Below, piece by piece: positions 1 to 64,000 of a DNA stretch of 64,000 nt. The stretch's first letter is position 1; every line of letters begins with the position of its first letter. The position numbers and the translations under genes were made by a program. Below the pieces are notes generated by a model. The model did not search any database, was not told the origin of the DNA, and saw nothing but the letters and a program-made list of their open reading frames with translations. Origin of the DNA: Azomonas macrocytogenes (GTDB taxonomy: Bacteria; Pseudomonadota; Gammaproteobacteria; Pseudomonadales; Pseudomonadaceae); the NCBI RefSeq assembly GCF_014191985.1, contig NZ_JACHXI010000013.1, positions 1-64,000 of the forward strand, written 5' to 3'.

Positions 1-40
1 TGTGGGGTTTCCCCATGTGAGAGTAGGTCATCGTCAAGCA
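1..40 (+). rRNA. rrf: 5S ribosomal RNA, 3' end (partial)
   Basis: The first 40 bases match the conserved 3' arm of pseudomonad 5S rRNA, with the GTGGGG-TTT-CCCCAT hairpin followed by the GAGAGTAGG and CGTCAAGC closing strand. The 5' part of the gene lies outside the window. A hairpin follows within about 10 bases, as expected at the end of an rRNA operon. The exact 3' end could be a few bases either side of 40. Confidence 0.92.
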
Positions 41-50
41 CCTATCCCGA

Positions 51-84
51 CCCCCTGGTACGCACGTGCCAGGGGGTTCGTTCG
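51..84 (+). terminator. rRNA operon terminator
   Basis: CCCCCTGG (51-58) pairs with CCAGGGGG (69-76), and further pairs extend into the loop. The stem is followed by TTCGTTCG. It sits directly behind the 5S sequence, so it most likely ends the rRNA transcript. Confidence 0.8.
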
Positions 85-189
85 TCTGGATTCCAGAACA
101 ACAGCCGCTCGACAACTCCGCCTAATCACTTTTCCTATGTGCTACTGATTGATCTAATATGCTTCGTTTAAATTAGCGATTGATCTGAT

Positions 190-834
190 ATGGCAGAGCT
201 TGCTGATTCAGCGAAGACAGGTGGGTTGTCGCTTGACCAGTTGATAGGATGTCCAGAATGCGATTTGCTTATGGAGAAGCCTACGATCAGTGTTGGCGAA
301 AAAGTCATCTGCCCTTGCTGCGGATATGAGCTTTATGCTCTGCATCATCAAGTTGTTGGGCGCAGTCTGGCACTTGTTATTGCTGCACTATTATTTTATG
401 TCCCTGCAAATTTTCTACCAATCATGCACTTGAATCTTCTTGGACGAGTCAGTCATGAAACGGTATGGAGTGGAGTGCTGAGTCTTTATCGTAGTGATAT
501 GGCTGGCTTGGCGCTTATTGTCTTTCTATGCAGTATGGCTGTTCCTCTTCTCAAGTTGCTGTGTCAGCTTGCAGTCCTTCTGACGATTTTTACCGGTTAT
601 TTTAAAGGCTATGGCTTATGGTGGTATCGGAGCTATCACCATTTGAAGGAGTGGGGGATGCTGGAGGTTTATTTGCTTGGTATTCTCGTTTCGATCGTCA
701 AGCTTGCTGGAATGGCTGATTTGGGGGTTGGCAGCGGGCTGATCTGTTTTATCGGTTTGCTTGTCGTGCAGATCCTGCTGGAATTGATAATGTCACCAGA
801 GCAAATCTGGCAGGCATTGTCGGAATCTTCGTAA
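190..834 (+). CDS. pqiA: PqiA family integral membrane protein (first copy)
   Basis: Inner-membrane protein of the PqiA/LetA family, which works with MCE-domain proteins to move lipids between the inner and outer membranes. The N-terminus has a zinc-ribbon-like pair, CPEC (about residues 22-25) and CPCC (about 43-46). Several hydrophobic helices and the family motif VPANFLPIM (about 74-82) follow. E. coli PqiA is a tandem duplication of this unit; here the two halves are separate genes. The stop TAA shares its last A with the ATG of the next gene, so translation is probably coupled. The gene looks less GC-rich than most of the window. The region 85-189 is AT-rich and has a possible -10 TAATAT near 154-159. 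The family is clear; the substrate is unknown. Confidence 0.88.
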   Translation: MAELADSAKTGGLSLDQLIGCPECDLLMEKPTISVGEKVICPCCGYELYALHHQVVGRSLALVIAALLFYVPANFLPIMHLNLLGRVSHETVWSGVLSLYRSDMAGLALIVFLCSMAVPLLKLLCQLAVLLTIFTGYFKGYGLWWYRSYHHLKEWGMLEVYLLGILVSIVKLAGMADLGVGSGLICFIGLLVVQILLELIMSPEQIWQALSESS

Positions 835-1451
835 TGCGGGCCATCAACGCAGGGTTGCTGTTATGCCCGGAATGCCACAAGCTGGATCGTATCCAACCTG
901 GACAGCGCAAGCAGTTCTGTAAGCGTTGTGGCGCTCGTGTTTTTGTTCGGCGCCCTAACAGTCTTGCAAGAACTTGGGCCTTATTGATCGCGGCTACGGT
1001 CATGTATTTTCCGGCGAACCTGTTGCCAATCATGACAGTTCGAAACCTGGGGCAACACAGTCCGGATACCATCCTGTCAGGTATCGTGATGTTGTCCAAA
1101 CAAGGTATGTTTGGCATCGCCATCGTTGTATTTCTTGCCAGTATTCTCGTCCCTACTCTGAAGCTTGCCGGAATTGCCCTGCTACTGTTCTCAGTGCAGC
1201 GGCATGTGCAATTATCGGCTCGGCAACGGGTTTTCATGTTTCGGTTTATTGAATGGATCGGTCGCTGGTCGATGCTGGATATTTTTGTCATTGCCGTATT
1301 GGTAGCAATCGTCAATTTTGGAAGTCTGGCCAATGTCGAGGCAGGTTTTGGGGCATTGGCTTTTGCTAGCGTGGTTGTACTGACAATGCTTGCCGCCCTC
1401 AGTTTTGACCCTCGCCTTATTTGGGACAATACGGGAGTAGAGCATGAGTGA
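834..1451 (+). CDS. pqiA: PqiA family integral membrane protein (second copy)
   Basis: Second half-length PqiA/LetA protein. It has its own zinc-ribbon cysteines, CPEC near residue 11 and CKRC near 29, and the same FPANLLPIM membrane motif near residues 58-66. It starts on the last base of the upstream stop codon and overlaps the MCE gene downstream by 8 bp. The three genes therefore form one tightly coupled operon. Two separate PqiA units followed by a PqiB-type protein is a common pseudomonad arrangement. The likely role is the membrane partner of the MCE tunnel protein. Confidence 0.88.
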   Translation: MRAINAGLLLCPECHKLDRIQPGQRKQFCKRCGARVFVRRPNSLARTWALLIAATVMYFPANLLPIMTVRNLGQHSPDTILSGIVMLSKQGMFGIAIVVFLASILVPTLKLAGIALLLFSVQRHVQLSARQRVFMFRFIEWIGRWSMLDIFVIAVLVAIVNFGSLANVEAGFGALAFASVVVLTMLAALSFDPRLIWDNTGVEHE

Positions 1452-3750
1452 TTTGCCGAAGGCGAGCGTCCGTCCGGTTTCCAATTTGTCCGTGATCTGG
1501 ATATTGCCTTTTCTGGCTCTAGCTATTGGCGCATGGCTGGCCTGGCAGGCTTATAACCAACGCGGTATCGAAGTGGATGTCGTCTTCGAAAGCGGAGAGG
1601 GTATCGAAGTCGGCAAAACTGCGGTTGTCTACAAAGGTATGTCGGTTGGCACAGTGCAGAATCTTCGTCTGACGGAGGATGGCTCGCGCCAGGTTGTCGT
1701 TGTCACGTTGGAAATGAAAAAAGAATTCCAAGACCATTTGCGTGAGCGAACGCGTTTCTGGCTAGTGAGGCCGAGCATTACCCTGGCCGGGATAAGTGGC
1801 CTGGAAACGTTGGTTTCTGGAAATTACATCGGTGTCAGTATTGGCGAAGGAGAAAAGGCTCGGCGTTTTTATGCATTGGCCGAAGAACCACCGATGCCTG
1901 ACAGCCGTTTTGGGCTGCATTTGACTCTCGAAGCTGACACTTTGGGCTCTATTAGCCGAGGAAGCCCAGTGTTCTATCGTCAGATAGAGGTTGGCCAAGT
2001 GAAGAATTATCAACTGGCTGCTGATCAAAGTACTGTCGAGATAAAAGTTTTTATCAAGCCGGAGTACACGTCGCTGGTTCGTAAAAATACACGTTTCTGG
2101 AATGCTAGCGGTGTGAATGTCGAAGCGAATCTGACCGGCGTGAAACTCCATACGGAAAGCCTTGCCAGCATTGTTGCTGGTGGAATTGCTTTTTCCAGCC
2201 CGTCGAATACCACTGGAAATGAAGAGGCCGTTGATCCTTTACAGCCTTTTCGTCTATATGAAAATTTCGAGGCCGCCCAGATCGGTATTCGCGCGCAAGT
2301 TACTTTTGAGGATTATGAAGGCTTGGAGGCTGAGCATACGCCAGTAATGTACAAGGGCATGCGAGTGGGTGTGTTAAAGCATTTGAGTGTCGAGTCGGGA
2401 TTTGCAAGTGCTGAAGCAGAGCTTTCCCTTGACCCATTGATCGAGCCATATTTGGTCGAGGGTACGGAGTTCTGGTTGGTCAAACCGTCCATTTCTCTCG
2501 CGGGGATTACGGGACTGGAAGCCTTGGTCAAAGGTAACTACATATCCATTCGACCTGGGGAAAAGGACGCCGCACCGAAACGCTCTTTCCAGGCGAGGGC
2601 AAAAGCTCCTCCTCTGGATATCAGTTCTCCTGGCCTGCATTTAGTGCTTTTTGCCGATACGTTGGGATCAGTCGATATAGGCAGTCCGATTCTTTATAAG
2701 CAGGTGAAAGTTGGCTCCGTACAAAGCTATCAATTCTCGCGTGATCAGAAGAGTGTCATTATCGGTGTCCATATCGAGCCTTCCTATGTCGGACTGGTCA
2801 ATAGTTCCAGTCGTTTCTGGAATACCAGCGGAATTGCGTTAAATGCCAGCATTGCCGGTATACAGATGCGCAGTGAGTCTCTGCAAAGCATCTTGCTTGG
2901 CGGTATCTCTTTCGAGACACCAGACCGGAATGCTGCTGTCACTGGCAAGATCCAGCGCTTCCAGTTGTATAAGGATCGTGATGGGGCCCTGAAGCAGGGA
3001 GTACCTATTGAGATCAGCCTCCAGCGTGCCGACGGTTTGCATCCGGGAGTGCCCATTCGCTATCGAGGACTGGAAGTCGGGCGTATCGACTCGGTTGACT
3101 TGAGTGAGGACTTGCAGTCGGTTCGCCTCAAGGCTCTGATTACCGAGGCACAAGAGCAGATAGTTCGCGCAGGGTCAATATTTCGTGTTATCAGGCCTGA
3201 GCTTGGTCTGTTGAAGACAGCCAATCTGGATACGCTGGTATTTGGCCCTTATATCGAGGTTCAGCCTGCAAAGGGGAGCGCGGCCAAACAAACGCGCTTC
3301 GTTGGTCTGGAAGGCCCGCAAGCTCCTCTGGCAGACGAAGGATTATCTTTGGTTCTCAGCGCTCCTCGTCTTGGCTCGATAAAGCCAGGTAATCCGGTTA
3401 CTTACCGGGAAATAGTGGTAGGGCGTGTGGTCGATTACGAGTTGGGTCCCAATGCTGATCGAGTCTTGATCAAGGTGCGTATCGAGCCTCGCTTTTCGCC
3501 TCTGGTTCATACCGGTAGCCGCTTTTGGGAAAGCAGCGGTCTCGACATGGATTTCGATTTGCTCAAAGGTGCTCGTATCCGTAGTGAATCCCTTGAAACG
3601 TTGCTGCAGGGTGGAATTGCCTTTGCCACTCCTGCTGGCGAAAAAATGGGACGTTCAGCACTTCCCGGACAAACCTTCGTTCTTTTCAAGTCACCACAGG
3701 ACGAGTGGTTGGAGTGGGCACCGAAAATTGCCCTGGACAAAAAAAAGTAG
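1444..3750 (+). CDS. pqiB: PqiB/LetB-like protein with six MCE domains
   Basis: The 768-residue protein has one N-terminal transmembrane helix (about residues 16-36) followed by a large periplasmic part. I count six MCE repeats. They begin near the strands EVDVVFESGEGIEVG, LHLTLEADTLGSISRG, IRAQVTFEDYEGLE, LHLVLFADTLGSVDIG, IEISLQRADGLHPG and LSLVLSAPRLGSIKPG, and each carries a Y(K/R)xxxVG strand. E. coli PqiB has three MCE domains and LetB/YebT has seven, so six is intermediate. MCE proteins of this kind assemble into hollow hexameric tubes that span the periplasm for phospholipid transport. No PqiC-type lipoprotein gene follows; holD comes next after 13 bp. Confidence 0.87.
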   Translation: MSDLPKASVRPVSNLSVIWILPFLALAIGAWLAWQAYNQRGIEVDVVFESGEGIEVGKTAVVYKGMSVGTVQNLRLTEDGSRQVVVVTLEMKKEFQDHLRERTRFWLVRPSITLAGISGLETLVSGNYIGVSIGEGEKARRFYALAEEPPMPDSRFGLHLTLEADTLGSISRGSPVFYRQIEVGQVKNYQLAADQSTVEIKVFIKPEYTSLVRKNTRFWNASGVNVEANLTGVKLHTESLASIVAGGIAFSSPSNTTGNEEAVDPLQPFRLYENFEAAQIGIRAQVTFEDYEGLEAEHTPVMYKGMRVGVLKHLSVESGFASAEAELSLDPLIEPYLVEGTEFWLVKPSISLAGITGLEALVKGNYISIRPGEKDAAPKRSFQARAKAPPLDISSPGLHLVLFADTLGSVDIGSPILYKQVKVGSVQSYQFSRDQKSVIIGVHIEPSYVGLVNSSSRFWNTSGIALNASIAGIQMRSESLQSILLGGISFETPDRNAAVTGKIQRFQLYKDRDGALKQGVPIEISLQRADGLHPGVPIRYRGLEVGRIDSVDLSEDLQSVRLKALITEAQEQIVRAGSIFRVIRPELGLLKTANLDTLVFGPYIEVQPAKGSAAKQTRFVGLEGPQAPLADEGLSLVLSAPRLGSIKPGNPVTYREIVVGRVVDYELGPNADRVLIKVRIEPRFSPLVHTGSRFWESSGLDMDFDLLKGARIRSESLETLLQGGIAFATPAGEKMGRSALPGQTFVLFKSPQDEWLEWAPKIALDKKK

Positions 3751-3763
3751 TCAGGCCTCTTTT

Positions 3764-4519
3764 ATGATGAGTGATGCACGGCGGCGCGCTTATCTGAATG
3801 CCATGCAGGTTGATAGCTGGGTTTCCCGGCTGCAGTTGCCTTTTGCTGCCCCCTTGCGTCCGGGGGCAATTGCCGAGCCTGAGCCCCTTCCTGAAAGCAA
3901 GAGCCAGATCGTCGTCGCAAAGAGTCTGGTCACCGAGATGGTTCGAAAAGAGGCTCCTGGGCCGCTGGCTCGGAAACCTGCGTCCCCAGTGCCGGTACCT
4001 GTCAAGCGAATCGATCAGAAGTCGGTGGAGCCCACGCCGCATTTCACTTTACAGTTGCTGCGCGCCGGCAGTTGCCTACTGGCCGTGACACTACCTACTG
4101 GTGGATCTTTTCAGAATCGTGATCCAGCCTATCTTTTGCTCAAGGATCTGCTGCGTGCTGCTCGATTACCGGACAAACCGCAACTGATTGGTGATGGTGA
4201 GCCCATCCGCTGGCCGCTATGGCAAGGGGGCGATTTTGGCCAGGGGGCAGAAGATGCGCGCGATTACGTCCAGGGAGTGATACTTTCCGAGCGAGATAAT
4301 ATGGGTTACTCCTGTTTGTGGCTGGTAGGTCGACCTGCCTGGCGCTTTGCTGGTGGAGTGAGTATAGAAGTCGGCAACAGCATTGAAATCCAGACGGATT
4401 TGCTCGGAATGGCCCTGGCTATTCCTGGTTTGGAGGAATTGATGGAAAAGCCGGTGCTCAAGGCCGAATTATGGCGAGCTTTGTGTCGCAACATACCGAT
4501 CTGGACGGGCGAAGCATGA
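3764..4519 (+). CDS. holD: DNA polymerase III psi subunit (divergent HolD)
   Basis: Predicted 251-residue protein starting at the first of two adjacent ATGs (3764 or 3767). The N-terminal YLNAMQVDSWVSRL segment and the C-terminal PGLEELMEKPVLKAELWRAL segment resemble the two conserved ends of E. coli HolD. The middle holds a long Pro/Ala/Lys-rich insert that E. coli HolD lacks. The gene overlaps rimI by ATGA, the same holD-rimI arrangement as in E. coli. The psi subunit links the clamp loader to chi and SSB. From memory, the P. aeruginosa psi subunit was a cryptic protein encoded at this position. Automatic annotation may call it hypothetical or a TonB-like protein. Confidence 0.75.
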   Translation: MMSDARRRAYLNAMQVDSWVSRLQLPFAAPLRPGAIAEPEPLPESKSQIVVAKSLVTEMVRKEAPGPLARKPASPVPVPVKRIDQKSVEPTPHFTLQLLRAGSCLLAVTLPTGGSFQNRDPAYLLLKDLLRAARLPDKPQLIGDGEPIRWPLWQGGDFGQGAEDARDYVQGVILSERDNMGYSCLWLVGRPAWRFAGGVSIEVGNSIEIQTDLLGMALAIPGLEELMEKPVLKAELWRALCRNIPIWTGEA

Positions 4520-4968
4520 GCGAAGCCATCCATTTTCGTCCCATGATCGAAGCTGATCTGGATGCGGTATTGAAAATCGAATATGCCGCTTTCAGCCATC
4601 CCTGGACTCGCGGTATTTTTCTGGATGGCCTGAACAACTACGAATGCTGGTTGATGTTCGAAGGTTCCCAGCAGGTTGGCCATGGCGTGATTCAGGTGAT
4701 TGCCGGCGAAGCGCATTTGCTCAATATAACCGTGAAGCCGCAAAACCAGGGCAGGGGACTGGGGTTGCATTTGCTGGAGCACCTGATGGTTCGGGCAAAA
4801 GCGAGACAGGCCACGGAGTGCTTTCTTGAAGTACGTGCCGGCAATACTTCTGCCTACCGGCTATATGAGCGTTACGGATTCAACGAAATCGGTCGTCGGC
4901 GTGGTTACTATCCCGCTACCGACGGCCGTGAAGATGCGTTGGTTATGGCCTGTACCCTGGTCGATTAA
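4516..4968 (+). CDS. rimI: Ribosomal protein S18 alanine N-acetyltransferase RimI
   Basis: 150-residue GNAT acetyltransferase. Visible features are the acetyl-CoA-binding motif QNQGRGLGLHLL and the C-terminal ECFLEVRAGNTSAYRLYERY signature of RimI. The start is the ATG at 4516, which overlaps the holD stop (ATGA). A longer in-frame reading beginning at 4471 would lie inside holD and is less likely. The enzyme acetylates the N-terminal alanine of ribosomal protein S18. Linkage to holD is conserved in gamma-proteobacteria. Confidence 0.93.
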   Translation: MSEAIHFRPMIEADLDAVLKIEYAAFSHPWTRGIFLDGLNNYECWLMFEGSQQVGHGVIQVIAGEAHLLNITVKPQNQGRGLGLHLLEHLMVRAKARQATECFLEVRAGNTSAYRLYERYGFNEIGRRRGYYPATDGREDALVMACTLVD

Positions 4969-5063
4969 TTTGCGGTTCAATCGTGCCGGTTGGGCTGGTT
5001 CGCCATGAAAACAGCCAGCGAAGCCGCCCAGTCCGACAACTGGATATCTCGTTTGCCAAAAGT

Positions 5064-5558
5064 TTACCGGCGAGGCTTTTTATAGCGGCCTGAATCCAGC
5101 GGAGCATCGCCTTCGAGCTCTTCATCCGATAAGGGATCCTCACCCTTTGTGTGCCATGGCTTGCCGTCAAGAGGGTCCACTTGTGCCTGCTCTGCTTCAT
5201 CCAGCCCGCCCCCGGCGCCGATGCGGTCTGCCGAGGTTATGCTCAGATCCTTATCCATAGGCCCGCCATGACCTCGCTCGGTCGGGGAGCGTGCGCCATC
5301 CTCCTGGATAAGCGTTTCTGGGGTCAGATCATCCATGGTGGTATGGCCGTCAGGCATTTCTCCGGATGTCCTGCCTGCTTCCTGGACACGTTCAGGCGGA
5401 AAATCATCATCCAGCTCGTTTTTCGAATGCACATCGCCGACATTTTCCTGCCGTTCGTCTGTTTCCTGGTCGAAATTCAGCGGTGTGACAGAGCCCATCC
5501 GGTCTTCGATATTATCGATTTCTGCTGGAGTGCGTGACTTGCGCTTGGCCTTGTTCAT
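5064..5558 (-). CDS. Acidic, low-complexity hypothetical protein
   Basis: 164-residue hydrophilic protein with a basic N-terminus (MNKAKRKSRTP) and basic C-terminus (RYKKPRR) flanking a long, strongly acidic middle rich in Asp, Glu and Gly. There are no membrane segments and no catalytic motif I can name, and it is likely largely disordered. An AGGAG site lies correctly spaced before the ATG. It is convergent with rimI and divergent from otsB. I believe pseudomonads carry a similar gene next to rimI, but I cannot assign a function. Plus-strand readings over the same bases look like shadows. Confidence 0.65.
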   Translation of the reverse strand: MNKAKRKSRTPAEIDNIEDRMGSVTPLNFDQETDERQENVGDVHSKNELDDDFPPERVQEAGRTSGEMPDGHTTMDDLTPETLIQEDGARSPTERGHGGPMDKDLSITSADRIGAGGGLDEAEQAQVDPLDGKPWHTKGEDPLSDEELEGDAPLDSGRYKKPRR

Positions 5559-5689
5559 AGGGCTTCTCCTGCTTCAGGGATTCGATTTCTCCCTATGGTG
5601 GACCCGGTTCTGACGGAATGATTCGAGTATTTATTTGTGGTAAGACAAGCGTAGGAATATTGCAATGTTGAGAACCTAAAGGGGCGAGC

Positions 5690-6481
5690 ATGAGTCTGAT
5701 GAGCATGACAGACCATGACGCTAAAGATGCGCTGGACCTGCAGCGCTGTAGTTTCTTCTTCGATCTGGACGGAACGCTGGCTGAACTTCAGCCTCGACCG
5801 GAACAGGTTTTCATCCCCTCCGCTACGCTTCTGGCCTTGGCTCGCTTCCAGGCTGAAGGCATACCCGTTGCGGTGGTATCCGGACGGCAATTGCAGGATA
5901 TCGACCGCTTGCTTGCGCCCTTGCAACTACCCGCTGCCGGGGTACATGGCGCAGAACGTCGCCACGGTGACGGACAGATTTCACGCTTGGCCATCGATCC
6001 GCAGGTTTTCCAGGAAATCCAGGAAGCCTTGATTGCGGCATGTCGGAACTATCCGGGTGCCTATCTGGAAAACAAAGGTATGGCATTTGCCTTGCACTAC
6101 CGGCAGGCGCCCGATTTGCAGGAGCCATTGCGAGCGCTGGCGGAAGATTTCGTCAATCGCCATGCCGATCATCTGATGCTGCAGCCGGGTAAGTGTGTAT
6201 ACGAATTGAAGCCCCGGGGTGCCAGTAAAGGCGAGGCAATCAAGGCTTTCATGCAGGAGCTGCCGTTTCTTGGGCGGCAGCCGGTCTTCCTTGGCGACGA
6301 TCTTACCGACGAGGCTGGTTTCAAGGTAGTGAACCAGTGTGGTGGACTTTCGATAAAAATCGGTTCGGGAGAAACCGAAGCTTGTCAGCGACTGGATTCG
6401 GTGGCCGATGTATCCAAATGGCTGACCGGATTGCTTGTGCTTCTCGATGAGAGGCCGCTTTCTTTTTCCTATAAGAAATAA
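5690..6481 (+). CDS. otsB: Trehalose-6-phosphate phosphatase
   Basis: 263-residue HAD-family phosphatase that converts trehalose 6-phosphate to trehalose. The nucleophile motif FFDLDGTL (Asp25, Asp27) is near the N-terminus, the VVSGR motif follows, and the C-terminal acidic motif GDDLTDEAGF is present. AAGGGGCGAGC precedes the ATG. It is followed 10 bp later by otsA, so the pair forms an otsBA operon for trehalose synthesis from UDP-glucose and glucose 6-phosphate, normally for osmotic or desiccation tolerance. Confidence 0.94.
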   Translation: MSLMSMTDHDAKDALDLQRCSFFFDLDGTLAELQPRPEQVFIPSATLLALARFQAEGIPVAVVSGRQLQDIDRLLAPLQLPAAGVHGAERRHGDGQISRLAIDPQVFQEIQEALIAACRNYPGAYLENKGMAFALHYRQAPDLQEPLRALAEDFVNRHADHLMLQPGKCVYELKPRGASKGEAIKAFMQELPFLGRQPVFLGDDLTDEAGFKVVNQCGGLSIKIGSGETEACQRLDSVADVSKWLTGLLVLLDERPLSFSYKK

Positions 6482-6491
6482 GGGGATCGCC

Positions 6492-7919
6492 ATGAGCCGT
6501 CTAGTGGTAGTTTCGAACCGAGTCGCCCCGATCAAAGAGGGCAAAATTGCGGCAGGTGGCCTGGCTGTCGGTGTTTACGATGCCTTGCGCCAGTCAGGAG
6601 GTATTTGGTTCGGCTGGAATGGAGAGGTCAACAAGAACCCCCAGATGCGTACCGAGACGGTCGGCAATGTCGATTACGTCACAATGGCGCTGAACAAGAC
6701 TGATTACGACCAGTATTACCGAGGGTTTTCCAACGCGACACTGTGGCCGATCTTTCACTATCGCGTCGATCTGGCTCGTTATAACCGAGAGGAATACGAA
6801 GGTTATCGTCGTGTCAACGCCATGATGGTGGAAAAACTCAAACCGCTGCTGCGGCCTGACGACACCATCTGGATTCATGACTATCATCTCATTCCTTTTG
6901 CCGAAGCCTGCCGCATGAGCGGTATTCGCAATCGGATCGGCTTCTTTCTACACATCCCTTTCCCTGCGCCGGGAATTATCACGGTTATCCCGCCGCACAA
7001 CGAATTGCTCAAGACGCTTTGCTATTACGACCTGGTCGGCTTTCAGACCGAGTGTGACCGCCTGGCTTTCCAGGACTACATCACTCGTGAAGTTCGCGGT
7101 GTAATCGAGCGGGATGGCAGCCTCACAGCCTACGGGCGTAATTTTCATACAGGGGTCTATCCCATTGGCGTCGTACCGGACAATGTCCGCCAGTTGGCAA
7201 ACTCCTATCGGGAGCGTCGTCATCTGGTCGGATATAACAGCGATGGCCGTCGCCGCAAGACCATTGTTAGCGTCGATCGACTGGATTACTCCAAGGGTCT
7301 GGTTGAGCGATTCCGTGCTTATGCTGCTTTTCTGGAGAATTTTCCCGAACATCGCCGCAAGGTCGAGTTCATTCAGATTGCACCAACTTCGCGTTCGGAT
7401 GTGAAAACCTATCAGACCATCCGCCGGCAACTGGAAAGCGAGGCCGGCCATATCAATGGCCGTTTGTCCGATCTGGACTGGACTCCATTGCACTATCTCA
7501 ACAAGAGCCATGATCGTCGGGTATTGATGGGGTTGTTCAGCCGGGCTGAAGTTGGCTTCGTCACACCACTGCGCGATGGCATGAACCTGGTCGCCAAGGA
7601 ATACGTCGCCGCGCAGAATCCGGATGATCCAGGCGTCCTCATTCTGTCGCGTTTTGCCGGGGCGGCGCAGGAATTGAGCTCGGCCCTGATCGTCAATCCC
7701 TACGATTGTATCGGCATGGCCGAGGCGCTGGATCGGGCCCTGCGCATGCCGCTGGCCGAGCGCAAGGACCGCTACGAACATATGATGCAAGCGATTCGCG
7801 CGGCAGATCTTGATACCTGGCGAGACGATTTCCTGCGTGATCTGCAATCTTTCACGATTCATCAAGCGGTTGAAGCTGAAAAAGGCAAGTCGGTGAATGA
7901 GGCTGTGTTCGTTTCCTGA
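6492..7919 (+). CDS. otsA: Trehalose-6-phosphate synthase
   Basis: 475-residue GT20 glycosyltransferase making trehalose 6-phosphate from UDP-glucose and glucose 6-phosphate. It begins [12 protein letters not shown] and contains the family strings [29 protein letters not shown] and [14 protein letters not shown]. The start at 6492 follows AAGGGGATCGCC. A longer frame beginning at 6435 would overlap otsB and is less likely. Length and motifs match E. coli OtsA closely. Confidence 0.95.
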
Positions 7920-8055
7920 ATGACGGATCGATGAGGCTGCAGGAGCGACCATCACTGTGATGATTCTCGCTGCATCAGGAATTTTTTCTTGGCCGGCGGC
8001 TGGCCTGAGGTAGAATTCCAGGCCATCCCGAACGAATCAATTAAAGGAGTTACCC

Positions 8056-8589
8056 ATGGCTAGAGGGGTGAACAAGGTCATTCTGGTCGGCAATGTCGGC
8101 GGTGATCCGGAAACCCGCTACCTGCCTAACGGCAATGCGGTAACCAACATCACACTGGCGACCTCCGATAGCTGGAAAGACAAACAGACCGGGCAGTTGC
8201 AGGAGCGTACGGAATGGCATCGTGTAGTGTTTTTCGGCAAGGTTGCCGAGATTGCCGGCGAGTATCTGCGTAAAGGTTCGCAGGTCTATGTCGAGGGCCG
8301 GCTCCAGACGCGCAAATGGCAGGACCAGAGTGGGCAGGACCGCTACACTACTGAAATCGTCGTGGATCTGGGCGGTAGCATGCAGCTTTTGGGCAGCCGT
8401 AATAACGGCGACGATGCTGGCATGCGTCAACCACCTCCGGCTCAGCCGCGCCCGCAGCGAGACCCGCAACAGCAGGCTGCCGCCACACCTAGACAGCAAG
8501 CCGCTGTACCTCACCAGCAAGCACCCGCACCGGCCGCGCAGCAGCCGGCTCCGGACTACGATAATTTTGATGACGATATACCGTTTTAG
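8056..8589 (+). CDS. ssb: Single-stranded DNA-binding protein
   Basis: 177-residue SSB. The N-terminal OB fold (about residues 1-112, starting [19 protein letters not shown]) binds single-stranded DNA. A Pro/Gln-rich linker (about 115-165) and the conserved acidic tail DFDDDIPF follow; the tail docks SSB partners. A strong AAAGGAG site precedes the ATG. The 136 bp between otsA and ssb presumably hold its promoter. Confidence 0.97.
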
Positions 8590-8724
8590 CACCTGTTGAG
8601 GTTTTGCTACGCGCGGCGGAGTTTCGTTTGGCGCAGGCTGGCGTTATTCGTCGTGCATTTGGAATAGCCAAGCTTCTTTTGGGTTCATCGCATTTTCCCG
8701 GGGAATGCAGCCAACCTGTCAGGA

Positions 8725-8752
8725 GCCAGCGCTGCCCAGGCTGAGCGCTGGC
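8725..8752. repeat. Perfect 9-bp inverted repeat
   Basis: GCCAGCGCT (8725-8733) and AGCGCTGGC (8744-8752) are perfect complements around a 10-base loop. No T-run follows on either side, so it is not a typical intrinsic terminator, although it could still end ssb transcription. Confidence 0.55.
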
Positions 8753-8878
8753 GTGGCTATGCTGAAATGCCTTTCCTATTTAAAGTCGGCTGCGTGCAAG
8801 TGCGCGTTTCGGTGCGGTAGTGCCGCTATGGCCGATAGTCGAATCGTGTGTGTCCAAGCCGCAAGCTCATAGCCAGGT

Positions 8879-8909
8879 CGGGAATAAGTTACTTGACTTG
8901 CTTATCCCG
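8879..8909. repeat. Imperfect inverted repeat upstream of the coo operon
   Basis: CGGGAATAAG (8879-8888) pairs with CTTATCCCG (8901-8909) with one bulged A. The loop contains TTGACT, which resembles a -35 box but has no good -10 partner. Function unknown. Confidence 0.4.
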
Positions 8910-9054
8910 TTCAGCTCACGGTTTTTCCTTCATCCTGGTAGACCGGTGGTGAGAGACTCTCGCCTGATAGCGGCCAGTGCCGCACTTCGAAACAATCAAC
9001 GCGATGCAGCGCACTCCTGAGCATCAGTGCTATTTATCTTGATCTGCATGTGAG

Positions 9055-9070
9055 TGTCGGCCAACTGACA
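9055..9070 (-). promoter_or_regulatory. Candidate CooA (CO-sensing CRP-family) binding site
   Basis: The minus strand reads TGTCA-GTTGGC-CGACA, an exact match to the TGTCA-N6-CGACA pattern I recall for Rhodospirillum rubrum CooA. A plus-strand TATGGT at 9093-9098 would place a start near 9104, with the site centred about 42 bp upstream, the class II activator position. The same bases also fit the looser NifA pattern TGT-N10-ACA, but I found no sigma-54 -24/-12 promoter downstream. No cooA gene lies in this window. Confidence 0.6.
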
Positions 9071-9345
9071 GACAGAGGCTGGCTGGCTTCGATATGGTTC
9101 CTTTCAACCCACCTTGGAAAGGAGAGTCCCCTCTCTATGAGAAGGTATCGACCTGCATTCTGGAAACTTATATGAAACGGCCCTGCCTGCCCTTGCTGCC
9201 AGTGGCGTACGAGTGATGATCCGGACACACGCTTGAGAAGACGTGATGAGCCGCATCTGCGAGAAAGCTGCCGATGCGTAAAGATGTTGCGCCGAGCTTT
9301 CGTTGTTACCGCGAAACCGGGTGGGCAAAGGTGAGTCAAGTATGA

Positions 9346-9918
9346 ATGGAGAAGACTGTGTCTAAAACCATCTTCACCGTGGTCGAGAATTGTGTCGCCT
9401 GCAAATCCTGCGAAATCGCCTGCGCGGTCGAACATTCCTGCTCGAAAACCCTGGCGGGAGCCATTCTGGAGACGCCGCTTCCACAGCGACGGATCACCGT
9501 GGAAGGCGTCGGCGCCTACAGCTATCCATCCCGCTGCCAGCATTGCAGCGATGCCTCCTGCATCACTGCCTGCCCGACTGGCGCGATGCAGCGCGATGGC
9601 AATACCGACGCGGTCTTTTCCGATCACGATCGTTGCATCGGTTGCTGGATGTGCGTCGTCGTCTGTCCGTTTGGCGGGGTGACTGCCGATCCGGTCAACA
9701 AAAAAGCCTTGAAATGCGACCGTTGCCCTGAGCGTACGGCCAAGGGCGAGGCACCTGCGTGCGTATCGGCCTGTCCGACTGGCGCGCTCTTGTTCCTGAC
9801 GCCAGAAGAATTCGCGGCGCAGCGTCGGCAAGCAACGGCTCATGCTGCTGTTTGCGGTGAATCGACGACCAAGCTCAACGGCATGGACATCCTACGATCC
9901 TTGAAAGGGGCCAACTGA
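9346..9918 (+). CDS. cooF: CooF-type ferredoxin, four [4Fe-4S] clusters
   Basis: 190-residue iron-sulfur protein that accepts electrons from CO dehydrogenase. Four cysteine motifs are visible in order: CVACKSCEIAC, CQHCSDASCITAC, CIGCWMCVVVC, and CDRC followed by CVSAC, the layout of CooF, HycB and DmsB-type proteins. Two starts are possible. The ATG at 9346 has only a distant AAAGGTGAG. The GTG at 9358 has GGAG with a 6-base spacer and would give a protein starting MSKTIF. It is the first gene of the coo operon and ends 1 bp before cooS, which supports the name. Confidence 0.9.
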   Translation: MEKTVSKTIFTVVENCVACKSCEIACAVEHSCSKTLAGAILETPLPQRRITVEGVGAYSYPSRCQHCSDASCITACPTGAMQRDGNTDAVFSDHDRCIGCWMCVVVCPFGGVTADPVNKKALKCDRCPERTAKGEAPACVSACPTGALLFLTPEEFAAQRRQATAHAAVCGESTTKLNGMDILRSLKGAN

Positions 9919-9919
9919 T

Positions 9920-11821
9920 ATGGACGCTACTATCCTGCCTGTTATCGAAACGGCTCTTCTTCAGGTTTCCGCCGATAAAGGACTGGCCACCGCTCGCGAC
10001 CGCCTGGAAGTCATGAGTCCGCAGTGTGGGTTTGGGGAGTTGGGGACCTGTTGCCGAATTTGCTATATGGGGCCGTGCCGTATCGATCCGTTCGGCAATG
10101 GCCCGAAAACCGGCGTGTGTGGTCTGACTCCCGACGCCATGGTAGCCCGTAACCTGTTGCGCGATACCGTAGGCGGCACCGCCTCGCATGTCGGCCATGC
10201 TCGCCATGTGCTGTTGACGCTGCGTGACACCCTGAAAGGCAAGGCGCCTTATCAGATCAAGGGGGTGTCCAAGGTAATGTCGCTGGCCAAAACCTTCGAT
10301 GTTCCAACCGAAGGCCGGGAGGTGAATGACATCTGCCGCGATCTGGTGAATATCGCTCTGGAAGATTTTGGCCGCCAGGACGATGAACAGCCCAACAATT
10401 GGCTCAGCAAACGCGCTCCAGTGGCCGAGCAGGCACTCTGGAGCAAGTTGGGGCTGATGTATTCCAATCCGCATAACGAAATCGAAACGGCGATGCATGC
10501 CTCTTCCATGGGTAACGACGCCGATCCGTTATCGCTGATGATGCGGGTGCTGAAAATGAGCCTGATCGACGGTTGGACCGGCCTGGCCCTGTGCGTCGAT
10601 CTGCAGGACATCCTGTTCGGCGTGCCGGAAATCGCGGTGACCGAAGCGGCCGTTGGCGTACTGGAGGAAAACAGCGTCAATATTGCGGCCCATGGGCATA
10701 ACCCGGTGCTATCGGAAAAGATTCTCGAATGGGCCGAAAAGCTGGAAGGCGAGGCGCTGGCCGCCGGTTCCGACGGAATCAATGTGGTCGGCGTGTGCTG
10801 CACCGGCAATGAATTGAGCATGCGCCACGGCGTCAAATTGGCGGCGCACAACTCGCAAACCGAGCTGATTCTCGCCACCGGCGCTGTCGATGCCATGGTG
10901 GTGGATATCCAGTGTATCTGGCCGCAACTGGCGCAGGTGGCCAAGTGCTTTGATACGGCGTTCATCACTACCGATGCCATGGTCCGGATTCCCGATGCCC
11001 GGCATATTCCATTCGAGCCACACCATGCCGACGAAAGCGCTCGTGAGATCGTCCAGACCGCCATCGAAGCCTTCCGCCGCCGGCGTGGCAAACCGGTAGA
11101 TATTCCCCAGCTCAAAAGTACTGCGGTCGCTGGCCTGTCAGTCGAAGCCATCATCGATTTGTTGTCCCGGCTGGATGCCGAAGACCCGCTGAAGCCGGTG
11201 CTCGATCAGGTGGCCAATGGCAATATCTTCGGCTTCGTCGGGGTGGTCGGCTGTTCCAGCATCAAATTCCGCGACAACGCCATGACCGAGGAGATGGTCA
11301 AGCATCTCTTGCGGCAGAACGTTCTGGTGCTGACTACCGGTTGCACTGCGCATATCTGCGCTCAGGATGGGCTGATGACCAGTGAGGCGACCTACCGCTA
11401 TTGCGGCGAGGGCCTCAGAAGCGTGCTTGAGATTCTGGGCGAGGCAGCCGGACTCGGCGGCCCGCTGCCACCGGTGTGGCACATGGGGGCTTGTGTCGAT
11501 AACTCGCGTATCGTCGATCTGATGGTCGTGCTGGCCGAGCGACTGGGCGTCAAGGTCGGCCAGCTTCCCGCCGTGGGGTCGGCACCTGAGTTAGTGCAGG
11601 AAAAAGCGGTTTCCATCGGCGGTTCGTTCCTGGCAATGGGGGTTTCCTGTCACATCGCGCCGGCGCCAAAAGTGCTGGGCGGGCCAATGGTCACCAAGCT
11701 GCTCACCGAGGATTTGCAGGATCTGCTCGGCGCGGTGGTCCGGGTCGAGCTGCAGCCCAAGGCCGCAGCAGACTGGATGGTGGCGCATATCGGCGAAAAG
11801 CGTGCGGCGCTCGGCATATGA
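9920..11821 (+). CDS. cooS: Anaerobic nickel carbon-monoxide dehydrogenase catalytic subunit
   Basis: 633-residue Ni-CODH catalysing CO + H2O to CO2 + 2e- + 2H+. The N-terminal cysteines for the D and B clusters are present (Cys36, 44, 45, 48, 53, 67). The NiFe C-cluster ligands are also all visible: the HGHNP histidine (258/260) and Cys293/294, Cys332, Cys445, Cys475 and Cys525, each one residue off Carboxydothermus CODH-II numbering as I recall it. No ligand is missing, so it should be active once nickel is loaded. Length is normal for the family. It follows cooF by 1 bp and overlaps the next gene by ATGA. Enzymes of this class are oxygen-sensitive, which is notable in a pseudomonad. Confidence 0.96.
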   Translation: MDATILPVIETALLQVSADKGLATARDRLEVMSPQCGFGELGTCCRICYMGPCRIDPFGNGPKTGVCGLTPDAMVARNLLRDTVGGTASHVGHARHVLLTLRDTLKGKAPYQIKGVSKVMSLAKTFDVPTEGREVNDICRDLVNIALEDFGRQDDEQPNNWLSKRAPVAEQALWSKLGLMYSNPHNEIETAMHASSMGNDADPLSLMMRVLKMSLIDGWTGLALCVDLQDILFGVPEIAVTEAAVGVLEENSVNIAAHGHNPVLSEKILEWAEKLEGEALAAGSDGINVVGVCCTGNELSMRHGVKLAAHNSQTELILATGAVDAMVVDIQCIWPQLAQVAKCFDTAFITTDAMVRIPDARHIPFEPHHADESAREIVQTAIEAFRRRRGKPVDIPQLKSTAVAGLSVEAIIDLLSRLDAEDPLKPVLDQVANGNIFGFVGVVGCSSIKFRDNAMTEEMVKHLLRQNVLVLTTGCTAHICAQDGLMTSEATYRYCGEGLRSVLEILGEAAGLGGPLPPVWHMGACVDNSRIVDLMVVLAERLGVKVGQLPAVGSAPELVQEKAVSIGGSFLAMGVSCHIAPAPKVLGGPMVTKLLTEDLQDLLGAVVRVELQPKAAADWMVAHIGEKRAALGI

Positions 11822-13053
11822 AGATTGTCATCATTGGCAACGGCCCGGCGGCAATAGCCGCTGCCGAGACTATTCGCGGGCAGGACAGGAGCTGCGAGAT
11901 CGTCATGCTCTCCAGGGAGAGCGTGCCATTTTATTCACCCTGTCCTCTCGCCGAATATGTGGAAGGTAGCGTACCGAAGGATCATCTCTTTCTGCGTGAT
12001 CCGGCTTTCTACAGCCGCAGCGGGATCGATATTCGCTACGGTCGTCCGGTCATACGCATAGAGCCACAAACCCGACAGGTATGGCTGGCAGGAAATGAAG
12101 CCGTCGCATATGACCAGTTACTGATTGCTTCTGGCTCCAAGGCATTCGTTCCACCGATTCCCGGCCTTGCCACCGCCAAAGGCGTTTTCGAACTGAAAAC
12201 CCTGGATGATGCCGAAGGCATTCTGGAGCGCATCAAGACCGCTCGGCGCGCGGTGGTGATCGGTTCCGGTTTCATTGGGCTGGAAGCTGTTCAGGCGCTG
12301 ATCCGGCAAGGGCTTGACGTTACATTGCTGGAAGCTCAGGCGCAGGTTCTGCCAGCCATGCTGGACCGTGAAATGGCGGCCATCGTCCAGCAACGCCTCA
12401 CTGCGCACGGTGTGCAGGTTCATACCGGTTGCGGTGCTGAACGGATTCTCGAAAATGAAAACGGTGTGCGGGCCGTCATGGCGGGTGGCTGTGAAATTCC
12501 TTGCGAACTGGTCATCTGCGCCGCTGGCGTCAGGGCGGATCTTTCAATCCTTGAAGGCAGCGGCATCGCCAGCAATCGGGGCATTCTGGTCAATGACCAC
12601 ATGCAAACCAATGTCGATGGTGTTTTCGCTGCTGGCGATATCATCGAGCGCCCCGACGTGCCGGAAAAATACCGGGTCTTGCCCATCTGGCCGAATGCGG
12701 TATCCACTGGCCGAATTGCGGCGTGGAACATGCTAGGGATCGCCACACGTCACCCGGGGCTGGAAGCGGTCAATGTGGTACGAGTCTTCGATACGCCAAT
12801 CGCTTCGTTCGGGACGCAGACGGCTGAAGACTGCTTGCGCTGGCAAGATGGTAACGGCGCGGTACGCAAGGTTCTGTTGCAAGAGGGACGAGTGATCGGT
12901 GGCCAGTTGATTGGTGAAATCAATGGCACCGGCGTGCTGCATGAAATGATGAAAAAAGGCATCGCTGCCGAGCGATTCGGTGAGGCACTGGCTCATCCCG
13001 GCTTTAGTTATGCTCACTTTATGCAACCATCGAGGGCAGTCAAATGGGCCTGA
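11818..13053 (+). CDS. FAD/NAD(P)-dependent oxidoreductase of the CODH operon
   Basis: 411-residue pyridine-nucleotide oxidoreductase of the rubredoxin-reductase/NADH-oxidase family. It has an N-terminal FAD-binding GNGPAAIAAAE (about residues 7-17), a second nucleotide fold VVIGSGFIGLEA, and the FAAGDI motif. SPCPL contains Cys42, the position of the redox cysteine in NADH oxidase and CoA-disulfide reductase. The gene overlaps cooS by 4 bp and cooC by 10 bp. The inferred role is to move electrons from CooF to NAD(P)+. Similar flavoproteins accompany cooF-cooS in other genomes. Peroxide or oxygen reduction is an alternative. Confidence 0.85.
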   Translation: MKIVIIGNGPAAIAAAETIRGQDRSCEIVMLSRESVPFYSPCPLAEYVEGSVPKDHLFLRDPAFYSRSGIDIRYGRPVIRIEPQTRQVWLAGNEAVAYDQLLIASGSKAFVPPIPGLATAKGVFELKTLDDAEGILERIKTARRAVVIGSGFIGLEAVQALIRQGLDVTLLEAQAQVLPAMLDREMAAIVQQRLTAHGVQVHTGCGAERILENENGVRAVMAGGCEIPCELVICAAGVRADLSILEGSGIASNRGILVNDHMQTNVDGVFAAGDIIERPDVPEKYRVLPIWPNAVSTGRIAAWNMLGIATRHPGLEAVNVVRVFDTPIASFGTQTAEDCLRWQDGNGAVRKVLLQEGRVIGGQLIGEINGTGVLHEMMKKGIAAERFGEALAHPGFSYAHFMQPSRAVKWA

Positions 13054-13850
13054 AAATCGCCATCAGCGGCAAGGGCGGCGTCGGCAAGACGACGCTGACC
13101 GGCTTGCTCGCCCACCATTACGCCAGGCAAGGCCGCCGGGTCCTGGCTATCGATGCCGATCCGTCGCCTTGCCTCGGGCCGGCCCTGGGCTTCGCCGATT
13201 CCGCGCTGTACGACCTCTCGCCGATCTCTGAAATGACGGATCTGATCGCCGAACGTACCGGAAGCGATCCGCGCTCCGGTGGCGGCGGGATGTTCAAGCT
13301 GAATCCCAAGGTTGCCGACATTCCCGATCGCTTCTCCGCCAGTCTGGGAAATATCCGCTTATTGCTGTTGGGGGCCGTGCAAAAAGGCGGGTCGGGCTGT
13401 ATCTGTCCGGCCAGTACCTTGCTGAAGCAACTGGTCCGGCATGTCCTGCTGGACCGCGACGAGGTGGTTCTGCTCGACCTCTATGCTGGCGTCGAGCATC
13501 TTGGACGGGGGACGGCTGAAGCTGTGGATGTCATGCTGGCGGTCGCCGAGCCAACCAATCGCAGCATGCGCACCGTCCGGCAAGTACAGGTCCTGGCCCG
13601 TGATATCGGCATCGACAAGCTCATGCTGGTCGGCAACAAGCTGGCCGGCCCCGAAGATCGGGCCTTCTTTCAGGACGCCTCTGGAAATATCCCGCTGGCG
13701 GGATGCCTGGAGCTGTCACCGGCAGCCGTGACGGCCGACCGTTCCGGTGAGCCTTTGTATGACCTGTCAGCCGAACTGGCCCGGGAGGTCGCCTCCATTG
13801 CCGGGGCCATCGAGCGGTTGGCCGAAACACGCGAGCTTGTAAAGGAGTAA
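13044..13850 (+). CDS. cooC: CO dehydrogenase nickel-insertion ATPase CooC
   Basis: 268-residue MinD/ParA-type ATPase that loads nickel into the CooS active site. The deviant Walker A motif SGKGGVGKTT is at residues 8-17 and AIDADPSP follows at about 35-42. A CxC pair (Cys119, Cys121) matches the dimer-interface metal site described for CooC proteins. It overlaps the flavoprotein gene by 10 bp. Its stop lies within the ribosome-binding region of the next small gene (AAAGGAG just before). Confidence 0.93.
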   Translation: MGLKIAISGKGGVGKTTLTGLLAHHYARQGRRVLAIDADPSPCLGPALGFADSALYDLSPISEMTDLIAERTGSDPRSGGGGMFKLNPKVADIPDRFSASLGNIRLLLLGAVQKGGSGCICPASTLLKQLVRHVLLDRDEVVLLDLYAGVEHLGRGTAEAVDVMLAVAEPTNRSMRTVRQVQVLARDIGIDKLMLVGNKLAGPEDRAFFQDASGNIPLAGCLELSPAAVTADRSGEPLYDLSAELAREVASIAGAIERLAETRELVKE

Positions 13851-13856
13851 ACGACC

Positions 13857-14042
13857 ATGTGCGAGAACTGTAATTGCAGCGCTACATCCTCTGCCGCCAA
13901 TACCGTGAAGCGACCAGACCCCGAACGTGACTATGAGTACGTGCGCGTGGACGGGACGGTGCATCGCCATTCCTATGTGTTGCATGAGGCTGCTCATCAC
14001 CCTCATCTGCATCCCCACGATGAAGTTGATAAAGCCAAGTGA
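13857..14042 (+). CDS. Small Cys- and His-rich putative nickel-binding protein (CooJ-like)
   Basis: 61 residues. The N-terminus is MCENCNC (Cys2, Cys5, Cys7), the CxxCxC arrangement seen at the high-affinity nickel site of E. coli HypB (MCTTCGC). The C-terminal third has eight histidines (36, 38, 43, 47, 48, 50, 52, 54), with the dense stretch HHPHLHPH. R. rubrum keeps nickel with the separate His-rich CooJ; this protein joins a HypB-like head to a CooJ-like tail. AAAGGAG lies about 8 bases before the ATG, and the gene is 6 bp after cooC. Nickel storage or delivery to CooC/CooS is inferred from composition and position. I do not recognise a named family. Confidence 0.75.
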   Translation: MCENCNCSATSSAANTVKRPDPERDYEYVRVDGTVHRHSYVLHEAAHHPHLHPHDEVDKAK

Positions 14043-14080
14043 CGGGGTAGTTATCTATCCCAGGGGCGCGGCGTTGATGT

Positions 14081-14111
14081 CTTTCCTCGCCTGAGGCGAG
14101 TCGATGGAAAG
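14081..14111 (+). terminator. Hairpin after the coo operon, possible terminator
   Basis: CTCGCC (14086-14091) pairs with GGCGAG (14095-14100) around TGA. CTTTCC (14081-14086) can also pair with GGAAAG (14106-14111). No U-tract follows, so termination here is uncertain. The rest of 14043-14274 shows no gene. Confidence 0.45.
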
Positions 14112-14274
14112 GCGCAAACTCGTATTGTTGTGGTTTCTATACTGGAACAAATGAGTTTGCTCTTTTCTACTTTATGCCAGCCATGGGGCGGATCATCGGT
14201 ATTGACTGCCCTGGCAAAAATGTCTCGCCAAAGCCCCGGTCACACTATTGATCAGGGCGATTTTTGCGGATATC

Positions 14275-14610
14275 TCAGCCGTGGATTGCCGCTGCTGCCT
14301 GTTGTTTTCCCAGAAGCAGGGCTTCATAGGGCTCGGCCATCGATTTGATCTGCTCTGCCAGCTCCGGCGGCAGCCATACCATGACCGGCACCAGGCTTTG
14401 CCCCTCGCTTCGATTTTCATTGAAGATTTCGCGTACCTGCTTTGCCGCTGCCTGGACGGCTTGCAAGGATGGTCCGAAATCGTCAACCAGTTCGAGCGGC
14501 CGGCGACCTTCGACCAGAATGGCATACGCCGCTTCGACGGTACCGATGGGCAAGCTTCGCAAGGCGGGTGAGAGTTGTTCCCACTGTTCGACGGTATATT
14601 CAGGGTGCAT
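14275..14610 (-). CDS. TrfB/KorA-related DNA-binding protein
   Basis: 111 residues from the ATG at 14610, which is preceded by GGAG with a 9-base spacer. The order of conserved segments matches KorA/TrfB repressors of IncP plasmids: an N-terminal helix (YTVEQWEQL), LPIGTVEAAYAILVEGRRP, a helix-turn-helix region around SLQAVQAAAKQVREIF, and the LVPVMVWLPPELAEQIKSM strand-helix end. KorA binds palindromic operators on plasmids. On a chromosome it may regulate a neighbour or be a relic of plasmid or ICE integration beside the coo genes. A longer minus-strand frame (to 15153) is an artefact running into the transporter gene. Confidence 0.72.
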   Translation of the reverse strand: MHPEYTVEQWEQLSPALRSLPIGTVEAAYAILVEGRRPLELVDDFGPSLQAVQAAAKQVREIFNENRSEGQSLVPVMVWLPPELAEQIKSMAEPYEALLLGKQQAAAAIHG

Positions 14611-14777
14611 GTGAATCGTCTCCAGAATATCGAGTGTCTGTGAACCGAAATGCTGAAATGCTTCGATTACAGCTGACAGCCTACAAATCGAGGGCGTTCC
14701 GTGCTGTTCGTCAATAGTCGAATGCCGGTCATGACGCCTGATGTGGCATGGCAATACCCGCTGCGGACAAGGGGTGA

Positions 14778-16112
14778 TTAACTGGCGCGAGCGGCTTCTT
14801 TGGGCTCGCCAGCTTCTGTTGCAAGCGGAGCTTGATCGGTACGGCTGCCCAGATACCAGCCCAGCAGCCCCCAGACAGCGGCACAGGCGGCACCGACCAG
14901 TGCCGCCAGCCAGGCCCCCTGGCCCAGCATGTCCAGCAGGTTCTTGGCCCAGCCGCTGATGGCATCGCCAGCGCGGTAGATCACCGTATCGATGAAATTC
15001 TTCGCCTTGTATTTGGTTTCCGCATCCAGGGGAGCGAACAGCATTTCCCGGCCTGGACGCACAAAGGCGTATTCGCCGATACGCCGGACGATCATGAGCG
15101 CCGCCAGTACACTGAAGGTCGGGAGCAGCGCGAGGGCCAGGAAACCCAGGCACATCAACGCAGGTACGCAGGCCAGTAATACGTGTACCCCCAGACGCTG
15201 GGCAATGCGGCCGGTAATGAATATCTGTGAGAGCAGCGCGCCGGCCTGCACCACGAAATCGATCAGGCCAAACACGCGAACCTGCTGGTTACGGTCTGGA
15301 AACAGCTCCGACACCAGACGTGCCTGCTCGAAATAGAGGAAAGTGCTGACTGTCGCCAGCAGGATCACGAAAACCCCGACGCCGATCAGATAAGGCGAAC
15401 GCAGCACGCGGGTCAGGCCACTGAACGGATTGCCCGGGACCGGGCTACGCGGATTTTCGGAATGCGCAGCGCCAGGGCGACCGGCCCCCTGGATATCGCG
15501 CCAGTGCATCAGGTAATGCTTGATCGCAATCGCCACCGCCAGTAGGACGGCGGAGATCACCATCAGGCCGGATTGCCCGACTGCTTCCACCAATAGAGTG
15601 CTCAAGGCCGGCCCGGTCAAGCCGCCGACACTGGCGCCGGCAGCGATGAAGGCGAACAGGCGCTTGGCCTGCGGTGCATCGAATACATCGGCCATGAGGC
15701 TCCAGGCCACCGAGACGACGAACAGGTTGTAGACCGAAATCCAGACGTAGAACACCCGGGCCAGCCAGACGCTTTCGCCAAAGTTGCCGAAAAAGCTGGC
15801 GAACAGCAGCAGGTTGAGACAGAAAAAGCCATACACCCAATCGATGAAATAGGTTCGCGGTACGCTGGAGTTGAGCCAGGCGAACAGCGGCACGGCCAGC
15901 AGCATCACCACGAAGGTGGCAGTAAACAGCCATTGCAGGTTTTCCACGCCCCCCATGATGCCCATGGATTCGCGAATCGGCCGCAGCATGAAATAGCCAG
16001 CGAACAGGCAGAAGAACAGCGCAAAACCGGACCATGTTGCCAGCAGCTCGCCAGGTTCGGCATTGATCAGGTTAGCCAGGCGCCTGGGCAATGGTTGCTG
16101 GGTCGAAGACAT
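14778..16112 (-). CDS. MFS carrier of the ATP/ADP (NTP/NDP) translocase-like family
   Basis: 444 residues from the ATG at 16112, which has a good GAGGAG site; the in-frame TTG at 16130 is less likely. About 12 transmembrane segments are visible. The N-terminal GYFMLRPIRESMGIMGG and the later PGREMLFAPLDAETKYKAKNFIDT are typical of the NTP/NDP exchanger-like MFS branch found in many free-living proteobacteria. The true substrate there is unknown, and ATP import is not implied. It lies upstream of the KorA-like gene on the same strand with a 167-bp gap. Confidence 0.78.
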   Translation of the reverse strand: MSSTQQPLPRRLANLINAEPGELLATWSGFALFFCLFAGYFMLRPIRESMGIMGGVENLQWLFTATFVVMLLAVPLFAWLNSSVPRTYFIDWVYGFFCLNLLLFASFFGNFGESVWLARVFYVWISVYNLFVVSVAWSLMADVFDAPQAKRLFAFIAAGASVGGLTGPALSTLLVEAVGQSGLMVISAVLLAVAIAIKHYLMHWRDIQGAGRPGAAHSENPRSPVPGNPFSGLTRVLRSPYLIGVGVFVILLATVSTFLYFEQARLVSELFPDRNQQVRVFGLIDFVVQAGALLSQIFITGRIAQRLGVHVLLACVPALMCLGFLALALLPTFSVLAALMIVRRIGEYAFVRPGREMLFAPLDAETKYKAKNFIDTVIYRAGDAISGWAKNLLDMLGQGAWLAALVGAACAAVWGLLGWYLGSRTDQAPLATEAGEPKEAARAS

Positions 16113-16163
16113 GCGAACTCCTCTTGGCAAGGCATGACATGCGTGGTCGCCGCTCTCTCTGGA

Positions 16164-17084
16164 TCAACTGAACAGCTTGACGATCTGCTCACGCTGTTCG
16201 GCATCCGGTAGCGGACCACGTCCGGCGAGCAGGTTATCGGCCATATAGCGCGGATTGGCGGTGGCCGGAATTACCGTGGTCACTGCCGGATTGGCGATCA
16301 CGAATTTGAGCAGTAATTGAGCCCAGGAGGTTGCCTGAAGTTCTTTGGCCAAGGGTGGCAGCGGCTTGTCCTTGACGTTGGTCAGCAGATTGCCCTGCAT
16401 GTAGGCCCGGTTGACCAATGTGGCGATGCCATGGTCGGCGCAGTAGGGCAGCAAGCGGTTCTCGGCATTGCGTGCGCCGACCGAGTAATTGAATTGGACG
16501 AAGTCGACCTTTTCCTTTTGCAGCACTTCCAGCAAATCGTCATGGGAGGACTCCACGTAGTGGGTGATGCCGATGTAGCGTACCTTGCCCATCTCCTTCA
16601 TTTCGCGCAGCAGAGCCAACTGGGTCCGGGTATCGAGCAGGTTGTGCACTTGGATCAGGTCGATACGCTCGGTCTGCAGGGCTTTGAAACTGGCCTGGAT
16701 CTGCTTGCGCCCGGCATCGCGGCCGACCGAAGAAACCTTGGTCGCCAGAAACAGTTTGTCCCGGGCTCCAAGCCGATGGATCAGTTCACCCGTGATCTGT
16801 TCGGCGCGGCCATAGCTCGGCGCGGTATCGATCAGGGTGGCGCCACCCTCGACGAAGGTCTGCAATACCGCTTCCAGAGGCGCCATTGCCGTATTGTCTG
16901 CGGCAGCGACATCGAACGTGCGTGACGTGCCCAGGCCGATCACCGGCAATTCTTCGCCGCTGGACGGAATCTTGCGCTTGATCAGCCCTTCGGCAGCCAG
17001 AACTGACGCTGGCAGCCATGGGGCCAGGGTTGCCATGGCCGCGAGCGTGGTCGAGCTTTTGATGAATTGTCGGCGTGTCTGCAT
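16164..17084 (-). CDS. Aldo/keto reductase with a Tat signal peptide
   Basis: 306 residues. The N-terminus TRRQFIKSS followed by a hydrophobic stretch and ASVLAA is a twin-arginine signal, so the enzyme should be exported folded, probably with NADP(H). The core is an aldo/keto reductase barrel: DTAPSYGRAE carries the catalytic Asp/Tyr, FLATKVS the Lys and LIQVHNL the His. AGAGGAAG precedes the ATG. The substrate cannot be predicted. Confidence 0.87.
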   Translation of the reverse strand: MQTRRQFIKSSTTLAAMATLAPWLPASVLAAEGLIKRKIPSSGEELPVIGLGTSRTFDVAAADNTAMAPLEAVLQTFVEGGATLIDTAPSYGRAEQITGELIHRLGARDKLFLATKVSSVGRDAGRKQIQASFKALQTERIDLIQVHNLLDTRTQLALLREMKEMGKVRYIGITHYVESSHDDLLEVLQKEKVDFVQFNYSVGARNAENRLLPYCADHGIATLVNRAYMQGNLLTNVKDKPLPPLAKELQATSWAQLLLKFVIANPAVTTVIPATANPRYMADNLLAGRGPLPDAEQREQIVKLFS

Positions 17085-17562
17085 GGGTCTTCCTCTGGTG
17101 GCGAACAGGGTCTTCGATCAAGCACTGCATCCAGACAGATGCTTCGAAGAAGTAGTGCGGCAGTCTCCATTTTTTTCGTCGACGTAGAAAACATTTATAA
17201 AGCGACTTGCAATAACCGTTGAAAATTCATCATGGACAGTTTTCGCCTGTCGATTTTCTGCGTAACGGGAATGATTATCCGAGCGGATCTTGAAAATACT
17301 GCAGCATTTATCCGCCAAGGCAGTAATTGCCACACTGTTGCAGCCAGTACCGGTGGCGTTGTTCCTGCTTGATGGTATTGTCGATCCCTTCCTCGGTAAG
17401 GTGGAAGACCTTGGCGATTCAAACAAATACCCAGTTCCTTCCGGCAGCAGGCTGCAGACTGGCCACCTTGAGCATTTTGGTTGTTGCAAAATGCTTTTAA
17501 GCTAAAGACAGATAGTTGCTGATTAGGTGGTCGCAAGGCCGCTACAACTGAAAGGATATGTC
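17085..17562. other. 478-bp divergent intergenic region
   Basis: Lies between the minus-strand aldo/keto reductase and the plus-strand dehydrogenase, so it should hold two divergent promoters. Two minus-strand frames (17118-17489 and 17195-17536) and a short TTG-started plus-strand frame (17290-17505) have no recognisable domain and no good ribosome-binding site. I see no tRNA or strong hairpin. Confidence 0.6.
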
Positions 17563-18531
17563 ATGAAAAAGAACGTGGTGATATTCAGCCGAGCCTCGTC
17601 CGAGGCGGTGATGGAGGATCTGCGCGAGCGTTACAACCTGAGTGTGTTTCTCGACCCGCTGGGGAACGACCGTGAGGCTTTCATGGCGGCGCTGGCTGAA
17701 GCCGATGGCATGCTCGGCGCCAACCTGAAGCTGGGCGAGGAGATTCTCAAGCACGCGCCCAGGCTGAAAGTGATTTCCAGTATCTCTGCCGGCTACGACA
17801 ACTATGATCTGGAATACCTGCAGTCACGGGGCATCCAGCTCACCAATACGCCGGATGCGGTGACCGAGACCACTGCCGATACTGGCTTCATGCTGCTGAT
17901 GATGACCGCGCGCCGCGCGGTCGAACTGGCCGAGCATATAAAGACCGGACAATGGACTGCCAGCATCGGCGCTGCCCATTTCGGTGTCGATGTGCATGGC
18001 AAGCGCCTGGGCATCATCGGCCTCGGACGTATCGGGGCAGCCCTGGCGCGGCGTGCGCATTTCGGTTTCGAAATGTCGATTCTCTATTGTGGCAACAGCG
18101 ACAAGCCGCAATATGAAGCCGAATTCGGCGCCAAACGGCTGGAAATGGACGAGTTGCTCGGCGAGGCGGATTTCATTTGCGTCTGCGTACCCTTGTCGGA
18201 GCAGACTCGCCATCTGATCGGCGCCCGGGAGTTTGCCCTGATGCGTCCGGACACCCTCTTCATCAATATCGCCAGGGGGCCGGTGGTCGACGAGGCTGCC
18301 TTGATCGAAGCACTCCGAGCCGGGCAGCTACACGGCGCTGGTCTCGATGTATTCGAGCAGGAGCCGCTACCGACTGATTCCCCCTTGCTTGCCATGCCGA
18401 ATGTCGTGGCTCTGCCACATATCGGTTCGGCTACCGTCGAGGCCCGCGAACTGATGGCGCGAACCGCCGCGAACAACCTGATTGCCGTACTCGACGGCGA
18501 GACCCCGGCTTATCCGATACTTATTTTCTGA
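17563..18531 (+). CDS. D-2-hydroxyacid dehydrogenase (glyoxylate/2-ketogluconate reductase type)
   Basis: 322 residues from the ATG at 17563 (AAAGGATATGTC before it). It has the NAD(P)-binding GIIGLGRIG, the catalytic Arg in NIARGPVVDE, the catalytic Glu further on, and the His in LPHIGSAT. Closest in style to GhrB/TkrA, which reduce glyoxylate, hydroxypyruvate or 2-ketogluconate. It stands alone, with 287 bp before the next gene. Substrate inferred from family only. Confidence 0.86.
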   Translation: MKKNVVIFSRASSEAVMEDLRERYNLSVFLDPLGNDREAFMAALAEADGMLGANLKLGEEILKHAPRLKVISSISAGYDNYDLEYLQSRGIQLTNTPDAVTETTADTGFMLLMMTARRAVELAEHIKTGQWTASIGAAHFGVDVHGKRLGIIGLGRIGAALARRAHFGFEMSILYCGNSDKPQYEAEFGAKRLEMDELLGEADFICVCVPLSEQTRHLIGAREFALMRPDTLFINIARGPVVDEAALIEALRAGQLHGAGLDVFEQEPLPTDSPLLAMPNVVALPHIGSATVEARELMARTAANNLIAVLDGETPAYPILIF

Positions 18532-18818
18532 TGCTTGCCTTGTCCGGTTCCGGATGGTGCGGGCGAACATCGTTCCGTTTCCGGTGCCGGCCGCACGTCG
18601 CGCCTACAGCTCAAACCGAACTTTCGCGCTGTCTTGCCGCTCTCTGCTGGCTGATGTTGTCGTTGCCCGTGCTTTCTCTTTACACTGGTCGGCCTTGTTG
18701 ATTTCGAGTCCCTGGCCGAGGTCAGGTAATGCAGTTTTCTTCTGGCGTCGCTGCGAGCTTCAGGCAGGGCGCGAAAGCGTCTTTATATGAACCACTTTCT
18801 GACAGGACTTTTCCAGCG

Positions 18819-19703
18819 ATGCGCATGCGCCTGATGCTGTTGGGTGGCGGTAATGCCCTGGGTCAGGCAATTGTCCGCCTTGGTGCCGAGGAAGACATAG
18901 AATTCTATGCGCCCCGGCCACCACTGGGCGGTTGGGATGCACCGAGCCTGACCCGGCTACTCGATGAGAACCGTCCCGACGCGGTGATCAACCTGGCCTA
19001 CTACTATGATTGGTTCCAGGCCGGCCAGGTTGACGAATGCCGTTTCGTCGGCCAGGAGGCGGTCGTCGAGCACTTGGCGATACTTTGCCGGGAACTTGAT
19101 CTGATTCTGCTGCAACCTTCTAGCTACCGCGTCTTCGATGGCATCCGTACCACGGCCTATACCGAAAAGGATGAGACAGCACCACTGGATTTCCGTGGTC
19201 GCCTGCTTTGCCGTACCGAGCAACTCGTGCGTGAGCTGAATCCGAGGCACATCCTGCTACGCTTTGGCTGGCTGCTCGATGACAGCTCGAAAGGTTTGAT
19301 GGGGCGTTTCCTGCACCGGCTGGAGCAGGAGGACGAACTGCTGCTTGCCGATGACCGGCGTGGCAATCCTACGCCGGTCGAGGATGCGGCGCGGGTCATC
19401 ATGGCTGTGCTCAAGCAACTCGATTGCCAGGCCGGGCTCTGGGGAACCTATCATTATGGTGGCCATGAAGCGGCCACGCCGATGGCGGTCTGCCAGTCGC
19501 TCATGGCTGAAGCGGCCGCGTTCCGCCGGCCGCGCCTGAAAGGGTTGGTGCCGATCGCCCATGCCAAGTGTGATGATGCGACCACTGAACCCCAGTACGG
19601 CGTGCTGGCCTGCAAGAAGATCTTCAATACCTTCGGCATCAAGCCGCGTCCCTGGCGTGCCGGCCTGTCGGGGCTTTTGCATAGCTATTACCGGCATGAC
19701 TGA
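18819..19703 (+). CDS. RmlD-like sugar-nucleotide reductase family protein
   Basis: About 294 residues starting at ATG 18819 (or 18825). An SDR protein of the dTDP-4-dehydrorhamnose reductase family: LMLLGGGNALGQAI is the cofactor loop, followed by RPDAVINLAYY and PSSYRVFDG. The usual YxxxK is not obvious (LCRTEQL occupies that area), so catalysis may be altered or lost. It overlaps the next epimerase gene by 8 bp. I recall the same pair next to oprG in P. aeruginosa. Confidence 0.72.
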   Translation: MRMRLMLLGGGNALGQAIVRLGAEEDIEFYAPRPPLGGWDAPSLTRLLDENRPDAVINLAYYYDWFQAGQVDECRFVGQEAVVEHLAILCRELDLILLQPSSYRVFDGIRTTAYTEKDETAPLDFRGRLLCRTEQLVRELNPRHILLRFGWLLDDSSKGLMGRFLHRLEQEDELLLADDRRGNPTPVEDAARVIMAVLKQLDCQAGLWGTYHYGGHEAATPMAVCQSLMAEAAAFRRPRLKGLVPIAHAKCDDATTEPQYGVLACKKIFNTFGIKPRPWRAGLSGLLHSYYRHD

Positions 19704-20625
19704 TTCTCCTGTATTGATTACCGGTGGAGCTGGCTTCATCGGTTCCAATCTGGTCGATGCGCTGTTGGCGCGTGGGGTTGCTGTGCGTGTGCTGGACAAT
19801 CTGTCGACCGGCAAGCAGGGCAACCTGCCACGCAACCCGCGTCTCGAATTGATCGTCGGCGATGTCGCCGATCCCGGCTGCGTGCGCAAGGCTGTACGCG
19901 GTTGCCGCGCGGTGGTGCACCTGGCAGCGGTCGCGTCGGTACAAGCCTCGGTGAACGATCCCGTCGGGACCCACAAGAGCAACCTGATCGGCACGCTGAA
20001 CCTATGCGAAGCGATGCGTGAGGCCGGTGTGCATCGGGTCGTCTATGCTTCCAGCGCAGCGGTCTATGGCAACAATGGTGAAGGGGAATCGATTGGCGAA
20101 GACACGCCCAAGGCGCCACTGACACCCTATGCCGCGGACAAGCTGGCCAGCGAGCACTATCTGGATTTCTATCGTCGCCAGCATGGGTTGGAGCCGGTGA
20201 TTTTTCGTTTCTTCAATGTCTACGGCCCACGCCAGGACCCGTCTTCTCCCTATTCGGGCGTAATCAGCATCTTTACCGAGCGGGCTCGCCAGGGCTTGCC
20301 GATCACGGTATTCGGTGACGGCGAGCAGACGCGGGATTTCATTTATATTGGCGATCTGGTCGATGTACTGGTGCGGGCATTGATGGCTGGGCAGGTGGAG
20401 TCGGGAGCGATGAATGTCGGCTTGAACCGGGCTACGACGCTCAACCAGTTGCTGGTTATCATCCAGGATCTGCTTGGCGGATTGCCGTCGGTCGAATACC
20501 AACCGGCGCGCTCTGGCGATATTCGTCATTCGCGCGCCGATAATTCACGCCTGTTGGCACGCTATCCATTGTCCGAGCCAACCGGCATGCGCGAAGGCTT
20601 GGCAAAGCTGATGGATTTGTCCTGA
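19696..20625 (+). CDS. NAD-dependent sugar-nucleotide epimerase/dehydratase
   Basis: 309 residues from ATG 19696, overlapping the upstream gene by 8 bp. Extended SDR fold: GGAGFIGSN binds NAD, VYASSAAVYG holds the catalytic Ser, and TPYAADKLASE holds the Tyr-xxx-Lys pair. FRFFNVYGPRQ is also typical. Resembles UDP-glucose or UDP-GlcNAc 4-epimerases. Probably makes an activated sugar for a surface glycan, with the upstream RmlD-like protein. Confidence 0.87.
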   Translation: MTDSPVLITGGAGFIGSNLVDALLARGVAVRVLDNLSTGKQGNLPRNPRLELIVGDVADPGCVRKAVRGCRAVVHLAAVASVQASVNDPVGTHKSNLIGTLNLCEAMREAGVHRVVYASSAAVYGNNGEGESIGEDTPKAPLTPYAADKLASEHYLDFYRRQHGLEPVIFRFFNVYGPRQDPSSPYSGVISIFTERARQGLPITVFGDGEQTRDFIYIGDLVDVLVRALMAGQVESGAMNVGLNRATTLNQLLVIIQDLLGGLPSVEYQPARSGDIRHSRADNSRLLARYPLSEPTGMREGLAKLMDLS

Positions 20626-20646
20626 GGCTTGCCGCTATTGCAGAAA

Positions 20647-20679
20647 GCACAACGGCGCCTTCGGGCGCCGTCGTTGTGC
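20647..20679. terminator. Hairpin between convergent genes
   Basis: GCACAACGGCGCC (20647-20659), a TTCG tetraloop, and GGCGCCGTCGTTGTGC (20664-20679) form a long stem with a three-base bulge. It sits between the epimerase and oprG, which converge, so it can serve both strands. Confidence 0.7.
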
Positions 20680-20694
20680 TGGGTGGGGCGGGTT

Positions 20695-21378
20695 TCAGAA
20701 GCGATAGCCGACGCTGAACATGTAGACCATTGGATCGATGTTGACGTCCACATCCACTTTCTGGCCATTCAGTTTGGTCGTGGCCTGGGTGGAAATGTCG
20801 ATATAGCGTACCTGGGCATTGACCAGGAACTGGTCGGTCAGCATGTAGTCGAGTCCGACCTGAGCCGCCAGACCGATAGAGTCATCGATCTGTAGCTGAT
20901 GGAAACCATCCCGGTGGGCCGAGGTTCCCAGGCTTTCCTTGAAGAAAGCCGTGTAGTTGACCCCGACTCCGACATAGGGCTGGAAGCGATACAGGTCGCT
21001 CAACGGAAAATAGACCACGCTGAGGGTTGGCGGCAGGTATTTGGTGTCACCCAGACGACCATTCAGGCTGGAGTAAGGGCCAGGCATGCCTTTGAGCTTG
21101 ACTTCCCCCAGGAACGGCGTGGCTGCCAGCAGTTCGACTCCGAAATGATCGGTCATCATGTAGGTGTAGTTGAGGCCCAGTTGGGTTTCACTGTCGAGAC
21201 TGACCTTGCTGCCGGGGACTTTGCCGAGTGTGGCATGGTCGATTTCTTCGCTGCGTTCGTGAGGGTCGACCGTGACCAGGCCTGCGCGAAAAATCAGGTC
21301 ACCTTGCTGATAAGCGTGAGTAATAGAGGGGGCCAGCAGACTGACTAAAACTGAAGCGGCGAGCAGAAATTTACGCAT
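20695..21378 (-). CDS. oprG: OmpW-family outer membrane porin OprG
   Basis: 227 residues with a signal peptide ending SITHA. An eight-strand beta-barrel is expected. The OmpW signatures YQQGDLIFRAG near the mature N-terminus, YRFQPYVGVGVNYTAFF, and the terminal aromatic residue (GYRF) are present. OmpW/OprG lets small hydrophobic molecules diffuse across the outer membrane. The gene beside a sugar epimerase matches the P. aeruginosa oprG locus as I recall it. Two Anr-type boxes upstream suggest low-oxygen induction. Confidence 0.88.
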   Translation of the reverse strand: MRKFLLAASVLVSLLAPSITHAYQQGDLIFRAGLVTVDPHERSEEIDHATLGKVPGSKVSLDSETQLGLNYTYMMTDHFGVELLAATPFLGEVKLKGMPGPYSSLNGRLGDTKYLPPTLSVVYFPLSDLYRFQPYVGVGVNYTAFFKESLGTSAHRDGFHQLQIDDSIGLAAQVGLDYMLTDQFLVNAQVRYIDISTQATTKLNGQKVDVDVNIDPMVYMFSVGYRF

Positions 21379-21461
21379 GGTGTAGCCCCACTATTGTCGC
21401 AAAGGTGACGTTTGTTACAAAACCTACAGTTGCAATGTTAGGGGTTCGAAACGAGCGAATC

Positions 21462-21475
21462 TTGACGTAACTCAA
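21462..21475 (-). promoter_or_regulatory. Anr/Dnr (FNR-type) box, promoter-proximal, for oprG
   Basis: TTGAC-GTAA-CTCAA keeps both core half-sites (TTGA and TCAA) with FNR spacing. On the minus strand TAACAT (21440 down to 21435) is a fair -10, giving a start near 21428. The box centre is then about 40.5 bp upstream, the class II position. Confidence 0.68.
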
Positions 21476-21502
21476 TGGTTGAAAGGGGCTTGAATAGGGC
21501 CT

Positions 21503-21516
21503 TTGATCTGGCTCAA
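21503..21516 (-). promoter_or_regulatory. Second Anr/Dnr (FNR-type) box upstream of oprG
   Basis: TTGAT-CTGG-CTCAA has one perfect FNR/Anr half-site and one with a single change. Its centre is 41 bp from the first box, close to four helical turns, so two dimers could sit on the same face of the DNA. The remainder of 21379-21745 shows no gene. Confidence 0.6.
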
Positions 21517-21745
21517 AAGATATGGTGAACCTGTGAGTCGAGCTTTGTCAGTGCTTGCCAGCCCGTTGTGCGAGGCGTAGTTTTGATCGATTTAGCTACT
21601 TTCAGACAAAGCGCTTCAGGTGTTTTCAGCCCAGCTTGCCGCCGCTGAAGTAGGGGATTTCGTTCTCTGCTACACACGATGGCGAAGTAAATGTCCGTTC
21701 GACTGACAAGACGGACCCCAATGAAAGAATTGCCAAGGGAGGAAA

Positions 21746-22093
21746 ATGATGATCCGTATTCGTGGACGCGTAGGTGACTGGCCGGTGGATCTGGAAATCG
21801 AATTGGATGCCGCCGATTGGGCTGGGCTGGGACAAATCCTGCCGGAGGTTCAAACGATATCCAGCCCGGCGGTCAAGACACCAACTGCCGTGCCGGTGGA
21901 TACCCTTTGGCAAGCCGCCCAGGATCTGCTGCGTCAGGCCGGAGAGATCAGCGGTCCTGAATTGCTCGGCCAGCTCGAGGCTTTGGCGGGTAACGTTCAA
22001 GCTGCCAAGCGTCTGGTCGTACGCTTGCGCCACTGTGTCCAGGTAGAGGTGAAAAACGGCGCGGATGCGCCGGTTTATCGCTGGATAGGGTAA
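21746..22093 (+). CDS. Conserved hypothetical protein
   Basis: 115 residues from ATG 21746, or 114 from ATG 21749, which is better spaced from AGGGAGGAAA. Starts MIRIRGRVGDWPVDLEIEL and has a central helical part (LWQAAQDLLRQAGEISGPELLGQLEAL). No cysteine motif, signal peptide or known catalytic pattern. Convergent with cnoX. I believe similar proteins exist in pseudomonads at this place, but I know no function. Confidence 0.68.
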   Translation: MMIRIRGRVGDWPVDLEIELDAADWAGLGQILPEVQTISSPAVKTPTAVPVDTLWQAAQDLLRQAGEISGPELLGQLEALAGNVQAAKRLVVRLRHCVQVEVKNGADAPVYRWIG

Positions 22094-22148
22094 GCGGCTG
22101 TAGATGGCAAGCCTATGGGTAAAAGTAGAAACAGCTTGCCGCCTGCCG

Positions 22149-23021
22149 TCAGTAGATCGCTTGGTACAGCTTCCGGCGATAAGTCGTTACCAAGGGGTGG
22201 TCGTTGCCCAGCAGTTCAAAGACTTGCAGCAGCGTCTTGTGCGGCTGGCCTTCTGCGTAGCTACGGTTGCGGATAAAAAGCCGGAGCAGGCCTTCCAGTG
22301 CGGGCTCGTATTGTTGGCGGGCGAGTTGCTGGATGCTTAATTGATAAAGCGCTTCGTCATCCTGGGCGTCCTGTGCCAGGCGGGATTTCAGCAAGGCGAC
22401 TTCCGGCAGGTCGTTGGCCTGGCGCAGGAAGGTCAATTGTGCACGGGCTCCGGCCAGGGCTTGCTTGTGCTCATCGCCGCTGACGGCATCAAGGAGCGTT
22501 TCGGCTTCGCCAAGCTCACCGCGCTCGGCCAGGCAGCGGGCATAGAGAATCAGCGCGGCGCCGTTGGTGTTGTCTTCGCTGAGCAGTTGTTGCAGCAGGT
22601 TCTCTGCCTCACCGAAGCGAGCCGCATCGAACAGTGCCTGGGCGCTTTCCAGTGGATTGGCTGGGGGAACGGCAACCGGAGCCTGTACATGTGGCTCGAG
22701 CATGGCGAGGATCGCCGATTCCGGTTGCGCGCCACTGAAGCCGTCTACCGGCTGGCCGTCGCGAAACAGCACTATGGTAGGCAAACTGCGGATGCCGAGC
22801 TGCATCACGATCTGTTGTTCGATATCGCAGTTGACCTTGCCCAGCAGCAACTCGCCCTGATAGTCCTCTGCGATTTTTGCCAGTAACGGCATCAAGGCTT
22901 TGCAAGGGGCGCACCATTCGGCCCAGAAATCTACCAGAACAGGCTTATTGAAAGAGCTCTCGATGACCAGTTCGTTGAAGGTGGCATCGGTGACATCGAA
23001 GATATAGGGGCTTTGGCTCAT
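22149..23021 (-). CDS. cnoX: Chaperedoxin CnoX (YbbN), thioredoxin plus TPR
   Basis: 290 residues. The N-terminal thioredoxin domain (about 1-110) has a full WCAPC active site (Cys37, Cys40) and the cis-Pro in LPTIVLF. A C-terminal TPR-like helical part follows (about 125-290). E. coli CnoX lacks the second cysteine and acts with GroEL under oxidative bleach stress; the WCxxC form here should also be redox-active. It is the last gene of a minus-strand group with thpR, a methyltransferase and a lipoprotein. Confidence 0.87.
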   Translation of the reverse strand: MSQSPYIFDVTDATFNELVIESSFNKPVLVDFWAEWCAPCKALMPLLAKIAEDYQGELLLGKVNCDIEQQIVMQLGIRSLPTIVLFRDGQPVDGFSGAQPESAILAMLEPHVQAPVAVPPANPLESAQALFDAARFGEAENLLQQLLSEDNTNGAALILYARCLAERGELGEAETLLDAVSGDEHKQALAGARAQLTFLRQANDLPEVALLKSRLAQDAQDDEALYQLSIQQLARQQYEPALEGLLRLFIRNRSYAEGQPHKTLLQVFELLGNDHPLVTTYRRKLYQAIY

Positions 23022-23106
23022 CGTGGTTCTCTACATCGGCACATGCGGCGGAATATGACGTGCATGGTAAGTGGCCGGGCGCTCGACGGGAAGCGAGAGC
23101 CGGGCT

Positions 23107-23628
23107 TCAACCGGTAAGCGGCCAGCTTGCCAGGGGGCGGTAGTGGACGCCTTGCTCGGTGATTTGCGAAGCGTACAGGCCGAATTCGCGCACCGGCCAG
23201 GCGAATGCTGGGGTGTCAGGTAACGACGATCCGCGAGCCTCGCGTAGCAAGGTCACATGGGCACGGAACGGCTTGCTGTCGTCGAAGGCAATCCCGGCAG
23301 CGCTCAAGGAGTTGCGCAGGCGTTCGGCCAGTTCAAGCAGCGGTGCGGGAGCATCGCTCGGTTCGATCCAGACCAGCCCGTGACTGGCAATATGCAGGCG
23401 ATCGAGGCGCAACTCGAAAGATGCAGGGGAGAGGGCGTTGCCCAGTTGCTTGAGCGTGGCCAGCGCTTCGGGCGGCTGGGCGCCCAGAAAGGCCAGGGTC
23501 ATATGCAGGTTGGCTTTGGCCACTGGCCGGCCGGGTAGGTCGAGTGCGGCGCGCCAGGTGCACATTGCCGCGGATAATTCGGGGGGGCAGGGCAAGGCGA
23601 AGAACAGGCGCAGCGGGTCGGCAGGCAT
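23107..23628 (-). CDS. thpR: RNA 2',3'-cyclic phosphodiesterase (LigT/ThpR)
   Basis: 173 residues from ATG 23628; an upstream in-frame TTG at 23685 is less likely. The two catalytic HxTx motifs are HMTL (His42) and HVTL (His124), the mark of the 2H phosphoesterase family. Members hydrolyse 2',3'-cyclic phosphate at RNA ends and were first known as 2'-5' RNA ligases. It follows the methyltransferase gene by 68 bp on the same strand. Confidence 0.9.
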   Translation of the reverse strand: MPADPLRLFFALPCPPELSAAMCTWRAALDLPGRPVAKANLHMTLAFLGAQPPEALATLKQLGNALSPASFELRLDRLHIASHGLVWIEPSDAPAPLLELAERLRNSLSAAGIAFDDSKPFRAHVTLLREARGSSLPDTPAFAWPVREFGLYASQITEQGVHYRPLASWPLTG

Positions 23629-23696
23629 GAGGCTTTCTGCGAAGGTCGTTGTGGTTTGTATGCTGGAAACGCCAGCGAAAGACAAGCGCGGGGCGC

Positions 23697-24353
23697 TCAG
23701 TTTCGCGCAGCATGATAAAGATTCACCTGGCGGAATTCATCCGGCTCGGCGAGATCCGGCCAGGTGCAAGCCTCGAGCCTGGCGAGGCGTCGATAGCCTG
23801 GATAAGTGAAATCCTTCACACGTGAGTCGGCCACCAGCACCTCGCGACCATGATCGAGAAAATGCTCGAGCAGCGGCAGGTTGGCACGGTCGTAGAGTAC
23901 GTCGGCGACGAGCACGAGATCGTAGCCGTCGTCTGCGGCAGGCAGCTCCGTCGCATAGCCCAGCCGCACGCCATTGAGTTCTGCATTGGCTCGGCACGCT
24001 GCCAGGGCCAGCGGATCGAGATCGCAGGCCACGACTTCGGCTGCTCCGGCCTTGGCGGCGGCGATGGCCGCGATGCCACTGCCTGCACCGAAATCCAGTA
24101 CGCGCCTGCCGCGAACCCATTCGGGCCGTTCGGCCAGCCACCGTGCCAGCGCCAGGCCGCTGGCCCAGCAAAAGCACCAGTACGGTGGCTCAGCGAGAAT
24201 GCAGCGGGTTTCTTCCGGGCTGAAGGCGCGTTCCATGTTGTGCGAGTCGATCAGCCAGAGGAGCAGTTCGGTACCGGGCAGGGATGCCGCGTGTAAACGG
24301 GCGTCCCCCAGCAGCCTGTGCAAGGTGTCTTGCAAAACGACAGGAGCAGTCAA
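23697..24353 (-). CDS. Class I SAM-dependent methyltransferase (nicotinamide N-methyltransferase/lysine methyltransferase-like)
   Basis: 218 residues. SAM-binding motif I is [16 protein letters not shown], followed by VVACDLDP and [11 protein letters not shown], which resemble METTL/ETFB-lysine methyltransferase-like proteins. The only sensible start is TTG at 24353; its last bases form TTGA with the TGA of the upstream lipoprotein gene, so translation is coupled. The substrate is unknown but a protein lysine is plausible. Confidence 0.82.
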
Positions 24354-24787
24354 GGCGCCGGAACCAGCTGTAACTGTCCCAGCGATTGATTGATTGCGCT
24401 ACCGATGGTTCTGGGCGGTAGTTGCATGATCAACTGACCAGACTGGATAACACGCCCTCTGAGTTCCACGCGCCGGCTGGCATTGAAGATTTCCGGATTG
24501 AAATGCAGGAGAAATGGTAGCTCCTTGCCCAGGCTTTTCAGACGAGTGTTGCTCAACAGGCGCTCGGGTTTCTCACGCTCGTTCACCTCGAGCAGGGCCA
24601 GTTCGATTTCAGCACCGGCGGGGGCGCCGATCAGGCTGCCGCTGAGGGCGCGCATGTTTGGCGATCGCGGGTCGTACGCGGCCGGTGCCGAAGGCGCGAG
24701 CGGCGGTATTTCAGGATCTGTCGGCGCACTCGAGCAGCTGGCCAGCATGATCAGCAGGACGGGCAGGAGAAGGGGGCGAAAGGACAC
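24350..24787 (-). CDS. YbaY-family lipoprotein
   Basis: 145 residues with a lipoprotein signal: hydrophobic stretch then LASC, so Cys18 is the lipidated residue. The Ser next to the Cys argues for outer-membrane sorting. The rest is a small beta-rich domain with [19 protein letters not shown] and [19 protein letters not shown], resembling YbaY or META-type lipoproteins. First gene of the minus-strand group leading to cnoX. No function known. Confidence 0.76.
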
Positions 24788-25018
24788 GCAGGAAACTCCT
24801 ATCGACGACTGAAAACTCTATTGAATCAGGCACGCACTATAGGGGGGACATCTGGTTTTACCCAGGCTTTTCTATTGGGGAAGCTGTCGCTGGCAAGGCT
24901 GCATCGGGGCGGGACGGGTTTACCGAACGAGACAGGTGTCCGTTCGGCGCGTTCTTCTGTGATTTTCGTCGGGACAACTAGACTTTTATCACGTAAGGGC
25001 TCGACGGAGGGCTTCAAC

Positions 25019-25357
25019 ATGAACCACAGCAATGCAACCTATTACAAGTATGAGTTCGATGGGCAGAACAGAGGCGTATTTGCTGTTGATCTTCCTTATC
25101 CCGAAGATGAAAAGAATGTGGATGACTACACCGATCTGCTTACGGAAATAGGCCGTGATATCAGCAACAGAGAGCACTGCATCGTGTTGGTCGGAGGCAG
25201 GCGGATCGTCCCGGATTTCGACGATTTCCTGGAAGACGATGTCATCCAGTACAACAATGAAAAACTGCCGGTGTACTTGAGCTATGAAGAAGCCAGGAAG
25301 CATTGGCCGCTGGCGCTGATGGAAACGTTCGAAGTCAAGCGGATCGCAGAGCATTAG
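25019..25357 (+). CDS. Hypothetical acidic protein
   Basis: 112 residues from ATG 25019, preceded by GGAGG with a suitable spacer. It is acidic (EDEKNVDDY, DFDDFLEDD) with several aromatics and no signal peptide, membrane helix or cysteine motif (one Cys). It looks less GC-rich than its neighbours, as is common for recently acquired genes. It stands alone between the lipoprotein group and nrdR. I do not recognise the family. A longer frame beginning at 24821 lacks support. Confidence 0.62.
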   Translation: MNHSNATYYKYEFDGQNRGVFAVDLPYPEDEKNVDDYTDLLTEIGRDISNREHCIVLVGGRRIVPDFDDFLEDDVIQYNNEKLPVYLSYEEARKHWPLALMETFEVKRIAEH

Positions 25358-25609
25358 CCCTAGGCCTGTTGAGGCTACTGATACGGCAATGTGGCTCGCG
25401 ACAACAGTAGTGGCAACAGGCCCTGGAGGTTATCCGGCAAGCAGGAACGGGCTTGGGCAAGGATCCGTTACTCGAGCTGTATGGATATGGCGATATTCCT
25501 TAGGTTGGATCCGTCGCGTGGATCGTCGCCCGGATCGATTGATGCCATGCCATGCGGTCGGCTGGGCGGATGCGCTACCATGCCCTGTCATTTCCGGGTC
25601 CATCCAGCC

Positions 25610-26098
25610 ATGCATTGTCCTTTCTGTAGCGCGCACGATACCAAGGTCATCGATTCGCGCTTGGTCGCCGAAGGCGAACAGGTGCGGCGTCGGCGCGAAT
25701 GCCTTGCCTGCGGCGAACGCTTTACGACCTTCGAGACCGCCGAGCTGGTGTTGCCGCGCCTGATCAAGCAGGATGGCAGCCGCCAGCCGTTCGATGAAGA
25801 AAAACTGCGCGCCGGCATGCAGCGTGCGCTGGAAAAACGCCCGGTGAGCGTCGAGCGGCTGGAGGCGGCCATCGCCCACATCAAACACCGGCTGCGGGCC
25901 ACCGGCGAGCGCGAGGTCAAGTCACGGGTAGTCGGCGAACTGGTGATGGCTGAACTGCGCAAGCTCGATGAAGTGGCCTATATCCGCTTCGCTTCCGTAT
26001 ACCGGCGCTTCCAGGATCTCAGCGAATTCCGTGAAGAAATCGAGCGCTTGTCCCGCGATCCCCGTCAAGCTGATGAAAAAACCGATGAGCAATCCTGA
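25610..26098 (+). CDS. nrdR: Transcriptional repressor NrdR
   Basis: 162 residues starting MHCPFC. The zinc ribbon is Cys3, Cys6, Cys31, Cys34, followed by an ATP-cone domain (about 49-139, beginning [19 protein letters not shown]). NrdR senses ATP/dATP and represses ribonucleotide reductase genes. The longer in-frame reading from 25391 has no support. nrdR before ribD is the usual gamma-proteobacterial arrangement, and the two overlap by 14 bp. Confidence 0.94.
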
Positions 26099-27200
26099 TC
26101 ATGCCTGGATGGCCCGGGCGCTGCGCCTGGCCCGCCGCGGGCTGTATTCCACCCACCCCAATCCACGGGTCGGCTGCGTCATTGTCGCGGCTGGCGAGAG
26201 TGTCGGTGAAGGCTGGCATGTGCGGGCCGGCGAGCCGCACGCTGAGGTCCACGCGCTGTGCCAGGCTGGCGCACGGGCTCGTGGTGCCACTGCCTACGTG
26301 ACATTGGAGCCCTGCAGCCATTTCGGCCGCACGCCACCCTGCGCCGAGGCGTTGGTCGCGGCCGGCGTCGACCGCGTCGTGGCGGCCATGCAGGACCCCA
26401 ATCCGCAGGTGGCCGGGCGCGGCCTGGAGCGGCTGCGCAGCGCCGGTATCGACGTGCTTTGCGGCGTTCAGGAAGCCGCGGCGCGGGAACTGAACGTCGG
26501 CTTCATCAAGCGTATGGAAACGGGGTTGCCATTCGTCCGCGTCAAGCTGGCCATGAGCCTGGATGGGCGCACCGCCATGGCCAGCGGCGAGAGCCAGTGG
26601 ATCACCGGCCCGGCTGCGCGGGCCGAAGTGCAGCGGTTGCGGGCTCGTTCCAGTGCAATCGTGACTGGCGCAGATACGCTGCTGATGGATCATGCACGGC
26701 TTACCGTGCGGGCTGAAGAGCTGGGGCTTGATGCTGAGCAGACGCGCTTGGCACTGGGGCGCCAGCCGCTGCGAGTGCTGGTGGATAGCCGTCTGCGCGT
26801 ACCGCTCGCGGCGCCATTCTTCCAGGCTGGCCCGGCGTTGGTAGCAACGCTGGCCGGCGGGTCGGCACAGATCTATCGATCTGCCGGTCATGAGGTACTG
26901 GAGCTGCCGGCCAGCGCAGGCCAGGTGAATCTCGCGGCGTTGCTGCGCGAACTGGCCGCGCGTGGCGCCAATGAGGTGCTGGTGGAGGCCGGTCCGCGTC
27001 TGGCCGGTGCTTTCGCCCAGCACGGGCTGGTCGATGAATACCAGTTGTTCGTTGCGCCGAAGTTGCTTGGCTCATTGGCTCGTCCGCTTCTTGAGCTACC
27101 GCTGGACCGCATGAGCGAAGCGCGTGAGCTGCAGATCACGGATATCCGTGCGGTAGGCACTGACTGGCGGATCGTCGCCGTTCCCGGTAAAGCCGGCTAA
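26085..27200 (+). CDS. ribD: Bifunctional riboflavin deaminase/reductase RibD
   Basis: 371 residues from ATG 26085 (an ATG at 26073 is also possible). The N-terminal deaminase has HAEVHAL and the zinc-binding [14 protein letters not shown]. The C-terminal reductase has [12 protein letters not shown] and [13 protein letters not shown]. It catalyses the second and third steps of the pyrimidine branch of riboflavin synthesis. It overlaps nrdR by 14 bp. The FMN riboswitch lies after, not before, this gene, so ribD is probably outside riboswitch control. Confidence 0.94.
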
Positions 27201-27338
27201 ACAGCGCTGCAGGCCGAAGGTTGGACAAAAAAGCTGAAAGCCTTGTCGATCCTGCCGTTCAGTTTTCCAGCTTTCTGCGCTTTTTATCGACTTTCGAAGT
27301 GTGGTACAAACGCGCCCGGGGTCTGGATCAGGCCCCTT

Positions 27339-27476
27339 CGTTCTCAGGGCGGGGTGTAATTCCCCTCCGGCGGTAATGGCGCCAGCGTCTAGCCCGCGAG
27401 CGCTTGCCCCATGGGCAAGGTCAGCAGACCCGGTGTGATTCCGGGGCCGACGGTCATAGTCCGGATGAGAGAGAGC
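27339..27476 (+). ncRNA. FMN riboswitch (RFN element)
   Basis: All conserved RFN blocks are readable in order: TTCTCAGGGCGGGGTG, then CCCTCCGGCGGTAAT, AGCCCGCGAGCG, GGTCAGCAGACCCGGTGTGA, CCGACGGTCATAGTCCGGAT, and a closing GAGAGAG. A variable stem (GCTTGCCCCATGGGCAAG) sits in the middle. It lies 120-260 bases before ribE and should lower expression of the downstream rib genes when FMN is abundant. Confidence 0.95.
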
Positions 27477-27599
27477 GGGATGTTCCAGCGCGCGCCCCCT
27501 TGGGCTGTGCGTGCGATCCCTTTCGATCTGCATGCCCTGTTTTTCGCAAACAGGAGACGCTTTCATGCATCACTGCAATCGCTTTGCCGGGGAGGTTTC

Positions 27600-28265
27600 A
27601 TGTTTACCGGCATAATCGAAGCAATCGGCACCATTCGCGCAATCACGCCCAAGAGCGGCGATGTTCGCGTGCTGGTCGAGACCGGCAAACTGGATCTGGC
27701 GGACGTCAAGCTGGGCGACAGTATTGCGGTCAACGGCACCTGCCTGACCGTCGTGGAGCTGCCCGGCAATGGCTTCTGGGCCGATGTCAGCCGCGAAACG
27801 CTGGCGCATACCATTTTCAGCGAGCTGAAGGCCGGCAGCCCGGTCAATCTGGAAAAGGCTCTGACTCCCAGCAGCCGCCTCGGCGGCCATCTGGTCAGCG
27901 GGCATGTGGACGGGGTCGGCGAGGTGATCGCCCGCGAAGACAACGCTCGTGCCGTGCAATTTCGTATCCGCGCCCCGCGCGAACTGGCCAAATACATCGC
28001 CCTGAAAGGCTCGATCACCGTCGATGGCACCAGCCTGACGGTGAACGGCGTCGAGGGTGCCGAGTTCGAGCTGACCATCGTGCCGCACACCCTGGCCGAG
28101 ACCATCATGATCGACTATCGCCCGGGTCGCCGCGTTAACCTGGAGGTGGATCTGCTGGCGCGCTATCTGGAACGCCTGCTGCTTGGCGACAAGGCGAGCG
28201 AATCGCCGGCAGCAGGCAGCATCACCGAAGGATTTCTGGCCGAACACGGCTACCTGAAGCATTAA
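27600..28265 (+). CDS. ribE: Riboflavin synthase alpha chain
   Basis: 221 residues with two lumazine-binding repeats. The first begins MFTGIIEAIGTI and contains VNGTCLTVVEL; the second contains SGHVDGVGEV and DGTSLTVNGVEG. It dismutates two 6,7-dimethyl-8-ribityllumazine molecules into riboflavin and the pyrimidinedione. GGGGAGG precedes the ATG. First gene after the FMN riboswitch; ribBX follows by 11 bp. Confidence 0.95.
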   Translation: MFTGIIEAIGTIRAITPKSGDVRVLVETGKLDLADVKLGDSIAVNGTCLTVVELPGNGFWADVSRETLAHTIFSELKAGSPVNLEKALTPSSRLGGHLVSGHVDGVGEVIAREDNARAVQFRIRAPRELAKYIALKGSITVDGTSLTVNGVEGAEFELTIVPHTLAETIMIDYRPGRRVNLEVDLLARYLERLLLGDKASESPAAGSITEGFLAEHGYLKH

Positions 28266-28276
28266 GGAGTGGCCGT

Positions 28277-29368
28277 ATGAGCTTGAATACTATTGCTGAA
28301 CTGATCGAAGACATTCGCGCCGGCAAGATGGTCATCCTGATGGATGACGAGGACCGGGAAAACGAAGGTGACCTGATCATGGCCGCCGAATGTGTACAGG
28401 CCGAGCACATCAACTTCATGGCGAAATACGCCCGTGGGTTGATTTGTATGCCGATGACCCGCGAGCGCTGCGAACTGCTCAAGCTGCCGTTGATGGCGCC
28501 GCGCAATGGCTCCGGCTTTGGCACCAAATTCACTGTTTCCATCGAAGCGGCCGAAGGTGTCACCACCGGCATCTCCGCCGGCGACCGCGCACGTACCGTG
28601 CAAGCGGCTGCAGCGGTCGACGCCAAGGCTGAGGATATCGTCAGTCCCGGGCATATCTTCCCGCTGATGGCCCAGGCCGGTGGCGTGCTGGCGCGCGCCG
28701 GGCATACCGAGGCGGCCTGCGATCTGGCGCGGATGGCCGGTTTCGAGCCGAGCGGAGTGATCTGCGAGGTGATGAACGACGATGGCAGCATGGCGCGTCG
28801 GCCGGAGCTGGAGGCGTTCGCCGAGCAGCACGGCATCAAGATCGGTACCATCGCCGAGCTGATCCATTACCGGCTGCTGCACGAACGCACCATCCATCGG
28901 GTCGCCGAGCAGCCGCTGGATACCGAGCAGGGCCAATTCAAGCTGGTGACCTACCGTGACTCGGTGGAGGGCGACGTGCACATGGCCTTGACCCTGGGGC
29001 GGATCGTTGCTGACCAGCCGACCCTGGTGCGGGTGCACAACATGGACCCGATGCGCGACCTGCTGATGGTCCGCCAACCCGGCCGCTGGAGCCTGCGCGC
29101 AGCCATGGCCAAGGTGGCCGAGGCCGGTTGCGGCGTGGTGCTGCTCCTGGGGAACGCGGTGAACCAGGAGGATCTGCTGGATCAGGTACGTGAAGGCACG
29201 GCGGGTCAGGCCAGCAAGAACCCGGGTACCTACAGCATGGTGGGCGCTGGCTCGCAGATCCTGCGCGATCTGGGGGTACGGCGGATGCGCCTGCTGAGTT
29301 CGCCGATGCGCTTCAACGCCATATCCGGCTTCGACCTGGAAGTTGTAGAATACCTGCCCGCCGAATGA
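28277..29368 (+). CDS. ribB: 3,4-dihydroxy-2-butanone-4-phosphate synthase with degenerate GTP cyclohydrolase II-like domain (RibBX)
   Basis: 363 residues. The N-terminal RibB domain (about 1-200) is intact: DDEDRENEGDL is the acidic metal-binding loop, and HTEAACDLAR contains catalytic residues. The C-terminal half aligns with GTP cyclohydrolase II but lacks the Cys zinc ligands. Where active enzymes have SECLTGD...RCDCG, this protein reads VHNMDPMRDLLMVRQ. It should supply only dihydroxybutanone phosphate. A complete RibA is encoded at 32396-33013. Confidence 0.92.
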   Translation: MSLNTIAELIEDIRAGKMVILMDDEDRENEGDLIMAAECVQAEHINFMAKYARGLICMPMTRERCELLKLPLMAPRNGSGFGTKFTVSIEAAEGVTTGISAGDRARTVQAAAAVDAKAEDIVSPGHIFPLMAQAGGVLARAGHTEAACDLARMAGFEPSGVICEVMNDDGSMARRPELEAFAEQHGIKIGTIAELIHYRLLHERTIHRVAEQPLDTEQGQFKLVTYRDSVEGDVHMALTLGRIVADQPTLVRVHNMDPMRDLLMVRQPGRWSLRAAMAKVAEAGCGVVLLLGNAVNQEDLLDQVREGTAGQASKNPGTYSMVGAGSQILRDLGVRRMRLLSSPMRFNAISGFDLEVVEYLPAE

Positions 29369-29542
29369 GGTAAGGGCGCTGCTGCTGGTTCGCATGGTCG
29401 GCTCGCTCGACGGGCTTGTATCGTTACTGCGCTGTCTTGGTCATGTCTTTGGCAGCCGCGTCACGAATACAGGCCCTTCGAGTGAGCCCTTCCTGCGGGC
29501 CGCGAGCGGCGCCCTTGCTCTTTGAACAGATAGAGAATCGTT

Positions 29543-30019
29543 ATGACCGTGAAGACCATCGAAGGAACTTTCATCGCCCCCAACGGAAAATTCGCCCTGG
29601 TGGTCGGCCGTTTCAACAGCTTTGTCGTCGAGAGTCTGGTCTCCGGCGCCATCGATGCCCTGGTTCGCCATGGCGTACAGGAAGAGAACATTACCGTCCT
29701 GCGCGTACCCGGTGCTTTCGAGCTGCCGTTGATTGCGCAGAAGATTGCCGAACAGGGCGAGTATGATGCGCTGATCGCCCTTGGCGCGGTAATTCGCGGT
29801 GGCACCCCACATTTCGATTATGTCGCCGGTGAATGCACCAAGGGCCTGGCTCAGGTATCGCTGGAGTTCGGTGTACCGGTGGCCTTCGGTGTGCTAACGG
29901 TCGATTCCATCGAACAGGCCATCGAGCGTTCCGGCACCAAGGCCGGCAACAAGGGCGCCGAAGCTGCGCTTTCCGCCCTGGAAATGGTGAGCCTGCTGGC
30001 GCAGTTGGAGGACAAGTGA
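29543..30019 (+). CDS. ribH: 6,7-dimethyl-8-ribityllumazine synthase
   Basis: 158 residues. Core motifs are VVGRFNSFV, the phosphate/substrate loop RVPGAFELP, and [14 protein letters not shown] with the catalytic His. It condenses the pyrimidine and dihydroxybutanone phosphate to lumazine in an icosahedral or smaller capsid. A 174-bp spacer separates it from ribBX. The stop overlaps the GTG start of nusB (GTGA). Confidence 0.95.
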
Positions 30020-30498
30020 GTCTCAATCGCGACGACGACACACCGCCAGCCCGGCCGGCCAAAGGCAAGAGCGCCACACGTCGCGCAGCGCGCAGCCTGG
30101 CAATGCAGGCGCTTTACCAATGGCACATGGCCGGGCAGTCGCTTAGCGAGATCGAGGCGCAATTCCGCGTTGATAACGATTTCATGCCAGTGGACGGCGC
30201 TTATTTCCATGAGCTTCTGCATGGCGTGGCACGCCAGAAGTCGGAGATCGACCAAGCCATCGAACCCTTGCTGGATCGTCCGCTGACCGAGCTGGACCCG
30301 GTGGAGCTGGCCATCCTGCGGCTCTCCACCTACGAGTTGATGCAGCGTCTCGATGTGCCTTACCGAGTGGTGATCAACGAAGGCATCGAATTGGCGAAAA
30401 CCTTCGGTGCCACGGAGGGGCACAAGTTCGTCAACGGCGTACTGGACAAACTGGCGCCACGTCTGCGTGCCGCTGAGGCCGGTCGCGCCAGGCGCTGA
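30016..30498 (+). CDS. nusB: Transcription antitermination protein NusB
   Basis: 160 residues from GTG 30016, which overlaps the ribH stop as GTGA; TTGGAGGACAA is the ribosome-binding site. [15 protein letters not shown] is the arginine-rich RNA-binding N-terminus. [16 protein letters not shown] and [14 protein letters not shown] are family signatures. NusB binds boxA with S10 in rRNA antitermination. ribH-nusB linkage is widely conserved. Confidence 0.94.
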
Positions 30499-30509
30499 CC
30501 ACCACTAAC

Positions 30510-31466
30510 ATGGGCGAGTTCGAGCTGATCCGCCGCTATTTCGCTGCCGCCGCCTGTGCCAGGCCCGGCGATGAACTGGCACTCGGTATCGGCGACGACT
30601 GCGCTCTGCTGGAGCTTCCGCCCGGGGAGCAGTTGGCGGTTTCGACCGATACGCTGGTAGCCGGCGGGCACTTTCCCGATCCCTGTGATCCGTTTCTCCT
30701 TGGCCAGCGCGCCCTGGCTGTATCGGTCAGCGACCTGGCGGCGATGGGCGCCATGCCTGTCGCTTTTACTCTGGCCTTGAGCCTGCCGGCTGCCGATCCG
30801 CAATGGCTGAATGCGTTTGCACGTGGCCTGGATGCCATGGCCCGGCAGTGTGGCATTCGCTTGGCCGGAGGTGATACCACACGCGGTCCGTTGTGTCTGA
30901 CGCTGAGCGTATTTGGCCGGGTGCCCGTCGGCCAGGCCCTGACCCGCAGCGGTGCGCGACCGGGCGATCTATTGTGTGTCGGTGGTCGGCTCGGTGACGC
31001 CGCCGGAGCGCTGCCTCTGGTGCTTCAGCAGGAACAAGCCGACCCGGCGCTGGCCGAGCCTCTGCTCGCGCATTACTGGTCGCCGCCGCCGCAGTTGGCT
31101 CTGGGACTGGCCTTGCGCGGCAAGGCGACGGCGGCATTGGATATTTCCGATGGCCTGCTGGGTGATTGCGGACATATTGCGGCAGCATCCGGCGTCGCCT
31201 TGTTCGTCGAGCGTGAACGGCTGCCGCTTTCCCCGGCGCTGCTTGCCTTCGCCGGTCGGGAAAAAGCCCTGGAATGTGCGCTGGGCGGTGGCGATGACTA
31301 CGTGCTGGCCTTTACCTTGCCACCTGGCGAACTGGCGGCTTTGCAGGCTGGTGCCGATGTGCATGTCGTCGGATGGGCAGAACAGGGCACGGGTGTACAC
31401 CTATTGGACGCCCAGGGTAACGAGATCCTGGCTGGCCGGCGTGGTCATGTGCACTTCGGTGGTTGA
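30510..31466 (+). CDS. thiL: Thiamine-monophosphate kinase
   Basis: 318 residues. LGIGDDCALLE, VSTDTLVAGGHF, AVSVSDLAAMGAMP, LAGGDTTRGP and ALDISDGLLGDCGH are the ATP/Mg and substrate-binding blocks of ThiL. It phosphorylates thiamine monophosphate to thiamine pyrophosphate. It follows nusB by 11 bp, as in most gamma-proteobacteria. The usual next gene, pgpA, is absent here. Confidence 0.94.
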   Translation: MGEFELIRRYFAAAACARPGDELALGIGDDCALLELPPGEQLAVSTDTLVAGGHFPDPCDPFLLGQRALAVSVSDLAAMGAMPVAFTLALSLPAADPQWLNAFARGLDAMARQCGIRLAGGDTTRGPLCLTLSVFGRVPVGQALTRSGARPGDLLCVGGRLGDAAGALPLVLQQEQADPALAEPLLAHYWSPPPQLALGLALRGKATAALDISDGLLGDCGHIAAASGVALFVERERLPLSPALLAFAGREKALECALGGGDDYVLAFTLPPGELAALQAGADVHVVGWAEQGTGVHLLDAQGNEILAGRRGHVHFGG

Positions 31467-31509
31467 ACCGGGTCGAGCCGCTTGAGGATGAAAACAAGGA
31501 CGAATACCG

Positions 31510-32247
31510 ATGGATGGAATATCCACTTGCGTTGCTCCAGAGCGCTTCATCTTCGATTCCGGTCATGTGCTTGAAAAAAGCAAGGCGCGAACGCGCGGAA
31601 GCTTGCGCGTGTTCCGCATGGCATTTTCTGTGCTCCTGGCGTTGTTCTCGGTGAATGCGCTGGCGATCCAGGTTCAGGTTGTCGGCTTGTTTCCCGGCGC
31701 CGTGGTGCTCAATGTCGATGGTCAGCGCAAGTTGGTGAGGGTCGGCCAGAGCGGGCCGGGTGGCGTTACGGTGGTCAATGCCGACAACCGGGGAGCGCTG
31801 CTGCGCATCGATGACCGCGAGCGTTTCTACGAGCTCAGTCGCGATTACGGCCAGGCGGCGCCGGCGACCGGTCGCGAGCGCCTGAGCATCGCCCGAAGCG
31901 CCGGCGGACATTACCGCCAGGCCGGCTCGATCAATGGCCGGTCGGTACAGTTCTTGGTCGATACCGGTGCCACGTCCGTCGCCATGAATGAAATCCAGGG
32001 GCAGCGCTTGGGGCTCGATTATCGTCGCAAAGGGCAGCCGCTGCTGGTCGCGACCGCCAGCGGCAAGGTCAAGGCATGGAAGCTCCAGGCCAACAGCGTC
32101 AAGATCGGCGGCATCGAAGTATTGGGTGTCGATACCGTGGTGATCGAGGGAACGGCACCGGACGAGATTCTGCTCGGCATGAGTTTTCTCAGTCAGGTGC
32201 GCTGGGGCGAAGAGAACGGCATGCTGACGCTGGAAGCGAAATTCTAG
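31510..32247 (+). CDS. Retropepsin-like aspartic protease, exported or anchored
   Basis: 245 residues from ATG 31510, which has AAGGA with a 9-base spacer. The hydrophobic segment (about 37-52, ending NALA) then follows an unusually long polar stretch. Starts at GTG 31609 or ATG 31618 would give a normal signal peptide. The catalytic Asp151 is in FLVDTGATSVAMN, and EILLGMSFL later is the second family signature (single-domain, so a dimer is expected). Resembles the TIGR02281 clan AA protease family. It sits where pgpA normally lies. Confidence 0.82.
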   Translation: MDGISTCVAPERFIFDSGHVLEKSKARTRGSLRVFRMAFSVLLALFSVNALAIQVQVVGLFPGAVVLNVDGQRKLVRVGQSGPGGVTVVNADNRGALLRIDDRERFYELSRDYGQAAPATGRERLSIARSAGGHYRQAGSINGRSVQFLVDTGATSVAMNEIQGQRLGLDYRRKGQPLLVATASGKVKAWKLQANSVKIGGIEVLGVDTVVIEGTAPDEILLGMSFLSQVRWGEENGMLTLEAKF

Positions 32248-32395
32248 CGGTCGTTGCGGTTTCGTCGTGGGCGGGCCAAAGCGAAATGCCAGGCCGATGT
32301 AGCCAATGGTTATAGACCTCTCGTTCGGTCCTGCCGCAAATCGGTGTGCAGCTAATGTTACACTGCCCGCTTTTCCGTCTTCTGGAGCTCCTCCG

Positions 32396-33013
32396 GTGTC
32401 TGTCGTGTTCGTCGCCGTTTCCCAATTACCGACGCCTTTCGGTGTATTCAGCATGCATGGCTTTCTCGATCAGGACACCGGCAAGGAGCATGTCGCGTTG
32501 ACCATGGGCGAGGTCGGCAACGGCTTGCCGGTGCTCGGGCGCCTGCACTCGGAATGCCTGACCGGCGATGCGCTGTTCAGCATGCGCTGCGATTGCGGTT
32601 TCCAGCTGGAAGCCGCTTTGCAGGCGATCGCCACGGAAGGGCGCGGCGTGCTGCTCTATCTGCGCCAGGAAGGCCGGGGGATCGGCCTGCTCAACAAGAT
32701 CCGCGCCTACGCCTTGCAGGATGCCGGTGCGGACACGGTCGAAGCCAACGAGCGCCTGGGGTTTGCGCCCGATCAGCGCGACTATGCGATCTGTAAGCCG
32801 ATGCTGGAACATCTGGGGATCGCCGAACTCAATTTGATGACCAATAACCCGCGCAAGGTCAAGGCACTGGAGGAGTTCGGTATCCGTGTGGCCGAGCGTA
32901 AACCACTGCAAATCGCTGCCAATCCGCACAACCGCAAGTACCTGCTCACCAAGGCTGGCAAGCTGGGCCATCTGCTGGGTGATATTCACCAGGGCGAGGC
33001 CGAGCAGTCCTGA
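32396..33013 (+). CDS. ribA: GTP cyclohydrolase II
   Basis: 205 residues from GTG 32396, preceded by GGAG with an 8-base spacer; a longer frame from 32306 is less likely. The zinc site is [15 protein letters not shown] (three Cys), and [12 protein letters not shown] holds the catalytic residues. It opens the GTP ring in the first committed step of riboflavin synthesis and supplies the activity missing from the RibBX protein. Confidence 0.95.
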
Positions 33014-33035
33014 GTTCGTCTCGACGGAGCCCCGC

Positions 33036-33509
33036 ATGTCCGCACCGCGCTTTCTTGATCGCAAGCTGTTCGATGGCCTGGCCGAGACGGCGCGGACGGT
33101 ACCGCGCCGGCGCTACCACCATGGCTTCCATGCGCTGAGCGAGCCTTGCCATCGGATGGTGGTCGGATTGCAGCCGGACAGCTATATCGCGCCTCATTGC
33201 CATCTCGATCCGGACAAGTCGGAAAACCTGATCGTACTGCGTGGGCAATTGGGTTTGCTGCTGTTCACCGAAGGTGGCGCAGTGAGCGATACTCGGGTAA
33301 TGGCTGCCGGAGGCGATTGCCTGGGCGTCGATCTGCCGCCGGGGACTTTCCATGCACTGGTAGTGCTGGCGCCGGACACCATGATGTTCGAGTGCAAGGC
33401 CGGCCCCTACCTCCCGTTGCGTGAAGACGAGCGCGCTGCCTGGGCGCCGGGCGAGGGCGGGGCCGGTGTGGCCGAGTATCTGGCGTGGATGCGCGGTCAC
33501 TTCAGTTGA
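33036..33509 (+). CDS. WbuC-family cupin metalloprotein
   Basis: 157 residues from ATG 33036. The cupin core is visible: PHCHLDPDKSENLIVLRG holds two His and one Glu as metal ligands, and GTFHALVVL carries the later His. Matches the WbuC family, found in O-antigen loci and elsewhere with unknown activity. It lies 22 bp after ribA and overlaps the next gene at its stop. Confidence 0.82.
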   Translation: MSAPRFLDRKLFDGLAETARTVPRRRYHHGFHALSEPCHRMVVGLQPDSYIAPHCHLDPDKSENLIVLRGQLGLLLFTEGGAVSDTRVMAAGGDCLGVDLPPGTFHALVVLAPDTMMFECKAGPYLPLREDERAAWAPGEGGAGVAEYLAWMRGHFS

Positions 33510-35278
33510 CTCTGCCTGGCCGGCTGCAGCCGGTATTGCTGGTGCTGAGCGTTTGCTGTTGCGCTTCGGCAAAGGCGGTGGTTTTCAATATCGGCGCAAT
33601 CGAGGCCCAGTTCGACTCTTCCCTGTCGTTCCAGACCCACTGGTCCATGGCTGGCCGTCACCGCTCGCTGGTCGGCTCGGCCAATGGTGGCAGCGGCGCA
33701 TCGCAGGCCGGCGATGATGGGCGTCTGAATTTCAAGCAGGGCGAGATCTTCACCAAACGCCTGGAAGGTGTCCATGCTCTCGAACTGCATCAGGGCGACA
33801 GCGGATTATTTCTGCGCGGTCGTTACTGGTACGACTTCGAATTGATGGACGAGGGTCGGCTGCACAAGGACATCAGTGACGACAACCGCAAGACGGCAGC
33901 CAAATCTTCCGGTAGTCAGCTGCTGGATGCATTCTTTTATCGCAACTACCAGTGGCATGAGTTGCCGGGCACCCTGCGCTTGGGGCGGCAAACGGTGAGA
34001 TGGGGAGAAAGCCTCTTCATCGGCGGCGGCATCGATGCGATCAATCCCCGCGATACCGCCAGGCTGCTGGGGCCGGGAACGGAGCTGCGTGACGGGGCCT
34101 TGCCGGTCAATCTATTCTACCTGTCCCAGAGCGTCAGCGACCGACTGTTGGTGGATGGTTTCTATCAACTGGATTGGGAGCAGGACATCCTGCCCAATTG
34201 CGGCACCTTTTTTTCTGCCTCCGACGCGATGGCCGATGGCTGCGGCGATTATGACGTGGGCAGTAACGCCTTGGCTGCTTCTGGACTGGCGGCTGCCAAG
34301 GCGATTCCCGCGGCCTACGGCCAGGGCTATCGAGTGGGCGCGGAAGGCGTGCGGGTAACCCGCGCGGGAGATCGTGATGCGCGCAATTCAGGTCAATTCG
34401 GCCTGGCCATGCACTGGTTGGGCGATAGCGCCGGGTTCGGCCTGTATTTTCTCAAGTACCACAGCCGCCAGGCCATGTTCGGGACCAAGGGGGCCGCGAA
34501 CTCGACCTTTGCGGCGTTGCCGGCGATCCTGGCGGACACCTCGACGGCCTTGCAGTCGCTTGTAGCTCAAGATTCCATCCCGGCGCTATTGGCCGCCCAG
34601 GCGACGGGCGTATCGGTGGGCAATGGTCGCTATTTTCTCGAATATCCCAAAGATATCCGTCTTTATGGGCTTAGCTTTGCCACTTGGCTGCCGTCCGGTT
34701 CGCGCTGGAGCGGCGAGCTGAGCTACCGCCCGAACGCACCGGTGCAGCTCAATACGGGGGATCTGATCCAGCGCCTCGCCGATCCCGCTGCCGCCGGTAT
34801 GGTGGATAAGGGCTATCGGCGCAAGGAAATCACCCAGGTGCAAACTGCGCTGACCCACGAATTCGATCATTTGCTGGGTGCCGATCTGGTCACCCTGGTC
34901 GGCGAAGCGGGGTATGTGCATGTCGGTGGTCTGGAACGTCATTCGCGCTATGGCCGCGATCCGGTGTTCGGGCGCTCAGGCCGCCATGGCTTCGTGACCA
35001 GCGATGCCTGGGGTTACCGGCTGCGCGGGGTTGCCGAATATCGCAACGTGCTGCCGCGTATCGTTGTGCGACCGAGCCTGGCCTTTTCCCATGATGTGGA
35101 TGGCTACGGCCCGAACGGCTTGTTCAACCAGAACGCCAAATCCGTCAGGGTCGGGCTAGAAGCCGAATATATGGGGACTTACCGTGTCGGTCTTGCCTAT
35201 ACGGAGTTTTTCGGCGGGCAGTACAACACGCTGGTCGACCGCGATTTCCTGGGGATGAGTATCGGCGCGAAATTCTGA
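33485..35278 (+). CDS. DUF1302 family outer membrane protein
   Basis: About 597 residues if GTG 33485 is used. TTG 33506 overlaps the cupin stop as TTGA and gives a shorter, more normal signal peptide (LLVLSVCCCASAKA). The body is rich in alternating beta strands, ends GAKF, and carries DUF1302 features: FKQGEIFTKRLEGVHALEL, LRLGRQTVRWGES and IDAINPRDT. These proteins are thought to be outer-membrane barrels, sometimes tied to uptake of hydrophobic substrates, usually with a DUF1329 partner that I do not see here. Confidence 0.82.
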   Translation: MDARSLQLTLPGRLQPVLLVLSVCCCASAKAVVFNIGAIEAQFDSSLSFQTHWSMAGRHRSLVGSANGGSGASQAGDDGRLNFKQGEIFTKRLEGVHALELHQGDSGLFLRGRYWYDFELMDEGRLHKDISDDNRKTAAKSSGSQLLDAFFYRNYQWHELPGTLRLGRQTVRWGESLFIGGGIDAINPRDTARLLGPGTELRDGALPVNLFYLSQSVSDRLLVDGFYQLDWEQDILPNCGTFFSASDAMADGCGDYDVGSNALAASGLAAAKAIPAAYGQGYRVGAEGVRVTRAGDRDARNSGQFGLAMHWLGDSAGFGLYFLKYHSRQAMFGTKGAANSTFAALPAILADTSTALQSLVAQDSIPALLAAQATGVSVGNGRYFLEYPKDIRLYGLSFATWLPSGSRWSGELSYRPNAPVQLNTGDLIQRLADPAAAGMVDKGYRRKEITQVQTALTHEFDHLLGADLVTLVGEAGYVHVGGLERHSRYGRDPVFGRSGRHGFVTSDAWGYRLRGVAEYRNVLPRIVVRPSLAFSHDVDGYGPNGLFNQNAKSVRVGLEAEYMGTYRVGLAYTEFFGGQYNTLVDRDFLGMSIGAKF

Positions 35279-35405
35279 GCGATCCGGCCTGACCGGAATT
35301 GCTCCATTTTTTTGCGCGCTGGTAGGACGGCAAATGTTAATCGATCATTCAAGTTCGGTGCGGCAAGACCGATATCCCGGAAACAGAATTGCCTGAGATT
35401 GCGTC

Positions 35406-37085
35406 ATGAGTCTGAAAGCCAAGGTGTTGCTTCTTGCTGTACTGCCCGTCGTGCTGTTCACGATGATTATCGGTGGCGTGTCTTATGTGACCTTGAGCCG
35501 GCAGGCGGTGAACGATATCGAAAACGCGCGTGCCCAGTTGCTGGAGCAAAGCAGGATGGCCTTACGCCAGCAGGTCGAGCTTGCCGTCACGATCATCAAG
35601 CCTCTCTACGATACGGCCCCTGCCGGCGATGCAACGGCACGCGCCGAGGCGATCCGCCTGCTGTCGGCAGCGTCTTTCGGCAAGGATGGTTACCTGTTCG
35701 GCTACGATTCGAATGTGGTTCGCCTGTTCAAGGGTACCGATCCGAGCGGGATAGGCCAGAGTTTCAGTGACAACAAGGACCCCAAGGGAATCTATCTCAA
35801 TCGGGAACTGGTACGCGCGGGTAAGGATGGCAGCCACTTCGTGGAGTACAGCTCTTCCCTGCCGGGCAACCAGGATGGCTTGGTGCCCAAGCTGAGCTAC
35901 ACCGAATACCTCGCCAAGTGGGACATGATTGTCGGCTCGGCCGTGAACCTGGATGGTATCGACGCGCGGGTGGCTGTCATCGAAGCCGAGATTCGCGCAG
36001 GTACCTGGCAGCAACTGGTCATGATCCTGGGAATATCAGTAGTCGTTTCAATCCCCATCGCCCTGATAGGCCTGGTCTTTGCCGGGCGCATCCTGCAACC
36101 GTTGCTGCAGATGCGCCTCAATCTGGATGATATCGCCCAAGGCGAAGGCGACCTGACCCGGCGTCTGCCGGTCACCAGTCAGGATGAGCTGGGCCAGTTG
36201 GCGCAATCCTTCAACCGTTTCGTCGATAAAATCCAGGGCACCATTGTCGACGTGGTGGATATCACTCACCAACTGACCAGCCTGCTCGACGAGGTCGCGA
36301 CCCAGGCGCAGCAGACCGAACGCTCCATGCAGCAGCAGCGTCAAGAGACGGATCAGGTAGCCACGGCCATCAATGAAATGTCGGCGGCCGCCCAGGAAGT
36401 CGCGAAAAGCGCCCAGCAGGCTGCCGAAGCTGCCCGGCAGACCGACGAGCAAGGCAGTCTGGCCAAGCAGGTCGTGGATGGCAGCATTTCCCAGATTCAT
36501 TCGCTGGTAAAGGAAATGCAGCAAAGCAGCGGATCGCTGGATAGCCTGCAACGCGATGTGCACTCCATCGTCAGCGTGCTGGGTGTGATCCGCTCCATTG
36601 CCGAGCAGACCAACTTGCTGGCACTCAACGCCGCCATCGAGGCGGCCCGTGCCGGCGAGGCTGGGCGCGGATTCGCCGTGGTGGCCGACGAGGTGCGGGC
36701 GCTGGCCAGCCGTACCCAGCAGAGCACCCAGGAAATCCAGGGGATGATCGACCGGCTGCAGCAAGGCACCTCATCGGCAGTCGAATCCATGCGGCGCTCT
36801 GGAACGACCGGCGAAAGCACGACCGAGCACGCCAATCAGGCTGGCGTTTCGCTGCTGGAGATCAGCCGGCTGATTTCCACCATCAACGCCATGAATGCGC
36901 AGATCGCCAGTGCTGCCGAAGAACAGACGGCGGTTGCCGAGGAAATCAACCGCAGCGTGCACGCCATCGCCGATGCGGTCGAGGATATGGCGCAAGGCGC
37001 CGAGAGGAGTGCATCGACCAGCACCGGACTGGTTCTGCTGGGCGATCGCCTGAAGGGCCTGGTGGGGCAGTTCCGCGTTGCCTGA
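35406..37085 (+). CDS. Methyl-accepting chemotaxis protein with a single Cache sensor
   Basis: 559 residues. TM1 is about 7-29. The periplasmic domain (about 30-195) has single-Cache features, including [13 protein letters not shown] and [15 protein letters not shown]2 is about 200-222, then HAMP ([19 protein letters not shown]). The cytoplasmic coiled coil carries the hairpin tip [20 protein letters not shown]. It signals to CheA/CheW. Such Cache receptors often bind small organic acids, but the ligand here is unknown. The 127 bp before it hold the promoter. Confidence 0.92.
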
Positions 37086-37114
37086 TCAGCTCGCTTCGAG
37101 AAGAGACGGAAAGG

Positions 37115-37573
37115 TCAGCGCTTGCGGTCCACCTTGGACTTGCTGGCCAAACGCTCCAGGGCTGCGCGCAGCTTGGGGTCGGCAATACCCTGAGCGGTTG
37201 CCTTGAGGCTGTTGGCCGCGGTGGACGACAATTCCGGTGGTTTGGGCAAGGGCTTGTCTGTGGCAGATGGTCTTACCTTGAAGACAATTCTGCTCAGCCC
37301 CGCGAACTCCGGCGTCGCTTGCAGATTACGCCGCAGACGCCGTTCCAGATAGCGCAGGCGGGTAGCCCAGCCGCCATCGCTGACGATCAACAACAGGCAG
37401 CTGTTCCGCCAGGAAGCGACCTGGCAATGCGCCCGCGCGGCTGGCTGCAACTGCTGTTCCAACACGTGCTGCAGATGTGCCAGGCGTCGGGCCTCGCTGA
37501 ACAGAGCCTGCAACGGCCTGGCTTCGCGCAGTAAGGCGGCGGGTGTGCGGGCTGGCAAGGGGCGGAGTGACAT
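37115..37573 (-). CDS. dciA: DciA (DUF721), helicase-loading protein
   Basis: 152 residues from ATG 37573. The N-terminal DUF721 domain contains LQHVLEQQLQPAARAHCQVASWRNSCLLLIVSDGGWA in part, and the C-terminal tail is basic. DciA helps load the replicative helicase DnaB in bacteria without DnaC. It lies beside secA, as in Pseudomonas, divergent from it with a 250-bp gap that must contain both promoters. Confidence 0.85.
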   Translation of the reverse strand: MSLRPLPARTPAALLREARPLQALFSEARRLAHLQHVLEQQLQPAARAHCQVASWRNSCLLLIVSDGGWATRLRYLERRLRRNLQATPEFAGLSRIVFKVRPSATDKPLPKPPELSSTAANSLKATAQGIADPKLRAALERLASKSKVDRKR

Positions 37574-37823
37574 GACGGATGCCTCGATTCGAGTGGGTGA
37601 TGATAGCAAGCCGACACACCTGGCGCCGAACGGGTGCTTTCATAGGATAGCGTTGTGTTCACCGAACCAAAGATGCATTGACATGAGGTATTTCTCGTCG
37701 CCTAGGGTGACATGCCCGGCTTTTATCCTGATCGTTTCTGAGTAGAATGCCTCCTTTGCGTGCAGCCCCGGTGATTCCGGAATCGTGCTGCCCTCCATCC
37801 CCAGAATGGAAACCCTTGCCGAT

Positions 37824-40598
<2,775 letters not shown>

Positions 40599-40732
40599 CT
40601 CCTTTGCCAAGCGCCTCGACCGGATCGCCCGGTCTGAGGATTCGGAGCAAGCGCGAGCCCTGAGCGTAATCAGGGCTTCATTTGAACGTACGAATCTGTT
40701 CCAGCGTTTTTCCTTCTTCAGGAGCATCTTCA

Positions 40733-41950
40733 ATGGCTGTCGGTCTTGGTCCTCTACCTCGGTTGTATCCGGTCCCTGGTTTCGAACTGGGTATCGCTTC
40801 GGCAGGCATCAAGCGCCCTGGGCGCAAGGATGTGGTCGTGATGCGCTGTGCCGAAGGCTCGAGAGTTGCCGGTGTGTTCACCCTGAACGCGTTCTGTGCA
40901 GCCCCGGTAATTCTGGCCCGGCAGCGGGTCGCCGGAGCCGTGCGTTACCTGCTGACCAATACCGGCAACGCCAATGCCGGTACCGGTGAGCCCGGCCTGG
41001 CGTCGGCCCGAAAAACCTGTGCGCGTCTGGCGGAGCTGGCGAATGTCGAGGAAGGTGCAGTGCTACCGTTTTCCACCGGCGTGATCGGTGAGCCTCTGCC
41101 GGTCGAAAAGATCGAGGCCGCATTACCGGCCGCGCTGGCCGATCTCAACGCGGATAATTGGGCGGCCGCTGCCAGCGGCATCATGACCACCGATACCCTG
41201 CCCAAAGGTGCCAGCCGCCAGTTTCAGCACGCTGGCGTGACGGTTACCGTCACTGGTATCAGCAAGGGTGCCGGCATGATCAAGCCGAACATGGCGACGA
41301 TGCTCGGTTATATCGCTACCGATGCCAAGGTCAGCGCCCTGGTGCTGCAGGATCTGTTGCGTGAGGCGGCGAACAGGTCGTTCAACCGTATTACCATCGA
41401 TGGCGATACTTCGACCAACGATTGCTGCATGCTGGTGGCGACCGGCCAGGCTGCGTTACCCGAGATCGACCAGGCGGGTGGTGAACTGTTTGCCGCGCTG
41501 CAACAGGCGGTGCTGGAGGTTTCGATGGAGCTGGCCCAGGCCATCGTCCGTGACGGGGAAGGCGCCACCAAATTCGTTACGGTTCGGGTCAACGGCGGTG
41601 CGACCTATCAGGAATGCCTGGATGTCGGCTACGCAGTCGCCCATTCACCACTGATCAAGACTGCCTTGTTCGCTTCCGATCCGAACTGGGGGCGTATTCT
41701 TGCGGCAGTCGGCCGAGCGGGTGTACCGCAACTGGATGTCGGCAAGATTGATGTCTTTCTCGGCGCGGTCTGTATCGTCAGCCAGGGTGGTCGCGCAGCC
41801 AGCTACACCGAAGAGCAGGGCGCTGCGGTGATGGCGCAGGCGGAAATCGACATCCGTATCGAACTGGGGCGTGGCAACTGTAGCGAGATCATCTGGACTA
41901 CGGATCTGTCGCATGAATATGTGAAGATCAATGCGGAATACCGGACTTGA
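40733..41950 (+). CDS. argJ: Bifunctional glutamate N-acetyltransferase/amino-acid acetyltransferase
   Basis: 405 residues from ATG 40733, which has GGAG with an 8-base spacer. ArgJ cleaves itself before the catalytic Thr in KPNMATML (Thr189) into alpha and beta chains; the surrounding [14 protein letters not shown] is intact. It transfers acetyl from N-acetylornithine to glutamate in the cyclic arginine pathway. secA-argJ-Nudix is the normal pseudomonad order. Confidence 0.95.
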
Positions 41951-41999
41951 TGGCAGGCGAAAGCCTGAGCGGGCAGGTTTCAAGCGTTTGGAGAGGTCG

Positions 42000-42944
42000 A
42001 TGAGTGAGTCCATCCATGTTGCCGCTGCCGTGATTCGTGCTACAGATGGCCGGGTACTGATCGCCAGACGGCCCGACGACAAGCCCCATGGCGGTTTATG
42101 GGAGTTTCCAGGCGGCAAGGTGGAAACGGGTGAAACGGTCGAGGCCGCTCTGGCACGCGAGCTGGATGAGGAGCTGGGGATTGCCGTGACGGTGGCGCGT
42201 CCGCTGATTCGGGTCACGCACGATTATTCCGGCAAGCGTGTACTGCTGGATGTATGGGAAGTGACTGGTTTTTCCGGCGCGCCTCGCGGTGCTGAAGGGC
42301 AATCCATTGTTTGGGTTGCGCCGCGTGCATTGACGGATTACGAATTCCCTGCCGCCAACCAACCGGTCGTTGCGGCGGCCCGCTTGCCGGATCGCTATCT
42401 GGTCACGCCGCAGGATTTGACTGCACAGCAGTTGCTGCAGGGAGTGCGAGCTGCCCTGGACAGCGGTATCCGCCTGATCCAACTGCGGGCACCGGACATG
42501 TTCAGTGCTGACTACCGGGATATGGCCGTCGATGCCATTGGCCTTTGTGCAGGACGTGCGCAGTTGATGCTCAAGGGCCCGTTCGAATGGTTGGGCGATT
42601 TTCCTGCAGCGGGCTGGCATCTCACTTCCACGCAGTTGCGCGAGCATGCTTGCAGGGGGCGTCCTTTCCCGGTTGGGCGCTGGCTGGCCGCTTCCTGCCA
42701 CGATGCCGAAGAGCTGGCTCTGGCCACAGAAATGGAGGTGGATTTCGTCACTCTTTCGCCAATCCAGCCAACCCGGACTCACCCTGAGGCCGTTCCGCTC
42801 GGCTGGGCAGGAGCGGCAGCGCTGCTAGACAATTTCAACCGGCCGGCCTATCTGCTCGGCGGCATGACACCGGCTGACCTGCCCCAGGCCATGCAAGCCG
42901 GCGCCCAGGGGATTGCTTCCATTCGTGGTTTGTGGCGCGTTTGA
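42000..42944 (+). CDS. mutT: Nudix hydrolase fused to a thiamine-phosphate-synthase-like domain
   Basis: 314 residues from ATG 42000. The Nudix box is complete: Gly39, Glu45, Arg53, Glu54, Glu57, Glu58, Gly60. The N-terminal half resembles MutT, which removes 8-oxo-dGTP. From about residue 130 a ThiE-like barrel follows ([37 protein letters not shown]). The fusion occurs in many gamma-proteobacteria beside argJ. Whether the ThiE half makes thiamine phosphate is doubtful and unproven. Confidence 0.88.
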
Positions 42945-42960
42945 ACCTCGAAGCGAGGTT
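42944..42960 (+). terminator. Short perfect hairpin after the Nudix gene
   Basis: AACCTCG (42944-42950), loop AAG, CGAGGTT (42954-42960). It starts at the stop codon of the Nudix-ThiE gene. No clear U-run follows, so it may be only a weak terminator. Confidence 0.5.
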
Positions 42961-43018
42961 CCGGTCTTTGCCAAAGTTATGCCACCCTTTACCTCTACAC
43001 TCTGACCCTGGTTATTAT

Positions 43019-43034
43019 TGAATGAGTCAATTCA
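43019..43034. promoter_or_regulatory. Palindrome upstream of ahpC
   Basis: TGAAT-GAGTCA-ATTCA is a perfect 5-bp inverted repeat in an AT-rich promoter region, about 25 bp before a TATATAA (-10-like, near 43058-43064). It could be an operator for a stress regulator. I could not fit the full OxyR four-element pattern. Confidence 0.4.
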
Positions 43035-43127
43035 TGTGATTTTTTCAATCAATTAACTATATAAGGGTGGTTGGAGTAAGGTAATCCCCAGTAAAGTTTG
43101 AACCCCCCAGTAACAGGAGAGAATTCA

Positions 43128-43691
43128 ATGTCTCTGATCAACACCGAAGTCAAACCATTCAAATCCACCGCTTTCCACAATGGCAAATTCGTAGAAGTGA
43201 CCGAAGCCGATCTGAAAGGCAAATGGTCCATCTTCTTCTTCTATCCGGCCGACTTCACCTTCGTCTGCCCCACCGAGCTGGGTGATCTGGCCGATAACTA
43301 CGAGGCCTTCAAAAGCATCGGCGTGGAAATCTACGGTGTTTCCACCGATACCCACTTCACTCACAAAGCCTGGCACGACACTTCCGAGACTATCGGCAAG
43401 ATCCAGTTCCCGCTGATCGGCGACCCGACCGCAGTCATTAGCCGCAACTTCGAAGTCCTGATCGAGTCAGCCGGCCTGGCCGACCGCGGTACCTTCGTGA
43501 TCGATCCGGAAGGCAGGATCCAGATCATCGAAGTCAACGCTGGCGGTGTCGGTCGCGATGCCCTCGAACTGCTGCGCAAGGTCAAGGCCGCCCAGTACGT
43601 CGCTGCCCATCCGGGCGAAGTCTGCCCGGCCAAGTGGAAAGAAGGCGAAGCCACTCTGGCGCCTTCCCTGGATCTGGTTGGCAAGATCTAA
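43128..43691 (+). CDS. ahpC: Alkyl hydroperoxide reductase, peroxiredoxin AhpC
   Basis: 187 residues from ATG 43128 (AGGAGAG before it). The peroxidatic Cys47 is in FTFVCPTE and the resolving Cys166 is in GEVCPAKW, so this is a typical 2-Cys peroxiredoxin of the AhpC/Prx1 type. It reduces peroxides and is recycled by AhpF, which is not in the window. Strong, AT-rich promoter region upstream and a good terminator downstream fit a highly expressed single-gene unit. Confidence 0.95.
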
Positions 43692-43732
43692 GTTCAAGAT
43701 TCCCGCGCAGGCCTTTCCAGGCCCCGCGCAGT

Positions 43733-43768
43733 AAACGCCCGGTGGCCCAAGCCCGGGCGTTTTGCTTT
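43733..43768 (+). terminator. Intrinsic terminator of ahpC
   Basis: AAACGCCCGG (43733-43742) pairs perfectly with CCGGGCGTTT (43753-43762), followed by a T-rich run. It lies 42 bases after the ahpC stop. Confidence 0.88.
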
Positions 43769-43861
43769 TCAGGCTGATACAAAGCCGATCGACTCGGGTT
43801 GGCAGGGATAGTTGACGAGCCAGGGATGTCCTAATTCCGATACTTCTTGGGAGTCGGATTG

Positions 43862-44986
43862 ATGACGATAGCGAACTCAGCGATTGCACGCGGTGTGGTA
43901 GTGACCTATCCCAACCGAAAAAACGAACCCGAACACGAGAAAATCGTTCACCAGCAACTTGCCCGGCGCCTGGCTGTACTGACAGGGCGGGAGTTCGCTG
44001 GAGAATATGACCCAGCGGTGCATGATCGCGAGCATTGCTACTTCGTTCCCTCCGGCTCGATAGTCGGAGCCGAGCGGAGCCGTGATCTGGGCATAACCGG
44101 AGAGCAGGATCTGTTTGGCGGCGTCGTGCCGTATTCCTTTGTAGCTACCAAGGCCATAACCCATCCGTTGATTCGTGAGCACAGCCGTGCGCCAAAAGGC
44201 TGGTCACAGGCATTCTGTGAACAGGTTCGCGACGCCGTACTGCCAGGCTATACCGCCTTTTCTCTGGAGGACGCCCGGGAGGCCGGACTGCATCTGTTGC
44301 AGCAAGGGCCACTGCGCCTGAAGCCGGTGCTGGCCACGGCGGGCCGGGGCCAGGTCCGTATCGACGACCCTGTGGTCCTGGATCAGATGCTGGCCCAGGT
44401 GAATGGCGGGGAAATGAATGAGTGCGGTTTGGTATTGGAAGCGAACCTGGAGGATGTGACCACCATCAGCGTCGGCCAGGTTCGACTCGGGGGACGCATT
44501 ATCAGTTATCACGGTACCCAGCGCTTGACCGTGGACAATCGCGGCGAGCAAGTCTATGGCGGCTCCGATCTGGTTGTTGTCGATGGCGATTTCGATACGC
44601 TACAGGCCCTGGATATGCCTGATGATATTCATCTGGCCATAGAGCAGGCGGCCGTCTACGACCAGGCAGCTTCTGCTTGTTTTCCGGATTTCTACGCGTC
44701 CAGGCGTAACTATGATATTGCCAGAGGAATCGGTCCCGGTGGTCATGCATGTTCCGGGGTGTTGGAGCAGTCATGGCGGATCGGTGGAGCCAGTAGCGCA
44801 GAAATAGCCGCGCTGGACGTTTTCACGCACAACGACGCACCTGCCGTAGTGCGTGCTTCGTCACTGGAGCTCTATGGCTACGGGCGGCAACTGCCGACCA
44901 ATGCCACCGTACTGTTCAGCGGCGAAGATGCAGAGGTTGGGTATATCAGTAAAAGCGTAGTGGTGGAGGACTATGGCCGCACGTAG
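43862..44986 (+). CDS. DUF3182 family protein
   Basis: 374 residues from ATG 43862, which has GGGAG with a suitable spacer; a TTG at 43847 is upstream in frame. Soluble, no signal. Features include GVVPYSFVATKAITHPL, LRLKPVLATAGRGQ and GLVLEANLEDVTTISVG, which read like a divergent ATP-grasp fold (a guess). The 3' end overlaps the alpha/beta hydrolase gene by 14 bp. I know DUF3182 only as a family of unknown function, often paired with such hydrolases. Confidence 0.78.
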   Translation: MTIANSAIARGVVVTYPNRKNEPEHEKIVHQQLARRLAVLTGREFAGEYDPAVHDREHCYFVPSGSIVGAERSRDLGITGEQDLFGGVVPYSFVATKAITHPLIREHSRAPKGWSQAFCEQVRDAVLPGYTAFSLEDAREAGLHLLQQGPLRLKPVLATAGRGQVRIDDPVVLDQMLAQVNGGEMNECGLVLEANLEDVTTISVGQVRLGGRIISYHGTQRLTVDNRGEQVYGGSDLVVVDGDFDTLQALDMPDDIHLAIEQAAVYDQAASACFPDFYASRRNYDIARGIGPGGHACSGVLEQSWRIGGASSAEIAALDVFTHNDAPAVVRASSLELYGYGRQLPTNATVLFSGEDAEVGYISKSVVVEDYGRT

Positions 44987-45734
44987 TGAAGCTCTGGAAA
45001 TCGACGTTGAGGGCGAACAGATCGCCGGAACCTTTCTCGAGCCTTTGGCCAAGATGCCCGGTGTGCTGTTCGTGCATGGTTGGGGCGGCAGCCAGGAGTT
45101 CGATCTGACCAAGGCCAAGGATCTGGCCGGGCTCGGTTGTATCTGCCTGTCGTTCGATCTGCGTGGTCATGGCGAGACGCTCGCTCAGCAACAGACGGTG
45201 ACGCGCGAACACAATCTCAAGGATCTGCTGGCGGCTTACGACCGCTTGGTCGAGCACCCGCATACGGATCGTTCGTCGATCGGTGTGGTAGGTACCAGTT
45301 ATGGCGGGTATTTGTCGGCCATCCTTACTTCTCTGCGCCCCGTGAAGTGGCTGGCGCTGCGCGTGCCGGCGCTCTATCGGGATGAGGACTGGCATTTGCC
45401 CAAGCGCAAGCTGGATCGGGACGAGCTCAACCGTTATCGGAATTCCCGAGTGACCCCCAAGGAAAACCGAGCCCTGGCTGCCTGTGCGGCGTTTACCGGC
45501 GATGTTCTGATTGTCGAGTCCGAGCATGATGCCTTCGTGCCTCACGAAACGATCATGAACTATCGCGCGGCCCTGCAGAAAACCCATTCCCTGACCCACC
45601 GTATTATCGATGGTGCCGACCATGGCTTGAGCGAAGAGCATTCCCGTCAGGCCTGGAAGGACATTCTGGTGAGCTGGGCCGAGGAAATGGTCATCGGTGC
45701 ACGGCTTGGCGAGCGCCGGGATCGCTATCTGTGA
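44973..45734 (+). CDS. Alpha/beta-fold hydrolase
   Basis: 253 residues. VLFVHGWGGSQ is the oxyanion region, GTSYGG holds the nucleophile Ser, VESEHDAFVP the acid and DGADHGL the His, so the triad is complete. Resembles dienelactone hydrolase/esterase-type proteins. It overlaps the DUF3182 gene by 14 bp, so the two are translated together and probably act together. Substrate unknown. Confidence 0.85.
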   Translation: MAARSEALEIDVEGEQIAGTFLEPLAKMPGVLFVHGWGGSQEFDLTKAKDLAGLGCICLSFDLRGHGETLAQQQTVTREHNLKDLLAAYDRLVEHPHTDRSSIGVVGTSYGGYLSAILTSLRPVKWLALRVPALYRDEDWHLPKRKLDRDELNRYRNSRVTPKENRALAACAAFTGDVLIVESEHDAFVPHETIMNYRAALQKTHSLTHRIIDGADHGLSEEHSRQAWKDILVSWAEEMVIGARLGERRDRYL

Positions 45735-45755
45735 AGGCGATCTCTTGGCGCGTAT

Positions 45756-46778
45756 TCAGACTGGCTGATCGACTGGAACCTGTGGCCCGACGAAATTGCT
45801 CCAATGTCGGTCTACGATTTGCTGCTTGAGGACTTCGATGATATCGACCAGCAGTTCTTCCAGTGCCAGATCCGTGTTGTCCTCCTGATGCAGCCAGGCT
45901 TCGAAGAATTGATCGGCGAGGTTGCGCGCCAGCGCCTGGAACGGTGCACTCTGTAACCCACTGACCGCGCCCTGCAGCAGGCGGCCCGCGATGTCCGTCA
46001 GGGCTTCGTCGATACCATCGGCCAGGCGTTCACCCAATGGCAGGCGGCGTAGGTTGTGCAGCTTCGGCGTATCGGTCAATGCCTGGTGAATCAGGCCGCT
46101 TACATAGTTTTCAATGGCACCGCGATTATTATGATAGCCACCTTCCAGCATGCCTTGCAGGCGGCGTGCAAGATCGTCCAGCAAGCGCTGTTTGCGAGGC
46201 CTGATGACTTCATGGATCAGGCGCTGGGCCAGATCGTCGCGGGCGCCGATCTCTTGCTGCAGGCGGGTGAATACCTTGATCATGACCCGGTCGGACACCT
46301 CTTCGAGCAGTAATTGATAATAACGATTGACGAATCCATAGATGGCCCAGCGGCGCATGTCGATCAACTGGAGCCGCTGCAGACGCAACAACAGCGCGAA
46401 GACCCGGAGGATGCGCAACCAGCGGAATCCGCCGAGGGGAATGCAGCCGAGTACGTCGTACCAGTGGGCGAACGGATAGTAATACCAACGCGCATAGCGT
46501 TTTTCCTGCAAGGCTACGGCCCAGCCGAACAGGACATCGAAAACGAAGAAGGCGATGAAAACCAGATCGATCTGCACGAGGTGCGCGTGTATCCGCTGGA
46601 TATAAAACCCATGCAGTTGCGGTAGCCAGACAGCCAGCGTCTGGTCGATCGGTGCAAGCATGAACAGACTATCGAACAAAAGCAGCCCCAGGTTCAGGCA
46701 GACCAATGTAACGATGAAGGTTTCCCATAGCGCGTGCAGGCGGTCGCGTTCAGGCGTATATCGCGGGTGCTCAGCCAT
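45756..46778 (-). CDS. Membrane protein with voltage-sensor-like N-terminus
   Basis: 340 residues. About four hydrophobic segments lie in the first 140 residues (about 18-42, 67-90, 102-116, 120-136). The last one resembles an S4 helix, with Arg119, 122, 125, 132 and 135 at regular spacing in FRWLRILRVFALLLRLQRLQ. No pore loop or S5-S6 pair is seen. The long C-terminal part (about 145-340) is helical and soluble. It overlaps the adenosyltransferase gene by 8 bp. A role as an ion channel or sensor is only suggested by the pattern. Confidence 0.65.
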   Translation of the reverse strand: MAEHPRYTPERDRLHALWETFIVTLVCLNLGLLLFDSLFMLAPIDQTLAVWLPQLHGFYIQRIHAHLVQIDLVFIAFFVFDVLFGWAVALQEKRYARWYYYPFAHWYDVLGCIPLGGFRWLRILRVFALLLRLQRLQLIDMRRWAIYGFVNRYYQLLLEEVSDRVMIKVFTRLQQEIGARDDLAQRLIHEVIRPRKQRLLDDLARRLQGMLEGGYHNNRGAIENYVSGLIHQALTDTPKLHNLRRLPLGERLADGIDEALTDIAGRLLQGAVSGLQSAPFQALARNLADQFFEAWLHQEDNTDLALEELLVDIIEVLKQQIVDRHWSNFVGPQVPVDQPV

Positions 46779-47355
46779 GCCGGTTCGCTCCGCAAGCCTG
46801 CCAGAGAACTTCTGACCGTCCCTGACGTCGGGCGATCAGGCGGGCCGCAACAAACAGGGCATCGGAAAGCCGGTTCAGATACGCCAGGCAGACCGGCCGC
46901 AGCGGTTCGTCAGTATGCAGTGCCAGACAGCGACGCTCCGCCGTACGGGCCGCGCTACGGCACAGGTGCGCCTGGGCGATCAGTCGTGAGCCGCCCGGCA
47001 GGATGAAATCTTCGAGCGGCCCAAGCTCCTGGTTCCACCGATCAATGGCCTGCTCCAGACGGGTGATTTGCGTTTCATCCAGCGCCTGATAGTCCGGCAT
47101 GGCCAGCTCGCCGCCTAGATCGAACAGGCGATGCTGACAAGGGGCGAGCAGGTCACGAAGTTCACTGAGGGTTGGCCAGTTCGCCATGGCTTCGTCCAGT
47201 TCGGCAAGCAGCAGGCCGAGCTGGCAATTCAAGGTATCTACCTCGCCGATCGCCTCTATGCGTGGATGATTTTTGGCTACGCGCCGACCATCGGCCAGGC
47301 CAGTTTCACCAGTATCGCCAGTGCGGGTGTAGATCCTGGATAAGCGGTTGCCCAT
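46771..47355 (-). CDS. Cob(I)alamin adenosyltransferase, PduO type
   Basis: 194 residues from ATG 47355. The ATP-binding N-terminus RIYTRTGDTGETGLADG, then EVDTLNCQLG, and the C-terminal LNRLSDALFVAARL are the PduO-family marks. It attaches the 5'-deoxyadenosyl group to cob(I)alamin to make coenzyme B12. It lies 13 bp after the sensor kinase gene on the same strand. A longer frame to 47691 is an artefact of the kinase gene. Confidence 0.92.
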   Translation of the reverse strand: MGNRLSRIYTRTGDTGETGLADGRRVAKNHPRIEAIGEVDTLNCQLGLLLAELDEAMANWPTLSELRDLLAPCQHRLFDLGGELAMPDYQALDETQITRLEQAIDRWNQELGPLEDFILPGGSRLIAQAHLCRSAARTAERRCLALHTDEPLRPVCLAYLNRLSDALFVAARLIARRQGRSEVLWQACGANRHG

Positions 47356-47368
47356 GTGTGGCTCCGGG

Positions 47369-49384
47369 TCAGGCCGATACTCTCTGGCGAGGCGATACCA
47401 GCGGCAGGCGCAGGGTGAAGATGGTTCCCTGACCGGGTCGGGACTGTACTTCCATCTGGCCTTTGTGATTGTTGGTGATGATGAAATACGAGACGGAAAG
47501 ACCCAGTCCGGTTCCCTGACCGACCTCCTTGGTGGTGAAGAACGGCTCGAAAATCCGCTGGCGAATGTGCTCCGGCATGCCACTGCCATTGTCTTCCACC
47601 TGGATTTCCACCCATGGTGGACTGAGCCGGGTGCGCAGGATGATCCGGCCAGGTGTCCGTTCACCTTTCTGGTGAATGGCCTGGGCAGCATTTTTCAACA
47701 GGTTGAGCAGAACCTGTTCCAACTCGTTGCCGATACAGGGAACCCGATCAATTCGTGGGTCGAAATGTTTGATGATCTTGATGGCGCGAAAATCGAACCC
47801 TTCGGCCAGATCAAAATCGTTATCGGCAATTTCCAATGCCTGTTCGATCAGGCTCGGCAATTGGCACTCGTCCAACTGACGGTTGCTCATGCGGCTGAAG
47901 CTGAGCATATGACTGACGATGCGAGCGGCACGCTTGCTGGCTTGCTGGATGCCATCGAGCAACTGGGGGATCTGGCGTGCCTGCAGGTAAAGATTGATGG
48001 CATCGAGCTTGACGCCGGTTTCCCGGGCGACTTCCTGGTTTCTTTCCAACTCGGGCGAGAGCCGGCGGCGGATGTTTTGTGCATTGTGCATGACGGCGCC
48101 GAGCGGGTTGTTGATTTCGTGAGCCATGCCGGCTGCGAGGCTGCCGACCGAACGCATCTTTTCGGATTGCACCATGATTTCTTCCAGGGCGATGCGCTCG
48201 GTGATGTCGTCGATCCGGATCACCGCACCAAGGCCACCGCCACCTACCAGCGGATAGAAGGTCAATTCATAGGTACGCGGCTCTTCACCGCGTAGCCAGG
48301 TAATTCGCTCGATCTTCTCCATTTCCTGCTGGGCGGCGACGCTACGAATCTGATCAAGAAACGGATCGAGTGCGGCGAAGGCGGACAGCAGTGGCTGACC
48401 GATCGCATCGTCAAGGGAGGTTCCAGAAAGTATGCTGGCCTGCTGGTTCCACTGGGTAACGCTAAGATCTTCGTCGACTGCGATCAGCGCCGAAGGCATG
48501 GAGTCGATGATATTGTTGAGGTAGCGCTGGAAGCCGGTGAGCTTTTTCTCGATCTTGCTGCGGACCTGGACTTCCAGCTCCAATTGGCGATGCGAGCGGC
48601 GCGTTTGCTCGGCCATGGCTTGGGATTGATCGAGCGCGACCTGCGTATCGTCGCGGGCGCGCCTGAGCTGGCTTTCGCGGGACTCCATACGTGCAAGCAT
48701 GGTATTGAACGCATCGGCAAGATGACCGATCTCGTCTGCAGCCTTGGGCGTTGCACGCAGCGAGTAGTTTTCTTCGCGGGTCACGCGCCGGGACAGTTCC
48801 TCCAGGCGCCGGATCGGCCTGGTAATCAGTCGTCTGATCTGTCTCGAGACCAGTACCCAGAACAGCAGGCTCACCAGCAGGATGCCCAGGCTGGCGCTCA
48901 GTGTGCCGGTATAGAAAGCGCCAGGCAGCTCGCTGGTGGCTACCAGCAGCAAGTGGCCAGGCGGTCCTTCGGGCTGGGGCAGTTCGGCCAGCAGCGTGGC
49001 GCGAAATTCGCCCAACCTCCAGCTATCGAGCTCGCGGATATCGCGAGGAATATCCAGGTGCTGTCCCTTGTAAAGTGTTGCGAGGATGTTGCCCTGGGCG
49101 TCGTAGATGATTGCAGCGCGCAGTTGCGAGTAGTTGTCCAGGCGCAGCAGCAAGGCCTTGGCCGATTCTTGCGAGACCAGGGCACTGCGGCTCAGTTCCG
49201 GCGAAGCGAGCAGCTCGGCGATGCTCTGCATGGCCTGGGGCGCTACGCTCTGGCGCGAAATCCAGTAGACGGCGCTGATGAATGCCAGGTTTGCGGTCAG
49301 CAATACCGCGGTGAGCAGGACCAGCATGGCCACCAGCAGCTTGCGGCCGACCGGAAGGTTTTCAAGGCGCTGGCGCAAAGTCAT
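47369..49384 (-). CDS. Membrane sensor histidine kinase
   Basis: 671 residues. TM1 is about 16-40, then a periplasmic domain (about 41-165), TM2 about 166-190, HAMP, a coiled coil, a PAS domain (around 295-405), and the kinase core. The H-box is AAGMAHEINNPL (His near 425) and the ATP lid is GTGLGLSVSYFI. The AHEINNPL type of H-box is common in kinases paired with NtrC-like or stand-alone regulators. The likely partner is the receiver-GGDEF protein encoded at 50326-51285 on the same strand. Confidence 0.9.
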   Translation of the reverse strand: MTLRQRLENLPVGRKLLVAMLVLLTAVLLTANLAFISAVYWISRQSVAPQAMQSIAELLASPELSRSALVSQESAKALLLRLDNYSQLRAAIIYDAQGNILATLYKGQHLDIPRDIRELDSWRLGEFRATLLAELPQPEGPPGHLLLVATSELPGAFYTGTLSASLGILLVSLLFWVLVSRQIRRLITRPIRRLEELSRRVTREENYSLRATPKAADEIGHLADAFNTMLARMESRESQLRRARDDTQVALDQSQAMAEQTRRSHRQLELEVQVRSKIEKKLTGFQRYLNNIIDSMPSALIAVDEDLSVTQWNQQASILSGTSLDDAIGQPLLSAFAALDPFLDQIRSVAAQQEMEKIERITWLRGEEPRTYELTFYPLVGGGGLGAVIRIDDITERIALEEIMVQSEKMRSVGSLAAGMAHEINNPLGAVMHNAQNIRRRLSPELERNQEVARETGVKLDAINLYLQARQIPQLLDGIQQASKRAARIVSHMLSFSRMSNRQLDECQLPSLIEQALEIADNDFDLAEGFDFRAIKIIKHFDPRIDRVPCIGNELEQVLLNLLKNAAQAIHQKGERTPGRIILRTRLSPPWVEIQVEDNGSGMPEHIRQRIFEPFFTTKEVGQGTGLGLSVSYFIITNNHKGQMEVQSRPGQGTIFTLRLPLVSPRQRVSA

Positions 49385-49417
49385 TCACCCTCCGGGACAG
49401 GTGAGGCGGATGGCCAC

Positions 49418-51285
<1,868 letters not shown>

Positions 51286-51413
51286 GATTCCGATCCTGCC
51301 AATCAAGGACGAGACTTGCTTGTCCAACCGTTATAATGATCGTTCCTTTCAACCCATCGAAAAGCCGGGTACGCCAGGTTCCGTCCTGTCACACCCCGCT
51401 CTGGAGAGATTCC

Positions 51414-51893
51414 ATGCCTTCGTTCGACGTGGTGTCCGAACTGGACAAGCACGAAGTCACCAACGCAGTGGACAATGCCGCCAAGGAGCTTGACCGCCGT
51501 TACGACCTGCGTGGCAAGGGCAGCTTCGAGCTGAAGGAGCTGACCGTCAGTCTGACTGCCGAAGCCGACTTCATGCTGGAGCAGATGCTCGATATCCTGC
51601 GCAACAACCTGGTCAAGCGCAAGGTCGATATCCAATGCCTGGAATGCAAGGACTCGTATGCTTCAGGCAAAGTAGTCAAACAGGAAGTGACCTTGCGTGA
51701 AGGTATCGACAAGGACCTGGCGAAAAAGATCGTCGCTTACATCAAGGATACCAAGCTGAAGGTCCAGGCAGCGATCCAGGGTGAGCAGGTGCGAGTGACT
51801 GGCAAGAAGCGTGACGATTTGCAGGAAGCCATCGCCGCACTGCGCGCCAGGGATTTCGAGATGCCGCTACAGTTCAACAACTTCCGCGATTGA
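51414..51893 (+). CDS. YajQ family c-di-GMP-binding protein
   Basis: 159 residues from ATG 51414, which has GGAGAG before it. [22 protein letters not shown], read in part, and [12 protein letters not shown] are the conserved YajQ N-terminus. [13 protein letters not shown] and [13 protein letters not shown] end the protein. Members in Xanthomonas and Pseudomonas bind c-di-GMP and act with transcription factors. It sits opposite the degenerate GGDEF regulator. Confidence 0.93.
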
Positions 51894-51898
51894 TGCCA

Positions 51899-51925
51899 TG
51901 CCTGGCCGGCTGCGCAGGCCAGGCA
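51899..51925. terminator. Hairpin between convergent yajQ and ampG
   Basis: TGCCTGGCC (51899-51907) and GGCCAGGCA (51917-51925) are perfect complements. The hairpin lies 5 bases after the yajQ stop and before the ampG stop, so it may act on both strands. Confidence 0.65.
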
Positions 51926-51937
51926 CAAGCGGCCGGA

Positions 51938-53653
51938 TCAGGGGTCGGTTTCTCCAGCCAATACCTGTTCACCGCGCTTGTCCAAGGGTTTTGGCCCCCA
52001 ACCCCATTGCCAGGCGATCAGTAGTAGCGTCGGTACCCCGAGCAGGGTGGTGAGCAGAAAAAACTCCTTGTAGCCGAGCGCTTCCACCATCACGCCCGAA
52101 TACCCGCCCAGCAGCCGGGGCAACAGCATCATCAGCGAGCTGAGCAGGGCATATTGGCTGGCCGAGAACTTCAGGTTGGTCAGGCTCGACAGATAGGCGA
52201 TGAATGCCGTGGAGGCGAGTCCGGCGCTGAAATTGTCGAACGAGATGGTCATGATCAGCATCTGCAGGTTGGCACCCATGTCCACCAGCAGGAGGAACAG
52301 CAGGTTCGTCGCTGCCGAGGCGGCGCCGCCGAGGAACAGGATCGGCAGGATGTGGAAGCGCACGATCAGCACACCGCCTGCACCGGCACCGAGCAGCGTC
52401 ATGATCAGGCCGAACACCTTGCTCACGCTGGCAATCTGTTCCTTGGTGAAGCCCTGGTCGATATAGAACACATTGGCCATTACCCCCATGACCGTGTCAG
52501 ACATCCGATAGGTGGCGATCAATCCCAGCAGCAGAGTCGCCTGCCAGCGATAGCGCAGCATGAATTCGGTGATTGGTGACATCACCGGCCCCATCAGGAT
52601 ACGGCCGGGAGCCGACAGGCAGATGGCGCAGATCAGCAGGTACATGAGGCCGCGCGGCCAATAACCGCCATAAAACGCCTGGGTCATGCCGGTGAACGAG
52701 ATCAGCAGAATAATCAGCACGATCACCGAGACACCCTGATGCGCGAAGTCCGTGTGTTCGGGGCCGGAACACTGGCGCTGGCGCCGACGCGCATCTTTCA
52801 GAATGTGCCGTACCGGCACCAGCAAACTGCGGCCGTTGCTGGACAGCGAGCCGGCAATGAACAGCGCGTAGAGTGTAGCTCGTGGCCAGGCCTGATCCAT
52901 CAAGGCATTGACCATCGCCGGAAAGGAAATCAGCAGGATCAGCAGCAGGCCGATAGCGGCCAACTGGTGGTTGAAGCTGTAGAACGTAGCTCCAGGGGGC
53001 AGGGGATCGGCCTTCGGCTCGCGGATCACCAGGCTGGTGACCAGGCCCGGTAGAATCAGCAGGGCGAAGGCGAGGTAGGTCATGGTCCAGGCGGCTTGAT
53101 CGTAGACCAGGTCACTCGACCCCAACCAGTCGGCGATGAAGAGTGCACCGGCGCTGGCTAGCAGCATGGCGACCCGGTAACCAGTCATGTAGCAGGCAGC
53201 CAGGGTGGCTTGCAGCCGATCTTCGGCGATTTCCAGCCGATAAGCGTCGATGGCGATATCCTGGGTGGCTGATGAAAAAGACACCATGACGGCAAAGGCA
53301 ATCAGTAGAGCCAGGTTGTGTTGCGGGTTGCACAGCGCCATGCCTGCCAGGCCGATGGCGATCAGCGCTTGCGACAAAACCAGCCAGGAACGGCGTCGGC
53401 CCAAGCTGCCGATCCAGGGCAGGCGCCACTGGTCGAGCATGGGCGACCAGACCCATTTGAAGGCATAAGCCAGGCTGATCCAGCTGGCATAGCCAATGGT
53501 TTCCCGTGAAACGCCAGCCTCGCGCAGCCAGACCGAAAGTGTGGAAAAAACCAGTACTGCAGGGAGGCCAGCGGCAAAACCCAGTAGCAGCAGGGTCAAT
53601 GAGGCAGGACTGGCATAGACAGCCAGTGCTTCGCGCCAGGATCTAACGGACAT
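51938..53653 (-). CDS. ampG: AmpG-like muropeptide permease
   Basis: 571 residues with about 14 transmembrane segments. The N-terminal GFAAGLPAVLVFSTLSVWLREAGV, read in part, VSFSSATQDIAIDAYR and the late DNFSAGLASTAFIAYLSSLTN, read in part, are AmpG signatures. It imports GlcNAc-anhydromuropeptides for cell-wall recycling and thereby affects AmpC beta-lactamase induction. It lies next to yajQ, as in P. aeruginosa from memory. Confidence 0.9.
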   Translation of the reverse strand: MSVRSWREALAVYASPASLTLLLLGFAAGLPAVLVFSTLSVWLREAGVSRETIGYASWISLAYAFKWVWSPMLDQWRLPWIGSLGRRRSWLVLSQALIAIGLAGMALCNPQHNLALLIAFAVMVSFSSATQDIAIDAYRLEIAEDRLQATLAACYMTGYRVAMLLASAGALFIADWLGSSDLVYDQAAWTMTYLAFALLILPGLVTSLVIREPKADPLPPGATFYSFNHQLAAIGLLLILLISFPAMVNALMDQAWPRATLYALFIAGSLSSNGRSLLVPVRHILKDARRRQRQCSGPEHTDFAHQGVSVIVLIILLISFTGMTQAFYGGYWPRGLMYLLICAICLSAPGRILMGPVMSPITEFMLRYRWQATLLLGLIATYRMSDTVMGVMANVFYIDQGFTKEQIASVSKVFGLIMTLLGAGAGGVLIVRFHILPILFLGGAASAATNLLFLLLVDMGANLQMLIMTISFDNFSAGLASTAFIAYLSSLTNLKFSASQYALLSSLMMLLPRLLGGYSGVMVEALGYKEFFLLTTLLGVPTLLLIAWQWGWGPKPLDKRGEQVLAGETDP

Positions 53654-54027
53654 AGGGCCAGAGCAGGTCGGTTGGAATAAACGTACACTCTAACCGGTGC
53701 GATCCATGGAATGCCAGCAGTGGTTGCACGTACCGCGGATAATCTGGCTGTCTGGATTTTTTAGTAAAATCAGTATGTTAAAGATATTTTTGGGAAATTT
53801 CTTTTAAATCAAATGGTTGGTTGTATGACACAGCTGCTTGAATATTCACCTGTACAAGCATCGGCGATGTAGGCAATGGTCGGCTTGAAAGCGGGCTCTT
53901 TAGCCGTCACCATTAATGACTTGAGCGAATCATCCGGTTACAGCCGTTTTCAATTCAGGGGCTTGAATTCGCTGCGGCTTGTCGTCACTTAGCGTAGACC
54001 GGAAGCTGCTCTTCCGAGGAATCAACG
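53654..54027. other. 374-bp AT-rich intergenic region, ampG to fxsA
   Basis: Divergent genes flank it, so it should hold promoters for both ampG and fxsA. The middle (about 53755-53820) is strongly AT-rich. A small GGAAG/CTTCC hairpin lies at 54001-54015 just before fxsA. I see no gene and no RNA that I can name. Confidence 0.55.
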
Positions 54028-54483
54028 ATGCAGATCCTTTTTCTCTTCCTCCTTTTTCCGCTGGCCGAACTGGCACTGCTGATCAGGGTTGGTAGTTCGA
54101 TCGGGGTACTGCCCACCTTGCTGCTGCTGGTGTTGAGTGGGGTGGTTGGTATTCTGTTGATGCGTCTGGCCGGCTTCGCCACGGCCTGGCGTGCCCGTGA
54201 AAGCCTCGCCCGTGGACAATTGCCCGAGCGTGAAATGCTGCAAGGAGTCGTCATCGCGGTGGCGGGCGGGTTGTTGTTGCTGCCTGGTTTTCTGAGTGAC
54301 CTGCTGGCCTTGCTGGTACTTTTTCCGCCGTCTCGTCGGCTTATGCTGACGTTCTTGCAGAGGCGTATCGAAGCCAAAATGCAACGCCAGCCACCGTTCG
54401 ACAAGCAGACAAATTCCCCACCGGGCGCCGAGCATCATCGTCCCGAGGTAATCGAGGGCGAATGGGAGCGCAAGGACAAGTAA
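54028..54483 (+). CDS. fxsA: FxsA family membrane protein
   Basis: 151 residues. Three hydrophobic segments (about 2-19, 25-46, 70-95) and the family GVLPTLLLLVLSGVVG and LLLLPGFLSDLLALLVLFPP motifs; a polar, charged tail follows. FxsA (YtfE-neighbour family in E. coli) relieves exclusion of phage T7 by the F plasmid when overproduced; its normal role is unknown. It lies directly upstream of groES, which is conserved in pseudomonads. Confidence 0.88.
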   Translation: MQILFLFLLFPLAELALLIRVGSSIGVLPTLLLLVLSGVVGILLMRLAGFATAWRARESLARGQLPEREMLQGVVIAVAGGLLLLPGFLSDLLALLVLFPPSRRLMLTFLQRRIEAKMQRQPPFDKQTNSPPGAEHHRPEVIEGEWERKDK

Positions 54484-54507
54484 TTGTTCTCTGCCGTATT
54501 GATCCTG

Positions 54508-54540
54508 GAACCGGCATGCTTGGCATGCCGGTTCTGTTTT
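54508..54540 (+). terminator. Intrinsic terminator after fxsA
   Basis: GAACCGGCATGC (54508-54519) pairs perfectly with GCATGCCGGTTC (54523-54534), then TGTTTT. It separates fxsA transcription from the groES heat-shock promoter that follows. Confidence 0.85.
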
Positions 54541-54566
54541 GGATAGCAAAAAAAACCTGAGCGCCC

Positions 54567-54592
54567 CTTGAAATAACTCTTGCAGCCCGCAT
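54567..54592 (+). promoter_or_regulatory. Sigma-32 heat-shock promoter of groESL
   Basis: CTTGAA (54567-54572) and CCGCAT (54587-54592) are separated by 14 bases, close to the sigma-32 pattern CTTGAA-N13/14-CCCCAT. The extended CCCCTTGAAA and CCCGCATGTA context also fits. Transcription would begin near 54600, leaving a leader of about 140 bases with hairpins CTGTC/GACAG (about 54619-54635) and CCGGCC/GGCCGG. Confidence 0.8.
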
Positions 54593-54740
54593 GTAGCGGT
54601 CACCGAAAGGTCGCTGTCAAAAAACGACAGTCCGTAATCACGCGGTTCGCCCTGCGAGCCGCGACCGGCCAGGCCGGATTTGCCAACCAGCCGATGGAGT
54701 GGCCATCGGTATGAAACCCTTCAGTAAGGAGAGATCGACA

Positions 54741-55034
54741 ATGAAGCTTCGTCCTCTGCATGACCGCGTCGTGATCCGTCGCAGCGAAGAAGAAACCAAG
54801 ACCGCTGGCGGTATCGTCCTGCCGGGTTCCGCAGCCGAGAAGCCCAACCGTGGTGAAATCGTGGCGGTCGGTACTGGTCGCGTGCTGGACAATGGCGAAG
54901 TGCGTCAGTTGGCCGTCAAGGTCGGTGACAAAGTGGTATTCGGCCCATACTCCGGCAGCAATACCGTCAAGGTCGACGGCGAAGACCTGCTGGTCATGGG
55001 CGAGAGTGAAATTCTCGCAGTCATCGAAGCCTGA
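54741..55034 (+). CDS. groES: Co-chaperonin GroES
   Basis: 97 residues from ATG 54741 (TAAGGAGAG before it). [14 protein letters not shown], the mobile loop [20 protein letters not shown] and the roof-forming domain are typical. It caps GroEL. The SD AAGG can pair with CCTT just upstream (54718-54729), a 4-bp hairpin with loop CAGT that may tune translation. 42 bp to groEL. Confidence 0.97.
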
Positions 55035-55064
55035 TATCCGGCGAATCTCCATAAACAAGATTGA

Positions 55065-56717
<1,653 letters not shown>

Positions 56718-56738
56718 GCCGGTTCATTCTCCGAGATG

Positions 56739-56769
56739 AAAAAAGCCCCGTTCGCGGGGCTTTTTTTTC
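56739..56769 (+). terminator. Intrinsic terminator of groESL
   Basis: AAAAAGCCCCG, loop TTCG region, CGGGGCTTTTTTTT: a GC stem with a long T-run starting 22 bases after the groEL stop. A strong rho-independent terminator. Confidence 0.95.
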
Positions 56770-56937
56770 GAGCGCTTGCCAGCCGTTGGTGCATGCCTGC
56801 AGAGTAAGTCAGCTCGGTGGTCCAAAAGGCATTTCGGTCGCATTCCCCGCTCGGCCTAAATAAAAAATCAAGTAATGCAGATGCTTAAGTTCATCTGAAG
56901 GCAAGCTGTCCTGCGTAGGTGAGCACAGGAGGAAAAT

Positions 56938-57609
56938 ATGCGAATTCTTCTCGTTGAGGATAACAAAGATATCCTTGCCAATCTCGTCGACTATCTGGAG
57001 CTCAAGGGTTACACGGTGGATTGTGCGCAGGATGGTTTGAATGGGCTGCATCTGGCAGCGACCCAGCATTTTGACTTGATCGTCCTGGATGTGATGTTGC
57101 CTGGCCTGGATGGCTACAGCCTATGCCAGCGTTTGCGCGAAGAGGCGCGCAAGGACACACCGATCATCATGCTGACAGCGCGCGATGCCCTGGATGATCG
57201 CTTGCTCGGCTTCAAATCGGGGGCGGACGATTACCTGCTCAAGCCATTCGCCCTCTCGGAGCTGGCTGCCCGTATTGAGGCTATTATTCGTCGCTCTCAA
57301 GGAGGCGGCAAACGTCTGCTTTCGGTGGCCGATTTGACCTACGATCTGGAGACCCTGGAAGTTACCCGTGCCGGCCGCGCCCTGAAAATCAACCCCATCG
57401 GTCTGAAACTGCTGGCACTGCTCATGCAAAAAAGCCCACATCTGGTACGGCGCGAAGTACTCGAAGAGGCATTATGGGGTGATGATTGCCCTGACAGTGA
57501 CAGTCTGCGTAGTCATGTTCATCAGTTGCGTCAGGTAGTGGATAAACCCTTTCCGAGTGTTTTATTGCATACGGTGCACGGTCTCGGATACCGGTTGGCA
57601 GAGCAGTGA
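56938..57609 (+). CDS. colR: Response regulator ColR
   Basis: 223 residues, OmpR/PhoB type. Receiver: acidic pair in LLVEDN, phospho-Asp51 in IVLDVMLPG, Lys in LLKPFALSEL. Winged-helix DNA-binding domain includes VRREVLEEALWGDD and the LRSHVHQLRQVVDKPF segment, read in part. Strong similarity to ColR of Pseudomonas, which also lies behind groEL. Its stop overlaps the GTG of colS (GTGA). A GGAGG-type site precedes the ATG. Confidence 0.92.
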   Translation: MRILLVEDNKDILANLVDYLELKGYTVDCAQDGLNGLHLAATQHFDLIVLDVMLPGLDGYSLCQRLREEARKDTPIIMLTARDALDDRLLGFKSGADDYLLKPFALSELAARIEAIIRRSQGGGKRLLSVADLTYDLETLEVTRAGRALKINPIGLKLLALLMQKSPHLVRREVLEEALWGDDCPDSDSLRSHVHQLRQVVDKPFPSVLLHTVHGLGYRLAEQ

Positions 57610-58898
57610 CAGAATATAAGTCGAGCCTGGCACAACGGATCGTCATCGCTTTCGTGGTGATGGCTGTTCTTGTGGCCGGGGCTTTCGCCGTGGGGATCGT
57701 AACTGCTGTCCATTTGGTCGAGGAACGGCTGATTTCTGCAGAATTGGAAAGCGATCTGGATCTGTTGCTGAAGGCCAGGGACCCCAAGGAGTTGCATCTG
57801 GCAACCCGTGCCAATCAGTTCTTTTATTTCTCCGGGGGAGAAGGAAGATTTGCGATTCCCGACGATCTCGCAGAGCTGGGCGAGGGTTTTCATGAGGTGC
57901 TGCGGGAGCCTTTTTTCTACCATGTCATGGTGAAGAAGGTCGGTGATCGTCGTTATGTCCTGATTCAGGATCAGAGCGATTTCGAGCGGCGTGAGCAAGT
58001 CATGTACGCCATCGTTCTGATCGGCTTTTTATTGTGCGTATTGCTGGCGACTATGCTGGGCTGGCTATTGGGCCGCAAGGTTCTGGAGCCGGTGGCGCGA
58101 CTGGCGCGACAGGTGCGCCATCGTGATCAGTTGCTGGCCCTGGCACCACCCCTGGCACTCGATTATGCGCCGGACGAGGTTGGTCAACTGGCTGCTGCCT
58201 TCGACGAAACCTTGACTCAGTTGCGTCAGGCGCTACAGCGCGAGCAATTGTTCACCAGCGATGTCAGCCATGAGCTGCGAACGCCTTTGATGGTGCTGGC
58301 CAGTTCCTGCGAGTTGTTACTGGTCAATCCGATACTGGATGAGCGTGCCCGCAAGCAAGTGGAACGTATCTCCCGGGCCAGCGCCAATATGCAGAAACTG
58401 GTCGAAACCTTCCTCCAGCTGGCACGCGCCGAAAGCGGACAAACCAATGGCGTGTCGAAGGTTTCCTTGCAGGAAGTCGCCGACGAACTGGTGCTGGAAT
58501 GGCGCGCGGCCATCGAAGCCAAAGGGCTGTGCCTGGAATATATTTCCAGCGACTATACGTCGGGTTTGTATAACGGGTCGTTTCTCCGCTCGATTCTCGG
58601 CAATCTCCTACGCAATGCCCTGCATTACTGTGACAGCGGCTATATCCGCCTGACCCTGCAGGCAGACGGTTTTGTCGTGGAGGATAGTGGTGCCGGCATT
58701 CCGCAGGATTTGCACGAGACGGTATTCGACTCTTTTGTGCGCGGCAATCGTGAGCGTGGCGATGGGCTGGGACTGGGCTTGTCGCTGGTGCGGCGGATTT
58801 GCCTACATGAAGGCTGGCATATCCAGCTGACGCCGGTTGTGCCGCATGGTTGCCGGTTCGCAGTCGATTTGCACGGCAAGCGTGCGGCTCGCTCCTGA
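57606..58898 (+). CDS. colS: Sensor histidine kinase ColS
   Basis: 430 residues from GTG 57606. TM1 about 10-33, periplasmic domain about 36-131, TM2 about 132-155, HAMP, then the kinase core with His222 in SDVSHELRTPL and GDGLGLGLSLV. Periplasmic His36, His96, Glu97, His106 and the ExxE pair Glu127/Glu130 match, one residue shifted, the metal-sensing residues I recall from P. putida ColS, which responds to excess Zn, Fe and other metals. With ColR it protects the envelope. Confidence 0.92.
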   Translation: MTEYKSSLAQRIVIAFVVMAVLVAGAFAVGIVTAVHLVEERLISAELESDLDLLLKARDPKELHLATRANQFFYFSGGEGRFAIPDDLAELGEGFHEVLREPFFYHVMVKKVGDRRYVLIQDQSDFERREQVMYAIVLIGFLLCVLLATMLGWLLGRKVLEPVARLARQVRHRDQLLALAPPLALDYAPDEVGQLAAAFDETLTQLRQALQREQLFTSDVSHELRTPLMVLASSCELLLVNPILDERARKQVERISRASANMQKLVETFLQLARAESGQTNGVSKVSLQEVADELVLEWRAAIEAKGLCLEYISSDYTSGLYNGSFLRSILGNLLRNALHYCDSGYIRLTLQADGFVVEDSGAGIPQDLHETVFDSFVRGNRERGDGLGLGLSLVRRICLHEGWHIQLTPVVPHGCRFAVDLHGKRAARS

Positions 58899-58932
58899 GT
58901 GGCGTTGGCTGTTCCGGTTTACTCTGCATTCA

Positions 58933-58948
58933 TTGACGGATTCTTCAC
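58933..58948 (+). promoter_or_regulatory. Candidate ColR-binding site before inaA
   Basis: TTGACGGATTCTTCAC agrees at 14 of 16 positions with the ColR pattern YYNASNNYTTTTTCAC as I remember it from P. putida work. It lies 34 bp after the colS stop and about 180 bp before inaA, a gene reported to belong to the ColR regulon. Confidence 0.5.
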
Positions 58949-59129
58949 ACAGGCTTGACCGGTGTATCACAATCGCTGTGCTCGAATCAGCCCATTGATG
59001 GATTCAGGCCGCCGCAGCTGTTTTGTGCCGTTACGGGGCGCTCAATCTCGCGTATACGGCGATAGAATGAACGTTTTGCGAATCCCTCTTATAGCAAAGA
59101 GGGTCCCTCTACTGCGCAAGGTACGAGTA

Positions 59130-60035
59130 ATGGGCAAGGCACCAACGACTGCTGGTCAACTCCTGCACATCAGCCCTTTCGATCAATGGTTGACGATTCC
59201 TGGAGAATGGGTCGAGCCGCCGAACGTGAAACGTGGCGGCGTGAGCGGTGTGCAGCGGCTGCACTGTAGCGATGGGCGTTTGCTGTATTCCAAGCAACAG
59301 ACCAATTATTGCTATCGAAGTCTGCGTCACCCGCTGGGTGAACCGACCATTCTGCGTGAAAACCGGGCGCTGCTGGCTTTTGCCGCACTGGGTATCGGTG
59401 TTCCCCAGGTCGTTTACTGCGGCGTTCGCTTGATCGAGAAACACCGGGATGCCTTGCTGATCACTGTGGCCCTGGAGGGATTCGACAGTTTGAAAGCCTG
59501 TTACGAGCGGGGCGATCAACTGCAGTGGAGCGCGGCTCTGAAGGAGCATATCTTTCGCCAGCTTGGCCGAATGCTGTCCCGTTTGCATCGGGCGCGCTGG
59601 CAACATGGCGCCTTGTACGACAACCATGTTTTTCTGCGGGTTCGCCCTGACCAAAGCATAGAGCTGGCGCTGCTCGACCTGGAAAAAAGTCGCCGTCGCT
59701 TGTCACGTCGTCTTGCCGAGCGACATGACATGAGCAAGTTGCGGCGGCATTCCGCCTGGGGTGAAGATGAATGGCGCTGGTTGTGGCAGGGCTACCGGGA
59801 AACCGTTACTGCGGAACTGGAAACAAGAGAGCGGACAACATGCGCACCTTATTCAATATGCGAAAATTCTGCTTCGTCACACTATTCGGCTTCATCGCCA
59901 TCGTCAGTGCTACCGCCGCAGAACGGCACAGTCCAGTTGTCACCGTCATTCCCGCCAGTGCATCCACCTACCGGCCACCCATCGCAAAAGCCTTATCAAA
60001 GGCAAGCGACGAAGTCGATTCACGGCGGCTGGTAA
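59130..60035 (+). CDS. inaA: InaA/WaaP-like lipopolysaccharide kinase family protein, with unusual C-terminal extension
   Basis: 301 residues from ATG 59130, which has AAGG with an 8-base spacer. Catalytic-loop HGALYDNHVF (about 159-168) and DLEKSR (183-188) match the Kdo/WaaP kinase fold. Typical InaA proteins end near residue 235. Here the frame runs on for about 66 more residues, rich in Ser, Pro and Thr, through the whole first part of the next small gene in another frame. A lost stop or frameshift is possible. First gene downstream of colRS, fitting ColR control. Confidence 0.8.
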   Translation: MGKAPTTAGQLLHISPFDQWLTIPGEWVEPPNVKRGGVSGVQRLHCSDGRLLYSKQQTNYCYRSLRHPLGEPTILRENRALLAFAALGIGVPQVVYCGVRLIEKHRDALLITVALEGFDSLKACYERGDQLQWSAALKEHIFRQLGRMLSRLHRARWQHGALYDNHVFLRVRPDQSIELALLDLEKSRRRLSRRLAERHDMSKLRRHSAWGEDEWRWLWQGYRETVTAELETRERTTCAPYSICENSASSHYSASSPSSVLPPQNGTVQLSPSFPPVHPPTGHPSQKPYQRQATKSIHGGW

Positions 60036-60073
60036 CCTTGTTTCGTCTGGTGCAGAGTGTCGGCAGCCTCTGA
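59840..60073 (+). CDS. Small exported protein
   Basis: 77 residues from ATG 59840. Signal peptide: MRTLFNMRKFCFVTLFGFIA then IVSATAAE, with cleavage after ATA/TAA likely. The mature part is only about 50 residues, with no Cys. It overlaps the 3' part of inaA in a different frame for 196 bp. Its clear signal peptide suggests it, not the inaA tail, is the selected frame. Function unknown. Confidence 0.62.
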   Translation: MRTLFNMRKFCFVTLFGFIAIVSATAAERHSPVVTVIPASASTYRPPIAKALSKASDEVDSRRLVTLFRLVQSVGSL

Positions 60074-60100
60074 TTTGCAAGGCTGCCTATCGGTGCGCGG

Positions 60101-62158
60101 TCAGCCTTTGGTGGTGGCAGCGTCGGGATAGCGGCTCCGTCGTATCAGTTTGGTCATCGCTTCGGCAGACAACGGCTTGCTGTAGTAGTAACCCTGGGCT
60201 TCGTGGCAACCTTGCTGGATGAGATAACGTTCTTGCTCGATGCATTCCACGCCTTCGGCAATAACCCGCATGCCCAAGCTGGTGCCAAGCTGGATAATGG
60301 CCCGGACGATACTGGCGTTATCCTCGTCTTCCGCCAGATCGCGGACGAAGCTTGCATCGATCTTGATCTTGTCCACCGGCAGGCTTTTCAGGTAGCTAAG
60401 CGATGAATAGCCGGTGCCGAAGTCGTCGATAGCGATCAGTGCGCCACTTTCGCGCAGCTTATGAAGGATTTTCGCCGCACTGTCGATGTCTTCCATCAGG
60501 ACGGTTTCGGTGACTTCCACCTCGATGCTTTCCGGCGGCAGTTCATAGCGCCGCATCAGGCTTTCGATCAGCACCGGCGTGCTGTCATGGTAGAGCTGCA
60601 CGGTGGAAAGGTTGATCCCCATGCGAAAATTCCCGAATCCCCGCTCATGCCACTGATGCAACTGGCTACAGGCCTGCTCCATCACCCATTTGCCGATTTC
60701 GACGATGCTGCCGCTTTCTTCCGCCAGAGGGATGAACAGCATCGGTGAGATATATCCATGCTGCGGGTGCTGCCAGCGCAGCAAGGCTTCAGCACCGAAG
60801 ATCCGTTGCCGCTGCAGGTCGATCAGCGGCTGGTAGAGCAGATGAAATTCGTGCTGCTCCAGCGCTTCACGCAAATTCTCCTGCAACTCGCGGCGCTGGC
60901 GGATCTTGCAGTCAAGGCTGGCCACGTAGAATTGGTAGCGGTTGCGTGAGCGCTGCTTGGCCAGGGTCATGGTCTGTTCGGCCTTCTGCAAGAGCTTTTC
61001 GGCATGATCGCCGTCTTCTGGGTACAGGGTAATGCCGATAGTGCCGCGTAAGCGTACGGAATGCCCGTCAAGCAGGAACGGAGCCTCCAGGTTCTGGAGA
61101 ATGCGATCGGCCAGTTCGGCTGTTTCGTAGGGGTGTTGCATGTTCGTCTGGATCAAGGCGAATGCGTCGCCACTCAGTCGCGCCAGAGTGCCATGGGACG
61201 CGTCCAGGCCGCGCAGGCGCTCGGCCAAGGCTACCAGTAATTGATCACCGAGCTGGTAACCGAAACGCTCGTTGATTCCCTTGAAATCGTCCAGGCCGAT
61301 ACAAAGCACGGCGATGCACTGCTGTATGTGCTTGATGCCGCTCATGAGGAGTTCGAGCTGGTTCTGTAACTGCTGACGGTTCGGCAGGCCGGTCAGCATG
61401 TCGTATTGGGCCATGCGCTGTAGCGTGGTTTCGGCCTCCATGCGCAGGTTCTTGTTGTGTTCGATAGCGGCGAGCAGTCCGTTGGCAGTCTTGACCCACA
61501 GCCCCAGTTCATTCTGCTCATGGCCCTTTATCTGCGGCAGCTTATGTTCGCAGGAATGCTCCGGGTTGATACGGGCCAGGTAGTGAATCCGATTCGTCAA
61601 TGGCCGGGTGAGCAGCCATTGATAGATGAGATAAAGCACGAGCGCCAGAATCAGGGCATTCGTAATATCCAGGATAAAAATTATGCTGGAGTCATCGAGG
61701 AATTCCGCACCGTACAAAGCGGTATCCAACTGAATGCTCAGGCTGCCGTAATACTCGTTCCGGGGGGGATCTCCCGCCAGCTCAATAGAGAATTCACGGG
61801 TTTGGCCAAAAAGAGCATCGGTCAGCCAACGGGGCGGCAGGTTTATCAGCGGACGTTCCCGGTGTGCCAATAGCGGCCTGTCAGGAGTGGTCAGGGTTGC
61901 TTGCTGGACCGCTTCGTGCTGAATCAGCACGCTCATGATTCGAACGCTTAGTTCCTGATCCTGGCTATCCAGGGCATGGGTGGCCAGGGTGCGAGTAGTG
62001 TGCAGGATTTGCTGCGCTTCAGTTTCGATGCGCGTCCAGGTCTGGTAGGCGTTGAAAGTGGTCTGGGTGATGCTGAGTACAAGACCGACGGCCAATGCTG
62101 TCAACAGCACAAAGCGCAACAGCTTTAGCGATAAGCGTTTTCGCAATGCTTCCTTCAT
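60101..62158 (-). CDS. bifA: c-di-GMP phosphodiesterase BifA (degenerate GGDEF plus EAL)
   Basis: 685 residues from ATG 62158 (AAGGA upstream; a TTG at 62179 is less likely). TM1 about 17-38, periplasmic domain, TM2 about 165-187, then a GGDEF domain whose signature is SGDAF instead of GGDEF, then a full EAL domain (EALLRW, the NLSTVQL, ETVLMED and DDFGTGYSSLSYLKSLPVDK segments, EGVE). It should break down c-di-GMP, affecting biofilm and motility. Its place beside sodB matches P. aeruginosa bifA from memory. Confidence 0.9.
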   Translation of the reverse strand: MKEALRKRLSLKLLRFVLLTALAVGLVLSITQTTFNAYQTWTRIETEAQQILHTTRTLATHALDSQDQELSVRIMSVLIQHEAVQQATLTTPDRPLLAHRERPLINLPPRWLTDALFGQTREFSIELAGDPPRNEYYGSLSIQLDTALYGAEFLDDSSIIFILDITNALILALVLYLIYQWLLTRPLTNRIHYLARINPEHSCEHKLPQIKGHEQNELGLWVKTANGLLAAIEHNKNLRMEAETTLQRMAQYDMLTGLPNRQQLQNQLELLMSGIKHIQQCIAVLCIGLDDFKGINERFGYQLGDQLLVALAERLRGLDASHGTLARLSGDAFALIQTNMQHPYETAELADRILQNLEAPFLLDGHSVRLRGTIGITLYPEDGDHAEKLLQKAEQTMTLAKQRSRNRYQFYVASLDCKIRQRRELQENLREALEQHEFHLLYQPLIDLQRQRIFGAEALLRWQHPQHGYISPMLFIPLAEESGSIVEIGKWVMEQACSQLHQWHERGFGNFRMGINLSTVQLYHDSTPVLIESLMRRYELPPESIEVEVTETVLMEDIDSAAKILHKLRESGALIAIDDFGTGYSSLSYLKSLPVDKIKIDASFVRDLAEDEDNASIVRAIIQLGTSLGMRVIAEGVECIEQERYLIQQGCHEAQGYYYSKPLSAEAMTKLIRRSRYPDAATTKG

Positions 62159-62281
62159 TGCCGGGTAATCCTTGATCAAAGCCCTATACGCAGCTATCTA
62201 TAGTAAAAAGGTAGATATTTCCTTGCTCTCGTATGGTCAAGCTTTGGTTCTGTGAAATCCCGCAAAAAAAACCAGTGATAA

Positions 62282-62312
62282 TAAAAATGCCCACGTCATA
62301 AGACATGGGCAT
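62282..62312 (-). terminator. Intrinsic terminator of sodB
   Basis: On the minus strand ATGCCCA and TGGGCAT form a stem (extended by GTC/GAC with one mismatch) followed by TTTTTATT. It lies about 45 bases after the sodB stop. Confidence 0.85.
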
Positions 62313-62356
62313 CGATCGATGGACGGCTCGAAAGCCGCCCGGCGAAAAGCAGGATT

Positions 62357-62938
62357 TCAGCCGGCGAAATTCTTCGCGGCGAAGTCCCAGTTCACCAGAT
62401 TCCAGAATGCCTCGATGAATTTCGGGCGGGCATTGCGGTAGTCGATGTAGTAAGCATGCTCCCAGACATCGAGGGTGAGTAGCGGCTTGTCTTCGGTAGT
62501 CAAGGGGGTGCCGGCGTTGGAGGTGCTGGTCAGGGCAAGCTTGCCATCGGGCTTCTTGACCAGCCAGGCCCAGCCGGAACCGAAGGTGCCGATGGCGACC
62601 TTGGTGAATTCTTCCTTGAACTTGTCGAAAGAGCCAAAGGAAGCATTGATGGCATCGGCCAGCGCCCCGCTGGGCTGGCCACCGCCATTGGGCTTCAGGC
62701 TGTTCCAGAAGAAAGTGTGGTTCCAGACCTGGGCAGCGTTGTTGAACAGGCCGCCAGAGGCTGTCTTGATGATGGTTTCCAGATCCTTGCCTTCGAATTC
62801 GGTGCCTGGAACCAGGTTGTTCAGGTTGGTGACATAGGTCTGGTGATGCTTGCCATAGTGGTAATCGAGGGTCTCGGAAGAGATCTCGGGTTCAAGGGCG
62901 TTTTTTTCGTAAGGCAGCGGTGGTAGTTCGAAAGCCAT
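62357..62938 (-). CDS. sodB: Iron superoxide dismutase
   Basis: 193 residues from ATG 62938 (GTAGGAGAATAACC before it). Starts [17 protein letters not shown]. Iron ligands are the His in [10 protein letters not shown], His in NHTFFW, and Asp and His in [11 protein letters not shown]. The Gln and Gly-Gly pattern of the active site is that of Fe-SOD. It removes superoxide in the cytoplasm. Confidence 0.97.
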
Positions 62939-63398
62939 GGTTATTCTCCTACTGACGAAAATCGATTCGATTGGCTTGAGCGAAGGCAATGCGCATCGTT
63001 GGAATGACTCCGATATGCGGAACGGACCGAGCAAACACTACCCGAAACCATTCGGTTTGCCTCCTAGGATTCGCGCTCGATATCTGCGCGGTTTTGGCCG
63101 TCACGGTCGGCCGGAATAGGCGGCTGGGGTTGTTCGGCCCCAGATTCGCAGCTTCTGGATCATAGCACCGGGCCTGCAGCAAAACTACGAACTGCCCTGT
63201 ACGATGAGTCCAGACCTGGGTTACTCCCGGTCTTCATGCCAGAGTTACAGTTTCTGTGGACCATGCGCTGGCTGGCCCGTTCCCGGATTTGCTGCGAAGT
63301 GTTGTGCCGGTAAAAATTCGGGGCAGATCCTGCCAGGCTGCTTGGTGGTCTTCCTCCCCGGTATACTCGAAACTTTCCTCCAGCGCCGAGGGCATGCC
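62939..63398. other. 460-bp divergent intergenic region, sodB to the last gene
   Basis: Lies between minus-strand sodB and a plus-strand gene, so both promoters should be here. I found no RNA gene, strong hairpin or classical Fur box that I would defend. A small minus-strand frame (62949-63182) looks like chance. Confidence 0.5.
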
Positions 63399-64000
63399 AT
63401 GCGCAACGATTCTCACGATGATCCGGAAGATGTCCCGAGCCTGACCGTCGAGCGCGACGAACCTAGCCTACCGGCTAGGTCGGACGGCATCTCTGCCCAC
63501 GCTCTTCGAGAATCGGTCGAGCGCACTGAGCGCGGCTTCGGTACCGGGTTGTTATGGCTGCTGGTTCTGGCCTTGGGTGCTGGGCTCGGTTTGCTTGGCT
63601 GGTGGAGTTACACGCAGATCGATTTGCTGGAGCGCCAGTTGATTGCGACCCAGGAAAGCTTTGCACGCATCAGTGAGGATGCCGCCGGTCGCCTGCAGGA
63701 TATTTCCGGCCAGTTGGTGGCCAGCGAATCCACTGTCACCACCGATAGCGAAGCGATAAAGCTGCTTTTGAAGCAGCTCGAGCGGCAAGTCGTCGACCTG
63801 GGGCGGCAGCAACAATTATCCGAAAGCCAGCAACAGGCTTTGGAAGACCGTCAGAATGGCCAGGCCAGGCGTTTCGATGAGCAGAACGGCCTGCTGGCGC
63901 AACTGGCCGGCGACCTGCAAGGGCAGCAGGAAGCCTCAGCGAAGCTGGTCGAGCGCAGTGACGTCGTCGCCGCAGAGCAGGCCAGATTCGAAGCTGCCCT
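63399..64000 (+). CDS. Coiled-coil inner-membrane protein (3' truncated by window end)
   Basis: About 200 residues are visible from ATG 63399. A polar N-terminus (about 1-48) is followed by one transmembrane helix (GLLWLLVLALGAGLGLLGWW, about 49-69) and then a long Gln/Glu/Leu/Ala-rich heptad region, probably a coiled coil in the periplasm. Resembles uncharacterised pseudomonad proteins annotated as ATPase-like. The frame is open to the window end. No catalytic motif is visible. Confidence 0.75.
   Translation, partial: MRNDSHDDPEDVPSLTVERDEPSLPARSDGISAHALRESVERTERGFGTGLLWLLVLALGAGLGLLGWWSYTQIDLLERQLIATQESFARISEDAAGRLQDISGQLVASESTVTTDSEAIKLLLKQLERQVVDLGRQQQLSESQQQALEDRQNGQARRFDEQNGLLAQLAGDLQGQQEASAKLVERSDVVAAEQARFEAA

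Follow-up and report, generated by a model that had tools for sequence, protein, structure and literature searches.

A small protein encoded directly after cooC in Azomonas macrocytogenes and its relatives, a probable nickel-binding accessory protein of Ni-CODH

The coo operon of Azomonas macrocytogenes ends with a very small gene, here called orf61, and the question it raises is what a 61-residue protein with cysteines at its head and histidines in its tail could contribute to a Ni-CODH. In Rhodospirillum rubrum, mutants of cooC, cooT and cooJ require added nickel (PMC6006190). CooC, CooJ and CooT are also the maturases named in a survey of genomic contexts that includes a tree of 1376 CODHs; its main text leaves Azotobacter unmentioned (PMC13056359). 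That CooC may have unidentified helpers where CooT and CooJ are missing has been left open in PMC4257681. Here, we have analysed a window of 64,000 nucleotides, the whole stretch of DNA under study, to which all plain positions refer.

The operon of the window has the order cooF-cooS-FNOR-cooC, with orf61 as its final gene. Its features are the following.

9346..9918, + strand: cooF-like 4Fe-4S electron-transfer protein (ferredoxin-type families, all listed matches below cut-offs)
9920..11821, + strand: cooS, Ni-CODH catalytic subunit (TIGR01702, 618 bits, cut-off 478)
11818..13053, + strand: FNOR, FAD/NAD(P) oxidoreductase (oxidoreductase families, below their cut-offs)
13044..13850, + strand: cooC, CODH maturation ATPase (150 bits to CooC of C. 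hydrogenoformans, 3kje)
13398..13406, + strand: C119-I-C121 of CooC, aligned to C112-x-C114 of C. hydrogenoformans CooC
13841..13847, + strand: AAAGGAG, ribosome-binding-like, upstream of orf61 and within the 3' end of cooC
13857..14042, + strand: orf61, 61 aa, with a CxxCxC head, a DGTV core and a His-rich tail
13860..13877, + strand: Cys head (residues 2-7, C-E-N-C-N-C), codons; C2, C5 and C7 invariant in 9/9 orthologs
13950..13961, + strand: DGTV core (residues 32-35), codons; its D and G are invariant in 9/9 orthologs
13962..14018, + strand: His-rich tail, residues 36-54, 8 His; varies among species and is lost in G001

The window CooS can be aligned with a solved CODH across almost its full length, and it retains the motifs HGH.P, CCTGNE, VD.QC, VGC, TTGC and MG.C, which we take to be the C-cluster ligands. 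CooC likewise retains a CxC metal site: in the alignment with 3kje, its C119 and C121 correspond to C112 and C114 of C. hydrogenoformans CooC.

orf61 is a genuine gene that is conserved and linked to CODH. The initial annotation had read it as an open reading frame of 61 residues that starts with MCENCNC and has eight histidines in residues 36-54, and this is confirmed at 13857-14042 on the + strand. The protein is MCENCNCSATSSAANTVKRPDPERDYEYVRVDGTVHRHSYVLHEAAHHPHLHPHDEVDKAK; its three cysteines are residues 2, 5 and 7, and all of its eight histidines fall within residues 36-54. A gap of 6 nt separates it from cooC, the stop of which is at 13850. Since the open frame adds just two codons upstream of the ATG (a 63-residue open frame), the start codon is unambiguous. 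The composition of the protein is beyond chance, because among the 718 stop-to-stop frames of at least 50 aa on both strands of the window orf61 alone combines a CxxCxC with at least eight histidines per 19 residues. Taken singly, this density of histidines is found in 1/718 frames and any CxxCxC in 4/718. When both strands of the window and of nine other loci were scanned for ORFs of at least 30 aa that start with a CxxCxC, nine matches were found, one per coo locus (n=9) and each directly after cooC. The single outgroup locus scanned, that of Acetoanaerobium (L082), had no such ORF, and the gene after its cooC relative is presumably fhs. Codon comparison gave a dN/dS of 0.12-0.26 in 6/6 pairs of the Azotobacter orthologs (n=4), indicating that these copies are under purifying selection. 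In pairs with the window or G003, synonymous sites were saturated or dN/dS was 0.22-0.45; G001, G678 and G758 were left out of the comparison.

Orthologs of orf61 were found in nine species, the window included. Seven of them belong to the family of the window organism, namely the window organism itself, G001 and G003 of the same genus, A. chroococcum, A. beijerinckii, A. vinelandii and G065, and the remaining two, G678 and G758, come from elsewhere in the phylum. Each species was counted once, giving nine in total, since G019, G034 and G076 duplicate the named Azotobacter records, with orf61 proteins identical to those of A. chroococcum (L036), A. beijerinckii (L037) and A. vinelandii (L035), respectively. 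Comparison by tblastn showed that the order cooF-cooS-FNOR-cooC is kept in 9/9 loci (the window, L035-L037 and L051-L055), with orf61 next. The start of orf61 lies at -8 to +36 nt relative to the cooC stop in 9/9 orthologs, and the two genes overlap in G003 and G758. Eight of the nine are the window protein itself or its tblastn match; the exception is the ortholog of G758, which has no tblastn match from the window protein at E<=0.01 and was identified via position and motif. The initial annotation had placed orf61 last in the coo operon, directly after cooC, and had named orthologs always lying away from coo genes as evidence against its reading. The placement is borne out in the window, and all nine orthologs directly follow cooC. 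Being encoded with cooC and cooS, a feature of the Ni-CODH accessory class, is thus found for orf61 in 9/9 loci. The weak matches L005 and L007 turned out to be orthologs after cooC. Two others, L004 and L008, were rejected as orthologs, having no adjoining cooC (L004 has a masked stretch), and L026 is a second weak match in the genome of the window, at E 0.24.

How closely orf61 follows CODH was seen in wider draws of genomes. A CooS protein search found cooS in 7/398 genomes of the family. An orf61 profile, built from three orf61 sequences, matched at E<=0.001 in 6/398 family genomes, all of them within the seven that have cooS. In the seventh, G001, which the profile did not pick up, a clear ortholog follows cooC, as judged from position and sequence, so that orf61 and cooS occur together in 7/7 cooS genomes of the family draw (n=398, the cooS and orf61 draws being taken to be identical genomes). 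No orf61 was found at E<=0.001 in the remaining 391 family genomes, where the best 15 candidates per genome were scored with a profile that can miss divergent members; this absence is of limited sensitivity, because the profile missed G001 and scoring stopped at the best 15 candidates. G002, a genome of this genus with 78% completeness, lacks both cooS and orf61 (the latter at E<=0.001). In a phylum-wide draw, cooS was present in 3/398 genomes and orf61 in all three. The two distant cooS genomes, G678 and G758, show CooS identities of 80% and 72%. We should point out that the co-occurrence represents few independent events, since seven of the nine species fall in two genera of one family. Searches for cooS at E<=1e-60 returned one genome each in a class draw (1/350), in the order of G758 (1/78) and in the family of G678 (1/1), each time the one already known. 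TIGR01702 scored above its cut-off in 1/293 genomes of the order, which was the window's own, and a plasmid collection held one record with a cooC relative, from Acetoanaerobium. The scan of the genome collection required MCENCNC or an E/H-rich peptide, so that members of the MCExCGC type outside the sampled genomes would escape it.

Which parts of orf61 have been kept? Over the nine orthologs, which range in size from 59 to 123 aa, M1, C2, C5, C7, D32 and G33 alone are invariant, and the core reads DG[ST][VA] in 9/9, even where the histidines are lost. Histidine counts are 8 for the window protein, 12 for G003, 15-16 for the Azotobacter copies, 15 for G678, 8 for G758 and 2 for G001. At least six histidines within 19 residues, a His-rich stretch of the kind known from CooJ, are found in 8/9 orthologs, the window protein among them. 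The exception is G001, with a maximum of 1 in such a stretch, whose ortholog is MCEDCHCSDLKPNTRSVLKPRQGRPYIHIDGSVRYQPIQKEQEPVSRADTLENGEVGKL and has 2 His in total. Judged from this alignment, the family is defined by its Cys head together with its DG core, the His tail being an add-on, and since the tail is absent in G001 it cannot be essential everywhere. The ortholog of G001 (L005:1501-1677, + strand) is a natural tail-less variant that retains MCEDCHC and YIHIDGSV with nearly all histidines gone, while the HypB encoded in this genome has stayed rich in histidine. The ortholog of G758 (L052:6365-6733, - strand), at 123 aa, is twice as long and has a His-poor C-terminal extension after its DGTA core.

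Orthologs rich in histidine show an alternating His-x-His on either side of the DG turn. Two AlphaFold2 runs both returned a strand-DGT-strand with low confidence (mean pLDDT 53 and 52). As both runs were built on the same four sequences, the strand-DGT-strand is a hint only, and so are the two facing rows of histidines that would follow if this weakly predicted strand-turn-strand is correct. This small protein is probably mostly disordered. One could argue that the DG[ST][VA] hairpin and the Cys head make orf61 a docking or structural peptide, which binds CooC or CooS and steers assembly, with metal being secondary. The persistence of the core in all nine orthologs, also where the histidines are lost, speaks for this reading, and both models place the strand-turn-strand at the core, if with low confidence. 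It fits poorly with the three invariant, HypB-spaced cysteines, which are hardly explicable without metal or redox chemistry, and with mean pLDDT values this low, and we regard it as very unlikely.

Searches for relatives gave no useful match of orf61 in Pfam, NCBIfam or PDB. PDB sequence searches returned no CooJ, HypB or CooT match. Two PDB matches to the PDPERD stretch, both SAKe6 repeat proteins, which we take to be designed, were dismissed as chance. Among the matches listed in CODH- and HypB-related literature, a body of text from which most subscription papers were out of scope, we found no published description of the orf61 protein.

Among known nickel proteins of CODH, CooJ has a mass of 12.6 kDa; its C-terminal domain contains 16 histidines, and each monomer binds 4 Ni (PMC6006190). 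orf61 shares with it the small size, a His-rich part and a place alongside cooC in a CODH operon. Unlike CooJ, compared here via its description and via HWxxHxxxH, presumably its conserved motif, orf61 has an N-terminal CxxCxC and a His tail that may be missing, as in G001. That motif occurs in 0/9 orf61 orthologs. To our knowledge, CooT is without a CxxCxC. Like CooT, a CODH accessory protein, orf61 is very small and has a Cys2, the residue implicated in nickel binding by CooT, but CooT is a folded beta protein (PMC6006190) and orf61 has no match to its family (PF10133) in Pfam at E<=10. PF10133 was found in 0/9 genomes at E<=0.001. Similar histidine patterns are known from Ni-CODHs of clade B-3, the His-rich C-terminal tails of which have been likened to the C-terminus of CooJ and the N-terminus of HypB (PMC6344411). 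Their extension has His-x-His repeats as in orf61; that tail, however, is part of the CODH, whereas orf61 is a separate protein after cooC with a Cys head.

The closest likeness is to HypB. In E. coli HypB, a sub-picomolar Ni site is formed by Cys2, Cys5 and Cys7 together with the N-terminal amine, and the high-affinity CXXCGC site is described as unique to E. coli HypB (PMC7055735). Because of this uniqueness, extending the nickel site of HypB to orf61 is guesswork based on the spacing. The CxxCxC spacing of HypB, at residues 2, 5 and 7, is present in 9/9 orf61 orthologs, of which three have the strict CxxCGC and six have CxxCNC or CxxCHC. HypB itself scores above the cut-off of TIGR00073 elsewhere in 8/9 genomes. 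It starts with MCTxCGC in 8/8 genomes with a full HypB, and a His run follows in 7/8. The HypB of the window organism (C20, L062) has lost most of its N-terminal histidines (MCTICGCETGEARIEGQAYRVQTQERIRHSHMN), unlike the seven other HypBs. Like the HypB arm, orf61 starts with MCxxCxC, has a His-rich stretch after it in most species and, as we propose, would serve the P-loop NTPase of a nickel enzyme, which is HypB itself in the one case and CooC in the other. CooC and HypB are alike in architecture (PMC9164220). Unlike HypB, orf61 is a separate protein of 59-123 aa without the GTPase domain (TIGR00073 gave no match, in keeping with the NCBIfam and Pfam searches), and the strict CxxCGC is found in just 3/9 of its orthologs. 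Descent from HypB was considered and rejected, the similarity of the tails being not consistently above residue-shuffled controls. For the window tail against HypB tails, p was 0.00 for G065 and G001 and 0.16-0.20 for three others, while the G001 ortholog reached p 0.05 at best. As His-richness drives these tail scores, we claim no homology between orf61 and HypB. The nearest analogue of orf61 is an N-terminal HypB arm standing on its own, and on the simplest reading orf61 would be a free arm of this type that binds nickel and works for CooC.

These comparisons bear on the initial annotation, which had seen in orf61 a HypB-like head and a CooJ-like tail, joined in a combination of no named family. 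The head holds as far as the cysteine spacing goes, invariant in 9/9; the window protein has CxxCNC and not the strict CxxCGC. Kinship with CooJ is not supported, there being no useful family or PDB match, a motif that occurs in 0/9 orthologs and a tail that is lost in G001 of the same genus. The route suggested in the annotation, in which the tail would capture nickel and the thiolates would pass it to CooC, stays hypothetical. As to the combination, no family match was found, but HypB itself joins both parts. It seems that orf61 combines known parts, probably as a nickel accessory, and we found no name for a protein of such kind.

The surroundings of the operon point to nickel as well. A permease of the nickel/cobalt families adjoins the coo genes in 7/9 loci. 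HupE is encoded downstream of orf61 in A. chroococcum, A. vinelandii and G065, and just upstream of cooF in G001 and A. beijerinckii (L037:839-1342, with cooF from 1486). NicO (PF03824; L052:5496-6332, - strand) is the next gene after orf61 in G758, and CbiM is found ~1 kb upstream of the coo operon, on the opposite strand, in G003 (L054:2114-2761, - strand). No nickel permease was found beside the coo genes of the window among the flanking ORFs tested (8 + 10 proteins); the single HupE of this genome is on another contig, ~5 kb from hypB. In G678, where HupE was the permease family searched, the genome has none.

We consider it likely that orf61 is a nickel-binding accessory protein dedicated to the Ni-CODH of its own operon. 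Our best reading is that it would take the part played in R. rubrum by CooT and CooJ, working with CooC. The same permeases, together with the dense histidines of 8/9 orthologs, would also suit a nickel store or buffer that sequesters the metal cell-wide, in the manner of Hpn or of the HypB reservoir, without specific transfer to CooC or CooS. Such a store is unlikely, in that conservation is lowest in the His tail, which has gone from G001 whereas the Cys head and DG core stay, the linkage observed is to cooC and cooS, and no second copy of orf61 was found at E<=0.001 in the six profile-matching genomes.

The metal need not be nickel. CxxCxC and His-rich peptides are good binders of Zn and Cu, and peptides rich in Cys and His bind Co as well. 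It is conceivable that orf61 handles another metal, Zn or Cu, and so protects or regulates CODH or CooC, e.g. by stripping Zn from the CxC of CooC. A gene for a PCu(A)C copper chaperone is present upstream of the coo operon in G003 (L054:3046-3552, + strand), which would agree with this idea, as would the competition of Zn with Ni in C. hydrogenoformans CooC (PMC6006190). Yet the neighbouring permeases, in the 7/9 loci that have them, are of nickel/cobalt families, and E. coli HypB, the characterised protein with cysteines so spaced at its N-terminus, is a nickel protein (PMC7055735). We judge another metal to be quite unlikely and infer that the metal is nickel, not Zn or Cu.

How could a nickel-binding accessory protein of this size work? 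We propose that Met1 is removed and that the thiolates of Cys2, Cys5 and Cys7, together with the free amine of Cys2, would then hold nickel in a four-coordinate Ni(S)3(N) site, as in E. coli HypB. The His-x-His rows that flank the DG turn in most orthologs may act as a variable nickel buffer of presumed low affinity, and could collect nickel imported by the permeases (HupE, NicO, CbiM) encoded beside most operons. The Cys head would then offer Ni either to the CxC of dimeric CooC or to apo-CooS that has been prepared by CooC. In effect, the ATPase CooC would be served by a metal-binding arm of the HypB type that is encoded as a protein in its own right. Which of the two recipients is the more plausible depends on how CooC is viewed. 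In C. hydrogenoformans CooC, C112 and C114 bind Zn at the dimer interface, and Ni competes with Zn; R. rubrum CooC shows no tight binding of Ni, and whether CooC carries Ni is disputed. The authors of that work prefer CooC to be a folding factor, with Ni supplied, according to the organism, by CooC, by further proteins or in free form (PMC6006190). If CooC is a folding factor, orf61 could load CooS directly.

A bolder version, possible but doubtful, is that orf61 is a split HypB analogue, the CxxCxC and His ladder of which act in trans on dimeric CooC. The DG[ST][VA] hairpin would then be the docking piece and the His rows an exchangeable reservoir. If this is true, CooC and orf61 together would do for CODH what a single HypB chain does for hydrogenase.

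As a probable accessory protein dedicated to its own Ni-CODH, orf61 is a concrete candidate for nickel delivery to CODH in genomes where CooT was not found, and it might aid the nickel loading of recombinant CODH. One of its orthologs is encoded at L035:6001-6222 in A. vinelandii, a laboratory organism.

Predicted signals around the operon (8500-15200) were not above chance, with 1 promoter against 2.4 expected and 8 terminators against 6.1 expected (sd 2.2). A stretch of ~750 bp in the window (8590-9345), in which the ORFs that lie fully inside are at most 74 aa, separates ssb from cooF and is a possible place for CO- or nickel-responsive control.
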